Assembly: GCA_963281255.1 (NCBI GenBank)
Contig: OY725500.1
Coordinates: 3,529,184 to 3,593,183 of the forward strand
DNA length: 64,000 bases
From: Aphrocallistes beatrix
Lineage: Eukaryota; Porifera; Hexactinellida; Sceptrulophora; Aphrocallistidae
Direction: 5' to 3'
Shown in pieces: positions 1 to 64,000 of this stretch. The notes beneath the pieces are model-generated. The model searched no databases and had not been told where the DNA came from. It was given only the letters and a program-made list of their open reading frames with translations. Within the stretch, counting starts at the first letter, position 1, and every line of letters begins with the position of its first letter. The position numbers and the translations under genes are program-made.

Positions 1-1222
1 GTAAGTTCTGAGCTCAGAGCAAAATGTCGATTCATCGTGGAATTATGACGTCATTGTCACATTTTTAAAAGTTAAGCAACACAGTTATTCGAGCATAACT
101 CAGCCATTATAGGAGATAGAAGGATGAAATTTTAATAGAATATCTATACTAACATACCTCACATATGATGTAACTATCATCAAAAATGATGACTCATCAC
201 TTTGTTATGACGTCATCATTACGCATCAAAATTTTAAAATTGAGTAATTTGGTGATTTTTCAAGTGATATCGATTATAAAAGTAAGACAGACATATTTAG
301 AGATGCTATCTCCCTTATAATTAACCAATGTGACCCCAGGCGACCGAAGGGAGCCTCCGGCGGACACAAAGTGTCCGCCAGCCGCGCAGCGCAAGCAAGC
401 GAAGCGCGCTTGTCTGTATATAAATATTCCTCACATGTGATATAACTATCATCAAAAAATGATGGCCATCATTCTCTTATGACGTCATTATTACGCATCA
501 AAATCTGAAAAATTTACAAATTTGGCGATTTTTCGTGCAGTATCGATTATAACTGTAGGACAGACCTATTTCGAGATGTTATCTCCCTTGTAATTCATCA
601 ATGTGACCCCAGGCGCCCGAAGGGCGCCTGGGCGGACACAAAGTGTCCGCCAGCCGCGCAGAGCAAGCAAGCGAAGCGCGCTTGTATGTATATAATTGGA
701 AAGGATCCTAATTGAACCAAGAGAATTGGAAGCATTATAAAACGAATTTCTAACCACTCCCGATAATACACATCCATTAAAATGCTGTAAATCAAACTAA
801 ATGAAATATTTAATCCATAGAAATAGTAGCATATCACATTTATGAACACTTTGTGTCCGCCGGAGGCTCCCTTCGATCGCCTGGAGGTAACATTGGTTAA
901 TTATAAGGGAGATATCATCTCTAAATATGTCCATCTTAGTTTTAAAATCGATATCACTCGAAAAATCACCAAATTTGTCAATTTTTGAAATTTTGATGAG
1001 TAATGATGACGTCATAACAGAGTGATGAGTCATCATTTTTTGATAATAGTTGCATAATATGTGAGATATGTTAGTATACATATTCTATTAAAATTTCAGT
1101 CTGCTATCTCCTATAATGGCTGAGTTATGCCCGAATAACTGTGTTGCTTAACTTTTAAAAATGTGACAATGACGTCATAATTCCATGATGAGTTGACATT
1201 TTGCTCTGAGCTCAGAACTTAC
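1..1222. repeat. Foldback element, left edge cut by window
   Basis: The first ~390 bases are an inverted copy of ~848-1222. The outer ends read GTAAGTTCTGAGCTCAG at position 1 and its reverse complement ending at 1222. Both arms carry TGACGTCA sites and the stretch GATGACTCATCA. The similarity continues past 1222 (to ~1290) and is matched in reverse at ~1488-1609, so the left arm probably extends upstream of the window. No coding capacity is visible. Class is unknown; it is a non-autonomous foldback. Confidence 0.75.
331..688. repeat. Two copies of a GC-rich hairpin module
   Basis: Two nearly identical blocks (331-415 and 606-688) carry the palindrome GGCGGACACAAAGTGTCCGCC followed by a second potential hairpin, CAAGCGAAGCGCGCTTG. 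A partial inverted copy lies at 848-890. Related blocks occur at 16,375-16,450, 22,618-22,680, 60,553-60,650 (reverse) and 62,955-63,031. At the last two places the block forms the 3' end of Helitron-like elements. Confidence 0.7.
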
Positions 1223-1329
1223 TGGAGCCATAGCCAAAAATCAGCTTTCTGCGCCCGGCAGTTTCTTCAATCAATTCGTTACAGATATATATATATATAT
1301 ATAAATAAATAAATAAATATACATTAATC

Positions 1330-1481
1330 GAGTTTTAATAGTAAGGGGCAGTGTAGAACTTTCAATTCTCAACTCAAGGATGCATCATTTATAAATTTAT
1401 TAATTTTAGTTTGGTCAACCAAGGGGTTCGGATAACTGAAGTGTTCGGATAACTGAAGTTCGGATAACTGACGTTCTACTG
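1330..1481 (-). mobile_element. pogo/Tc1-like MITE, truncated
   Basis: The right end GGATAACTGACGTTCTACTG abuts TA. The body is the reverse complement of the complete MITE at 35,333-35,607, including the GATGCATCATTTATAAA stretch. The other end is missing. GTTCGGATAACTGAAG is repeated near the right end. Confidence 0.65.
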
Positions 1482-1609
1482 TATATAAATCTGTAACGAA
1501 TTGTTTGAAACTGCCAAGCACAGAAAGCTGATTATTGGCATGTAGGAGTCTTTTGGCTAGGTTCCACTAAGTTCTGACCTCAGACGAAAATGTCGACATC
1601 ATAGAATTA

Positions 1610-2651
1610 CAGGGTGGCTCATAAGTTCTGTGATAAGCTTCATTAGGTATAAAACTCCTTATACTCAAACAATCTTAGCTACTATGGTCTTTAGAGATTC
1701 TAATCCGAATATTCTCACTGATTTTAAAAGATTTTTTCAGTCTAGGGGAAAAATTGTGTCCTAGCACGCAGCGAAAATCGAGTATCAGGGCCCACTGCTC
1801 TTCAAATGATCTTTCTAGAGCAGTGATTCTCAAAGTGGGCCATAGAGCTCCCCAGGGGGCGCTGAAAGGTTGTTGGGGGGCGCTAATGTGTTTTGTTAGC
1901 AATGCATCTACGATATTTGAACCTCAAAAAAAATGTGTATTCCAGAATATTGATGGTTATCTTTGAAACAAATTTCAACATTCACTGTAGTTGTTAGAAC
2001 TAGAAAGTACAATAATCACACTGTCAATGGTTTCCTGTGACTAATTAATACAATAATTACACTGTTGATGGCTTACGAGTAAGGGGAGGGGGCGGTGTCG
2101 ACAGTAAATCCTGATTAGGGGGCGGTGTGCTAAATTAGTTTGAGAAACACTGTTCTAGAGTCTTCAAATTCTAGGAAAAATTTGGCCCTCACATTTCCCT
2201 CGAACACTCTAAATTTGTAGAGCTACAAGATGTTTATATCAGTACATATTGAGAACCATTTGGATCAGATTTTTGGTGATGTGAAAAAAGGTGCAATTTT
2301 GAGTGATTTTGGAAAATGTACCTATTTTAATCTCGTGAAATAATAAATATTCTCTCATTTCTGATAATGAATTCAATGGATTTGTGAAATATTTCCATAG
2401 TGAATGAAAGGCATCTGGTGCTAAATCGTCATAGAACATCGATTATGAAGACATTTTTTACAGAAGCAGTGACCTTGATTCTCGATTTTCGCCGCGTGCT
2501 AGGAAGTTCCAGGTCTTAGACTTGAAAAATCTTTTAAAATCATTGAGAATATTCGAATTATAATCTCTAAAGACCATAATAGCTAAGAATGTTTGAGTAT
2601 AGGACATTTTATACCTAAAGAAGCTTATATCAGAACTTATGAGCCACCCCG
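1610..2651. mobile_element. Tc1/mariner-type MITE with TA target duplication
   Basis: The terminal inverted repeats begin CAGGGTGGCTCATAAG (1610) and CGGGGTGGCTCATAAG (reverse of 2651). They are flanked by TA at 1608-1609 and 2652-2653. The flanks join to GAATTATGACGTC, the sequence found uninterrupted at ~39-53 in the neighbouring foldback, so the insertion site is confirmed. Long inner arms (about 1676-1800 and 2460-2600) are also inverted. No transposase is present. A relative without the ends lies at 48,400-48,840. Confidence 0.85.
1821..2152. mobile_element. hAT-type MITE nested in the TA element
   Basis: The ends are CAGTGATTCTCAAA and, in reverse, CAGTGTTTCTCAAA. A perfect 8-bp duplication TTCTAGAG sits on both sides (1813-1820 and 2153-2160). 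The body is GC-richer, with G-runs, and has no coding capacity. It is the innermost of three nested insertions. Confidence 0.9.
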
Positions 2652-2776
2652 TATGACGTCATTGTTGATCTAGCATCTTTGGCAACAGAAAACATTTGAC
2701 CAGTGTCATCCATGTGTATTAATTACCTTTTTGATTATACATGTACATGTGGCTATAATAGTTTGTGTAGTTTTGT

Positions 2777-3873
2777 TAACTTCGGTAATAGCCTACTGGC
2801 TACTGTATATAAAGCCTCACAGTAACTTGCGGATTTGAGACTAGGGATGCGGTAGAAGGTGGTTGAACTAATACATGAGTTGCCTTAAATCATTAACCAA
2901 GCACAATAGAGCTTAGGAATCTATTACAACCATATATAAATATGGTATTAAAGTACCAATATCAAATGTTAAAATTAATATTAGTCACCATATGATTGCG
3001 CAATAGGTTATGTTTGTGACAAATTTAGTGATTTTGAGGCCGTTTAAGGGCACTTCTAAGTGTTTTTGTTATAAGATTTTTCCCTTAGCACTGAGATGTG
3101 AATGGGTTAATACAGAAAATTTGGAATTTTTTAATGGAATGTCGCTACATTCCAGTGTTGCTATGGAAACGTGTTTTGGTCAGTTGTGGTCATATCTTAA
3201 AAACTGCAAGAGCTAGACATTCAAATGTAACTCTATTTGATAGCGAATAGACTACTTCCTATTAAGCACAATATAATTACTAAATCTAAATGCAATGATT
3301 TACGAGATATTCGACAAATTACCAAATGTTACCAATATGATAAATTGTTTAATAATTCGTGAACCATCGAATAAATCATATTATCATTTAACACAGGGAA
3401 TAGTCTATTCGCTCTCAAATGGAATTACATTTGAATGTCTAACTCTTGCAGTTTTTAAGAAATTACCACAACTGACCAAAACACGTTTCCATAGCAACAC
3501 TGGAATGTAGCGACATTCCATGAAAAAATTCCAACTTTTCTGTATTAACCTATTTAAATCTCAGTTCTAAAGAAAAAATCTTATAACAAAAGCCCCTAAA
3601 CGGCCTCTGAAAATCACTAAATTTGTCACAAATATAACCTATTGCGCAATCATATGGTGAATAATATTAATTTTAACATTTGATATTGGTACTTTAATAC
3701 CATATTTATATTTTGGTTGTAATACATTCCTAAGCTCTATTGTGCTTGGTTAATGATTTAAGGCAACTCATGTATTAGTTCAACCATCTTCTACCGTAGT
3801 CCCAAATCCGCAAGTTTCTGTGAAGCCTTATAACAAAGACCGAAGCATAGTAGGCTATGCTTCGGTCTTTGTT
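2777..3873. repeat. Long inverted-repeat (foldback) element upstream of VLIG copy 1
   Basis: About 500-bp arms (2777-3280 and 3380-3873) are inverted copies of each other. Shared landmarks are the AAATCCGCAAG, ATTGCGCAATAGGTTAT and ATGTCGCTACATTCCA stretches. A partial copy of the same family lies at 21,660-22,165, upstream of VLIG copy 2. Short open frames in the arms are by-products of the repeat. Confidence 0.8.
3832..3873. repeat. Perfect 19-bp stem hairpin 54 bp before the VLIG1 start codon
   Basis: AACAAAGACCGAAGCATAG, then loop TAGG, then the exact complement. The hairpin sits at the outer end of the foldback element. Whether it has any effect on the downstream transcript is unknown. 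Confidence 0.7.
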
Positions 3874-3927
3874 GGACGGTTTTGCATCAATATTAATTAA
3901 AATTATTAGAATTTTAGTCATTTTAAA

Positions 3928-6900
3928 ATGCCGAGAAAGAGAAGAGGGAAACATTCAGCAAAAAGCGAAGATAATACATCGGAAGAAAATGTGCTTAATT
4001 CTCAAGAAAAGCAAGTCATAAGAGAAAAGTACAATGCTGGGTATTCAACGACAGAAATTGCAGAACACTTGAAAATAGCTGAGAGCATCATTAAGGAACA
4101 TGTTGAGAGCACTTTTATAACGTTCAATGGGAAAGAAGGGAAGATGGTTTTGGAAACGATATACAAATTATTTGGGACTTATCCAATTGCTGAATTACGA
4201 AAAATGATTGCGACTAAGAATATTGAACTACAAAATAAAATTTGTTGTGAACTTCCAAAAATTGATAGAGAAGAGTTTAAGGCCCTCAAAAATTACTTCA
4301 TGAAATTCGAACAATCACAATTTTTTTTAGGGATCGATGAAACTTTGAGCATTGAAGAAAAGCAATGTATCAGATCAAGTAGTCTGGACGACATACAGGT
4401 TCTTAGTTTAAAACTGAATAAGATGGAGAAAGTTATCCGTGATTATCTACTACGGTATTCCCCAGACGGAGAAATTCTGCTTATTGATGAACAAGAACAG
4501 TTGAAACTGTTGCGAGAATTTGCTGCGGATTTTGCAATGGATACAAAAATATCCTACACGACATATAGAATGATCATTACACACTCTTTTAACAGTTTAA
4601 TTGAGAATGCAAAAACTTGTAGTAAGGAAGTAAATTCACTCAAAAAGATATTCAACGAACTTCTGGCTTTGGCATTCTACTACATCAAGTGCAGTTTACC
4701 ATTAGAGGACATAACAGAGATATTCAGGAAAATAACGAACATATCGCTATCTACACTCGATTTATTCCATTTAATTTTTCAAATGTCAGATCCCGTAGTC
4801 CGAGGTCTCTGCATAGAACATTATTCATTCAGCAATCCAGTCCCATTCTATTACCCAATACTCGGACTCTATCCTCCAGAACAAACATCTAGCCAATTTG
4901 AAATCTGTAAAGAACTCTGGTACTCTTTACAACAGTTCAGTGGTTTAGTTTCATTTGGGTTAGGATGGGCTTCTTGGAATCCTATTGGGAAATCTCATCT
5001 TTTGGATTTGATGTTTGACACAGATTTTGAGAAAGGAAGTCCTCAAAACAGTCCATTTCATTTAAGTTCAATTGATATACAGATGACAAAAAATGTATTT
5101 GGAAAGAAAGGAAGTACTGGGGAATCTACACAATGGGCATATATAGATTGTCACAGATGCTCAGATATTCATGTCATAAAAGACATTTGTCAGAACTTGG
5201 ATATTGCATTAATTCATGTTAGCTATTCTGACTATAGAGAGAACTACTCTCGATTGATGGAAGACCTAAATACAATCACAGTCAACACTGGACATGTCTA
5301 TGTATTGGTTCGAGATTGTACAGAAAATGAACTATATAGAGAACAGGTCGCAATGAGTGGCAAAACTTTTATTTTTATTCCGAATCTCATTAAAATGATC
5401 TCAGGATTTAAAGAAATTGGATACATGATCTTACATTCGCCGATCGTAGATCCGAGATTGGTTGGAAGCCATTTCCTTGAAAATGTTATCACTCGAAATG
5501 ACAGTTGGGCTAATTTAAAGGTAGAAAAAAACTTGATCGAAAGTATCATGAATTGTAATAACACAAACATTCAAAGTACAGTTAGCCTAGGTTTTTCACA
5601 CCTTAGTTATTATCCACATTTTGTGAAGTACATGAGTTGTTTCTATGAAGCTTCTAGCCAAGAAGACCCAAATATTATCAATGAATTGAACAGAAAATGC
5701 GAGCAACTCGCTAACCATTTTGAAAATGCTGAAATGAATGCGATCGTTTGGTGCTTCAATGAAATTTTAACCATGGATAATTCGACACTCATTTTGTGGA
5801 AATTGTCACAAGAACTCAACATTCTCTCGAAACGACTAAGCCACGCAAGTAACGAATCGCTCCTCTCTCTAGAAATTCTCTGGAGAGAAGCTTTGCTTTC
5901 GAATAAATATAATCCCAGCCTAGATGAAGGTACACCAGAGAGTAAATATTTCGAAACATTTTCTTCGAACTTCAGTAAGCATGTGGAGAGAGGAGAACCT
6001 TTCGAGCTGATTGATGGTGATAACCTCAGGTTCTTTAACCAAGATATTAACGTTCTTCTGTCCAAATTCTATGAAAAGCAAAATATTGATTCACATAATA
6101 CAGCTAGAATGACTAGAGTAACGCCAATAGTAGTGAGCATATTTGGACCTCAGAGTTCTGGGAAGTCTACGCTACTGAATTACTGTTTCGGTTGTAAGTT
6201 CTTGACTAGTGCTGGCAGGTGTACTAAAGGAATATATGCATCTCTTTCAAAGCTCAGTCAACCAATCAATAATTCTGATCATTTCCTCATTCTCGACACA
6301 GAAGGACTAGATGCTTCTGAGAAAGTCAAATCACAGAACACTTCAGGAATACACTTTGACAGGACGATGGTGCTGTTTTGTTTAGCCGTGTCACAAGTCA
6401 CTATCATTAATATTAAAGGGGATTTTGGGAAAGAAATGCAGAATCTTTTACAAATATGTGCTTACTCTCTGAACAAGTTAAAAGTGAGTAAGGTAGCAGC
6501 TCCAAAAATATTCTTCGTTCTCAATCAACAAGCAGATCCAGATCCTGACAAACATCTGAATTCGATCAATACTCTTTTAGACAAACTGAATGAAGAGTCG
6601 TACCTTATGGATACCGACGGTTTGAAAATTTCTGATTTAATTAATGTCTCAAAGGAAAATCTATTCGTCCTTCCTTCTGCTTTTAACTCTAAATCATTGA
6701 ATACTCAGATAACCAAACTATTCGATTCAGATTTGTGCAAATTATCTCCAACAATAAGTTTCGCAAATAGATGTGCTGATTTACGGATGTCCATCATCCA
6801 TCAACTGAAAAATAATGTGTCTGATAGCAAAACTTCCTTTAACACAATGAGTGAATGGATGGAAATGTCTGGTGTTATTTGGGACACTATTGTCAAATAC

Positions 6901-7974
6901 CAAGACATAGTAAAATACAGAAATACTGACGAACTAAAATGTAGTAATGCACTTGACAAAATTTTGAGTGATATATTGCAAAATAAAATCCATTTAAATA
7001 CAGAAAAATATCAAGAAATTACAAAAAAAACGATTTCAACAATAAAGAAGATTACCAAGTTGAGTCCTCCAAAAGACATACTGGAAGATGTGGAGAGAGA
7101 ATTGTACGATGTATTCAAAGAAGATAAAGAAAATGCCTTGACAGAGTTTGCAATACAATGCCAAGCTAATGCCTTGCTTAAGAAAATGGATTACATGTGC
7201 GATGAAGCTGAATCAAACTTGAGAAGACTTATCTACATGGAAAATAAAATTTATAGCGATAAACTCAATTTAGCACTCACAGCTAGGTTAACTGATTTGT
7301 GGGTAAAAGAGTGTAAGCTGAATTTACAGCGAACAATTGAGGAGAATGGTGATAAGTATTTAGATTTCAGTATTGAGGAACAAATAGGAGAATTTGAAAA
7401 ACTCTGGATCGATTGCTTCAGTGATGGCGCAAAGGAAGAAAAAATCGAGTATGGCAAGAAATTTGACGAGTTGTATTCCCTGTTTAGGATGGAATCAAAA
7501 ACAATGGAAAATAAACAAACGATTTATGCTTTATTTTGTGATTCTAACTTCGACATGGACATCATAATTCAGGACCTTAGCAAATGCATGTTTCAAAGAT
7601 TTTGCGACAAGAGTGATCAATTCGCAGGAACTGATCATTTCATCTACCCTTGGAGAGAGAACAGAGTTCCCTTAAAGGAAATGACACCTTACATTGGGAA
7701 ACAAAGGTGTGAATATCTATCTGAAGATTCTTTGTATTTCATTACAGTTAATCAGCATCAGCATGTTGTTCAAGTCACTAAACCTAATATCAAGTTTAGT
7801 AAATGGGTTCCATCAGACTGTTATCCACTGATAAGATATTGTTCCGGTTTCTACAATCATCCTGATATTATTTGGAGAATTGAGAAGAGAAAGCAAATAC
7901 TATTCCTCGCTTCTCAACTAAAAGATCCTAATAATCATAATAAAAGCACCTGGGATAAATTTATTACGACATAG
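3928..7974 (+). CDS. VLIG-like giant GTPase copy 1, N-terminal and GTPase part
   Basis: This belongs to the very large inducible GTPase (GVIN/URGCP) group of cytosolic or nuclear dynamin-superfamily GTPases. The ATG at 3928 follows a possible 3' splice site (TTTTAG), and the protein starts with a basic MPRKRRGKH stretch. Residues 31-60 resemble a helix-turn-helix (GYSTTEIAEHLKIAESI). A helical region follows, then a degenerate P-loop NPIGKSH (351-357). The main GTPase has G1 GPQSSGKST (740-748), switch region GRCTKG, G3 DTEGL (790) and the family's NQQADPD in the G4 area (866). Long helices follow. The frame ends at TAG 7972-7974 because one base is missing near 7967: copy 2 reads ATCACTGAC where this copy reads ATTACGAC. 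The rest of the protein continues in the next frame. This is either a recent lesion or a sequence error. Confidence 0.85.
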   Translation: MPRKRRGKHSAKSEDNTSEENVLNSQEKQVIREKYNAGYSTTEIAEHLKIAESIIKEHVESTFITFNGKEGKMVLETIYKLFGTYPIAELRKMIATKNIELQNKICCELPKIDREEFKALKNYFMKFEQSQFFLGIDETLSIEEKQCIRSSSLDDIQVLSLKLNKMEKVIRDYLLRYSPDGEILLIDEQEQLKLLREFAADFAMDTKISYTTYRMIITHSFNSLIENAKTCSKEVNSLKKIFNELLALAFYYIKCSLPLEDITEIFRKITNISLSTLDLFHLIFQMSDPVVRGLCIEHYSFSNPVPFYYPILGLYPPEQTSSQFEICKELWYSLQQFSGLVSFGLGWASWNPIGKSHLLDLMFDTDFEKGSPQNSPFHLSSIDIQMTKNVFGKKGSTGESTQWAYIDCHRCSDIHVIKDICQNLDIALIHVSYSDYRENYSRLMEDLNTITVNTGHVYVLVRDCTENELYREQVAMSGKTFIFIPNLIKMISGFKEIGYMILHSPIVDPRLVGSHFLENVITRNDSWANLKVEKNLIESIMNCNNTNIQSTVSLGFSHLSYYPHFVKYMSCFYEASSQEDPNIINELNRKCEQLANHFENAEMNAIVWCFNEILTMDNSTLILWKLSQELNILSKRLSHASNESLLSLEILWREALLSNKYNPSLDEGTPESKYFETFSSNFSKHVERGEPFELIDGDNLRFFNQDINVLLSKFYEKQNIDSHNTARMTRVTPIVVSIFGPQSSGKSTLLNYCFGCKFLTSAGRCTKGIYASLSKLSQPINNSDHFLILDTEGLDASEKVKSQNTSGIHFDRTMVLFCLAVSQVTIINIKGDFGKEMQNLLQICAYSLNKLKVSKVAAPKIFFVLNQQADPDPDKHLNSINTLLDKLNEESYLMDTDGLKISDLINVSKENLFVLPSAFNSKSLNTQITKLFDSDLCKLSPTISFANRCADLRMSIIHQLKNNVSDSKTSFNTMSEWMEMSGVIWDTIVKYQDIVKYRNTDELKCSNALDKILSDILQNKIHLNTEKYQEITKKTISTIKKITKLSPPKDILEDVERELYDVFKEDKENALTEFAIQCQANALLKKMDYMCDEAESNLRRLIYMENKIYSDKLNLALTARLTDLWVKECKLNLQRTIEENGDKYLDFSIEEQIGEFEKLWIDCFSDGAKEEKIEYGKKFDELYSLFRMESKTMENKQTIYALFCDSNFDMDIIIQDLSKCMFQRFCDKSDQFAGTDHFIYPWRENRVPLKEMTPYIGKQRCEYLSEDSLYFITVNQHQHVVQVTKPNIKFSKWVPSDCYPLIRYCSGFYNHPDIIWRIEKRKQILFLASQLKDPNNHNKSTWDKFITT

Positions 7975-10229
7975 CAAAGCGCGTCCAAGATTTTACTAAG
8001 GAAGATCCCAACATCTCCCATTCAACTGTGAAGGAGATCGTAGACTTTTTGTATCACATATGCAAACTGATAAATTATGAAATAAATTTTATTGAAGCAA
8101 AATTGTCAAATTCAGCCGAGAGGACAATATCGACATTTGCTTTTGCTTTCGCATTTAAATCACTTTTGAAAACCAATCGAGACGTCCAAAATGCGAAAAA
8201 GTCAAAGCAAATGATAAATAAAAAACACGATCTTAAATATTTCTTGCAAAAAGTTGAAAATCAGAAGTTGGCCAGAGGAAATTGGGATCGGAAAAAAATG
8301 AGAGAGGGCGATAAGACGATAGTAAACAAATTTGCTGAAGATCTGCTAGCAGCTGTTTGGAGAGATGTGAATGCAGATTGCGAACAGAATATCAAAGAGA
8401 AATATTTCAATCAGAAAAGAGACAGACTCTCACACAAGAGTATCTTGCTCCTAGCAAATCAGAAGATTACAGAAGAACTTGAAGCTGAAAATGAACCAAT
8501 TGATGAAAAAAATATCGTAATTCAGTACACATGTAATCGGACTCAAAATCTGAAAGAGTTATTCAAAGAAGAATGGCTCAAGTTTGCGAACGAACTCCAT
8601 GACAATATAGTCGGAGATATGAGAGATAAATTTACTGAGCAAATATCAACAATCAAGCATGTCCTGTCAGAATTCTTGGATAGGTTAGAAGCTAGGTGCA
8701 AAGAATTGGATCGACTCGAGGATATTGGATCAGATTCAGACAGCAATTTTGATATTGCTGATAAGGAAATGACAGAGCAGACTGCTGGTAAGTCAGATTC
8801 TAAAGCAAAATATGTTCCATTTAAAGCAATGGTATTCTTCCTGGAGCAATACCTTAATCCAAACCTGAGTTCAGATCAATTCAAAAAACTTTTTGATAAT
8901 GCCTTTGAAGTGAATGGCATGAAGATGAAAAAACACCATCAGTGCTATGTACTATTCGAAAAACCACACGATCCAGCCCTTAGGCTGAGTGAAGAAATGT
9001 TCAATAGTTTGACAGAGTCGAACATGTTCGAGAATACTGAGACTATTTTCAATATCAAAGTTTACATACAGGAATACTTACGTATGTTAAACTGCTATGA
9101 ATACCGAGTAACTGAGGATGAATATGAACAAATATTGAAAGACACTAAAGAAAGGTTTGAAGCCGATGTCATTAACTGTCCACGACCGTGCCCTAGTTGT
9201 GGCAAGTTTTGTGAGAGGGAAATGCATCCCCATGGAGGGAAGTGTCAGATAATGACAGGACATCAGATATGCTCAATGGGAGGGAACGTCTGGAATACTG
9301 ACGAAGATAAAACAGCAATATTGCTGATGTGTGAAGACTACAACGATCATTCACCAGTGCTCACACCAGGACAGAACATGAAATGGTGGGAGTTTAAAGA
9401 GAAGTGCGGAGACCAGTGGGACTGGAGTCTTCCTACCGATGAGGAATATGTAACTCTACAAAAAGAGAACCGCAACAGAACTAAACAAATCTGGAAAAAA
9501 TTTGGAAGAATAATACTTAAGTATTACACCAATCGAGGTACACCTATTACTTACATTCCTTACACATGTCCTGAGGAGATATACAGATCTTTATTTTCAC
9601 CCATCCATTACACCTGTTATGTTATTGATGGGACAGTTGAGGAACATGATACATTTGAATCCTTTAAAAGTCTTGTTTCTTTGCTCAGTAGAGCATATAC
9701 AGAATCTGGAAACTATAATATTAGAGTGATCATTTACCACGGGCATAGTGGTGATGGACAAAAGTGTATTGAATATTTTCCAGACAATAATGGCTTTACT
9801 TCAGATGGCGAGAGCATACAAAATTTCCTCAAAGAAGTTAAAAACTATGGCGACCAAAGAGATGAATTAGCAATATTAGATGGTTTGGCTACAGCAGCTA
9901 CAGAAACAGATTGGAAATCTGGTTTGGGAATTATCAACATGATTCAACACCATTATGTAGAACCCACGAATGGATTTTTCAATATTCTTACAGCTGAAGG
10001 AAAATGTGACCAGTGTTGTCCATTTGATTGGGAAACAGTCAGGGATAAAATTGATAAATTTCACATTTTATATCTTAAATACAGAGAAATAAAACGTACC
10101 CATCCAGATTATGATCCCAATCCCCAACCCTATCACAAATTCTCGGAATCTACTACAAACAATTCCAACTCTGTGGAAAAAATAAAGCCCAAAACACAGG
10201 TTTTCATTAACTACAAAACTGACAAATAA
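7968..10229 (+). CDS. VLIG-like giant GTPase copy 1, C-terminal part (frame-shifted)
   Basis: This continues the preceding segment one base out of frame and is open to TAA at 10,227-10,229. Together they would make about 2,100 residues, a normal length for a VLIG. In order it shows long helical and coiled segments, an acidic SDSDSNFD patch, and the VLIG-type cysteine/histidine cluster beginning CPSCGKFCEREMHPHGGKC (from 9189), probably zinc-binding. A C-terminal region then starts at VIDGT (9621) and runs through RVIIYHGHSGDGQ, FTSDGESIQNFL and ATETDWKSG. That order resembles the vWA domain of alpha-kinase (VWKA) proteins, but the DxSxS metal site is missing. AATAAA overlaps the stop codon. 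The zinc cluster is a family feature; the vWA call is inference. Confidence 0.75.
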   Translation, partial: DIAKRVQDFTKEDPNISHSTVKEIVDFLYHICKLINYEINFIEAKLSNSAERTISTFAFAFAFKSLLKTNRDVQNAKKSKQMINKKHDLKYFLQKVENQKLARGNWDRKKMREGDKTIVNKFAEDLLAAVWRDVNADCEQNIKEKYFNQKRDRLSHKSILLLANQKITEELEAENEPIDEKNIVIQYTCNRTQNLKELFKEEWLKFANELHDNIVGDMRDKFTEQISTIKHVLSEFLDRLEARCKELDRLEDIGSDSDSNFDIADKEMTEQTAGKSDSKAKYVPFKAMVFFLEQYLNPNLSSDQFKKLFDNAFEVNGMKMKKHHQCYVLFEKPHDPALRLSEEMFNSLTESNMFENTETIFNIKVYIQEYLRMLNCYEYRVTEDEYEQILKDTKERFEADVINCPRPCPSCGKFCEREMHPHGGKCQIMTGHQICSMGGNVWNTDEDKTAILLMCEDYNDHSPVLTPGQNMKWWEFKEKCGDQWDWSLPTDEEYVTLQKENRNRTKQIWKKFGRIILKYYTNRGTPITYIPYTCPEEIYRSLFSPIHYTCYVIDGTVEEHDTFESFKSLVSLLSRAYTESGNYNIRVIIYHGHSGDGQKCIEYFPDNNGFTSDGESIQNFLKEVKNYGDQRDELAILDGLATAATETDWKSGLGIINMIQHHYVEPTNGFFNILTAEGKCDQCCPFDWETVRDKIDKFHILYLKYREIKRTHPDYDPNPQPYHKFSESTTNNSNSVEKIKPKTQVFINYKTDK

Positions 10230-11559
10230 ATTTTGTTATTTATTTTCGTAAAATAGGTTTAGAGTAGTTTGCAGTTAGATATTTTAACTCGAATTTCTAA
10301 CAACTCTCCTTCTGTCAGTATAGGATTCTAGGTTTGTCAGGAGGTAATGTCTTTATGTTTTGAGACTTTATTTTTATTATATTATATTCATCCACTGTAG
10401 CTTATATAATTAATTTCGAACTGAGATTGTTTCCTTCACAATCATTAATTGCAATATCCAAGTTAAGAGCGTTTCCGTGGAGTGAGTGAGCTACTTCCTT
10501 GTCTCATTGACATATAGCTGACAGTATGGTGTGAAAAAGGAATTGTGCACTTTTAGTATTAGAAACAAATTTAGCACGATGAAAGTCCTTGGCATACTAA
10601 TCGACTTTAACTATGGATCCACTTGAATTTCTTTACTAATCAAAATTAGGTATTCTCGTCGGTTTTGTCAATTTAAGTTATTCTTTCAAATTAACTTCTA
10701 TATCATTCCGATTCGTACTCAGCATTAAATTTCAGCATAAATACGACTTTTAATGGCTACCATATTTGAGAAATATTTCGATCCCTAGCTACGGCATGAA
10801 TGCGGTAACATTCTGATCTCCAGATAAACTTGACAGGAACCATTTCGAGTGACTATTTGTTTTTTCCACGACTATGTTTAATTAGTTCGAATTTGCTAAT
10901 ATAGTAAACACTCAATTTAGAGAAATATATGACATGGTGTTCGGCATGGTGATAATATTAAATAATGCAAAAATAGACAAAAAAATATGATTCAACTGTT
11001 TCACAACTAAGAATTTAAATAAATCAGAAATTTATGTGGGATGAGTACATCAACCATCGATAATAGCCGGACGCCAAAAAAATTTGATCCGTAAAGAAAT
11101 ACAAGTAGATCCATAACTAAAATTGACCAGTATTTCAAAAACTGGTATCGTGCCAATCTGTTACTTTTATTCAAAAGTGTAAAAATTTTCACTATATTCA
11201 CTGACTATTGTTTGCAGAATACGCTTAAATTTTTTTTAATTAATGAATTTTAATTCTTAAGTAGCATAGCCGAAAAAGTAGGCAGTATGAACTCTAAGAG
11301 ATATTAAAAGTTTCATTTGAGAATCGGAATCTACACATTCGAATTTGTCATATTTGAAAAATTCTAACAAATTGCTAAACCCAATGAATAGAAGTATCAA
11401 TCTTTGCTACCAAGGTTCATCACCATATTCAGTGATGTTTTTTTTGGGGGGGAGGAAGGGGTTAAAAATACACTTCCACTTTATAGATGTGTTTTCATTG
11501 CAAAATATCCTCTTAATATTATGTCAGGCTGTACAATAGGTTCTAGTAATTCATCAAAT
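10230..11559. other. 3' flank of VLIG1 and AT-rich spacer, no gene seen
   Basis: The first ~180 bases align with the flank after VLIG copy 2 at 29,145 (shared AACTCGAATTTCT and CTGT..GTATAGGATT-like stretches), so the duplication included the 3' UTR. The rest is low-complexity AT-rich sequence with a G8 run near 11,447. No credible coding exon was found. Confidence 0.6.
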
Positions 11560-11933
11560 GGTGTTAAAATATTTATATAAAGGTGTGAAAATACAAAAAA
11601 AATAAATTTTATTGCTATACACTATAACATAATTGATATATATATATATATATGTATTAATAATAATGACAGCTACAATATTGTCGTTCAATGAATTATA
11701 TTGTGAGTGTGAAGCCGTTCATAGTTTTAGTATTGCATAGAAAAGGTGTGAAAAAGTGTTTTCCATTTTTTTTGCAGAGGTGTGAAAATTTCGCCTAGAT
11801 CTTCCAACTTAATCGTAGATTCATCATTTGATACCTACATGCCAATTTTCGTATCTCTACGACTTGTCAATTCTTCAATCAATTCGGACAAACAAACAAA
11901 CAAACAAAAATCCTAGCGTTTTAATATATAAGA
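11560..11933 (-). mobile_element. Helitron-like non-autonomous element, 3'-truncated
   Basis: Read on the minus strand it starts TCTTATATATTAAAACGC at 11,933, preceded by A. It continues with the family's TTGTCCGAATTGATTGAAG and AAATTTTCACACCTCTGC-like stretches and runs out near 11,560 before the GC-rich 3' hairpin. A CAAA microsatellite sits inside. Full relatives are at 60,553-61,392 and 62,059-63,033. Confidence 0.65.
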
Positions 11934-12039
11934 TATACGTGCATCTGTTCCAAATAGACACCCAGTTTATTCTAATTTAATTTGTTAGGGACGAGTTACA
12001 ATAACAAAACATTTAAATTATTTAATAAATAATTCATAT

Positions 12040-12290
12040 TCAACAATAACAGATGAAAACGAGAAGCTTCAGTTACAGAGCATAGCAAAAAGTACGTTGT
12101 CAAGGATGATAAACTATAGAGATTCTCAGCCATTGGTAATTAGAGGATGCGAGCTTCCCAAAATACTATCAGAAATACACAGTTCCCACAAATGTGCTGA
12201 ATATGCATATTATGCTTTAGCTAAAGTTCGATATTATTGGCCTATGTGTGTGACAATACGTGAGTATGTGAGAAGCCATGCGCGATACGG
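12040..12290 (+). pseudogene. Integrase zinc-binding (H2C2) domain relic
   Basis: The translation includes LPKILSEIHSSHKCAEY, YYALAKVRYYWPMC and IREYVRSHA. This is the layout of the histidine/cysteine domain that precedes a Gypsy- or Ginger-type integrase core. The sequence stops at ~12,285, where an unrelated MITE begins, and no catalytic core remains. It could come from a Ty3/Gypsy element or a Ginger transposon. Confidence 0.6.
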
Positions 12291-12467
12291 TGTTGAATTT
12301 CGCGGGACATGGCGGGGCACAATAGAAAAGCATGATAGATATAATAAAAAAATGCGGGACATATGGAGAATTTTTTTGTAAAGCGGGACACTCATAAAAA
12401 ATAGTCCAATAGAAGAGTGAGAAAAAGTGGAACGTCCCACCAAAAATGGGGCGGTTAGCATGTATGC
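12280..12467. mobile_element. GCGGGAC-type MITE, copy 1
   Basis: It shares TTGAATTTCGCGGGACATGG, repeated GCGGGAC/GTCCCGC motifs and the end GCATGTATGC with copies at 34,863-35,048 and 42,902-43,119. The left terminus is missing here, where it meets the integrase relic. Confidence 0.75.
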
Positions 12468-12779
12468 TATTCTGATGGAGGTGGCATTAACCGTTCCACT
12501 TTCTGCGCTCTTAAGGAACTAGTAGCTTCATAGGATTCTAAGATTTCGAGTTGGATTGCGTTTAGGAGCACAAACATTGAGAATATTCTCCTCTACTCTG
12601 ATGTCATTTAGCGATTAGATCTATGGAATTCATCGGATAATATTAGGAGCATATTTGTTGCACAATGCCTTGATAACAATAACTGTCATCTTTGATGAGA
12701 AAACGAAAATTTTATGATGATAATGATTTAACGACTAATAATATGGCTTCCCAAATTCTATTATTAGACCGGACGGTTT

Positions 12780-14175
12780 TACGATAGAGTATAATATTTC
12801 GAAAAATTTGTTCGACCGGACAGATTTTTCGGGACACTCACTTGTCTATAATGAATGTCTCGGACAATATGTGTATACATCCAAACCAACATGTTTTTTA
12901 CCTCGTAGATCCTGTATATCAAGTTTACTAGAAACCCTCGATGACTGGACCTATTCTATTGACAACGAATCCCAATTGATGTTATTTGTATAGATTTTGA
13001 AAAAGCCTTTGATAAGGTCCAACATGGAATACTTTTGGATAAATTGGAAGCGGTCGGAATTAATAGTGGTTTACTTAAATTATACAATTCCTTTCTTATC
13101 GGTCGGAAACAACGTGTGATGGTAGGGAACTCTTTATCAGACTGGTCATTAGTAAAGAGCAGAGTTTCCCAGGGATATGTGTTAGGACCGATATTATTCC
13201 TTATATACACCTTTTGACATTCCATATAAATCCATATTCAGTAGTTCGCTGCTACCTAACACCTTGCTCTCCACTTTTGCAGATGATACAAAAATGTACT
13301 GTCACTCATCAAAAATCTAAAATTGTTCTAGTTTGCAATCTGATATAGATTCTCTCAATAACTGGTCGAAATTAAATTATATGCCCACTAATTTGGAGAA
13401 ATGTTGTGTGTTGAATCTGCATAAAAGGAATGGTCACCAGCAGTATACTCTGGAAGGTTATATTTGATATTTAATAAGATTTATAAGCCTTTGATCCTAA
13501 CAAGAATATGCCTATCAGGCCTGGGGACCTTACTTGAAGAAAGACATTCACAAGTTAGAGAAAGTCTCAAAAAGAGCAACTAAATGTGTCCAAGTACTTG
13601 CTAACTTAGCTTATCATGAGAGGCTATCTATTTTAGGACTAACTTGTTTAGAGTTAATGCATTGGAGGGTGGATATTATATTACTCTGGAAGTATATGAA
13701 TGACCTGGCGGAAATCAACTTTAAATTCCCCCTGCTGCATCAATCTTTAAATCATAGACTACGGAACAAACCTTTATCAATATCTCCTCCACTAAGCATT
13801 CCACCGAATTCGAAGACCAGGGAGAACTTTTTTACAGAAAGAGTGGTTAAAGTATAATATACAGTTGAAGTCAGAGCGGCACAATCATTAACCAACTTTA
13901 AAGGCAGACTATAGCTATATTGGAAAACTCCAGCAAATTTACCTCCCGGTGGATGCGATAAAGTAAACGGATTTGCGTTCCCTCCGCTTGACAGTCTCTC
14001 CGGAACAATTCGATTGCTCTTTATTTTGTTTTGTTTCTATCTTATTTCAGTAGAGTTTCACTTGTATATTTTTGTTTTTGTCTTAGCTAGAACAGATGTG
14101 CTTTAAGCCCTCTGGGGCAGTACTTTTGTGTGAACATTTCATTACTTTATGCACAAATTAAATAAATCTAAATAT
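12780..14175 (+). pseudogene. Degenerate LINE (non-LTR retrotransposon) reverse transcriptase
   Basis: Reverse-transcriptase blocks appear in order across several frames: FEKAFDKVQHG (about 12,995), LLKLYNSFLIGRKQRV, VSQGYVLGPILFLIY (13,166-13,210), the catalytic FADD box (13,276-13,287), and LDSLNNW/EKC-like text. The C-terminal LKKDIHKLEKVSKRATK block follows (13,531-13,857). The 3' end has a TAAATAAATCTAAAT-type tail near 14,160. Multiple stops and frame changes show it is dead. The layout fits the CR1/Jockey/L2 group; the endonuclease part is absent or unrecognisable. Confidence 0.8.
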
Positions 14176-15017
14176 TCGAGTTTACAGATTAAAGCAGAAA
14201 ACATTATAATTAATTTACATTGTTTTTTAGTTAGTAGTATTTTATATACGTAGCTTTATCAGTACCAGAGGAATCACATTAACGAATTGGCTAATACAAT
14301 TAGATCAAAAAGCACTAATTACGCCATTTTTAATTTCTTGGTACACCGTACAGAGAAGTTATTCGATAATGTGTCTATGAATTTAAACTTTAAGTAAAGT
14401 ACAAATGTGCAATGGTTTGTATGAAAAGTATCCAGTGTCATCATAGTTGATTTGTTTAAATTGGTATTTGGAAATCATGATTCGCAGACGCCTGACCGTT
14501 TGTATCAACCATCTAACTGCATCAGAATTTTACTTCTGGCTGAGTAATGTGATTATTTTATTATGTTGGCTTTTTTGTGGAACTGAACTGCATTATATCT
14601 ATATTAGTATGGGCGACTGTTTGTCCACAGGAATAATAAGGTATCCATTAAGTAGAATTATCGAGTAGATCTCTCTATTTATTCCATTAATCCAGTCTTC
14701 AGTAGACGCCTTAAATATGCTTCGTAGTATTACATATGCCAGCTCCCAGTTATTCCCTGTCCTGCTCAGAAGTGAACATATTGTAGCTGATGATAGAATT
14801 TACTACAATGATCTTGCATTCCGATTATTTGGAATCTGTAGGACAGTAAAGACGTATTATCTAGTAGAACTCGAAAAGTGTCTGAAGCCACTATACTTTC
14901 GTGAAACCGGTAACTGAGCTTACAGGTAGTCAAGAATTATATAATATGCACTCGATTTGCGTAATTGTACCACTATAAAGCCTCACAAACTTTCTAATTA
15001 TATTAAAATTTGAGAAG
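14176..15017. other. Spacer upstream of the EGF gene
   Basis: Two short open frames (14,447-14,668 and 14,717-14,917) have no recognisable domain, and their codon use does not separate them from chance. No clear promoter motif was found. Confidence 0.4.
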
Positions 15018-15716
15018 ATGGATATTCAGAATATTTTAACCAAATTATTATTATTCATATTGGTCCTGAATTCTTTTTCAGGTGCTTTGGCTGACTTGTA
15101 TGCTGGGTATGATGACTATTTATATGGGTCTGGAGATTATGAGATAAGTGGTGATACTAATGAAGTGAGTGGGGATACAAGTTTCATATGTGGAGAATTC
15201 AATCCATGTCAGCAGCAGTGCATCAAACTCGATACGATCGAAGCTTGCTTTTGCGATCGAGGATTCAAGATTAATCCAGACAAACAAACCTGTTCGGACA
15301 TCAACGAATGCGATTTCGGTAATGGAGATTGTCAGCACCTCTGTACAAATACACACGGGTCGTATTATTGCACCTGCAGCCTAGGGTTCAAAAGAGGAAA
15401 CGATGGCCTGGTTTGTCATGATGTAGACGAATGTGAAGAGGGCTTCCATAACTGTGAACAGAAGTGTCATAATCTCGTTGGGGGATTCAGTTGCGACTGT
15501 GAAAAGGGCTATTACCTAGCTGACAACTCGACTGAATGTCGTAAAGAGTTATTTAAGCTTTCTCTAACGGACGAATCGACTCTCATCCTTGCTGGGGCTT
15601 TGACGGCAGTTGGGATAATTGTGATGATAATATTCTTAATAATATTTACTACTGCCTTGTACTTCATAAGGAGGATTGGTATGGAGCATCCCTACTCAAA
15701 AAATACATTTATTTAA
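15018..15716 (+). CDS. Type I membrane protein with three EGF domains
   Basis: Intact 232-residue protein in one exon. Residues 1-26 are a signal peptide (KLLLFILVLNSFSGALA). Next comes an acidic stretch with three SGD triplets (38-40, 44-46, 51-53) after YDDYLYG, resembling a syndecan-type glycosaminoglycan attachment region. Three six-cysteine EGF domains follow: 58-92, 97-133 and 139-174. The second and third carry the calcium-binding DINEC and DVDEC signatures. One N-glycosylation site is NST (170). A transmembrane helix (188-216) is followed by RR and a 14-residue cytoplasmic tail. It is likely a cell-surface adhesion or matrix protein. The family beyond EGF is not identified. Codons look normal and there are no lesions. 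Confidence 0.85.
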   Translation: MDIQNILTKLLLFILVLNSFSGALADLYAGYDDYLYGSGDYEISGDTNEVSGDTSFICGEFNPCQQQCIKLDTIEACFCDRGFKINPDKQTCSDINECDFGNGDCQHLCTNTHGSYYCTCSLGFKRGNDGLVCHDVDECEEGFHNCEQKCHNLVGGFSCDCEKGYYLADNSTECRKELFKLSLTDESTLILAGALTAVGIIVMIIFLIIFTTALYFIRRIGMEHPYSKNTFI

Positions 15717-16109
15717 TATTTTAAATTTATATTTATTATTTTAATGTGAACAATTATGTTGACCTAATTAAATCAACGTTTCCTTACAGTCTCTATTAAT
15801 AACAAGGGGGTACACACCAATTATATTTCTTTATAATCTGAATATTTTATTATATTTCATAATTCTATCCAAACCTACAACTACAGTGAACCCCTGATTA
15901 TCCGAACACCTGGTCGTACTACTTCGTGCCAGCAGGTTCGGAATGGTTGCTGCATAGTTATAATATCGGAATTTGAATATCTATATACGTAGTAGTAAAT
16001 TCATTTTATTGACACAAAGTTATCTTGATTGCGTAGTCTTATTGGATGTATTATTAATTGGAGGAACATTAACTGGAATGTGTTGATAACATTCTGACTT
16101 CTTTTCCCA
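15717..16109. other. 3' flank of the EGF gene
   Basis: AT-rich sequence with no gene seen. A TATCCGAACACC fragment near 15,900 resembles the end of the pogo-like MITE family. Confidence 0.4.
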
Positions 16110-17470
16110 CCTCGACAGTGAATAGCAGTTCACGTTTTGAAATAATTTTTTAAATATGCTAAAGGCAACTTTCAGCGGTTGACCTGGGGTATTTAAGGGT
16201 ATAGTAGAATCCGAATATCATATTTTAACAAGTATTTTATAAATAATTTGTTTGTTTTAGTTTACAATAGATTCTCAGAAAATTAAAAGCACTCAACAGT
16301 TTGCATCATGGGTCATAGATGTTCACTTGTATTTTTGCATTTTTGAATTAATAAAGAATTATTTGATCCTGGAGATTAGACGAAGGAATCCTGAGGTGGA
16401 CATAGTATCAGCAGGCAACGCAGCCTAAACAAGCGAAGTGCGCTTGTCTTGTAATCTTGTAAATTCATAAAAAGTCTGGAAGAAGTCTTTGCTACATCTT
16501 TATCAGTGTTTCTTAACATATGGTATAAGGGTTATGACAAGCTACCTAGACTGAGCGAAATTTAGCTGTGAAGGGATAAAAAGGTACTACTACTTCCTTT
16601 TGTTTAATAATTACAACTCTCGTTGTAACCGAGTCGAATGAAACGAAACATTTATGACATTTATGACGAAGGAGCCTTAGGTCCGGCCGTAGCATAGCAG
16701 TCAATAACATTAATCAAGTTAAAGAGAATACATTGAGTTTGGACAGCTTCGTTAAAACAGAAGTTGAATGCACTAAAATATTTTATCGGAAACATGAATA
16801 AGATGAAAAGGGATGAGATCCAAAATTACTCAAGACTGGGATAAAAGGAAACAGCACTACTGGTTATAATTTTGAATTTTTTGTCTGTTTGTTTTTCCTA
16901 TTTGATTGAAGAACTGGCTAATCGTCGAAATATGAAAATTGGCAAGTAGGTGGCAAATTATGAGTCTACGATAAATTCGAATATCTAAGCGAAATTTTCC
17001 CACCTCTACAAAAAATGGAAAACAAAATTTCACACCTTTTTTTACAAAATATATGTCTTCACTCCCACTTCAGAAATCATTGTACGACGCCACAATAGAC
17101 TGTCATTGTTACTATATACTTCAATACAATAATAGCTTAGATATCTTAATTTTTAATATAGTGTACATCAATAAAATTGATTATGTGTGTATTTTTACAC
17201 CTTTCTATAAATATTTTAACACCTTTTGACAATTTTGAAAAATATGCTAGATACTAGTTTCCAACGGTTGACCTGGGTTAAGGGTATAGAAACTGAACAT
17301 CATATTTTCGAGACGATGTGATAAATATTATTTTTTTACAATAGTTACATAGAGTAAACAAATTCCAGAATTAGGCTAGAGACTAGCTTCCAACTGTCAC
17401 ATGTGATTTTTAGGGTTGTAGATTTCAAATATTTTAAGCAGAAAATATTTGGAAAACTTAAAAGTAAAAA
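16110..17470 (+). mobile_element. Decayed Helitron-like copies
   Basis: Two overlapping relics share the family phrases CAACGGTTGACCTGGG (17,260) and GTAAACAAATTCC, plus GATTGAAGAACTGGCTA near 16,900. A degenerate GC-rich 3' module (GCGAAGTGCGCTTGTC) lies at ~16,430-16,445. Boundaries are not resolved. Confidence 0.5.
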
Positions 17471-18600
17471 TGTATCTGCGCACTACTCGTAAAGAAGACT
17501 GTTTGGGTTTAAATCGTCTTGTAATTTGAGAACTAGGTAGCTAAATATTATAGAAATTCTTTTTTCAGTATTCGCAATAATGCCAAGTTCTATGATATCT
17601 TACTATTTGATTGATAATTTATTATAATACCAAATTGTTGTACAGATATTTTTAAGTATTTAGAATACCTATCGCTACGATTTGAATAGATTGGAAGTGT
17701 AATGAAACCTCATTCTGATCCATGATGTCTATAGGAAGTAGAGAAGTAAGTGGATATCATCTAACTTATCGTTATACTGTACAGTTTGTTTCCACTTCAA
17801 ATCTAGCGACTAACTGTCCGCCGGTATTTGGATTCATTGAATTGCTGTATACGTGTAACCAGATAGACACACTAGTTACTGATAAATACGTCAATTATCG
17901 CATAAATGTGAAAGAAGTCAAGTGATTTGTTAAGATGCTAATTAAGGGTTTAAAGTTGAATGAAGTGCTTTGTACAATGTGAAGCCTGGAAAGATAAAAG
18001 ATATCTTTGTATGTTTACATTCAAATGAAGTAATCAAGTTTTAATCTTAGGACATACTATACTACAATTTTTTAACCTTATTTCCACCTGTCCGTTAGAA
18101 ATTGGACACAATCTACTGAATTTATTAGAATTCTAGAAACCTTTTAGTAAGAATACCTAAAATTATTCTGATGTACCTAGTGAAATACTTTCAAGAGAGA
18201 ATAAGTCAAAATGGTGCAGAGTAACACTAAGACTTTATTTGTAGGAATAAGACCTATTAATATTTCTGAGTATTAATTATGAGACATAGTTTGACTAGAG
18301 AGTTTGTATTTTTTTACTGGAAGGCTCTGTTACGCCAAGACTACGAGAACTAAGTACTCAGGTTTCAATTGTGAAATTTATTCGCACAATTTTCTTAAAA
18401 CCCAGCACGAAATTGCTAAGATTTCATCAAGGATATTTTTGAACTCCTAGAATTTGGATTTCAAGTTAGGATGGTGATAATGCTGCTATAGTAAATAAAA
18501 GTAAGCAGATTCGTTTGATTTAATTCTAATGGATTATATGTCTCCTTCTAATATATGATTGGAGAATAACATAATAAACCCTAAGTTTTAATATTTTAGA
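17471..18600. other. Gene-poor spacer
   Basis: AT-rich sequence without a recognisable element. One 67-codon open frame (17,722-17,925) has no detectable domain and is not called. Confidence 0.4.
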
Positions 18601-18617
18601 TTTCCTGCTTATCTGCT

Positions 18618-18685
18618 CAGTGCGCCATATTTCAATAAAACCAAGAATTTTAATTTCTTGGTTTTATTGAGAATATGGCGCACTG
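18618..18685. repeat. 68-bp near-perfect hairpin
   Basis: CAGTGCGCCATATTTCAAT starts the left arm. The 30/31-nt arms pair with one bulge around a 7-nt loop. Size and ends (CAGTG...CACTG) suit a minimal foldback MITE; a small-RNA precursor is the alternative. Confidence 0.65.
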
Positions 18686-18994
18686 ACAGGCCATGTGATT
18701 GAAAATGTATCACCTGTTTTGGAAATATTTCCAGGAAATATTCTTAAAATTAAAACTCAATAATTAATTTTGTTTTTTCAAAGCGATTGTCAAATGCTTT
18801 GTTTGTGATTATTAGGATGTATAAGTATTTTAATTTATTAAATACTTAATATATACATCATTAAATTTATTTCACCTCATATAGTACATAACTTACAAGC
18901 ATACGTACATTCTTGTATACATTTATAATAATTGAATTGTACAGCACACTTGAACATACAAGTATTAATATGGAATCTGCGCTATATAAATGTA

Positions 18995-19111
<117 letters not shown>

Positions 19112-19249
19112 AAAAACAAAGCGTTTGAGAATATGATGTTATATGCTAGGTATTAAACAACTTTCTATTCAGCAAGTAAGACACTTTATTTATCTAAATA
19201 CGAGTTTTGGAGCAGTTTATAATTTTCGTAAACTCCTAAGTAACAACTG

Positions 19250-19283
19250 CATGGCTTACTAAATATATATTTAGTAAGCCATG
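19250..19283. repeat. Perfect 34-bp palindrome
   Basis: CATGGCTTACTAAATAT is followed directly by its exact reverse complement with no loop. It lies just left of the inverted-repeat element at 19,324. Confidence 0.8.
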
Positions 19284-19323
19284 GTAACTGTGAGACTGTC
19301 AAAATGTTGACATATTTCATCTT

Positions 19324-20092
19324 TTCGGGATACAGACATTTTGTTACAGACATTTGGTTCCACGACGATGTATTACAAGACACGTCGCTACTAATTTGAT
19401 TGGTGAATTGTAAACACTTTCATATTATTGTTGTGATCATTTTTATAATTGCATCTGCTACAATGTTGTAAATTAATCCAACATATACACTAGCATAGAA
19501 GGAGATAATCTACCCTACTACACAAACATTCAAGTATAACTAATTATTAGTGAGTATCCATGCTAAAATGGTGTGAAATCCATCTTAAGAACTCCATCCT
19601 GCGACGATGTAAATAACTGATACCAATGTCTCACTTCCCCTGCTTGCCTCTGTTGTCCATAAATGAATCCCTTTCGAAAATATTATATTCTCCTCTTGTA
19701 GATTTGATCAGCCTAAGTGGCTGGTGAATATCTGCAATAACAGGTGTAGTCATATAGCGGAAAATAAGAAGAAAAAATAACAATAAAAACAATTGAACAA
19801 CTTTCTATTTATTCCGATCATGAATGGTGAAGGAAATCTTTGAGTTTCAATGACAACATTCTTTACAACGCTGTGGTGGATACTACGATGTTTTTATAAC
19901 ACTAACATTCAAGTGTTTACAATTGACCAATCAAATTACAGTGTAATCTCCGATAGTGAACACCTCGATATAGTGAACAAGAACTCTGTCCCGAAAGTGT
20001 TCAATAATAGAGAGGTTTGACTATACTAGTAGCGAAGTGTCTGTAACGAAATGTCTTAGTAACTAAATGTCTGTAGCGAAATGTCGGTATCC
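19324..20092. repeat. Inverted-repeat element
   Basis: The left arm (19,324-19,425) holds GGGATACAGACATTTTG and GTCGCTACTAATTTGATTGG. The right arm (about 19,906-20,092) holds the same in reverse. The right arm is interrupted by a TA-flanked MITE, and the intact left arm confirms the empty site. The central ~480 bp hold nothing recognised. Confidence 0.65.
19939..20026. mobile_element. 88-bp pogo-like MITE
   Basis: Starts CAGTGTAATCTCC and ends GGTTTGACTATAC between TA (19,937-19,938) and TA (20,027-20,028). Removing it restores the CAAATTAGTAGCG junction seen in the opposite arm of the host repeat. Confidence 0.7.
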
Positions 20093-21659
20093 CATATTGA
20101 AAATTCTCTACTGGTCACACTTGATAGATTTAAGTACTCTATGTCTTCTTAACTACTTTTACATCGAGATACCAATTACTTTGGCCTCATTGCCATTTCT
20201 GCTGAGGTTTTGAGGTCAGTTATTAATCCAAACTTTAGGATATCGTGAAACAATTACGAATGCGTCTGAAGATGCAGAAGAGTATAGCATACTCTATTAT
20301 GAACGTTATCGTATCATGTTTTGTCTGCTCTTCGTATACTTTTTAATGTATTATTATTCATTCTCATTAACTAAGCCATTGTTTGTGTACTGTCGAACCA
20401 TGGCCTACTACATATGTAGTAGACACGGTCGAACCTTTCAGAATTTTTTTCATAGCAATCGTAATGGTAAGATTTATCCCCATCACTTGGTATAATATCT
20501 GGAATGCTATGTTATATGTATACATCTACAAGTACTATATATAGAGAGATGAATTCTATACGTTGAAGCAAACCAAATTGTTTACAGCAATGAAATCATG
20601 CTCTTTAGTTAGAGTTGAGGTTTTCTTTATTACACCACATCAAAATTACACATGGGGATTATTCCTATTCATTACACTGCTCATACTCTCTTATTGGTTC
20701 CTTCTAATAATACTATCACAGGATTAAAAGGTATTTCGTCACTAAACGTCACATCGATAACTAAACTGATATTCGCATTAACTCTTTAGAAAATGTCATA
20801 AAATGTCAAAAACAAATATTTTTGCCACCAGGGAGCGCTGGTGAATAATGGGAATGAGGTCCACATCAAAAAATATCGGTCGTGGCAACCGAATATTTTC
20901 AGTATTCAGTATTCGATATGACAGCTATTCATGAATACTGATATCATGTCCGATCGGTTTCAACCTTACAATATAGATGTCTAGAAAATGACACATCTGC
21001 TAACCGAACGACATTTTCTCAACCGGTTAACTGAATCCAGCTTTAATATTTTAATTATCTACACTCATTAAACCTATTTAGTAACCATAGTTTCACACAT
21101 TTAGCATTAATTGCTAAATTAAGCTATCATAGAAATCAAGGGTTAATTATACATTTGTATTTATTGTTAGCTTCTCTACGATCTATTTTCACATTATCCA
21201 ATATGCTATTCCCGGATGTAAAATTCACTCTTTCCAAGATCGTGTAAATTGTAAACCAATTCAAGTAGTCAGACAACTTGATAACTTTGAGAAGAGGAAC
21301 AGTTGATGCAGAGCAGGAAGGATCATTTAAGAAGGCAGTGGTTCATTGTGGAGGGTCGGTTTATTCCTCTTTGTTGATGGGTTTATCGTTTTATGGTTAC
21401 CAAAAAGAATGTGCAAAATACATGATGGAATATTGCAAATCAGTCAATTTCAGAGAACCATACAACTTTTGAGAAGGGAATACTTTTTGAGCAGGAGACC
21501 GAGACTCTAGGCGCATTGTTTCCTAACCTGGGGTGAACAATATCAAAATTTTGCATAGTTGTTAATGGCAAGGGATTCGCAGATTAAGGATCAATTGTTC
21601 TGAAAGCGATGCTCTAGAGGAGGGGTCGGCATACCCCGGCCTGCGGGATGAATGTGTGT
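20093..21659. other. Spacer with a hAT-like end fragment
   Basis: No gene was found. AGGGGTCGGCATACCCC at about 21,618 looks like the terminus of a hAT element. A CTACTACATATGTAGTAG palindrome lies near 20,407. The 64-codon frame at 21,278-21,472 has no recognised domain. Confidence 0.45.
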
Positions 21660-22165
21660 GGCCCGCAATCTCATTACAAATCACTAAATTTATCACAAAT
21701 ATAACCTATTGCACAATAGTCTAAATTTTAACAACGGATATCGGTACTTTGATACTATATTTATATATGCTAGTAATACATTCCTGAGCTCTATTCTGCA
21801 TGGTTAATGATTTAAGGCAACTCATGTATTAGTTCAATCATCTACCGCATCCCTAGTCCAAAATCCGCAAGTTACTGTGAGGCCTTATATGTAGTAGGCT
21901 ATGGCTGAGCATAGACTCCTTTAAGTAAGGACTGTAGGTGTTCAATCTCAGCCATTGTGTATTATTGTTAAATATGAAGTATTTTTGGAGTCCATTGGCC
22001 ATGTTGCCTTAATTCAATTATGTATAGAATGTGAGTTATGTGGTTTTCACGCCTGCATTTTACAGATGAGATATACATGCATAATTCGAATGTCTGCTTA
22101 TAACGGCTTTAAAGATATAAGCTCAAATGGCGTACGTTTCCATAGCAATCCTGGAATGTAACAAC
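21660..22165. repeat. Partial copy of the VLIG1-upstream foldback
   Basis: It matches the arm at 3600-3830 (ATAACCTATTGC, GGTACTTTGATAC, CTCATGTATTAGTTCA, AAATCCGCAAGTT) and the inner stretch CGTTTCCATAGCAA. Lying 5' of VLIG copy 2, it may have been carried along in the tandem duplication or inserted separately. Confidence 0.7.
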
Positions 22166-22617
22166 TTTCCATTATAAAATTTTAATTTTTTCAAATTGTT
22201 GCAGTAATTAGTTCGACAAGTTTTACTTCACAACTTCGACTTGCCCCCAGACCTTATTTGCTCGCTTCGCTCGTTCAGGCCCCTATCCTAAATCCTGGCT
22301 ATGCCCCTGTATCAACACTTATCTTCTAATTCTAGGACAGTTGAATTTAAGTTGGCTCCCCTAAATTAAAATCTCTGGAGACGCCACTGATAAAAGTGAC
22401 ATTTCAATGCATATTCGCAAGTTAACCAATCAATTACCTGACTTTTCTGTCATTTATCAATCTTAAGTATAAGATCAAATTCAACATATTAACTGTATAT
22501 GTTTCTCCTTGTGACAATTACTGTAATGGCTGAAAAGTGATGCAGGCTGTCCCATCATAACATATTCGTTTTGTTTGTATTTATCTAAAATAGGCTATTG
22601 TTATTATTGGATTAGCA

Positions 22618-22680
22618 CAGGCACCTGGAGGGCGACTTATGTGGATACAAAGTGCCCGCCAGCTGCGAAGCGCGCTTGTC
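22618..22680. repeat. GC-rich hairpin module, solitary copy
   Basis: Degenerate copy of the module at 331-415, ending GCGAAGCGCGCTTGTC. It lies ~160 bp before the VLIG copy 2 start codon. The rest of the Helitron-like element is not evident here. Confidence 0.55.
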
Positions 22681-22838
22681 ACCAATTATATTCAATTTCA
22701 CTTTTGATATTAAAATTCTATATTTTAATTGGTCAACAGGGTTTTGTTTTGTAAAATCTTTTTTTCATATCAGCAATCAAAAGAATATACTTTTATATTG
22801 TAAACTAATTAGCAATTGATATATTTTCAGATAGCAAA

Positions 22839-23507
22839 ATGCCTAAAAAAAAGAAGCAATCAAAGAAAGGTAAAAATAATTCATCGAAATTAGATATAGT
22901 ACCTAGTTTTGAAGAGAAGGAGGGCATAAAAGAAAAATATAACGCCGGGTACTCAATACCAGAAATCGCAAAACAATTGAAAATATCTGAAAATGTCATA
23001 ACAGAATACGTTGAAAGTATTTTTATAACATTCAAGGGGGAAGAAGGCGAGATGATTTTAGGAATTATACACAAAATATTTGGAAATTGTCCAATTGTTA
23101 AACTGCAAGAAATGATTGCAACTAAAAATGTTAAATTACAAAAGGAAATTTGTTGTGAGTTGCCAAGTATTGATGGAGACGAATTTAAAGCTCTCAAAGA
23201 ATATTTCATGAAGTTCGAACAGTCACAAGATTTCTTTGAAATCAATGAGACATTAAGTATCGAAGAAAGGACATGCATCAGAACCAGCAGTCTCGACAAC
23301 ATACAAGAACTTAGTCTAAAACTGAATATAATGGAGAGAACGATCAAAGATTATCTGCTAAGGTATTCTCCAGATAAGGAATTCTTGTTCCTCGATCAAC
23401 AAGAACAATTAAAACTATTGCAAAGATATGCTGCAGAATTTGAAATGGGTAAGAAAATATCCTACACTACATACAGAATGATCATTTCAACACTTTTGAT
23501 GACTTAA
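22839..23507 (+). pseudogene. VLIG-like giant GTPase copy 2, segment 1
   Basis: Start of the paralogue of the 3928-10,229 gene. The ATG follows TTTTCAG, a likely 5' UTR splice acceptor. The MPKKKKQSKK basic start and the HTH-like GYSIPEIAKQLKISEN (residues 39-54) are conserved. A one-base loss near 23,488, in ACACTTTTG, shifts the frame and the segment ends at TAA 23,505-23,507. Including all segments this copy has three lesions against one in copy 1, so it is probably a pseudogene, though homopolymer indels could be sequence errors. Confidence 0.75.
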
Positions 23508-26323
23508 TACAAAATGCAAATACTTGTAGTGAAAAAGGCAAGTCACTCAGGAAGATATTCAATGAACTTCTTGCTCTGGCACTCTATTACATTAAATGCA
23601 GCTTACCATTAGATGAACTGACAGAAGTAATGGCCAATATAGCTAACATATCACTAACTACACTGGACATATTTCATCTAATTTTTCAAATGTCAGATCC
23701 CGTAGTCAGAGGTCTCTGCATAGAACATTATTCATTCAGCAATCCAGTCCCATTCTACTACCCAATACTCGGACTCTATCCTCCAGAACAAACATCTAGC
23801 CAATTTGAAATCTGTAAAGAACTCTGGTACTCTTTACAACAGTTCAGTGGTTTAGTTTCATTTGGGTTAGGATGGGCTTCTTGGAATCCTATTGGGAAAT
23901 CTCATCTACTAGACTTAATGTTTAAAACCGATTTTTTAAGTCCTCAAAGCAGTCCATTCCATTTAAGTTCTATCGACATTCAGATGACTAAAAATCTTTT
24001 CGGGAAGAAACACAAAGATACTCCGGAATCTACACAATGGGCATATATAGATTGCCACAGATGCTCAGATATTCATGTCATAAAGGACATTTGTCAGAAC
24101 TTGGATATTGCATTAATTCATGTTAGTTATTCTGACTATAGAGAGAACTACTCTCGATTGATGGAAGACCTAAATACAATCACAGTCAACACTGGCCATG
24201 TCTATGTATTGGTTCGAGATTGTACAGAAAATGTTCTAGAGAGAGAAAAAGTCGCAATGAGTGGCAAAACGATTACTTTTATTTTTATTCCGAATCTGAT
24301 CAAGCCTAACATAAAAACTGTTTCAGGTCTCAAAAAAATCGGATACACGATCTTGCATTCACCAACTCCAATTCCGAGATTAGTTGGAAACAATTTTCTA
24401 GAGAATATAATCACTCAAAATAACAGTTGGGCCAATTTAGTGGAAGAGAAACAGATTATTGATTGTATTAAGAGTCATTGTTCAAATATCAAGGATAGTA
24501 AAATGGAATTCTCCTTCCTAAGTCACTATCCACATTTTGTCAATTACATGGATTGTTTTTATGAAGCTTCTACTCAAATAAACCAGAAGGCCATTGATGA
24601 ATTCAATAGAAAATGTGAACAACTCGCAAGCCATCTTGAAAATGCTGAAATGAATGCAATTGTTTGGCACTTCAATGAAATTCTAGCCCGGAAAAATTCA
24701 ACTCTCATTTTGTGGAAATTATCTCAAGAATTGAAGATACTAGAGAGAGAGCTCCCTGTAAGTAATAAGACCCCTTTCACTTTAGAAATTCTTTGGAGAG
24801 AAGCGTTATTGTCTAGCAAATATAATGTTACCATCGACAAAGGTGAACTAGCCAATAAATATATTAACAAATTTTCATCAAATTTTAGCAACCATGTGAA
24901 AAGAGGAGAACCATTCGAGTTAATTGATGGTGATAACCTTAGGTTCTATAACCAAGATATAAACGTTCTCTTGTCTAAATTCTATGAACAGGAAGATGAT
25001 CAAAAAGCTACAATCATCGAGAATAAAAGACCACCAATAGTAGTGAGCATATTTGGACCTCAGAGTTCTGGGAAGTCTACGCTACTGAATTACTGTTTCG
25101 GTTGTAAGTTCTTAACTAGTGCTGGCAGGTGTACTAAAGGAATCTATGCATCCCTTTCAAAGCTCAGTCAACCAATCAATGACACTGATCATTTCCTCAT
25201 TCTCGATACAGAAGGACTAGATGCAACGGAAAAAGCGAAGACTCAGAAAACTTCAGGTATACACTTTGACAGGACAATGGTTTTGTTTTGCTTAGCCGTG
25301 TCACAAGTAGTAATCATTAATGTGAAAGGAGATCTCGGAGAAAAAATGCAGAATCGTTTACAAATATGTGCTTACTCTCTCAACAAATTGAAGGTGAGTA
25401 AGGTACCAACTCCCCAAATATTCTTCGTTCTCAATCAACAAGCAGATCCAGATCCAGACAAACATCTGAATTCGATCACTATTCTTTTGGAGAAACTGAA
25501 TGAACAGTCTTATCTGATGGAAACGGAAGGATTGAAAATTTTAGATTTAATACAAGTATCAAAAGAAAATTTGTTTGTCCTTCCCTCAGCATTCAACTCA
25601 GAATCTGTGAATACTCAGATGACTAAGCTTTTTGACTCGAATTTATGTAAGTTATTCCCAACTATAGATTTCGCAAATAGATGTGCCAATCTGCGAATGT
25701 CCATCATTCTCCAACTGAAAGATTATACTTTTGATAGGAAAACACCATTTAACACAATGAGTGAATGGATGGAAATGTCTGGTGTTATTTGGGATACTAT
25801 CATCAAATACCAAGACATAGTAAAATACAGAAACACCGAAGAACTAAAGTGTAGCAACGAACTTAACAAAATGTTAAGTGACATTATTAAAAATATGATC
25901 CATTCTAACAAAGAAAGATATCTAAAGATTACAAAAAACTCTATCGTTACAATAAAGAAGATAACGAAGTCGAGTCCTCCAAAAGAATTACTAAAAGATG
26001 CGAAAATAGAGCTGTACGATGTATTCAAAGAAGATAACGAAAAGGCCTTAACTGACTTTACAGCACAATGCCAAGCTAATCCACTGCTCAAGAGAATGGA
26101 TTATTTGTGTGATGAGGCAGAGTCTAACTTGAACAGACTTATCTACATGGAGAAAAAGGTTTATAGAGACCAACTGAATCTAGCAATTAAAGCTAGGCTG
26201 ATCGAGATAAAACTAACAGAGTACATGGAAGAGTTTCAACTAATTATCGAGAAGAATTGTGATAAATACTTGGAGTTAAGCATTGAGGAACAAAAGGAAG
26301 AATTTGGAGAACTCTGGGTCTAA
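23490..26323 (+). pseudogene. VLIG-like giant GTPase copy 2, GTPase segment
   Basis: Resumes the alignment with copy 1 after the first frameshift; the first in-frame ATG is at 23,630. It holds the degenerate NPIGKSH loop and the full GTPase motif set: GPQSSGKST at about 25,055, DTEGLDA and NQQADPD. Blocks of 150-230 bp are 98-99% identical in DNA to copy 1, while adjacent sequence is far more diverged. It ends at TAA 26,321-26,323, where copy 1 has GAT in the same frame, so this is a nonsense substitution. Confidence 0.75.
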
Positions 26324-28702
26324 TGCTTCTGTTTTGACACAAAAGAAGAAGAGGAAATGGACTACGATCACAAATTCGATGACCTGTATTCCCTATTCAA
26401 GATGGAATCAAAAACAATGGAGAACAAACGAACGATATATTCTTTATTTCGTAATTCCAATTGTGACATGGATTCCATAATACAGAAGCTTGGCAATAGT
26501 ATGATCTCAAAGTTTTGTGAGAAAGTTAATCAGTATACAGGGACTGATCAATTTATATACCCTTGGAGAGAGAACAGAGTACCCCTGAAGGATATGACAC
26601 CTTATTCAGGGAGATTAAATTGTGAATATGTATCAAAAGATTCACTGTACCACAGGATAGGTCATCAGGATAAGCATGCTTTCGCTAAACTTAATCTAGA
26701 GTTTCAAGAATGGGTTCCACAAGGCTGCTATTCACTAATAAAATATTGTTCAGGTCATTACAACCATCCTGATATCATTTGGAAACTTGAGAAGAGAAAA
26801 CAAATACTACTGCTAGCTTCTGAGCTAAAAGATCCAAACGATTTTGAAAGAAGTACATGGCATAAATTTATCACTGACATATCAGAACGAGTTCAGGGAT
26901 TTGCCATGAGCGATCCAAACATTTCTCACTCGACTGTGAAGGAAGTCGTAGATTTTTTGCATCATATTTGCAAAGTAGTGAATTATGAAATTAATTTTAT
27001 CGAAGCCAAACTGACAAATGCGGCTGAGAGGAATATATCGACATATGCATTTGCTTTTGCATTCAAATCAATTTTGAATACTAAAATAGATTTGCAAAAA
27101 GAAAGCAAATCGAAAGAAAATGAGAGAAAACAAAATAATCTAAAATATTTCTTGCAAAAAGTTGAAAATCAAAAATTGGCAAGAGGAAATTTCGATCGAA
27201 AAGAAAGGAGAAAGGGAGATAAGGCAATAGCGAGTAAGTATGCTGAAGATTTGCTAGCTGCTGTGTGGAGAGGAGTCAATGCAGATTGCGAACAAAGCAT
27301 TGCTGAGAAATATTTCAGAGGGAAGAAAGACCAAATCTCACACAAGAGTATCTTACTTCTAGCAAATGAGAAAATTACTGAAGAACTAAACCACGACTAT
27401 ACTAGTACTTCAAGAAATAATCCTATTGATGAAGACAATATCATAATTCAGTACACTTGTAATCGGACTAATTATCTGAAAAAAATATTCAAGGAAGAAT
27501 GGCTGAAGATTGTGAAAGAACTCCAGGATGAAATAGTCAGAAATATGAGGGATACATTCACTGAGCAAATAGCAACTCTTAAACATGTCTTGGCAGAATT
27601 CTTAGAGAGACTAGTCGCTAAGCGCAAAGCATTAGATCGTTTCGAGGATATAGGATCGGATTCTGACAGTAACTTCGAGGTTGCTGATAATATAGTAGAA
27701 GCAAAACAGACTCCTCACAATTCAGAATCCAAAATGAGAGACGCCCCACTAAAAGCAATGGTCTTCTTTCTGAAACAGTACCTCGATCAGAATGTAAATC
27801 CAGAAGAATTCAACAAACAATTCAACGATGATTTTGAGGTAAATGGCATTAAGATGAAAAAAATCCATCAAAAATTCGTACTATCTGAGAAAGAACATAA
27901 TCCAGCTCAAGAACTAGATGAAGAAATGTTTAGAAAGTTGAAAGAATCGAACATGTTCAGTAGTACTGAGACAATATTCAATATCAAAGTATACATACAG
28001 GAATTCTTCCATAGTTTAACTTGTTATGAATATAAAGTAACTGAAGTTGAATATGAACAAATGTTAAATAGCACAAGGGAAAAGTTTGAAGCTGACGTCA
28101 TTAACTGTCCACATCAGTGTCCAAGCTGTGGCAAATTCTGTGAGAGAGAAATTCATCCCAATGGGGGAAAGTGTCGAATAATGACAGGTCATCAAATATG
28201 CTCAATGGGAGGAAATGTCTGGAATAATAACGAAGATAAAACTGCGATATTATTAATGTGTGATGATTACAACGATGATACACCAGTGCTGATACCAGGA
28301 CAGAACATGAAGTGGTGGGAGTTCAAAGAGAAGTGTGGAGATCAGTGGGATTGGACTCTCCCTACTGAAGAAAAATACGTAACTTTACAAGAAAATAATC
28401 GCAACAGAATGGAAAAGATATGGAATAAATACGGAAGAGAAATACTCAATTTTTACGCTAATAGAGGTATCACAATCACATACATTCCTTACACCTATCC
28501 TTCGGACATATACAGATCTTTATTTTCACCCAACTATTACATATGTTTTGTTATTGATGGGACAGTTGAGGCCTGTTCAAATTTATACATTAATACAGTA
28601 CTAGTTCAGTCTATCATTGAAGTATGTTCAGATTTGGGAACGCTGCATTCCAGAGTGATCATTTATCACGGTCATGGTGTTGAAAACCGAAAAATGCATT
28701 GA
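26324..28702 (+). pseudogene. VLIG-like giant GTPase copy 2, C-terminal segment
   Basis: Same frame as the preceding segment beyond the stop; the first ATG is at 26,357. It contains the helical region, the SDSDSNFE acidic patch, the zinc cluster beginning CPSCGKFCEREIHPNGGKC and the start of the vWA-like region (VIDGTVE, RVIIYHGHG). The frame breaks at the five-A run 28,690-28,694. Confidence 0.75.
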
Positions 28703-29144
28703 TTATTTTCCAGATGAACATGGATTTACTTCAGATGGCGAAAGCGTACAGAATTTCGTTGAAAAGGTTCAGACTTATGGTGAAGGAGATGAATATGCAT
28801 TATTAGATGGTCTAGCTTCTGCAACTACGGGAAGCGATTGGAAATCGGGATTAGGAATTATGAACGAAATTCAACACTATTACGTCGAACCAACAAATGG
28901 GTATTTTAACGTTTTCACGGCTGAAGGAAAGTGTTTGGGCTGTCCTTTTGATTGGAAAAGAGATGTCAGGGATAAAATGGAAGAATTAAACATTAGATAT
29001 GATAAAAGTAGGACGATTAAGAGAACTCATCCTGACTATGATCCTGATCCTCATTACAAAGTTCGTAGTAATTCTGATTTTAAAAGAATAAAAGTAATTC
29101 CCAAGAAGACACAGATTGTCATTAACTACAAAACAGACAAATAA
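28674..29144 (+). pseudogene. VLIG-like giant GTPase copy 2, last segment
   Basis: End of the vWA-like region in the third frame: IDYFPDEHGFTSDGES, DWKSGLGIMNEIQ and a cysteine pair in KCLGCPFDW, then TAA at 29,142-29,144 overlapping AATAAA as in copy 1. Overlap with the previous segment is due to the frameshift. Confidence 0.75.
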
Positions 29145-29602
29145 ATGTGTTACTAATTTAGATAGGTATTTACAGTAGTTAGCTGCTAGATACAGTATAT
29201 ATTTAACCTTTATTAACTCGAATTTCTTGACTTACTCCCTCCCTCTGTTCGTGTAGGATTACGAGTATTTAGGCTCGTTTTCATGAGATTTTATTCAATG
29301 TTAATCTTTTAATTATTTATATTTGTTCTTCATACGCTGATAATCATAATTGGATGATTAATTTCAGGATATATTCCAAAACTGAAAATATTTATATCAG
29401 CATCAGATGAGCATTTGTAATGCAGTGAGTATATATTGTATCCTGAGAAGGCAACCTTTAAGAACTGATAAATTTCTCGCATGAACTGACATACATACAA
29501 AAGATAGGTAACCTCCGAGATAAGACGACCCGGACTCCATACGACAGACAGGAATTGGGAACGAAATACTAATATGCCGCAACAAAATGAATAAGTTACA
29601 CC
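29145..29602. other. 3' flank of VLIG copy 2
   Basis: The first ~170 bp match the flank after copy 1. The remainder is AT-rich and shows no gene. Confidence 0.5.
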
Positions 29603-30399
29603 CAGGAGTGGATCTAGCAGGGGTGCGCACAGAGGCGTAGCTAGGGTGCGGTACATGGGGCTTAGGCCGCAACCTCAAAGGCTGTGTCCACTAAAATTTC
29701 ACAAATTAGCATTAGGTGCCGCAACCCTCTCACGGATTAGCCTGGAATTGCCGCACCCTTAAATTGTGCTATGTCTTTGGGTGCGCACCTCCTCCAAATT
29801 TCATCCTATTATATTTTATTGTAGTGCCATTTAGTCGATCTCTTTGCGGGTAATATTTAATTAAGGAAATTCAAATCAAATCAAATCAAATATTGAGTGA
29901 TAACTATCGACTACGATGTGGAGGAAAGATCGCGATTAAACGATTAGCCATGGGCATTTTCTATATATAGATAGTATCCACCCCACATTTTATATTGCTT
30001 CCCGCCATCCAAATTTTAAACCTAAATGACGAGAAACATTCCATCTGTGATATCATATGTCATATTAATAGTCAATTAGCTTATTAACTTGTATCTGTCT
30101 ATCAGTATAATATGGCTTACAGTAAAAATCGAATTAATTCACAAGTTCACCTCATTATTGTAATATGTCAATTTAACTTTGGCAACGTTGATTTTGTATC
30201 AGTTGGTAATAGATTGGTATCATTTATATTATTGGATTGCATTTCGCCATGTAGATGGGTGAAATGATCATTTTTTAGTCTCGAACACTTTTTGAACGGT
30301 TTTGAACCTAAACGACCGCTTCGCTCCTTGGATGCTTAATCACTACTGCACCCATCCAAAACTTGCACTCCCAAAGATTTTTTGCTAGATTCATCCCTG
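29603..30399. mobile_element. hAT-type non-autonomous element
   Basis: The ends are CAGGAGTGGATCTAGCA and, in reverse, CAGGGATGAATCTAGCA. The flanking 8-mers GTTACACC (29,595-29,602) and GTTATACC (30,400-30,407) match at 7 of 8 bases. A TCAAA microsatellite and a second hAT MITE lie inside. No transposase is visible. Confidence 0.8.
29630..29779. mobile_element. 150-bp hAT MITE nested in the previous element
   Basis: The ends are CAGAGGCGTAGC and, in reverse, CAAAGACATAGC. It is flanked by a perfect 8-bp duplication, GGTGCGCA (29,622-29,629 and 29,780-29,787). Confidence 0.85.
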
Positions 30400-30763
30400 G
30401 TTATACCTTTAAATTTAGTAATCAGGATTAATCTAAGTTTCCATTTGAAGGTATATTCATATTAGAACAATAAATAAAATGACATCCACTTATTTGTATT
30501 TAATAATGCATTACCAGCATAAGTATATATGTCATGAGCTAACTATCCAAAATATTGACCTATCTACTTGTACATTTTGGTCAGGTTGGAATTTAACCCG
30601 GGTTAAATAGGTTTTTCCTAGCACAGTGGATAAAACCAGGGTTTAATCCGGGTTTTTCTAATTTGATCGGTTTAAACCGTGTCAGCAAAATCTAAAACTT
30701 ACAAGTAATAATTAGATCACATTTAAACTCAACTGAACTGCGTAATTCCCTAAAACAGGTTGC

Positions 30764-30952
30764 TCATTTTGCTGCTTTCTCTAAGTCTAACCTAGTATTT
30801 CGGAGTTTGTCCTGTATCAAGCTAAAATTTGAAAATACCTGCTCTCCAGATGCAGAACTTGCTGGTAGTCGTAACAGAAAAGGGGATAAGTTACACAATT
30901 CGGATCCACATCCTTGTACTTTTTCTTGATACATAATACCCACAATATACAT
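30764..30952 (-). pseudogene. hAT transposase dimerisation-domain relic
   Basis: LLRLPASSASGEQVFSNFSL followed by QDKLRNTRLDLEKAAK is the typical hAT family C-terminal dimerisation segment. Only this end remains; the catalytic DDE part is not recognised. It lies in the proper position near one end of the flanking hAT element. Confidence 0.8.
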
Positions 30953-31499
30953 GGTTCTACTTTTTCGAGAAAATTCTCATCGAGCATATACGTATGCTGT
31001 GGAAATGGGTTTGTCTCAGCCAGGGATGTACACAAGTCACCCAATATTCCATACCACCTGCTCCTTAACCACTCTATCTTATCGCTAACTAAAGAACTGC
31101 AATTTATGCACCTGACCTTAGAACTATGTATCTACTTTTAGAAAAAAACCTTAATAGGATCGCTAGGCCTACCAATATTACCAGCCATTATACATGTAAG
31201 CGGGACGCATACAAGGATTAGTCATATTCACAAAAATATAACATACTTCTTTTTTCTAGCAGCTTTTTTCATTTCTCTTTCTGTATAGTCAAATTATTTC
31301 AGCATTACTTTACGGTTATTGTATTAAAATGCCTACATTTTGTTTATTCGCTCTTCGTATAATCTGAAAAATATAATAACATTTCAGGATATTATTACAG
31401 TATATATATATATATATATTTAATTATCTACAATTCGAACAATTGCATACTTCAAAATTCGGACAAATGTATAATACAAATTCGGACAAACAATTACAA

Positions 31500-31880
31500 T
31501 AGAACGTCAGTTACTCGAACACGATGGAGCCAAAGTAGAAATGTTCGGATAACTGAAGTTGGAAAAGCTGGAGTTTATATAAGTGACTTTCTACTTAGTA
31601 AGTATCATTTATGTTCATCTGAGAATATTTTATGTATGTGGTTGATTAACACAATTTCAAAAGCGACGAAACGAACCAGATGTGGTACGTAGTATTTCTA
31701 TGGAAACTTAATTTATTGATATCCATTTGCAGCATATGCTGAGTGTGTCTTATCAGGAGTGGTTAGAAATTTAGTGTTTAATACTTTCAATTCTCTTGGC
31801 TTAAGTAGGATCATTTCCAAATTATGTACTTGTTTGATTAACCAGTTAACGTTCAGATAACTGACGTTCCACTTTATATC
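31500..31880. mobile_element. pogo-like MITE inside the hAT remnant
   Basis: GAACGTCAGTTACTCGAAC on the left and GATAACTGACGTTCC on the right are the ends of the family seen complete at 35,333-35,607. The body also matches a segment at 690-775 in reverse (CCAATTCTCTTGG). Exact ends are not fixed. Confidence 0.5.
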
Positions 31881-31994
31881 AGTAAAGTTAATTCGATTTG
31901 CAAGTGTTTTAGAATAAAACCCACTAAAAGGGATTTTACCCAGTCTGGATTGAACCCTGGGGAATGGGTTAAATTAGCCAACCCTGATTTTGGT

Positions 31995-32362
31995 CCATGG
32001 CATAGTATATGTACTTGTATATGTTACAGTTAAAATGTTAAATCAGTTATTATGTAAAATACCTGGAAATTCTAGGCATTTTCCATCAGTAATTATGCAT
32101 AACTTTACATAATAACTGATTTGACGTTTCAGTGGTAACATATAATGGAATAAAAGTACAAATATATTAAATAACCGAATAGGCAAGATTGGGATGTGAT
32201 AAAGCAATCCATCAGAATAGCCTTCGAACTTTTGCTTTCAACATTTTTAGCATTTGATGAAAGGTGGTTTTAAATAGATAGGCAAAGCATAGCATATATA
32301 TAGACTCGTTTGTAACGAATTAGATCCTAACATATAAACTAATAAAACTTTAATATTATAGA
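31995..32362. other. Spacer upstream of the membrane protein gene
   Basis: Contains an inverted pair around 32,040-32,135 (CAGTTATTATGTAAA and TTTACATAATAACTG). The last bases (CTAATAAAACTTTAATATTATAG) could be a branch point and 3' splice site of a 5' UTR intron. Confidence 0.4.
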
Positions 32363-33511
32363 ATGCTGCTCGGTATTATTGAAGACGTTGAGATTTGCAC
32401 ACTGATGCCAGTTATCTCCTTTATCATTATAATATCCATTATCTGGGATGTCTTCTTTGTTAAAAGGATCAGGCATTTCGTTTTGTTGCATCGTGAGTAT
32501 ATGGAGAATGTAAATACTGATCCATTTGGGAATTTCTTGGAAGCAGCTCACCATTGTAAAGTCGAAATTCACAAATACATATCTTTACTTGTAATGAATG
32601 TCACTGAATTTGGTGCGATGCAAATATATGCATTGGGTGCAGCTCTCACGTTTACACGACACCCTGACGGCATTCTAAATTGGTCAAGATTTCTAATCCC
32701 CAACTGTACCACTGAGTTAGTTCATTTTAATAACATAATTATAGACGCTATGATCGCAAATCCATCCGTTTCTATACTCGTTTCCATTGGACAAGCTGGA
32801 CTGTTGTTCTCGATGGCTTTAGGGATATGTCTTATGAAGTATCTTGATGTGAAATACCATGACATATATGGAAAAACAGCTCGATACATTCGAATGTTTC
32901 TTCTGGCCTCAGTAATGTTTGGAATTTTCTTGATCATCGCAGGATCTGTTCCCCAATTGACGATGATTCAAAAAGTTGTTGAGCCAATATTGCAATTAAT
33001 CTATTTCAGTATTTGGGTCAAACACGCACGTACCTTTTACAAGACACTGAAATGGAGAACAATTGAGTTTCGTGTGAGAGGTGAATCCAATCGAGTTGTT
33101 AAGAGATCTCTCATCAGTAGGTATCAGTTTGTAATCTTAATGGGTTGTATGGTGATCAGTATTTCCTGCTTTATCCTCGCTGAATTTCTAACACAATACT
33201 TCACACTGATCGCTACCATTCTCTATTACGGTCCTTGCATCTTCAAATATCTCTACGCTACTCCAGACTACCAAACACTTCTCGTTACACAGCAACAGAT
33301 CGAGACTCTACACATTTTTAATACATTTATCAGATATTTTTCGACATTTCTAATTATATCAGCATCTGCTATAATTGGATCACAATACTTACTGGCCACC
33401 TGCTTATTCTTCGGACAAATAATCGTGAAGAAACTGAAATATCGATTTGGGTACATCTCCATCAGGTTTAAACCCAGTTTGACTAATTCCCTCCTCGCAG
33501 TTCCTCAATAA
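32363..33511 (+). CDS. Multi-pass membrane protein of unknown family
   Basis: Intact 382-residue frame whose ATG sits right after a possible 3' splice site. Hydrophobic helices lie at roughly 10-30, 73-96, 134-156, 175-196, 202-220, 250-272, 274-296 and 320-362 (perhaps two). That gives seven to nine membrane spans, with basic loops such as RRIR-like and KTLKWRTIEFRVRGESNRVVKR (about 224-245) probably cytoplasmic. The third extracellular-type loop has NWS and NCT glycosylation sites. No GPCR, channel or transporter signature is recognisable, so function is left open. There are no lesions and it reads as a real single-exon coding region. Confidence 0.65.
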   Translation: MLLGIIEDVEICTLMPVISFIIIISIIWDVFFVKRIRHFVLLHREYMENVNTDPFGNFLEAAHHCKVEIHKYISLLVMNVTEFGAMQIYALGAALTFTRHPDGILNWSRFLIPNCTTELVHFNNIIIDAMIANPSVSILVSIGQAGLLFSMALGICLMKYLDVKYHDIYGKTARYIRMFLLASVMFGIFLIIAGSVPQLTMIQKVVEPILQLIYFSIWVKHARTFYKTLKWRTIEFRVRGESNRVVKRSLISRYQFVILMGCMVISISCFILAEFLTQYFTLIATILYYGPCIFKYLYATPDYQTLLVTQQQIETLHIFNTFIRYFSTFLIISASAIIGSQYLLATCLFFGQIIVKKLKYRFGYISIRFKPSLTNSLLAVPQ

Positions 33512-33725
33512 GATGTATTATAGAGACTTACTCATACTTTATTTTGCTCTAATTTGCCTTTCTAAATGAGATTCATTAAATAATGATGAAATATCAAAAT
33601 ATAACTTCATTCACTTTTATCAAGGAGAGTAGGGTTAAGCTCAGGTCCTGAAACGTGGGTTCATTTTGTACTTATTTATAGGCCAAATTCGACGCAGAAT
33701 AAACCTTAATAATGCATTACCAGCA

Positions 33726-34170
33726 TCTTATATATTAAAATGCTAGGATTTTTTTTAAAAAAAATGTGTTTGTCCGAATTGATTGAAGAATTGGGAAGTC
33801 ATAGAGGTGTGAAAATTGGCATGTAGGTGTCAAATGATATGACTACGATTAAGTTCTAAGATCTAAGCGAAATTTTCACACATCTGCAAAAAAAATGGAA
33901 AACAATTTTTCGCACCTTTTCTATACAAAATAAATGACTACACAACACAATAGAAATAATTGTACAAGTACGACACTACAATAAATAGATCGTTATTGTT
34001 ATTAATACTTCAAAGCCACAACTTATGTTTGATATCTTAAATGTATTATAGTGTATGGCAATAAAAATATTATCTGCATATTTTCACACCTTTATATACA
34101 TATTTTCACACCATTTGATGAATTTTGAAAATAATGCTAGAGACTAGCTTCCAACGGGTGACATGGGGTT
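33726..34170 (+). mobile_element. Helitron-like element, 3'-truncated
   Basis: Starts TCTTATATATTAAAATGC after an A and follows the family through GTTTGTCCGAATTGATTG, AAGCGAAATTTTCACAC and CTTCCAACGGGTGACATGGG. The GC-rich 3' module is missing. Confidence 0.7.
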
Positions 34171-34862
34171 TTCGTTCTTCTGACCGATGTGACCCTATTA
34201 AGCGGAGTCGACTGTATATAATTATCATATCTATTATTCTAGTTTGGGATAATAATATAGAATAAAATATCAAAACTCCGAATCTCTGACGAGTGAAGAT
34301 TGCACTTCACATTGTAAAATGATTATGTAAAACTAGCTTAACTAATTGGTATTAGTTTAACTTTAATCTTCGGTCAAAATTACCACAGGCCCACTATAAA
34401 ATATGTCCCATACGCATTTGCACATGATGTAAATAATGATAGAACTGAATGAAGAACCATGCATTCTACGGAATATTTCGTCTTTTTTACTGACATCAAA
34501 CTGTTAGGACTTCTTAGCTCTGATATTAACATTAATATAGAAATGGTGTATCTAAAGATTCGAATTGTTTGATACGGGTTCCAAAATTTTTTATGAAGTC
34601 AAAAACATTTATCAGTACATGTACACTGAATCTGGCTTCTAATTCGTTGTCTTCACATTCAAATTACTCATTTTAAAAGCTTTTTAGCTAACTACTCTCC
34701 TTCAAGATTAAATATTTTCAGTATTTGCTACCCTACGCTACATGTCACGAGTTATGACCATTGTATATGATGGCATTGGTGGTACGAGGTGGCACTGTTT
34801 GAAAATGTTTAACCTTGAGGGAGAGTAATCAAGTTGAATGATTATAAAGTGACTAATTCGAA
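34171..34862. other. Spacer, nothing recognised
   Basis: AT-rich sequence. A CTATTAAGCGGAGTCGACTG fragment near 34,195 looks like a MITE end. Confidence 0.4.
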
Positions 34863-35048
34863 GCATACATGCAAACTTGAGCCATGATAAAAGCGGGACG
34901 CAGCGTTGAATTTCGCAGGACATGGCGGGACGCAATAGAAAAGTATATACAAGAATCAAAAAAAGCGGGACATTCGTGAAAATTAACTCAAATAGAAGAG
35001 TGAAAAATCAGGATGTCCCGCCAAAAACGGGACAATTGACAAGTATGC
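34863..35048. mobile_element. GCGGGAC-type MITE, copy 2
   Basis: The terminal repeats are GCATACATGC and GCAAGTATGC-like reverse ends. Internal GCGGGAC/GTCCCGC motifs recur. GAA flanks both sides, a possible 3-bp duplication. Confidence 0.75.
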
Positions 35049-35332
35049 GAATGTGAAGAATTCTAATTTGAGGCTAAATTAAGCGTATCTCTTGCAAATT
35101 AAATGTTCTTTATTCGATAAATAAATTAGAAATCCAACTATTTGAATGGGAAATTTTGGGATGTACGAATACTTTTGTCCAGGAAGTACAAGATATATTG
35201 GGTAAAATTCTAAATTAAAAAGCTCTGAAACTTTCTGACTACAAATCATACAACTAAAAGAGCGTCTCGCGCTCTTAGTTAATCCCTTTCGATGAAAAAA
35301 TAAATTACCAAATCATTGAAGAAGTTGAAATA
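35049..35332. other. Short spacer with a palindrome
   Basis: AACTAAAAGAGCGTCTCGC followed by GCTCTTAGTT (about 35,251-35,280) forms a hairpin. No gene. Confidence 0.4.
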
Positions 35333-35607
35333 CAGTAAAAAGTCAGTTATCCGAACCCTTTAGTTGACCAAACTAAAATATACTAAATTTATAAATGATG
35401 CATCTTTGAGTTGATAATTGAAAGTAGTACACTGCCATCATTTTATATACTATTGATGATACTCACACACAACAATATGTATTTTATCTATATTCATCAT
35501 TATGACTACTTAGTACTACTGACCAACATTTCTATATAATTACATAACAACCTCAGTTATCCGAACCCCCTCGGTCCCAGCCCTTTCAAATAACTGACGT
35601 CCTACTG
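35333..35607. mobile_element. pogo/Tc1-like MITE, complete
   Basis: Starts CAGTAAAAAGTCAGTTATC and ends AATAACTGACGTCCTACTG, flanked by TA on both sides (35,331-35,332 and 35,608-35,609). It is the reference copy for truncated relatives at 1330-1481 and 31,500-31,880. Confidence 0.8.
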
Positions 35608-36072
35608 TACAGTAAATCTCAAAAGATTTAGAAGGAACAAATTAAATTCACATTATTATTACTCAAAAATGTTTAAGAAATGGCTTAGAAGAAAGACATG
35701 CGAACAACAACCCTAAATTTATATTTAGGACAAATAGTTAAAGTGAATTTAATATATGAAAGGTATCACTCTCCATCTCTGTGACTTGTACTTATGAAAT
35801 TCTTCACCAAACCTCTTCAACAGTTCCTTCTCCTCTACGATCATCCGATTAATTAAAACGAAAAGCTTTTTGCTCCTCACTCACTCCTACTTCATACGTG
35901 AAGAATCTTCCTAACTCCTGCTTAGCTCTGATTCTAAAATACTTGCCTAGGAGACATATTGCAAGACCCGATAATGCTACTGCGCTGCTTCTGTTCAAAA
36001 CGTTACTATTCTCACCGTTCAGAAGAGCTGTACAAAACATGAAGTAGCATAACATCACGCTACAACAATACA
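35608..36072. other. Spacer, nothing recognised
   Basis: No gene or clear element before the hAT MITE. Frames on the minus strand continue into the MITE and are not called. Confidence 0.4.
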
Positions 36073-36587
36073 CAGGGTTGCCGTGGGAATGGGAATCTGT
36101 GGGTTTTCCCATGGGTATTCCCATATGGGATGGGAATGGGAATGACTTTAAGCCTATGGGTATCCCCACATGTGGGTTCTGTGGGTTTTCTTGGGGCATG
36201 CCTAATTTCCGGGACGGAACGGAACCATCAGGTACCTAATTTCCGGGACGGGACGAGTCAAAATGCCCAATCTCCGGGACGGGATAGAAAAGGTACCTAA
36301 TTTCCGGGACGGGACGGGTTAAGATGCCTAATTTCCGGGACGGGACGGGTGAAGATACCTAATTCCCGGGACGGGATGCTGTCCCGTCCCGGAAATTAGG
36401 TATCTAAATTTTCCGGGACGGTCCCGTCCCGTCCCTGAAATTGGGCAATCCCGTTTTCTTGTGGGTTTCTGTGGGTTTTTTGTGAGGTTTCCTGTGGGTT
36501 CTGTGGGTTTTTGTGGGTATTCCCACAGAAATCCTGTGGGAATGGGATGGGGATGGGTATTGAAATTCCATTCCCACGGCAACCCTG
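36073..36587. mobile_element. hAT-type MITE containing a minisatellite
   Basis: The ends are CAGGGTTGCCGTGGGAATGG and its exact reverse complement. The perfect 8-bp duplication ACAATACA lies at 36,065-36,072 and 36,588-36,595. The centre (about 36,205-36,400) is a tandem array of ~30-bp units with CCTAATTTCCGGGACGGGAC, partly inverted near 36,380. The flanks are rich in TGTGGGTTTTC. Confidence 0.9.
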
Positions 36588-36595
36588 ACAATACA

Positions 36596-36892
36596 GCACC
36601 AGTACCGAGCGTAGGAAGATGAATTCTATGGAGAGTCTCTTTGATTTTTTCACAGACTTGTCAAGCTTGTTTGGACTTTTTATCTCTGACAAGAGCAGTG
36701 ATAGAGAGAAGGTTGCACTAAAAGTGCGTAAGATTAGGAAAGAGACATTACTATGCTTGTAGTGAAATTATTTACTAGTTAGTTTCATTTATAAGTAACT
36801 GCTATTTATACTATTCGAGTCATATTTCAGCATACGTTTATGTTGAACATTGAAACTTGCATGATGTAATGCATTACGATTACATGCATATC
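36596..36892. other. Spacer, nothing recognised
   Basis: No credible exon or element. Confidence 0.35.
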
Positions 36893-37295
36893 GGACATTA
36901 AGATCGTGCCATCTTTGATCGTTCAATCACGATCGCGATCCTATTTTGACGATCGAATGAGGATCGGCGATCTTTTGTTTTTGAACGAACGCGATCTTTT
37001 CTTAGCCCGATCATTTTTGGAAATTGTTTATGTCTTTTCTCCTCATCAACATTAACTTTTTCTATCCTGTATTTGAGTCTTCTTCCAGCAATAAAGACTA
37101 TTACGTATTCTGATATCTCAGCTTGATAGATATTTCGAATTTTAGTTCCAATAAAAAGTATGTGTCAAGTATCAAAAACGATCGGAAAAATTATCGAGAT
37201 CGTGATCCTTTTTGAAATTTTGAACTTGATCGGGATCGCCGATCATAATATCAGCTAAGATCGGGATTTTCTTTTCCACGATCGACTAATGCCCT
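36893..37295. repeat. GATC-rich inverted repeat
   Basis: The outer ends pair loosely (GGACATTAAGATCGTGCC against GGCATTAGTCGATCGTGG in reverse), and GATCG/CGATC recurs many times in between. It is probably an old MITE. No target duplication was identified. Confidence 0.5.
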
Positions 37296-37439
37296 ACAAG
37301 CATACAACCAATGAAGTGTCTGAGTAGAAGTCTGAGTTGCCCCGACTGAACCAATACAATATTAGCCGAAAGTCGTGAGCCATTCAGAATTAACCAGAAT
37401 AAATATTAATAGTGTATATTAACATGGCTTCAAAGGAGT

Positions 37440-37754
37440 CCGCACATTTTGATCAAAAACAAATGTAGAATTTTGATCAAATTTCTCAAGTAGAACTTTG
37501 ATCAAAATAGTTAACTTGATAAAAACGACGTTTTTGATCAAAGTACTACATTTATCAATATGTGTAGAACTTTGATCAAACTATGTAGAATTTTGATCAA
37601 ATCTGGAAATGCCACTTTTGATCAAAGTTCTACAGTAAGAGGTGATGTAGAACTTTGATCAAATCTGGAAACGCCACTTTTGATCAAAGTTCTACAGTAA
37701 GAGGTGATGTAGAACTTTGATCAAATCTGGAAATGTCACTTTTGATCAAAGTTC
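37440..37754. repeat. Array of TTTGATCAAA palindromes
   Basis: About 310 bp in which GTAGAACTTTGATCAAA and its inverse recur. The last three units form an exact ~62-bp tandem repeat (with CAGTAAGAGGTGAT). The array resumes at 44,731-44,790 on the other side of the Ginger element, so it was the insertion target. Confidence 0.85.
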
Positions 37755-37961
37755 TGTTGCATGAGATTTTGACCCGCGTGGGATTTTGACCCACCGATAG
37801 CTTTTTCATTTTAGACTAAGTAACATTTCGTCCATGGTAACTTGCTATTTACTATATAATTACCTTCATGTCATAAACTCGCGTTCTAACTTTATCTCTT
37901 TTTTCTAGATTTCTTTCAACTTCTATTTACGAATTTACTTCGAACTGACATTGACTCTATC

Positions 37962-40900
37962 ATGAACGTGAACGAGTACCAGCAGATTCAGAGTTATCTC
38001 TTGACTAATGTCATTCCTCTGGAGATCAAGGATTCAAGTGATCGATATAAGAAAAAGAATTTTGTCAGAAGGTGCAGAGAGTATTATCTCCAAAACAACA
38101 AACTTGTAAAGGTTCAAACTAGCTTTTACCTCACCTTTGCTATTATTGAATCTTGGGCACCAATATTTAGCTTAAATGTTTTTCAATTTGACTGTCTGTG
38201 GTGGTGGTTTATTTTACTAATAATCCAAATCGTATGTATCCATTCATTTTACTGTCCATATTTCAGAGTGTGAGGAAGAATGGAGTCGTGAAATACCTTG
38301 AGATTCCACTTGAATCCGAAATCAATCATATCATCAGTTTCTACCATGACACTACTCACCCTGGTATCAATGCTACCATTGATGGCATTCGTAACAAATA
38401 CGACTGGATCGGCATTCACGAAGATGTTCGACAATATGTAAGAAATTCCCATTCAATGAATTAGAATGAATAAAATTATTCACTTATTTTATCCTTTTAG
38501 ATAAAAACCTGTCACGACTGCCAATCTAATGCAGCACTCCCACCTCAGCCCCAACGAGAACTCCAACCCATTCCACCTCCACAAAACCCCTGGCATCACT
38601 GTGGAATTGATCTAGTTTGCAATATGACCCCAGATTCTTTCGGATTTCAGCATATTTGGTTATTGTCTGCTACCTGAGCAAATTTGCAGTCGCACGCCCT
38701 CTCAAAACTAAAACATCCAGGGAGGTATTGAATCGCTTACAAGATATCTATCTTACATTCGGAGTTCCTAAAGTTATCCAGAGCGACCAAGGCAAAGAAT
38801 TCTCGAGCAAGGTATAAACATATATATAAAGTACACCCGCTGATACTTACTATACATATATAGTTAATTTACTAGTTAATTGTATCATATTTAAAGAATA
38901 AACAAGAAAATACACCCCTCTTTACTATCTTAATTAAGTACGTCTGGTATACATTGACATTATTTGATATTCACCAGCTTCAACGTAGTGGAAACTCTAA
39001 ATTAGCTAAATTAGCTGTGTACTCCATTTTTTTTAAGCTAACGTCCCAATTAAGCCATTGAATAAATGTGAAAGTATCAGGTGGCATACTTAGGAATATT
39101 TTGATTGTTTTAGGAATTTCAAGATTTCCACTCACAACTTGATGTTGAGCTTAGAAGAACCACTGCTTACCATCCACAAAGTAATGGACTTGTTGAAGCG
39201 CACAATAAAATTATCAAAAAGTAAGAGTCTTATTTATCTATCTCACCCCATATTATTGGTTACTCTCTATTTTTTTAATTAACTTTGAATTAGTAAAATT
39301 TACAAATTGAGGAGTAATGCAGATACAGAATGGACAGCAAAACTACAACCAGCAGTTTTGTCAGCAAACACTCAGAAAAAACGCTCTACAGGGTACACTC
39401 CATTCTATCTTATGTTCGGGAGAGATTATGATTCCTCTAACCTTCTCAACTTGATTACCTCATCATCAAATAACGACGACCGTTCTGAGCCAAATGAAGA
39501 CGGTTGTACCTCTGATCCAGGATGCCCCCAACACTTGATGCCATTCCAATGGCCATTGACGAAGCAGATCCCTATGAGTTACCAAATAATGATGATGAGT
39601 GGATGCAAGAAATAGATGAAACTCGTGATACTGATAGAATGTTTGCTATCGACAATATCAAAAAAGAACAGAAGATTCAAAAACGGAATTTTGACCGTAA
39701 ACTAAAACGTAACAGGTGAGTAATTCTTATTTTTAGTGTTTGGTTCCAATAACAGAAAGTAATGACAATGATGATAGCATCACCATAGCATATTTTCTCA
39801 AAGAAGCTTTGCAATTCGTATGTCTTCTCATCTCATACTTAAAATATTTTCTGTTGACGTAAATTCAATTCATCATGACTCAAAAATCTTTACTTAACTA
39901 AGTAGCTAAATTTAGGTCGGAATTTGAGGAAGGAGACCAAGTACTTGTACACAACATCAAAAAATCCAAACATCTTCCTGGAACCAAAAATGCAAAGAAA
40001 TATCTTGGACCATATTCAGTAGATAGAGTGACACCAAGCCATATTATTGCACATACCGATCTCAACAGCAAAAAGACAACAAAGATACCAATCCACCTTT
40101 CTCGAATATATCATAAACGCACTAATTCTGCAGTAAGTGAAATTTTAGTAATTTTTAATTAAAATGCTATCAATTCCTACAAATTTGATAGTTTTATTTT
40201 AGGATACGGAGACATCAGTAAACAAAGCAATACTCGAGCCATCCATCAATTCTATTCGTGAGTAATATTAGTATCGATAAGTTATTTACTTGTCTGAAGT
40301 TAAATTGGCTATATTCTTAGAATCCTATGACGATATGGATTCCTTAACTTTGGGAGCGACAGAAGAGACATTTGACAGCCAAGAACAGCTACTATCTGAG
40401 ACAGAAAAAGAAATACTAGACAACAAATTTAACGACATCAAACCTCAAGTATTATCATCACTTCTCAACAACACCTGCTTAACAGATCTTCACGAAACCC
40501 TTGCCACTAAAGCTAAATCACTAACATCACTCACTACACTATATGATCTCCACCCATCAACTACCATCAATTACATAACTAAGGAATACATTGGCATCAC
40601 TGTCACTCGATGGTATAATGAATATCGTAATTCCCATCCCAGCGAAAGTCAACTCGAGAAAAGAAGGGATTACGATTACCCTCTCGCAGTTCTATTCCCT
40701 GTAGTGATTGAGTTGATCTTCCCGAAAGAATCAGAAATTATTACCATCGAATCAACACCATCATCACCATCTGAAAACCTCGCTAGCGCTACTGAAGACT
40801 CATTACAATCTATAACATTCCCTAAATGGGAGGGCGAATACAACAACGTCCTACAACTTAACACCTGCCCAGTCGACAACATAGTGGCAATTCTAAGTTT

Positions 40901-41615
40901 AAATCAGGACAAAATCATTAATTCACTGAAAATAATCGGAACAACACCATCAACCTGCAAATTCCATCAAATCTATTCTCTTGTCGCCAGTAAGAAATTT
41001 GATGAACTGCGAGAGTACATTGCTTCACATATTGGGCTAAAAATTATCTACCAGTCGCTGGTTAAATGTTATGACTTTTTCGGATCAGAGGGTAATATCA
41101 TTAAATTTCTACGTACCTTGGACCTATGCAATGATCGCTACATCTCCACATTTAAATGCCACCAATGCTCAAACACCTTCAACATCACCTGTATGCTAGG
41201 TACCATAGGGAGCGTCATCACCAACTTAGAGTCTTCAGTTAGTCGCAAACTCCTCCCAAGTAAATGCAAATCTTGTGGGTCAACTAATTCCATCTTCGAA
41301 AGACAATCTGGCCAATTCAAATCAATTCCTACTCTTCTTACAATTGAAATCGGACATCTCCCTAACATCGACAAGCAACTTGCAATATCATATATCGACA
41401 AACATTTTACCATCGGCCATGACCATCAAACGCTGCACTATCAACTAGTCGGCTTCTCCATCTTACTCCGAAATCACTTCTATTCTATTCTGTACGACAA
41501 CGAAAAATTCTATAGATATGACGGGATGAGGACACCAACAACTGAGGCATGGGACTGTGACAACTTCCCTGGGACACTCAATACTGTATTCTACCTCTTG
41601 CACTCTTCTGACTAA
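37962..41615 (+). CDS. Ginger integrase fused to a USP-like cysteine peptidase (8 exons)
   Basis: Proposed exons: 37,962-38,105; 38,267-38,437; 38,501-38,811; 39,114-39,220; 39,294-39,715; 39,916-40,132; 40,203-40,257; 40,321-41,615. All junctions are GT-AG and the phases agree. Exons 2-3 encode the H2C2 zinc domain ending CHDC. The integrase has D (GID, 38,609), D (SDQGKEF, 38,785) and E (NGLVEAHN, 39,195). Splicing puts exactly 35 residues between the last two. A GPY-type domain (KKYLGPYSV) is in exon 6. Exon 8 adds ~430 residues like a ubiquitin-specific protease: Cys box NTCPVDN (Cys 40,866), two CxxC pairs (CHQC 41,157; CKSC 41,265), His in RNHFYSIL (41,475) and Asp in YRYDGM (41,520). 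Single-base frameshifts at ~38,650 and in the C-run near 39,522 break the integrase; the peptidase exon is intact. Confidence 0.75.
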
Positions 41616-41896
41616 TTCTTTTTCTTCATCCGAAAGCGCTCAAAGGCAAGGTACGTCGAACCTTGTTGGGACCTCTGCTCGAGGTTATTCAGGCAACGCA
41701 ATCTCTATCGTGGTGAGCCCAGATAAGAACACGTGACCTGCAACAGCAAATCCCAAGTGGCGGAACAAAGTAACACTTCACCACCAGAAATCCATCTCAA
41801 GTGTATTGCGGGAGAGGCAACGCAACTGACGAGTCCAAGCCGGGGCGAAACACAAAAATTGGAACAGAATAGCAAGTGAGTTTTATATAATACGTA

Positions 41897-41948
<52 letters not shown>

Positions 41949-42901
41949 TTATATACTTATTATTTAATTGCCTGAGTAAGTTGTTTAATTAGTTTGAGGC
42001 TTATGTCTGGTGTCAACGGTGGGTATCTAATTGTTATTCTACGTCATATATGCTGTCATAATCCGAATTAAAATGTACTCTGTACAAAGTTTTGACTGAC
42101 TAAAGTGATTAATTCAGCTTAGATTAACTCCTTATTTACCCATACATAGCGAGATTATCTTGGATGCATATTTGGGATAATATAGTCGACTCGGCTCTCG
42201 TCAGTACGAACACAGATAAGGCTTAACCTGGATAGATACTTAGTACACTTTAAAATTATCTCTATACCGTAGTGCACATAAAGCGTACTAACGAGGGTCG
42301 ACAGTAATTGAATAACAATTACGTAGATACCAATCGTTATATTGAGACGCTCGCAATTGATCGAATGATTGGGTTGACCGATTAAGGGCGAATAATCTGC
42401 AAAACTGGATTAAGGAAGTGAATAACAAGTTAGATATACCTGTTCCTTAAAAATGCCTCAACCGGCTAGTTTTTAAAATATTCGATACTAAAAACCCTAA
42501 ATTTACTTTGGCTCCTAATAACCATGCCCAATGCCCCTAGCAAACTCATATTCTTTATTTCACAAAATAAACACCATTCTTCCTCGCAATCCGAAATCAG
42601 TTGATCAATTCTCAAGTCAATTCAATTTCTACTGTCAATTGCAAACCTACCGAATTCGATCAATTGCAAGCCCTCGTTATGTTGTCTGTGATTTTGACTC
42701 GACTACATACTTCGGTTCACTCGACTATCTTAAATTGGATGGTCATACATTTGACTGTCATAAATTCGGCTATCGTACTTTCGACTGCCGGCATACGACT
42801 GTCACACATTAAAAAAACGGTACCCTCGATTGACGGAACACTCAATCGACAGTATACTCGATTAGCGATACATTCGAAAACAATGCGACCATTGACACAT
42901 C
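41616..42901. other. Noncoding interior of the Ginger element
   Basis: Begins with ~260 bp of relatively GC-rich sequence ending in a donor-like GCAAGTGAGT (about 41,873). A (TA)n tract lies at 41,900-41,947. Around 42,600-42,880 short GACTGTCA/TCGACTAT-like phrases repeat. No further domain was recognised. Confidence 0.5.
41900..41947. repeat. (TA)n microsatellite
   Basis: Uninterrupted alternating TA of about 24 units. Confidence 0.9.
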
Positions 42902-43119
42902 GCATGCATGCCAACCTGAGTCATGATAAAAGCGGGACGCAGCGTTGAATTTCGCGGGACATGGCGGGACGCAATAGAAAAGTATTAGACACAGAATCCA
43001 ACAAAACGGGACATAATGGGGAGATTTCATGTAAAAACGGGACACGTATCAAAATTAGCTCAGGAGAAGAGTGAAAAAGCGGGACGTCCCGCAAACAACG
43101 GGACAGTTGGCATGTATGC
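42902..43119. mobile_element. GCGGGAC-type MITE, copy 3, inside Ginger
   Basis: The ends GCATGCATGCCAAC and, in reverse, GCATACATGCCAAC are the best-preserved termini of the family. The interior carries GCGGGAC/GTCCCGC repeats. ATTGACA occurs on both flanks and may be the target duplication. Confidence 0.8.
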
Positions 43120-43420
43120 TATTGACATGTCTGAAGAGAGCGAATGTCTGTGAGTAGGGATGCCAATCCTGCCCAGTTAATGATACGCGGACGAAAGTTT
43201 TCTGATAATTTCCAATCAAATGGTGTTAAAACTGGTACATCTTTGATTTTATGGAAATAAACTTTGGAAATAAACTTTTTATGGAAATAAACTTTTATAT
43301 AAGGCTCCCCCATTTTTTATTGATTGGATCGGCATCCCAACTTTATGGGTGGGAAAGGGAAATCTTACTTCTAATATCAAGTCACTAGTATTGCATTCAC
43401 ATCGATCTGTTGTAAACCAA

Positions 43421-43640
43421 TTCTACCTGGAGAGGAACGGGATGGCTATTAGGGGAGGTGGAGGCCATCACAGCTAAACACTAGAACGTATTGAATTAAC
43501 ATCGCTCTGCAATTCTACCTGGAGAGGAACGGGATGGCTATTAGGGGAGGTGGAGGCCATCACAGCTAAACAACTAGTCGCTAGTACTACGTCCACACAT
43601 CGCTCTGTTTATACCTACACTACCTGGAGAGGAACATGAT
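43421..43640. repeat. Short tandem array, three units
   Basis: CTACCTGGAGAGGAACGGG begins three units spaced 92 and ~108 bp. The first two share about 57 identical bases; the third is cut short. Confidence 0.8.
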
Positions 43641-44008
43641 GCACACAGACTCATAGTCTAGTTATATATTTATGTATGATTTATAATTGATTGCTATTAA
43701 TGGAGTATATCAGGAAATTTTATTACATATAATAATGATTCCTCGCTTCATTATAACATTGTAGATAATTAATGAGCTAGAAACATGATAACGCAAATGA
43801 GTTACTTAATTAAGATAATACTTATAAATGCTTCCAGTCCATGACCCCTAATTGCACCGTTGCTTTCCAGCGACAATCATTGTTCAGGTTAGAAAGTATG
43901 AATACAGCCCCAAAAATTACGGCCACTCTAGTCTTGGTGCCAATGTTTAGAAATTTTAAACCCCTAAAAGATTGGAGATAGAAGAATGCATAGTAAATAT
44001 GCACATGT

Positions 44009-44716
44009 CCGTGGTGCGGGTCAAAATCCCACGGCTAATTATATGTATTATAGATTATAATGTTGTAATTTAGAGTGGGTCACAATTCCACGGCTAATAT
44101 TCTACAATGTTATTTAGAGTGGATCACAATTCCACGGCTAATATTCTACAATGTTATTTAGAGTGGGTCACAATTCCACGGCTAATATTCTACAATGTTA
44201 TTTAGAGTGGGTCACAATCCCATGGCTAATATTCTACAATGTTATTTGGTGCGGGTCAAAATCCCATGGCTAATATTCTACAATGTTATTTGGTGCGGGT
44301 AAAAATCCCACGGCTAATATTCTACAATGTTATTTGGTGCGGGTCAAAATCCCACGGCTAATATTCTACAATGTTATTTGGTGCGGGTCAAAATCCCATG
44401 GCTAATATTCTACAATGTTATTTGGTGCGGGTCAAAATCCCACGGCTAATATTCTACAATGTTATTTGGTGGGGGTCAAAATCCCACGGCTAATATTCTA
44501 CAATGTTATTTGGTGCGGGTCAAAATCCCATGGCTAATATTCTACAATGTTATTTGGTGCGGGTCAAAATCCCATGGCTAATATTCTACAATGTTATTTG
44601 GTGCGGGTCAAAATCCCATGGCTAATATTCTACAATGTTATTTGGTGCGGGTCAAAATCCCACGGCTAATATTCTACAATGTTATTTGGTGCGGGTCAAA
44701 ATCCCACGCGGGTCAA
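44009..44716. repeat. 44-bp subterminal tandem array of the Ginger element
   Basis: About 15 units containing GGTGCGGGTCAAAATCCCA and GGCTAATATTCTACAATG. The unit includes the GGGTCAAAATCCCA motif of the terminal inverted repeat, so the array is an expansion of transposon-end sequence. Units differ mainly as CCCACGGC versus CCCATGGC. Confidence 0.95.
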
Positions 44717-44790
44717 AATCCCATGAAACAGTTCTACAGTAAGAGGTGATGTAGAACTCTGATCAAATCTGGAAATACCACATTTTGATT

Positions 44791-45020
44791 CTCTATCATA
44801 AGTGTCAATATCAAACATAATGATGTTAAATTACAAACGAAAATTAATAACAATAGTGAGTGTTGTTTTCACACATTGACATATGGATTCATTCCCATAA
44901 CTTTAGGCTCCATTCATCAATATAAGTAAACATAGGTCATTTGAAAAAGAAAATCTCAATTAATAATCTTCTAGAATTTATGCCTTGTTAGTTAAGATAC
45001 ATAAGTAAGTTATTGATGTA
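44791..45020. other. Short spacer
   Basis: AT-rich; nothing recognised. Confidence 0.35.
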
Positions 45021-45648
45021 ATGGAGTACCAGATCATTGAAGGAAAAAAGTTAGAGTTTAAGAATTTTAGAAGTAATGATTTCTTGTACAATCGCTCCTC
45101 TTCAAATGAACATTGTACATATTTGAGGTGTACTTTATGGAGAACCAGAGGAATAGAGTGTCCTGGATTTGGGAAGATTATCCATGAAACAAATCTCTTT
45201 CATATAAATAAAGACCACTGTCATACAATAGAAGCTTATAAATCTGAAATAATCATCTTAAACAATAAGATTAAACGTGCTGCTGAAATCTCAACCGAAA
45301 ACCCCCGACAAGTTTTCGATAATGCCACAAGCGGAGATCAAGCAGGAGCCTTAATATCGTATCGGAATGTACGCAACACTATGCTCAAAAGAAGAAGGAT
45401 AGAGGTTCCCAGACTATCCAAAAACGCCGGAAGAATTTGAAAGAATGTTGATGCAAACTCGGTTTGCAAAGAACTTTCGAACTATGGTTATTGTCTCGGA
45501 AGGTTTTGCAGCAATTTTTTCCACCGACTTAATGCTTTCGGCTCTACAGGACGCCAATTACATAAATTTCGACGGAACTTTCTATGTAGTTCCGAAACTA
45601 TTTTACCAATTATTCACTATCTTTATTCAGAGAATTGAGTTCTTTTAA
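45021..45648 (+). pseudogene. MULE-type transposase N-terminus with FLYWCH-like zinc finger
   Basis: The first frame (45,021-45,440) has a FLYWCH-like Cys2-His2 layout: CTYLRCTLW, RGIECPG, then HINKDHCH. The segment RNVRNTMLKRRR that usually follows it in Mutator-like proteins comes next. The second frame (45,445-45,648) has FSTDLMLSALQDANYINFDG and VVPKLFYQLFTIF, the first part of a MULE catalytic domain with its first Asp. A frameshift near 45,430 separates them and everything after 45,650 is missing. It is a dead fragment. Confidence 0.7.
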
Positions 45649-45689
45649 ATACATTTAACACAATGTCTATAGTTTAAAGTTCTGGATCT

Positions 45690-46330
45690 TAATTTCAATC
45701 CTTATAGGTTATTACGTAGTTGTGTTGCACGCTAGTATAATTTACGAAAATTAATAGATTTTAAAGTCAATCAGGAAAGTTCATTGCATTGCGATAGCAC
45801 AGATGTGTATATGTTTTGTTGGTGTAATTTATATAACATATGCATCTGTATTATTGGTTTGCTGACATCGAAGTTATTATGGGTAAAATGTAAAGCATGA
45901 AGCAACACGCAGTATCTATAAAGATTTATGATGCAAGCGTTAATTAGATATACTATGTGGTCCATTTTTCATGCTCTCTTTGGTTGTGTTACAACATCCG
46001 CTCTGTTTTACGAAAAAGATTGCATGCAATATTTATTCAAATATCGAGGATATTTTTATTAATAGTTCTCAAATTCTGCAATAGTGGACATTTGAAATAT
46101 AATTAGTTTATTGCTGTCTTCATTGTCAAATGAGTCATGTTCACAATCTAATCTATATGATGAAATACCACAAGCTAGTTTCATACTATTTGTGCTAATG
46201 TATCCGATTCCTAGATATAATTATGGGAACACTCGTTTACGTGCATCGGTGGACATAATCACTACTAGCTTCAAAAGTACTCCGTGCATTTTTATGGTAG
46301 ATCAATAATTGAATTTTACATCAATGAAGA
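45690..46330. repeat. Dispersed ~600-bp repeat, copy A
   Basis: Aligns directly with 47,340-48,265 through GTGTATATGTTTT, CATCTGT.TTATTG, TTATTCAAATATCGAGG and TCAAATTCTGC.ATAGT. It lacks the hAT MITE present in copy B and so shows the empty site. No coding sequence was recognised. Confidence 0.65.
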
Positions 46331-46816
46331 GTCTTCTACGCTAACCTTTCAAGGATATTGCACTTTCATTATCTTTGAGATACATTAACATACACACTTT
46401 CACACTAATGTAGTCATAGCTTTGTTACATTGCTCCAATTCAACAATGTTGGATTCGAATTATTTTATAAACTATCAAGGCAAGTAAAAAGGAAGATAAA
46501 CAACCAAATCATAGCAACGTAGTTAGATCAAATGAAGTCAATTCCTAACTACAGTCATGATGTCATGTTTAGGGAGAGAGTATTCTTTATTATTAGAACT
46601 CAATTGTTGCATTTGTGTTTATTTATTTGTCCAAACATCTGAAACGACTGGAAAAGTTTCGAGACAACTACAGTACAACGCCGGCGCCACGGTATTAGAA
46701 GTGGTGGAAGTGGTTTTTACCGAACCAACCGGATCACTTTTGAAAAGTTTTCCGGTTAAAACCGTACCAACTGGGCCAGTGGCGCCGGTCCTGCAGTAGA
46801 ACTCCGTTAATATGTA
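46331..46816. other. Spacer
   Basis: GGCGCCACGG and CAGTGGCGCCGG (about 46,683 and 46,777) bracket an AACCGG-rich piece that may be a small MITE. No gene. Confidence 0.4.
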
Positions 46817-46983
46817 CAGTCGAAACCGGGTTTTTTTCACTCCGGTTTATCCTTATCGTTTTTCTTTTTAATATTTCAGAATCTTAATTATGTAAAAAGT
46901 TTCAAATCTATATTAATTTCCATCGGGTTTTTCTTACTGTTTGAACCTGTACAGAAAGAGTAAGAAAAAACCGGTTTCGACTG
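46817..46983. mobile_element. 167-bp Tc1-like MITE
   Basis: The ends are CAGTCGAAACCGGGTTTTT and, in reverse, CAGTCGAAACCGGTTTTTT. TA flanks both sides (46,815-46,816 and 46,984-46,985). Confidence 0.85.
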
Positions 46984-47339
46984 TACTTGGGATAAGATGT
47001 ACTTCGGCTTAGTACGTACTCATTTCTCTGAACAAAAAAATTAATCTTGCGGAAATTTGGTATTAGAGAAGATAAAAATAAAATAAATGATACAAATTGA
47101 CCCCAGATTTTATCGGCAATCGGATGAATTAGATTGGGAGCCACTACTCCGAATTAACACTAGGCCCAGGCATTAATTCTTCTTCAATATTTTAAAAAAA
47201 TTCTTGGCTTTGAATTTGTAAAACATTATTGCACATGATTGCGCTTAGTTAGTGTAGTTAAAACAAGTTTATAGTAGAACCCTAAACGGATTCAATCCAT
47301 GTTTCAAGTTAATGAAGAAGGAAATCCTAATGTTACTTG

Positions 47340-48265
47340 TATTTACATTTATGAAAAGCAATAGATCTTGCGTCAATCAGGGAATGTTATGTATCGCAGA
47401 TAACACAAGTGTATATGTTTTTTGGTGTGGTACTAGTACAGTGGTTCTCAACCGGGGTGCCATTTGCTTCCTCTAGGGGTGCCGCAGACCTTACCACGCT
47501 TACATACTGCTTTATTTTATTTTCTATTGATACCATTGTCAATGTTGAATTTGATGATTGTCCTCTGACAATCCTCTGGAATAATTTACTACACAATATT
47601 CACAATAATTTCCTAGTTTATTAATTAGTTATTCTATAATAAAGTCGTAATAATTCAAATCAATCTCCACTTTTACTATCATTTGTTCATTGGCCTGCCC
47701 CTAAGTCAAATTAATGGGTGCTGCTGAAAGGTAGAAGTTTAGAAAGGGTGCCGCGAGAATAAAAAGGTTGAGAAACACTGTACTAGTATATCAACATAAC
47801 ATATACGTACATCTGTGTTATTGTTTCTGCTGACATAGAATTATAGATATAAAGCAATATACTGTATCCTATATAAAGATTACAAAGCAAGTGCTAATTA
47901 GTGAAATATGTCCTTTTTGTGCTATTTTGCGTGGTGATACAACTCTGTATTGCGAAAAAGGTTGGATGAAATAATTATTCAAATATCGAGGTTATTAATA
48001 ACTCTCAAATTCTGCGATAGTAATCATTCTAAATATAATTGATTTATTGCCATACTTACTGTCTTAATTATCAAGATAGGTGGCATTATCCAATCTACAT
48101 ACATGATGAATTACCACAAGATATCATCATCTTATCTGCACTCATTTACAGCAGATATACTTATGCAAACACTCATTTACGTGCATTTAGTGGACAGAAT
48201 CACACTAGTCCAAAGGTTCTTCGTGAATCTTATGCTATTGTCATTTTATTTCAATGAAGAGACAT
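47340..48265. repeat. Dispersed repeat, copy B
   Basis: Direct counterpart of 45,690-46,330, enlarged by the hAT MITE at 47,439-47,780. The two copies are ~1.65 kb apart in the same orientation. Confidence 0.65.
47439..47780. mobile_element. 342-bp hAT-type MITE
   Basis: The ends are CAGTGGTTCTCAACC and, in reverse, CAGTGTTTCTCAACC. The perfect 8-bp duplication TACTAGTA lies at 47,431-47,438 and 47,781-47,788. Repeat copy A supplies the uninterrupted site. The ends are close to the MITE at 1821-2152. Confidence 0.9.
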
Positions 48266-48399
48266 CCAAGCAAACTATCCATAAAACAGCGATGCACTTT
48301 TCACTTAAAATGTCAAATTGCTTGCCTTTTGGCTCCAGTTCCACTCACAAATGTCACTCGACTCCCTTTTCTCAGTAAATTCCATATTTACTTCGGTTT

Positions 48400-48840
48400 G
48401 AAATTATTCTTCATTTAGTAGCGAAATGGCACTAACCATTTTTAGAAATGTGTTTAATATGGCGAGTTTTAAGAAGAAAAAATGTGTCCTACCACACAGC
48501 GAAAATCCAAAATCAGAGTCCGCTGCTTCTATATAAAATGTATTCATAATCAATGTTCCATGACGATTTAGCACCAGATGCCTTTCATTCACCATGAAAT
48601 ATTTCACAAATCCACTGAATTCATTATCAGACATGAGAAAAAGTTATTCATTCGAAGACTGTAGAAAGATAATTCGAAAAGCAGAGGGCTTTGATTCGCG
48701 ATATTCGCTGCTTGACAGGACACATTTTTTCTTCTCAAAACTCGCCATATTAAACATATTTCTAAATATTAGAATAGAAAAATCTTCTAAAATCATTGAA
48801 AGTATTCGAATTACAATATCTAAACACCGTAATAAATTTT
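48400..48840. repeat. Relative of the TA-type MITE at 1610-2651
   Basis: Shares CATGACGATTTAGCACCAGATGCCTTTCATTCAC-type sequence with 2390-2440. Its own inverted arms are ATATGGCGAGTTTTAAGAAG (48,460) and the reverse at 48,730-48,760. Terminal repeats were not found. Confidence 0.6.
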
Positions 48841-48973
48841 GTCACGAATTGTCTTGTCACGAAATGTCTTGTCACATGTCTTGTCACGAATTGTCTTGTC
48901 ACGAATTGTCTTGTCACGAATTGTCTTGTCACGAATTGTCTTGTCACGAATTGTCCTGTCACGAATTGTCTGT
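48841..48973. repeat. 15-bp minisatellite
   Basis: About nine units of CACGAATTGTCTTGT, the third shortened. Repeat-encoded open frames exist on both strands and are not genes. Confidence 0.9.
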
Positions 48974-49171
48974 ATTCCGTATCCAATGTGTCACTATATC
49001 TATAATATCTACTGTATTATTTGTATTGAGTAATTTGATAACTTAGACTGTCTTTTACAGATATGACTATAGATAATTTTTTCAATTAATGAATAGGCAT
49101 CTTGATTAGAAAAAACCCACACACACAGAGAGAAGTGATTATTTAGCGAAGTAGCTATTATTTTCCTTAGC

Positions 49172-50481
49172 ATGGCTTCGAATAACAAGGATGAGACTAT
49201 AGATCAACGAAATTTAGTTCCATTACAAAACTTGTCGATATCTAATGAACTGATGAAACTAGTAAAAGCATCGAAAGATGAGCTAGAGCTGCATTTCCAG
49301 CACTATTACCGTCTGCTCTATCACAAGCAGCAACAGCTGATGTCAGAACTGGATGCTATTTTGTTGTCAGCTAACGATTTGTACAAGAAAAGGAGTGAAC
49401 TGAAAGAGACACAGAAAGAGCTTGAAGAGAAGATTAAGAGTAACCAGTTTCATGACATGAAGACTAAGATGTTGGATCTTCTTCTCGCAGAGATGTCCGA
49501 ACTGGAACTAGCCGCAGTGAGAAGGAGGTGGTAGAGCTGGAGTGGAAGGATTCTCAGATGGAAGCAGCCATTGAGAATAGTTGTGCTATATCGCAGGGAG
49601 ATCCAGTTGCTTCCAGCACCACTCCAGACACCAGCACTTGTATTGCATATAAAGATAGAACAGTACCTGTCTGGAGTGTAGGGAGTTACGGAGCTGGAGA
49701 TGGTCAAATGAATAGTACAGAGGGTTTAGCTATAGACCAAGAGAATGAAGAGATATACATTGCAGATATGGAAAATAATCGAATTGTCATATTTACTAAA
49801 GATGGAAATTTTCAGAGAAATTTGACAATTGATGATCTTACAAAACCCTTCACAATATTGATTGTAGAGGAACATTGTTTCATAACTTGTGATAGTATTA
49901 AAGAACCACTTATTGTCAAAGTGAATAAGAAAACTGGAAATAAACTTGCTACGTTAAAACCAGGCTTGCTTCTAAAGAGTATAGTTTTGGACAAAGAAAC
50001 TAATTTGTTGTTTGGTTGCCCATGGAAAGAAGCGTCTATTTGGTTTATACAACAAGATCTAAAAAAGATTGCTGAAGTGAGATTAGAAACTACGACTTTT
50101 ACACAGGGCACAACGAAAATTCACGGTATACAAACGAGAAAAGATGAAATCTTCATTCTATTTTACAAGTCGCCTTTTCTTTTGCAATCGTTCTCTAGAG
50201 ATGGGAACTTTATCAGGAATATAATCATATCAACAGACATGAATGATTTAGCTAACTTCTTCGTAATTGACTCTCAGAATAATTTCATTATCAGCTGGGA
50301 GTCTACCAATAGAATAAAAATATTTTCTAAGACAGGAGAGCGAATAGCAATTATAGGCAAAGACGATACTGACGAAAGTAAACCTGGAGAGTTGTATTCT
50401 CCGCGTGGTTTAGCACTGACAAAAGATGGTAACATAGTGGTATGTGATGGGAAACAAAGAAATATTCTTCAGATGTTCTAG
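49172..50481 (+). CDS. Coiled-coil plus NHL-repeat protein, one frameshift
   Basis: The ATG at 49,172 follows TTTTCCTTAG, a likely splice acceptor. The first frame (49,172-49,534) is a ~120-residue mostly helical, charged coiled coil (QQQLMSELDAILLS, LKETQKELEEKIK). The second (49,528-50,481) carries NHL/beta-propeller repeats: GDGQMNSTEGLAIDQ, EIYIADMENNRIVIFTKDG and the last repeat GELYSPRGLALTKDGNIVVC. The frames differ by one base near 49,520, where GTGAGAAGGAGGTGGTAG reads WW-stop in one frame and SEKEVVELEW in the other. The layout is that of a TRIM-NHL C-terminal half; RING and B-box are absent. It may act as a scaffold or RNA/protein binder, but that is inference. It is either a pseudogene or carries an assembly error. 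Confidence 0.7.
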
Positions 50482-51353
50482 GATACTGAAACAGAGCATT
50501 TCATTTCTGTGTACTATCTCCATTTAAATTAATTTTTATTATTAGAAAAGGATATTTCTTCTTGAACATAATAGTATAGTTCGCTAAAGCTTGATGTATG
50601 TTATTATATCAACGGTTTTTGATTCTTCATTGCGTTAATATCAGTTTGATTGTGTCATTAAATAATGAGATAATGATAATGAAATACCGCCCGCATCTCC
50701 ATTGGAGGTCTTTTTGGAGCTGATGCATTTTTCCCATTAACATTGGCCTTAATATAATGAGATGGAATCAATACATATGTACACATTACATATGTATGCA
50801 TTGTAAACCCCATCCACTCACCCTGACCTGGATTCTTTGATAGATCACGACGAAATCGAATTTAAAAATATCCCAGTTCCATTGATCGAAAATCATGATG
50901 ATTTGGATAATAAAAAAGATTTTGCGTTCCTAAGCCACTCACGGACTGTGCAGGGTCGTGAGAAGCAAATATTTATTGGTGCAGCAGTCCTGTGATACAC
51001 ACTGCGCCGCACCGCCGAATAGCGGATTGCCACTAATTGAGCGGCTACCCCGCACCTCCCGTACCAATTCATACGGCCCTGGACTCGGTATTGCATCTGG
51101 GGAGGGTAGTGACAAAAAAAGTGGATTGAAATACTTTCTGAAGTCCAATATCTTAACAATAAATTGTAATTTGTAACCATTAGATATTCAATGAATAGAA
51201 ATGAGTTCTTCAATGCTTTTAGCGATTTCGAAGGGTTCCGTGCATCTAAACTTAGGCTGAGAAGCACTGCTAAGTATAGTATATACATATACTCTACCAT
51301 GCTAAAATTGTGAATACGTATTGTGTAATGATATTTACTGTGTCGGTGTTAGC
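50482..51353. other. Spacer between the NHL and Dicer genes
   Basis: Holds a GC-richer block (about 50,950-51,110) and a hAT-like end, CTTAGGCTGAGAAGCACTGC (51,250-51,269), the reverse of a CAGTGCTTCTCAGCC terminus. Its partner end was not located. No Dicer promoter motif is evident. Confidence 0.45.
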
Positions 51354-54300
51354 ATGAGTGCAGACTCAGCTTGTGTCTCGAAGTCTGACTCACTTGAGAA
51401 GTGCATTGATGAGATAGCTCCGGTGGATGAAGAGGACTTAGAAGGATTGGAGGAGGAGAACAGAGATTTTCTCACGGAGTTCAAAGCTAGACGCTACCAG
51501 CTGGAAATAATAGAGAAAGCTAAAGTCAAGAACAGCATTGTCTTCCTTGGCACTGGGACAGGAAAGACTTTCATCGCCGGAGAGGTGATCAAACGATTCC
51601 GTTCCCAGATTTTAGGCGACTGGGTCCATCCACTACCTGACGAGTTTGACGAGAGAGATATTCGGTCGTATCGCACGGAGTTCAAGCGTACTTTCTTTCT
51701 CTGTCTGACGATCCCTCTCGTCTACCAGCAGCACGCGTATCTAGAGAAACACCTGCATACTCAGGACAATAAATTCGCCGTTACGAAGGTGGTTGGATCT
51801 GATGGTGTGGATAGTTGGGACAAAACCCGATGGCTGAAGATTCTGAAAGAATCGAATGTTCTGGTCATGACTGCTCAGATCCTGCACGATCAACTGATAC
51901 GCGGCTTCATCAAAATGGCAGATATCAACCTTCTCATTTTCGATGAGGCACATCACGCGAGTAAAGAGGACATCTATAACCAGATAATGCACAAGTACCG
52001 AGAAGAGAAGGAAGAGAATCCAGGTCTATCCACGAGGATTCTCGGCCTCACTGCTTCTCTCCTGAATGAGAAAAAGGTGGATAAATGGTTGGAGAGGAAA
52101 CTAATTACATTAATGAAGAACTTTGACAGTGAAATAATCACAGCCAGGGACTACGTTGAAGTGTCAGAGTTCTGCGCTCGTCCTGACTTCAGAGTGATCA
52201 CGTACAAGCCTAACTTAAAGCTGGACCAAATTCACCACTTCCTGTTCTACCAGCTGTGCAGCATGATCAAGTTCATCACGCGGGCCGGGAACTTCGATTC
52301 GAGGTTAGTGGAGGATCCTACCTATTTAGTGAGCGAGGAGTGCCCGTTAAATAAGGCGCCTTTTGTTTGGGTGCAAGTGGTTAACTTCGAAATTATTAGT
52401 TTGCTATGTGTGAAGAAGTTAGCTCAGAAATTAGCGACAGTTGTCTCCACTCTGGGAGCTTGGCCCTCCTACTGGTTAGCGCAGTACATCACTAAGCGCA
52501 TTCGCAGCTATTATAAAGAAATAAAAGACGATCATGTAAAGGCTGCTAGCGCGAATTTTCTCGCCATTCTCAAGAAATATCTCAGCGTTTTCGAAGAGCC
52601 GCCTTCTTATTTGAATGTCACGGATAAGATTCTGACTCTCTCCGAGGAGTTGAAACGCGCTTGTAAAGCTGAAGACTTCTGTGGAATTACTTTCGTACGC
52701 GATCGTGTGATTGCGTTCATTCTCGCGGAATATTTCACTCACGTTTCTGATATATGTCCAGAGTTGGCTAAACTGAAATGCAGTCATTTCACGGGACAAG
52801 CACCCCTGCCTATATTCCCTGAGCTCCATTTCTCCGCTAAACGGCAGATGGATCTGCTGAAATCTTTCCGAGACGGAAGGATCAACTTCTTCCTCGCCAC
52901 GGACGTGTTGATCGAGGGATTAGACGTACAGCAATGCAACCTTGTCATTATATTCGATGCAATTCCGCATTTCCGATACTTCACCCAGTCGAGGGGGAGA
53001 GTGAGGGCTAAAGTTGGAGAGTACGTCTGTCTCGCAGAAGAGAAGGTTCAAGACGATGTTGCCAATGAGATGGCTCAGTATGACAAGCTTGAAGAAGAGC
53101 TTAGAAATGTCGTGCATCGAATTTGTTTTGATGAAACCCTATCCTCGCTGCCGCAGGAAGAAAAACTCACATATCGCACGAAGTCAGGCGCTACCCTTAG
53201 CCTCTCAATGGCTAAGCCCCTCCTCTACCAATACTGCCAGTTCTTGACGGAGATTTCGACACAGGACAAGTACACTGCCTGGGCTCCTTTATTCAAAATC
53301 TACAAGCGGAATGACATTAATAACTGCAACGAGTTCTTCTGCACTATCACGATGCCGAAGACTTGCTATGTTATGAGGGAGGAGGTATCCAGTCAAAGGT
53401 GGGTGAGTAGGAAGAAGGTTGCGATGAGATATGCTGCGTTTTATGCTTGCAAGAAGCTGTTGGAAATAGGCGAAATTAACGATGATTTAATGCCGAAGTA
53501 TGTTATTTTTAAGAGAGAGAATGAGACGAATCTGGGCATTGTGAATAACAATAACAGAAGGCTGCTAAACAGGAAGAAGTTCTATCCTATCAAACTAGCT
53601 GATTCTATTTTAAATATGAAATCTCCTTTCATCTGTAATGCGAGGGTGTTTTACTATCCGATTATTTATGAAAATGCAGAGAATTCAGTTAATCTTTTTG
53701 GGATTATGTGTGGTTCTCCATTTGGTGAGTTCCCTTCTGAATTAGTTCTCAATGATCCGAATGTGCATTGCTTTTGTAAGGGAAGATTAGAGGGTCCATT
53801 TGAAATTGAATTAAATTCAGATTCTATTCGCGTACTTCAAGAATTCCATCAATTAATATTCAATATTCTATTCAATATTCCTTCAGATTGCTTTGAGTTT
53901 AATATCCATGGTTGCTTTAAGAAGTATTCCATTGTTCCCATTTTGAAATCGGAATCAATGTATTTCATTGACATGGAAAGAGCCATCTACTACCTCAAAT
54001 CTCAAAAAACATCTAAATCGAATCACATTCCAACTGACTTGGATATCCATGACTACAGAGGAATGCGTGTGAAGAAGAATTACGATGATACATACAAGCA
54101 TGCTGTGTATGAAGTGATCACTGTAGATCCATCAATCACGGTAAATTCCCCTTTTCCAGATCAAAATAGAGCAGCAACCTATGCAGAATATTTCTTTAAT
54201 AGATTCGGGATTTCCTTCACAGATCCTAACCAACCGTCCTTAACAGTGGAACCATTCAAAGTCACTGTTTCTAGTTATTGTTATTTTTCTGGTCCCTTAC

Positions 54301-55922
54301 CGGAGCAAAATGAACCTTCGCCTAAGAAACTCAAACAAGGTGGGAGAGGTAGAAGTATCATTCTATTCCCGGAGCTTGTGAACAATCTATCCATCTACCA
54401 AGTTCTAACTCCGAACCTCACCATCATCCCTTCCTTCTTGTACAAACTTGAGTGTTATCTCTCTGCCTGCGAGTTCTTGAACACCATACACCCAAATATC
54501 GACCGAACATCTCTACAAACTTCTGGAATGCTCAAAGCACTGACACAAAAGAAATGTCATGAAAATATCGATTTGGAAAGACTTGAATTCTTCGGTGATA
54601 CTTGTCTCAAATTTGCCGTTGGCTTATCGCTATACGCGTACAATCCTACAGCAGACCAGAATATGCTCACGATAAAGAAGTCAGCTGCTGTCAGCAATAT
54701 GACTCTACTACGCATCGCGAACTGTGAAGAGCTACAACTGCCTCAGTATATTAAATCTAGGGAATTTCTCCCCAGGGGTAACTGGTTACCTCCCCAGTGT
54801 GGTTACGTTTCTCTTGCTCCCACTAATGTTAGTAATAACGACTCGCAGCCAATGGAAGTTGACGATATTCAGGATAATAGTAACATTAAACCTAAAAATG
54901 AGAACAATAATCAAAATACCAACAATCGCATTAACTCTTCGAATAGTTTCCTTACACAGACTATAGCGAATAAATCAGTTGCTGATTCATTTGAGGCTGT
55001 GCTAGGCTCGATAACAATGTGTCATGGGCTGTATCCTGCCTTGAAATTCTTGGTTACATATGGGAATAAGGAGTTGTTTGAGAACATGGATGGTTCAGTA
55101 ATTGAGTTCCCTTCTCTACCAGAGCCTAGTTTCAATGGGTCTGAAAGATGCAAGGAGAAATTTCGATTATTCTTGGAAGGTGGAGATTATTTTCGGCAAA
55201 TATTTCCTATCACTCCCAAATGCTCATGGAATGATAGAGAAAAGTTGTTATTCGAACAAATTCATCAGAAAGACCTGATTATTTTATCTAAAAAACTATC
55301 TTTTCCAAGTTCTATGAACGAAGATAGCTACTACATCCTACTAGAAGCGTTGACTCACGACTCCTTCAGTGGAGAGATGCTAACTGGGAGCTACCAGCGG
55401 CTTGAATTCTTAGGTGACTGTGTCCTGGATTATCTCGTCACTTCCTACCTCATGTGCTATGTAGATCAGACGTTTCAGCCTGAAGATCTGCACAAGCTAA
55501 GAGCTTTCGTTGTCTGCAATCGAAACTTTGCTAGACTAACAGTTGAATGGGAGCTCGACGACTATTTGCTATATACGAGTCAGGGACTTCAGAAAGACAT
55601 TGACAAATACGTTGAGTACCTTGAATCTATCGAACAAACAAAATCTGCTAAGAAATCCTTTTTCAAAAGTGAGTTGGAATACACACTAAAACAGAAAAAA
55701 GCGAAGAAGAAACAGGAACAGGATAAAATTGACGAAATGTTTAGTAAAGTTATAAAAGCTCCGAAAGCGTTGGGAGATGTGTTCGAATCAGTATCAGGCG
55801 CTCTTCTATTAACCGTGAACTACAACCTTGAAACTGTATGGCAGATCCTAGGTCCTGTGCTTGAAAAGAGTATTAAGGATTTCTTAGCTGTATATATACC
55901 TAGAAAAATTAATATTAAATAA
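51354..55922 (+). CDS. DCR: Dicer ribonuclease, single exon
   Basis: 1,522 residues. Dicer cuts long dsRNA or hairpins into small RNAs for Argonaute. Helicase motifs: GTGTGKT (66-72), DEAH (197-200), GLTAS, and QSRGRVR (545-551). A dimerisation (DUF283-like) region follows at ~625-720, with a platform/PAZ-like region marked by TYAEYFFNRFG (942). RNase IIIa has LEFFGD with E1078 and D1082, and VADSFEA with D1211 and E1214. RNase IIIb has LEFLGD with E1351 and D1355, and GDVFES with D1475 and E1478. All eight metal-site residues are present. Only 44 residues follow, so there is no C-terminal dsRNA-binding domain. The N-terminal half is visibly more GC-rich than the half after ~53,500. There are no introns. 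An upstream TTG is in frame, but the ATG at 51,354 is the sensible start. Confidence 0.92.
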   Translation: MSADSACVSKSDSLEKCIDEIAPVDEEDLEGLEEENRDFLTEFKARRYQLEIIEKAKVKNSIVFLGTGTGKTFIAGEVIKRFRSQILGDWVHPLPDEFDERDIRSYRTEFKRTFFLCLTIPLVYQQHAYLEKHLHTQDNKFAVTKVVGSDGVDSWDKTRWLKILKESNVLVMTAQILHDQLIRGFIKMADINLLIFDEAHHASKEDIYNQIMHKYREEKEENPGLSTRILGLTASLLNEKKVDKWLERKLITLMKNFDSEIITARDYVEVSEFCARPDFRVITYKPNLKLDQIHHFLFYQLCSMIKFITRAGNFDSRLVEDPTYLVSEECPLNKAPFVWVQVVNFEIISLLCVKKLAQKLATVVSTLGAWPSYWLAQYITKRIRSYYKEIKDDHVKAASANFLAILKKYLSVFEEPPSYLNVTDKILTLSEELKRACKAEDFCGITFVRDRVIAFILAEYFTHVSDICPELAKLKCSHFTGQAPLPIFPELHFSAKRQMDLLKSFRDGRINFFLATDVLIEGLDVQQCNLVIIFDAIPHFRYFTQSRGRVRAKVGEYVCLAEEKVQDDVANEMAQYDKLEEELRNVVHRICFDETLSSLPQEEKLTYRTKSGATLSLSMAKPLLYQYCQFLTEISTQDKYTAWAPLFKIYKRNDINNCNEFFCTITMPKTCYVMREEVSSQRWVSRKKVAMRYAAFYACKKLLEIGEINDDLMPKYVIFKRENETNLGIVNNNNRRLLNRKKFYPIKLADSILNMKSPFICNARVFYYPIIYENAENSVNLFGIMCGSPFGEFPSELVLNDPNVHCFCKGRLEGPFEIELNSDSIRVLQEFHQLIFNILFNIPSDCFEFNIHGCFKKYSIVPILKSESMYFIDMERAIYYLKSQKTSKSNHIPTDLDIHDYRGMRVKKNYDDTYKHAVYEVITVDPSITVNSPFPDQNRAATYAEYFFNRFGISFTDPNQPSLTVEPFKVTVSSYCYFSGPLPEQNEPSPKKLKQGGRGRSIILFPELVNNLSIYQVLTPNLTIIPSFLYKLECYLSACEFLNTIHPNIDRTSLQTSGMLKALTQKKCHENIDLERLEFFGDTCLKFAVGLSLYAYNPTADQNMLTIKKSAAVSNMTLLRIANCEELQLPQYIKSREFLPRGNWLPPQCGYVSLAPTNVSNNDSQPMEVDDIQDNSNIKPKNENNNQNTNNRINSSNSFLTQTIANKSVADSFEAVLGSITMCHGLYPALKFLVTYGNKELFENMDGSVIEFPSLPEPSFNGSERCKEKFRLFLEGGDYFRQIFPITPKCSWNDREKLLFEQIHQKDLIILSKKLSFPSSMNEDSYYILLEALTHDSFSGEMLTGSYQRLEFLGDCVLDYLVTSYLMCYVDQTFQPEDLHKLRAFVVCNRNFARLTVEWELDDYLLYTSQGLQKDIDKYVEYLESIEQTKSAKKSFFKSELEYTLKQKKAKKKQEQDKIDEMFSKVIKAPKALGDVFESVSGALLLTVNYNLETVWQILGPVLEKSIKDFLAVYIPRKINIK

Positions 55923-57069
55923 TATTTTGCATCTCATAGCCAATGTTTATTGTAATATTGCTCTCCAATTGTTTGTAATGCTGTAGTTAATGAAATTCAT
56001 TAAAATTAATCAGAAATCTTTATATCGTGATATTGGAGTGGACGTATGCTCGAGAGAGTGCTTCAAAATTTTGACTTCTAAATTATCAGACCAAGTGGAC
56101 AATTTTGGTGTCCAGATTGCGATCCATTTTGAAAAGTAGGATTGGGATCGGAGAGCTTATTGTTTCAATCCCAATCCTTTCTCATGAGTAACCCACGATT
56201 CTAGAGTGAGTAACTCTTAATTTATTTCATGATTTCATAATTGATGACTATTTTTAAAGGTTCTTTTTCTTATCCGAATAATATGGTTAATTATTTCAAT
56301 AATATTTTAACGATGCATTAGCAGCTTCCTAGTGGTATAAATTGGTCTGCTTATGTATGGAAAATTAACAGATGCCAACCTTTGCTTACTCAAATCCGTG
56401 AGAATCTAAACAAAAAAAATTTTTTCCTCTAACGCCTTGCTGGCCCTTTTCTATTTAATTCCAGGGGAATGGGGGACGGGAAGAGGTCTAGGGGAACAAG
56501 GGGGATATCAACTATTAGTATGTGTCTTGTTGACACTGATAGTTTTTTACAACAAAAAAACTTTCAATTCCATATTTAACACATCACATTATTTTCAGTT
56601 AAATATTAGAAACAAATTTTGTAGAGAACGTGTTTGCTCTACCAAAGATTATATAATGTCTCCATTAAGTGAAGAAGGAAAGAAAGGGATTGTCCCATTG
56701 GGTCAAATCAAGATATTTCAGAATGGATTAGTTATCACAAAAAGTCTACGCGAATATCTCCCACACACACAGAAGAGAATTTGTTTTGGTCTAGGTTATT
56801 CTATTATGACGAAATATACTGAACAGTTTATTGTAAACAGAGAAGAAGTATGACAAATGGAACTAACAAGTGAACACCAAAAAATGAAGAAATACATTCA
56901 GAAAAATCTAGCAAGATCATGGTAGCAAAGTACATATCAGCTGTCTGTTCAGAATCTTCACAGGTTCGGATCAGGTTCAGAGAGGTTATTCCAATAGATG
57001 CAAAGTGTCTTGAACAATTTGAGAGTTGGAATGAGTTGAGTAAGATAGATACAAGAGTTAGAATTCAGC
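55923..57069. other. 3' flank of Dicer and spacer
   Basis: An open frame at 56,437-56,853 has no ATG at its start and no recognised domain; its second half (after ATG 56,656) could be a degenerate exon. Otherwise AT-rich. Confidence 0.4.
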
Positions 57070-57075
57070 TCACAT

Positions 57076-59735
57076 CTAAAGGCTAATGGTAGGATGACAC
57101 ATCAATCCTCCTCTACACAGACATAACATTCCAGATTCAGAGAGTAAAACTTTATTTAAATGCAAATAGAGTAATAACCTGAGTTCACTCACTGCAGTAC
57201 TCAATAGAATGACGTCTTCATGTTGTAGGTTAGCGTCACATAGCCGATTCTTCACTAAATTTGAACAGGAACTTAGAGATAGAAGCACTTCTTCACAGCT
57301 GTTCTGTCCAATTCTATGCAAATAACTTAACTACAACCTTCTGAGTGTGTGAGTGCTAGCACCCAGCAGTTGTGTGAGATGGCGTTTATGCTCCATGTCT
57401 GTAGGTTCTTCATAAGAATCTTTCCTTATGTATTTGAGCCTGGATAGCCTGCTGATGTAGTGTAGCAGTGAGTAGGGATTAATGCTATCTCCTGTATGTT
57501 GGATAGTTGAGGTATGAGAGTTTCTAGCAGCCGTAGAGATTCATTAGGAATGTGGTAGAGGTGTAAACCTGTCAGCTGTGAAATATGCGTGGAAGCAAGG
57601 TCAAAAGGCATAATGAAAAGGTTAGCAGTGGAAATCAGTTGATTGGCTATATGTTGCAGATGCTGAGGTGTGAATGGAGTTCCAAATAAACACAAACTTG
57701 AGAATGGTTTGAAAATAGAAGTAGAAGACACACCAGCTGATACAGTGGTAGTGAGTTGACAGTGTAAAGTTGTAGACTAATCTTAGTGTCTGATGGCAGC
57801 TGACACTCTTGGATGACGTTACTGTAATCAGATAGAGTAGAAAAGTCTTGATTGAACATCCTCACAGCTAAGTACCTGAGAGAACAAGAAGTCAGGTGAT
57901 TTAGCAGTGCTCTGAACTGAGTTAGTGGTATATTGTGTATTGGCTGTATAGAGTGGAGGAGTGGCAGAGATCTGAGGAAGCACTCCCACTCATTGGGAGG
58001 AGTGGCGCTGATGAAATAGAAGCAGAGTGACCGAGGAAGGAATTCTCTGAAACAAGGAAAAGAGTTGTTGTTCAAATGAGTCGGATTCAAAAAACAGTGC
58101 GGACAAACTCAGATATTTCTCCGTAAATTATGCCCACTCCATGACAGAATGCATAATGAAATCCGTGAATTTACCCAAATAATATATTTCAGGATCTGAG
58201 AATTGATGCCTCCTGTACAAATACCATTCCAACACTCCCGTTACCATGATGGACATATCCATCATGGTAATGGGAGTGTTGGGATGGTATTTGGACAGGA
58301 GGTATGAAATACGGAGACCCGAGTCAGACAACAGGCCGAAGAGGAATCGTATACGGAACTTAAACATATCGCAGGAATGCACGATGTAACGGACACTGGC
58401 ACACTGATCCCCCACGAGCACTCGCTCAGCCAGAACGAACCCACGTATTCTTGCATGGTCAGGTGGGCAAACGACCACTTTGTCACAAAGCCAGGCTGTC
58501 CTTCTGCAGGTGCTCTACCACCAGACCGAGACACTGACTCTCAACTCTTGTCCACGAGGAGAGTCACACGCACTGAGGAGTTCAGTTTACGAAAGGTCGA
58601 ACCCTGGTACGCTATCTCGCAGATGCTCCGAAGACACATTCGGTGCTATTGGGAGAGAGTGGGCTCTTCTTGCCCATGACTGAAGTCCCATACGGTACAG
58701 CTGTCGGGGATGAGGTACACGCTGAGTTGGGAGTAGAGCTGAGACAGTTTGTCTGCTCACTTTGTTGGACTCTCGCACAGGACTGGCGGATAGAGATGCA
58801 TTCACTGGCACTAGTGACAGGTGATCGGTCCCGTCGTGAGGGTAAACCAGTCTCTTCCACTTCTTCATTTCTCCTCACCCTCCTTGTCTAGCTGCTTCTG
58901 GAAGTAGAGGTCTCTATTCTCAGGTGAAAAACCAAGCACATGGTAGAAGCGATCGATGTGGAGTGTATGTGCAGAGAAATGTTAAAGTAGACACCACTGG
59001 TCAGGAGGATGGTGCAGTGGGTGAGGGTACAGCGAGTTAGGAGGAAGAAGAGAAGTGTATTGTCGAAGGGCACTTCTCTTACGAACTCATCTATACTGTC
59101 CAGTATGAGCAGCAGATATTCTCCGTCTGACTCGACGAGGTGCTGTGTGAGATCGGACGTCCAGCTGGGACCGACTGGCATACCCAAGTAGAGCCACTTT
59201 GGAATAAATTTAGCGTCGATGGAGAGCTCGGAATCGATGCGTGAGGTTTCCATGTCGTGCCATTCAGGAGTACGACAGGGGATGGATATGGAGTAGATGA
59301 ACTGAGGCAGCTGTCCCTTGTCGAATCTGAGAGCGGTCCTGTGACATAGGAACGTCTTGCCACTCCCAATCACACACCAGACCTCTTTCTGGACGGATTG
59401 TACTTCTTCATTTCTTCTTCAAAGTCTATTGGGACTATTTGGACTTTCTTATTCGCGATCTTTCAGAAGAAGGCAATTTCATTATAAGTGGTTTCATTTT
59501 CCACTTTTATCACTTCAGATTTTTGATTTACGATGGTGAGTGGAACATAGATGGACTATGTCGACAGGGTCTTCATCGTCTAACGCCTGTTTCCCTTTCC
59601 TATTCTGAGTGGTGACTCTCAGACTTTTCTCCCACTTGACTAAGTCCTTTGCTTGTGATCCCACTTCTCTTCTCAGTTGTTTGATGGACAGATGGTCAGA
59701 GATGTCAGTGAATGGAAACTGATGCGCGGCTATTT
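57076..59735 (-). pseudogene. NLR (NACHT-LRR) gene, degenerate
   Basis: NLRs are cytosolic pattern-recognition NTPases. Read on the minus strand from ~59,735, a charged segment (SIKQLRREVGSQAKDLVKWE) precedes the NACHT domain. That has Walker A IGSGKTFLC (about 59,371) and Walker B LLLILDSIDEF. Further on come LSQLYSQLSVYLIPD, the winged-helix motif FAHLTMQEYVGSFWL (about 58,480-58,435) and RFLFGLLSDSGLR. Leucine-rich repeat-like segments follow in other frames (FTPQHLQHIANQL; SCSNLVKNRLCDANLQHEDV) down to ~57,076. In-frame stops occur after EEPTLSQ and LVDKS, and the frame changes after SFWLSE and near 57,700. Small introns cannot explain the internal stops, so this is a pseudogene. A 45-nt inverted duplication lies inside. 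Confidence 0.8.
58209..58302. repeat. 45-nt inverted duplication inside the NLR
   Basis: Arms 58,209-58,253 and 58,258-58,302 are inverted copies with three mismatches and a 4-nt loop. They start CCTCCTGTACAAATACC and end GGTATTTGGACAGGAGG. Both arms stay open in the NLR frame. Confidence 0.85.
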
Positions 59736-60222
59736 TCGTTGCTCAATCTCCTCTTTTGAGATTTAACATCAAATAAATGAGTTGTTTAGGTCAGCTGTTA
59801 TAAAGTAATAACTTTTTATTAAAGTTTCTATTTTAGCTCCAAAATACAATTTTACATAAATTCGCATTATCAACCACGAGGGCTTTCGATGATAAATCCG
59901 ATTGCATTAATGGATGTCGTTGACCGGGAAATTCAGTGGCTAGCCAAGGCTGCTTCCTAGCTAATGGGACTAAATCGGATCTCCCGATTGAACTAAGGCC
60001 TTGATCGAACTTGAAACTATCGTGTCCTTCCCATCGATCTGTTTAGTTTAGAATCAGTGTTTAGTGAAAATAGTTACGCAGTTGGGATTTAAAACTATCA
60101 TTTGCAGACTTGCTGTGCATAATGTGATATTGAATATCCCAGCTTATTTATAAGGGATGATGATTATGATTAATGAGTCAATTTTATAACTTGCTACATT
60201 CTAAATAGATCACATTGAAGTA
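59736..60222. other. Spacer
   Basis: Region upstream (on the minus strand) of the NLR. No exon was identified. Confidence 0.35.
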
Positions 60223-60362
60223 CAGTGGGGTTCGCTTAATAGCAAGTCGCATTTTGCTCAGAATTCGCTTCCTAGTGGGCGAACTTGCTATTAGGAGATT
60301 GAAATTGACATTATTAGCATGCTTGGAACCTGATGGTAATTGCTAATAGACGAACCCCAGTG
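60223..60362. mobile_element. pogo-like MITE
   Basis: CAGTGGGGTTCGCTTAATAG on the left and CTAATAGACGAACCCCAGTG on the right. TA precedes the left end; the right flank lacks a clear TA, so the exact boundary is uncertain. Confidence 0.6.
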
Positions 60363-60552
60363 CATTATAAAGTAGGGATATTTTAACGCAGCAAATCTCT
60401 TCCTACCAAAAGGATTGCTGCACTCTTCCTGGTTACCGCGCCATAATTAGATATTCTTAGTGGAGTAGCTACATCGTCACCTGGACATGCTCCCTGATCA
60501 ATGTTAATCCTCTTTAATTTGGCCGTGGCCGTTATAGCTGATTTCCATTTTA

Positions 60553-61392
60553 TCAGCAACAAGCGCGCTTCGCTCGCTTGCGCTGCGCGGCTTGCAGACA
60601 CTTCGTGTCCACAGAGTCGCCCTGCGGACGCCTGGAATTACTCAATCCAGCCTATTTTGTTAATTTATATAAATATTTTAAACAAAGGTTAACAAATAAT
60701 TTATCAAATCGATCAGAAAATATATTATCCGAATTCTACACCCCTAAACCCTATGTCAACCGTTGGAAGCTAGTCTTCACCATATTTTTGAGATTTGTTT
60801 ACTTTATGTACCTATTGCAAACAAAAGTAAACAAATATTATCAAATTTACTCGAAAATATGATATTTGAAATCTGCACTCCTGAAAATCCCATGTCTACC
60901 GTTGAGAGTAAGTTTCTAGTATAATTTAGAGATTTGTTTACTTTATGTATCCAATGTAAATAAAAATAAACAAATAATTTATCATATAGACCTGAAAATA
61001 TTATATTCGAAATCTACACCCCTAAAAACCCCATGTCACCTGTTGGAAGCTAGTCTCTAGCATTTTTTTCAAAATTCGTCAAATGGTGTGAAAATATGTA
61101 TATAAAGGTGTGAAATATGCACATAGTCTTTTTATTGCTATACATTATGATACATTTAAGATATCAAAAATAGTTTGTGGCTTTGAAGAATTAGTAATAA
61201 CAATAACGATATATTGTAGTGACGTATAATGATTTCCATTGTGATAGTGTAAGGGTGAGAATTTTGCTTAGATCTTAGAACTTAATCGTAGTCATATCTT
61301 TTGACACCTACATGCCAATTTTATATTCCCACTACTTGCCAATTCTTCAATCAATTCGGACAAACACACACAAAGCGTTTTAATATGTAAGA
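60553..61392 (-). mobile_element. Helitron-like non-autonomous element, near full length
   Basis: On the minus strand it begins TCTTACATATTAAAACGC after an A. It runs through the TTGTCCGAATTGATTGAAG, CCAACAGGTGACATGGGG and GTAAACAAATC family phrases and ends with the GC-rich hairpin module. The last bases can be read as CTGA followed by T, the CTRR pattern of Helitrons. No coding capacity. Confidence 0.7.
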
Positions 61393-61674
61393 TTAACAAT
61401 TTTGCAAACTATTTATAACAATTTGTTCTCTCAGCATTTAATCAGATAAGGTATCTCTACTAGCACTTGTATGATTATATTCATTTGGTAATGTGGAGTT
61501 CGTCGATACGCTACCTGGATTCAAAATATGTACATTGGTAGTATAAAACTTGGTAGTATACATGGTAGTATAAAACTTTGTTAAGTCAGTTCTTTCTATT
61601 TGATTTCAGTTTAGTCTTCATTAATACTTGCATACTTCCTTTTTGTATTCTGAACAATCCAAGGAATAGGTTAA

Positions 61675-61735
61675 ATGCGTATTTTGTCTTATGTCTCCTT
61701 TCTCTTTCTAATTACAACCCTCCAACCAATCAGAG
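61675..61735 (+). CDS. Candidate first exon: signal peptide
   Basis: The ATG opens a 20-codon frame, MRILSYVSFLFLITTLQPIR, that looks like a cleavable signal peptide. It is followed by the consensus donor GTAAGT at 61,736. Downstream exons would lie beyond the mariner/Helitron insertions or outside the window. The evidence is the hydrophobic core plus donor only, so this is tentative. Confidence 0.4.
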
Positions 61736-62058
61736 GTAAGTGAAGATGAAATAAATCTTGTCAACCATCAGCTTAAATTAATCACTTTTTATTTTTTAAA
61801 ATTAAGCTTCCTTTCTTATTAACTGACTCGGTTCATCAGATATTTTATTTTTAGTTACTAGTATCTTGAAATTCTTAATAAGAGCCTAAAAGTATTTATA
61901 TTCAAATGAAACACTATACGAGGGCGTTTGAAAAGTTCTCGGCCTGACATAGAAAGAAATTGTTATTAATACTATTTAAATATTATTATTCAACCTACTC
62001 ACCTTCGAGATCAATGCACTTTTTTTCAAGCGGTTCGGCAGCATTCGGATACTTCTTA

Positions 62059-63033
62059 TCTTATATATTAAAACGCTTGGATTTTTTTGTGTTTGTCCGT
62101 GTTGATTGAAGAATTGACAAGTCGTAGAGAAATGATAATTGGTACGTAGGTATCAAATGATATGACTACGATTAAGTTCTAAGATCTAAGCGAAATTTTC
62201 GCACCTCACAATTTTGTGAGTACTTGTACTTGTACTTAAGTACTTTTTTTGTTTATGAATTGTACTTGTTCTTGTACTTAGTAAGCACTTTGCTAAAATA
62301 CAAAATTTAAGTATTTTCCAAGTACTTTTCAAGTACTACTTCCATTGTGCACTGGTCATCAAAAGTAACTTGCATATCCTTGCTGAATATTATAAGTTAA
62401 GAAATGAATAGAATAGTCCTTTTATCTTTACAGTTGTGTTAATCTAAATAATTGAACCATGGTACGTACTTATATTTATCTATATATTTATCTAAATTTA
62501 CATAAAATATATTTATCTAAATTTACATAAAATATAATAAAATTGAAATTGGTAATAAAAGTACTCGTACTTAAGTACTTTCAAAAGTACTTGAACCCAA
62601 CCCTGCTTTTCTATACAATATATTATATGACTTCACTCTCACAATAGAAATCATTGTTATTAATACTTCAAAGCCACAACTTCTGTTTGATATCTTAATT
62701 TGATTATAGTGTATAGCAAAAAAAAGGTATGTGCATATTTTCACACCTTTATATACATATTTTTTTGTTCACAATAGTTCCATAAAGTAAACAAATTACA
62801 AAAATAGGTTAGAGACTGGCTTTCAACGGTTGACATGGGGTTTAGAGGGGTGTAGATTTCGAATATTATATTTTCAGATCGATATGATAAATTATTTGTT
62901 TATTTTTGTTTACAATATTTATATAAAGTAAACAAATTCCCCAAATATGCTAGATTGGGTAACCCGCAGTGAGACTCTGCGGACACGAAGAGTCCGCAAA
63001 CCGCGCAGCGCAAGCAAGCGAAGCGCACTTCTA
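62059..63033 (+). mobile_element. Helitron-like element inserted in mariner
   Basis: Begins TCTTATATATTAAAACGC after A (62,058) and ends with the GC-rich hairpin module (CGGACACGAAGAGTCCG, GCGCAAGCAAGCGAAGCGC). Host sequence resumes at T (63,034). There is no target duplication; insertion between A and T is the Helitron habit. The end is CTTCTA rather than a standard CTRR. No coding capacity. Confidence 0.75.
62212..62606. mobile_element. hAT-like insertion rich in AAGTACTT
   Basis: Breaks the Helitron-like consensus between GCACCT and CTTTTCTATAC. The right end ACCCAACCCTG is a typical hAT terminus (CAGGGTTGGG in reverse). Both flanks are arrays of AGTACTTG/CAAGTACT. A left terminal match and an 8-bp duplication were not found. 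Confidence 0.5.
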
Positions 63034-63873
63034 TAAGTAAATTTCTTGTCTGATGGAGCCAAGTCAGGCGAATAGGGCGGGTGCGATAATAGTTCATAAC
63101 CACAATCACGAATTGTAGCCATTGTGACCAATGACATGTGAGCTGGTGACTATCCTGGTGGAACAATATCATAGTCAGTTTCCCTCGGCGTTTTATCTTG
63201 ATCTGCTCACACAATTGCATGAGGAGGTTAGCACAGTATATCCCTGTTATGGTGTGTCCTTTATATATGTATGTAGTCAACCATGAGCACTCCCTCTGAA
63301 TTCCAGAAAACAGGCCATCACCTTGCCCGCAGAGTGGATCACCTTAGCCTTCTTGGGAGCTGGTGATCTCCAGTACACCCACTGCTTTGATTGTTCCTTT
63401 GATTCAGGCTGAAAGTGGTGGACCCAAGTTTCATCCATTGTCACAAATCTGTGAAAGTCGTGCAGATCTGGTTCAAACGGGCCAAGCTCTCCTGTGGCAT
63501 TTTGTGCGGTGTCCTTCTTTGATCAGGAGTCAGCAATTTCGGCACTTTGGTCATCACCAATTCCTTCGTGAGGATAGCATGGACGCCCCACTTCATTGGC
63601 AATGTAGCACACGTTAATGCGTCGGTCTGCCAAGATGAGATCGTGGATTTTGTCGACCATCTCTGGCGTGCTCGCTGTAGGAGGTCGTCCTGAACGGGGG
63701 TGGTCTTCCAGACTCTCTCTTCCACGCTTGAACTCTGCTGTCCACTTTTTGACAGTACTAAAGGAAGGAGCATCGTCTCCAAGTGTGATTACCATATCCT
63801 CGTGGATTTCCTTAGGCGACAAGCCCTTCAGATGCAAATAGCGGATTATTCCGCGATCCCCAAATTCATCCAT

Positions 63874-64000
63874 TTTCCCAGAAACTAAGATCTACTGACT
63901 AAATATAATATATACAAATAAAAATATTCTAACAATTGACTTGACATATCAACAAGTATATATCTCGTGTCTCGTTCATCAGGTCAGTAGCATACGGTCA
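63874..64000. other. 5' flank of the mariner transposase
   Basis: AT-rich sequence that should belong to the mariner 5' region. The matching terminal inverted repeat is not present before the window ends. Confidence 0.4.

Follow-up and report, generated by a model that had tools for sequence, protein, structure and literature searches.

Elements of the Ginger1 group combine an H2C2 zinc finger, a Gypsy-type DDE core and a GPY/F motif with terminal inverted repeats (TIRs) and a 4-bp target site duplication (TSD) (Bao, Kapitonov and Jurka, 2010, PMC2836005). In the sections of that work drawn upon here, the TIRs span 40-270 bp, the termini follow TGTNR, the TSD is CCGG or CCGT, and the transposases, coded by genes with 0-4 introns, have an OTU or Ulp1 cysteine protease at their C-terminus (PMC2836005). 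The authors proposed that the ubiquitin pathway plays a role in transposition, and the same sections mention a Trichomonas protein, XP_001314237.1, in which Transposase_11 (pfam01609) is combined with Peptidase C19 (PMC2836005). Ginger1 with OTU or Ulp1, and a Trichomonas transposase with C19, are already published; what is new in the present case is a domain that, read from its sequence, is USP-like and sits on a Ginger-type integrase. Among the open-access full-text matches listed, none described by its title or the opening of its abstract a USP-like domain on a Ginger integrase.

The case comes from Aphrocallistes beatrix, in a window (the whole 64,000-nucleotide stretch of DNA that was analysed) belonging to a genome that was searched over 100.5 Mb in 28 contigs. 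The original prediction placed a transposon gene at 37962-41615. These coordinates are those of the gene alone, and the whole transposon is a 6,976-bp element on the plus strand (37755-44730), lodged in a 62-bp tandem array that resumes directly to its right (a copy of repeat D4 stands at 44751; this reading is partly by eye). Its inverted ends, TGTTGCATGAGATTTTGACCC and TGTTTCATGGGATTTTGACCC, are 38 bp long, the left one at 37755-37792 on the plus strand and the right one at 44693-44730 on the minus strand, and the inverted pair matches at 95%, one flanking base being included in the pair. On either side stands the strandless duplication GTTC (37751-37754 and 44731-44734). Six copies of the element were examined. 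Both ends were in view in four of them, all four with a 4-bp TSD: GTTC in the window, GGCC in sister copies C13 and C9, and GTCC in C1. The left end of C14 lies beyond the fetched stretch, its exon 1 starting about 40 bases from the edge, and C19, with no exact match at its right end, was not counted among the copies with both ends. Inverted ends with 4-bp duplications mark a DNA transposon, and since target sites differ among copies, the element has moved. A subterminal array of 44-bp tandem repeats precedes the right end (44020-44692, plus strand), with 14 exact cores in the window copy, 3-14 in the five copies holding it, and none in C19. An 84-bp repeat, 94% identical, occurs once outside the transposon (34863-34946) and once inside it (42902-42985), so that a nested repeat may be present in its 3' half. 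Just to the right of the element, the frame at 45009-45440 gives the impression, and only that, of the zinc-finger start of another transposase.

A Gypsy-type H2C2 finger and DDE integrase, together with TIRs and a TSD within the 4-5 bp of the Ginger superfamily, are all found here, and the GPY motif that follows the core (LGPYSV in exon 6, read by eye as is LGPYNV in the relative L038 described below) would make Ginger1 the closest group within that superfamily. As far as the consulted sections of the Ginger1 account allow the comparison, the likeness covers the H2C2 finger, the DDE core, GPY/F, TIRs, the 4-bp TSD and even the addition, at the C-terminus, of a domain of cysteine-protease type from the ubiquitin/SUMO field, which appears here to be USP-like. 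The differences, within the same limits of the source, are that this domain is neither the OTU nor the Ulp1 of Ginger1, and that the TSDs are GTTC, GGCC and GTCC instead of CCGG or CCGT. The left end of the window element, TGTTG, fits TGTNR whereas the right end, TGTTT, does not, and compared with the 40-270 bp of Ginger1 the TIRs measure 38 bp in the window element and about 330 bp in L038 and its second copy, L039. Ginger2, described in part as lacking GPY/F and as using an AT-rich RTATAY target, differs from the present elements, where GPY is present and the TSDs contain GC. Compared by description, the Trichomonas protein is alike in carrying a C19-type domain on a DNA transposase (a C19 hydrolase there, a USP-like domain here), while the type of transposase (pfam01609 there) and the host differ.

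The gene, wholly on the plus strand, was predicted to consist of eight exons. Its start at 37962, its stop at 41615 and GT-AG borders at all seven introns are in place, but the window copy is not open from end to end, a broken state that the original prediction had overlooked. Exon 1 (37962-38111) is followed by exon 2 (38267-38437), where the H2C2 finger starts, and by exon 3 (38501-38811), in which H2C2 ends and the integrase's core residues D144 and D203 lie. Exon 4 (39114-39220) brings E239 of the DD35E triad; then come exon 5 (39294-39715), exon 6 (39916-40132), with the GPY motif at about 40007-40015, exon 7 (40203-40257), and exon 8 (40321-41615), coding for a conserved linker and the USP-like domain. 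Pfam recognizes both integrase domains (H2C2, E 1.5e-15; rve, E 2.8e-11). Two lesions, 1 bp deleted from exon 3 (near 38655) and 2 bp inserted into exon 5 (near 39531), are private to the window copy, both being absent from all five sister copies, and the first stop of the frameshifted reading falls at codon 166. To judge from these lesions, the full protein is no longer made from this copy. Two of the five sister copies, C13 and C9, keep the eight-exon model open throughout, with 908 aa; other breaks interrupt C14 and C1, while C19 (80% identical) is decayed. Identity to the window copy over the element lies at 96.7-98.8% for C13, C9, C14 and C1. The predicted spacing of 35 residues between D203 and E239, counted in the open copies C13 and C9, is correct, and it can also be read in the window copy because the exon 3 break sits upstream of D203.

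That the domain of exon 8 is joined to a Ginger-type integrase, as had been claimed, is strongly supported by the open models of C13 and C9 and, independently of any splicing, by locus L038 on contig C3. There, one uninterrupted frame, 911 codons long between its stops, comprises the integrase (Pfam H2C2 2.3e-13, rve 1.4e-12, with the GPY motif), a linker and the same C-terminal domain, 31% identical to that of the window, so that the fusion is provable without a splicing model. The element to which it belongs is 4,257 bp long, with inverted ends of its own and the flanking TSD GTTC. L039, on contig C1, is 99.5% identical to it over 3.5 kb; its frame is interrupted, and its flanks have only TTT in common. 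Searched against the same genome, the exon-8 product had 106 matches at E <= 0.001, with 26-100% identity. At the 46 loci taken from these matches (L007-L052, of which L024 and L025 overlap and 30 were seen with a flank of only 1.5 kb), integrase sequence adjoins the domain at 43, the exceptions being L013, L048 and L050; this count starts from loci bearing the domain and not from the 104 integrase matches. Such an association indicates that the domain belongs to the transposon. It extends to a third lineage, L037 and its relatives, where a cysteine-rich stretch separates integrase and domain, and where the rve (6.3e-05) and PHD/RING-like (0.0037) matches are both below the Pfam cut-off. In L037 (4079-6517, minus strand), as in L040, L041, L044 and L049, a CXC-like cysteine cluster was noticed by eye ahead of the USP-like domain. 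With the A1 family alignment, L038 and L026 as queries, no relative was confirmed in viral contigs. The frameshifted state of the window copy might have suggested that exon 8 is a separate gene lying downstream of an unrelated integrase remnant; the 908-aa open model of C13 and C9, the 911-codon frame and the joint presence at 43 of 46 loci make this hardly credible, and on the strength of L038 we reject exon 8 as an independent gene.

The domain itself covers about 265 residues (40815-41612, plus strand). Every feature that had been predicted in exon 8 is there: the box NTCPVDN, both CxxC pairs, and a His with an Asp 15 residues further on. The putative catalytic codons are those of Cys (40866-40868), His (41475) and Asp (41520), and the codons of the candidate zinc cysteines start at 41157, 41166, 41265 and 41274. 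Eleven aligned rows, 27-49% identical to the window domain, have in common a W, a G, NTC..D, the two CxxC pairs and HF; Y.Y[DN] is nearly always present, and L036 is without one zinc Cys. Taken with the 106 matches in the genome, such conservation exceeds what chance would give. A set of 17 rows, made up of nine lineages and near-identical copies, was chosen for open frames. Every one of these rows has Cys182 and His385, 16 have all four zinc cysteines, and at the third site, position 400, 12 have Asp and five have Asn. Beyond these rows, Ser occupies the position of the catalytic Cys in L040 and L049, and L044 and L050 each lack one zinc Cys. Nine pairs taken between lineages gave a dN of 0.26-0.72, with synonymous change saturated in eight and, for the ninth, equal to 2.4 with a ratio of 0.2; so low a dN against saturated synonymous change implies that selection held back the protein sequence. 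Among near-identical copies, seven pairs allowed a ratio, which lies between 0.36 and 1.07 and reflects few changes.

Is this domain a peptidase of the ubiquitin-specific protease type, as was predicted? The match holds in part. USPs (PF00443, C19; nine host genes were used) present in order Cys, CxxC, CxxC, His, Asp/Asn and a C-terminal strand, and so does the domain; the two CxxC pairs, inserted between the Cys and His boxes, exist in six of the nine host proteins. USPs allow a D/N exchange at the third catalytic site, the very exchange found here. With hhalign, the CxxC pairs, His and Asp fall in register with the nine host USPs (E 0.0013-0.0016, probability 16-18%), and a stretched whole-domain alignment brings the last C-terminal strand into the USP register too. 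An E of 0.0013 was reached by none of 300 column shuffles, not by the single reversal and by one of 291 block shuffles, so that 591 of 592 controls were beaten (row L036 was left out of this comparison, as of the HMMER one). The N-terminal parts, aligned alone and without a shuffle control, place NTC on NTC in the Cys boxes at E 0.0095. Other results weigh against it. The domain stays below Pfam detection, no relative came up in PDB by phmmer and profile searches, and a HMMER profile of host USPs gave its aligned domains about 4 bits at most, the same as a shuffled sequence. Two USP motifs are without counterpart in the A1 alignment: the box QQDxxEF, and an Asn, which we take to be the oxyanion residue, lying five positions ahead of the Cys. 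The residues concerned, Q90, D92, E95 and N5, are invariant in the host USPs. The Cys boxes fail to coincide when the domain alignment is stretched or global, and a longer hhalign alignment that takes in the linker matches the His box alone (E 0.0035, probability 9%). The hhalign probability of 16-18% for the domain itself is also low. We speak for these reasons of a USP-like domain rather than of a USP. Single-sequence AlphaFold models, one for the exon-8 product and one for the isolated domain, were unusable, with a mean pLDDT of 33 and 35.

The same features bear on what else the domain could be. A cysteine peptidase of papain-like fold, forming a transposon-borne family separate from USPs and owing the USP catalytic order and zinc ribbon to deep ancestry or to convergence, would account for the two missing motifs, for the silence of Pfam and PDB, for HMMER scores on a par with shuffles and for Cys boxes out of line over the whole domain; its target might perhaps be SUMO or another ubiquitin-like tag. 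This we regard as unlikely, if to be taken seriously, because hhalign sets the CxxC pairs, the His and the Asp (and, when stretched, the C-terminal strand) in the USP register and because the third site alternates between Asp and Asn. It is distinctly less probable that we are dealing with a zinc-ribbon module devoid of enzymatic activity, binding DNA or protein for example, with a coincidental Cys/His/Asp pattern. The best weak Pfam match, PF13695 (0.00035 for L016, below the cut-off), and the Ser of L040 and L049 would fit such a module; the Cys and His present in 17 of 17 rows, albeit rows selected for open frames, would not, nor would the location of the conserved residues within the motifs NTCxxDN and HF..YxY[DN]. 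As for other peptidases, Pfam reported no match to UCH or to any other family. Ulp1 and OTU were rejected as identities, Pfam giving no OTU or C48 match; the Cys-His-Asp order of the domain also differs from that of Ulp1, which is His-Asp-Cys.

The explanation that we favour, and hold to be probable, is that of a Ginger1-like cut-and-paste transposon with a single-gene transposase built of H2C2, DD35E, GPY, a linker and, at its C-terminus, what would be a divergent USP-like cysteine isopeptidase. In such an element the integrase would bind the inverted ends and the subterminal repeats and move the DNA, while the C-terminal domain would remove in cis a ubiquitin or ubiquitin-like tag carried either by the transposase complex or by chromatin or repair proteins in its vicinity. 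The complex, once relieved of its tag, might last long enough to finish integration, transposition being in this way prolonged or licensed. A shared need for an activity of this kind is plausible given that Ginger1 transposases end in OTU or Ulp1, as reported in the sections cited above. Whether, beside OTU and Ulp1, a third type of ubiquitin-field peptidase, USP-like but divergent enough to escape Pfam, was captured at the C-terminus of Ginger-type integrases and then kept under selection while lineages split is a more tentative proposition, to which we give slightly less than an even chance. If it is true, and such peptidases were taken up at this one position again and again, then in animals DNA transposition of the integrase type would depend on removing ubiquitin-like tags in cis. 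With an isopeptidase-like domain as the third to occupy this position, conserved across several lineages of one genome, the ubiquitin proposal would become a testable rule, and the 4.3-kb relative with its one uninterrupted frame offers a simple test system. The domain may also represent a new peptidase family.

Several other observations were made along the way. OTU domains are very numerous in this genome (149 matches). At one of the two OTU matches that were inspected, L072 (1-3701), the OTU domain ends a 938-codon frame resembling, on reading, a different transposase. A stretch of 37 kb on contig C17 (G000:C17:3630818-3668145) holds 15 matches to the UCH domain, gene pieces being counted apart, as if host deubiquitinases had expanded there in tandem. 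Within the window, long frames with URGCP-like GTPase domains lie at 3910-7974 and 23453-26323 (E 4e-33 and 6e-29), and NHL matches also appear among the window frames.
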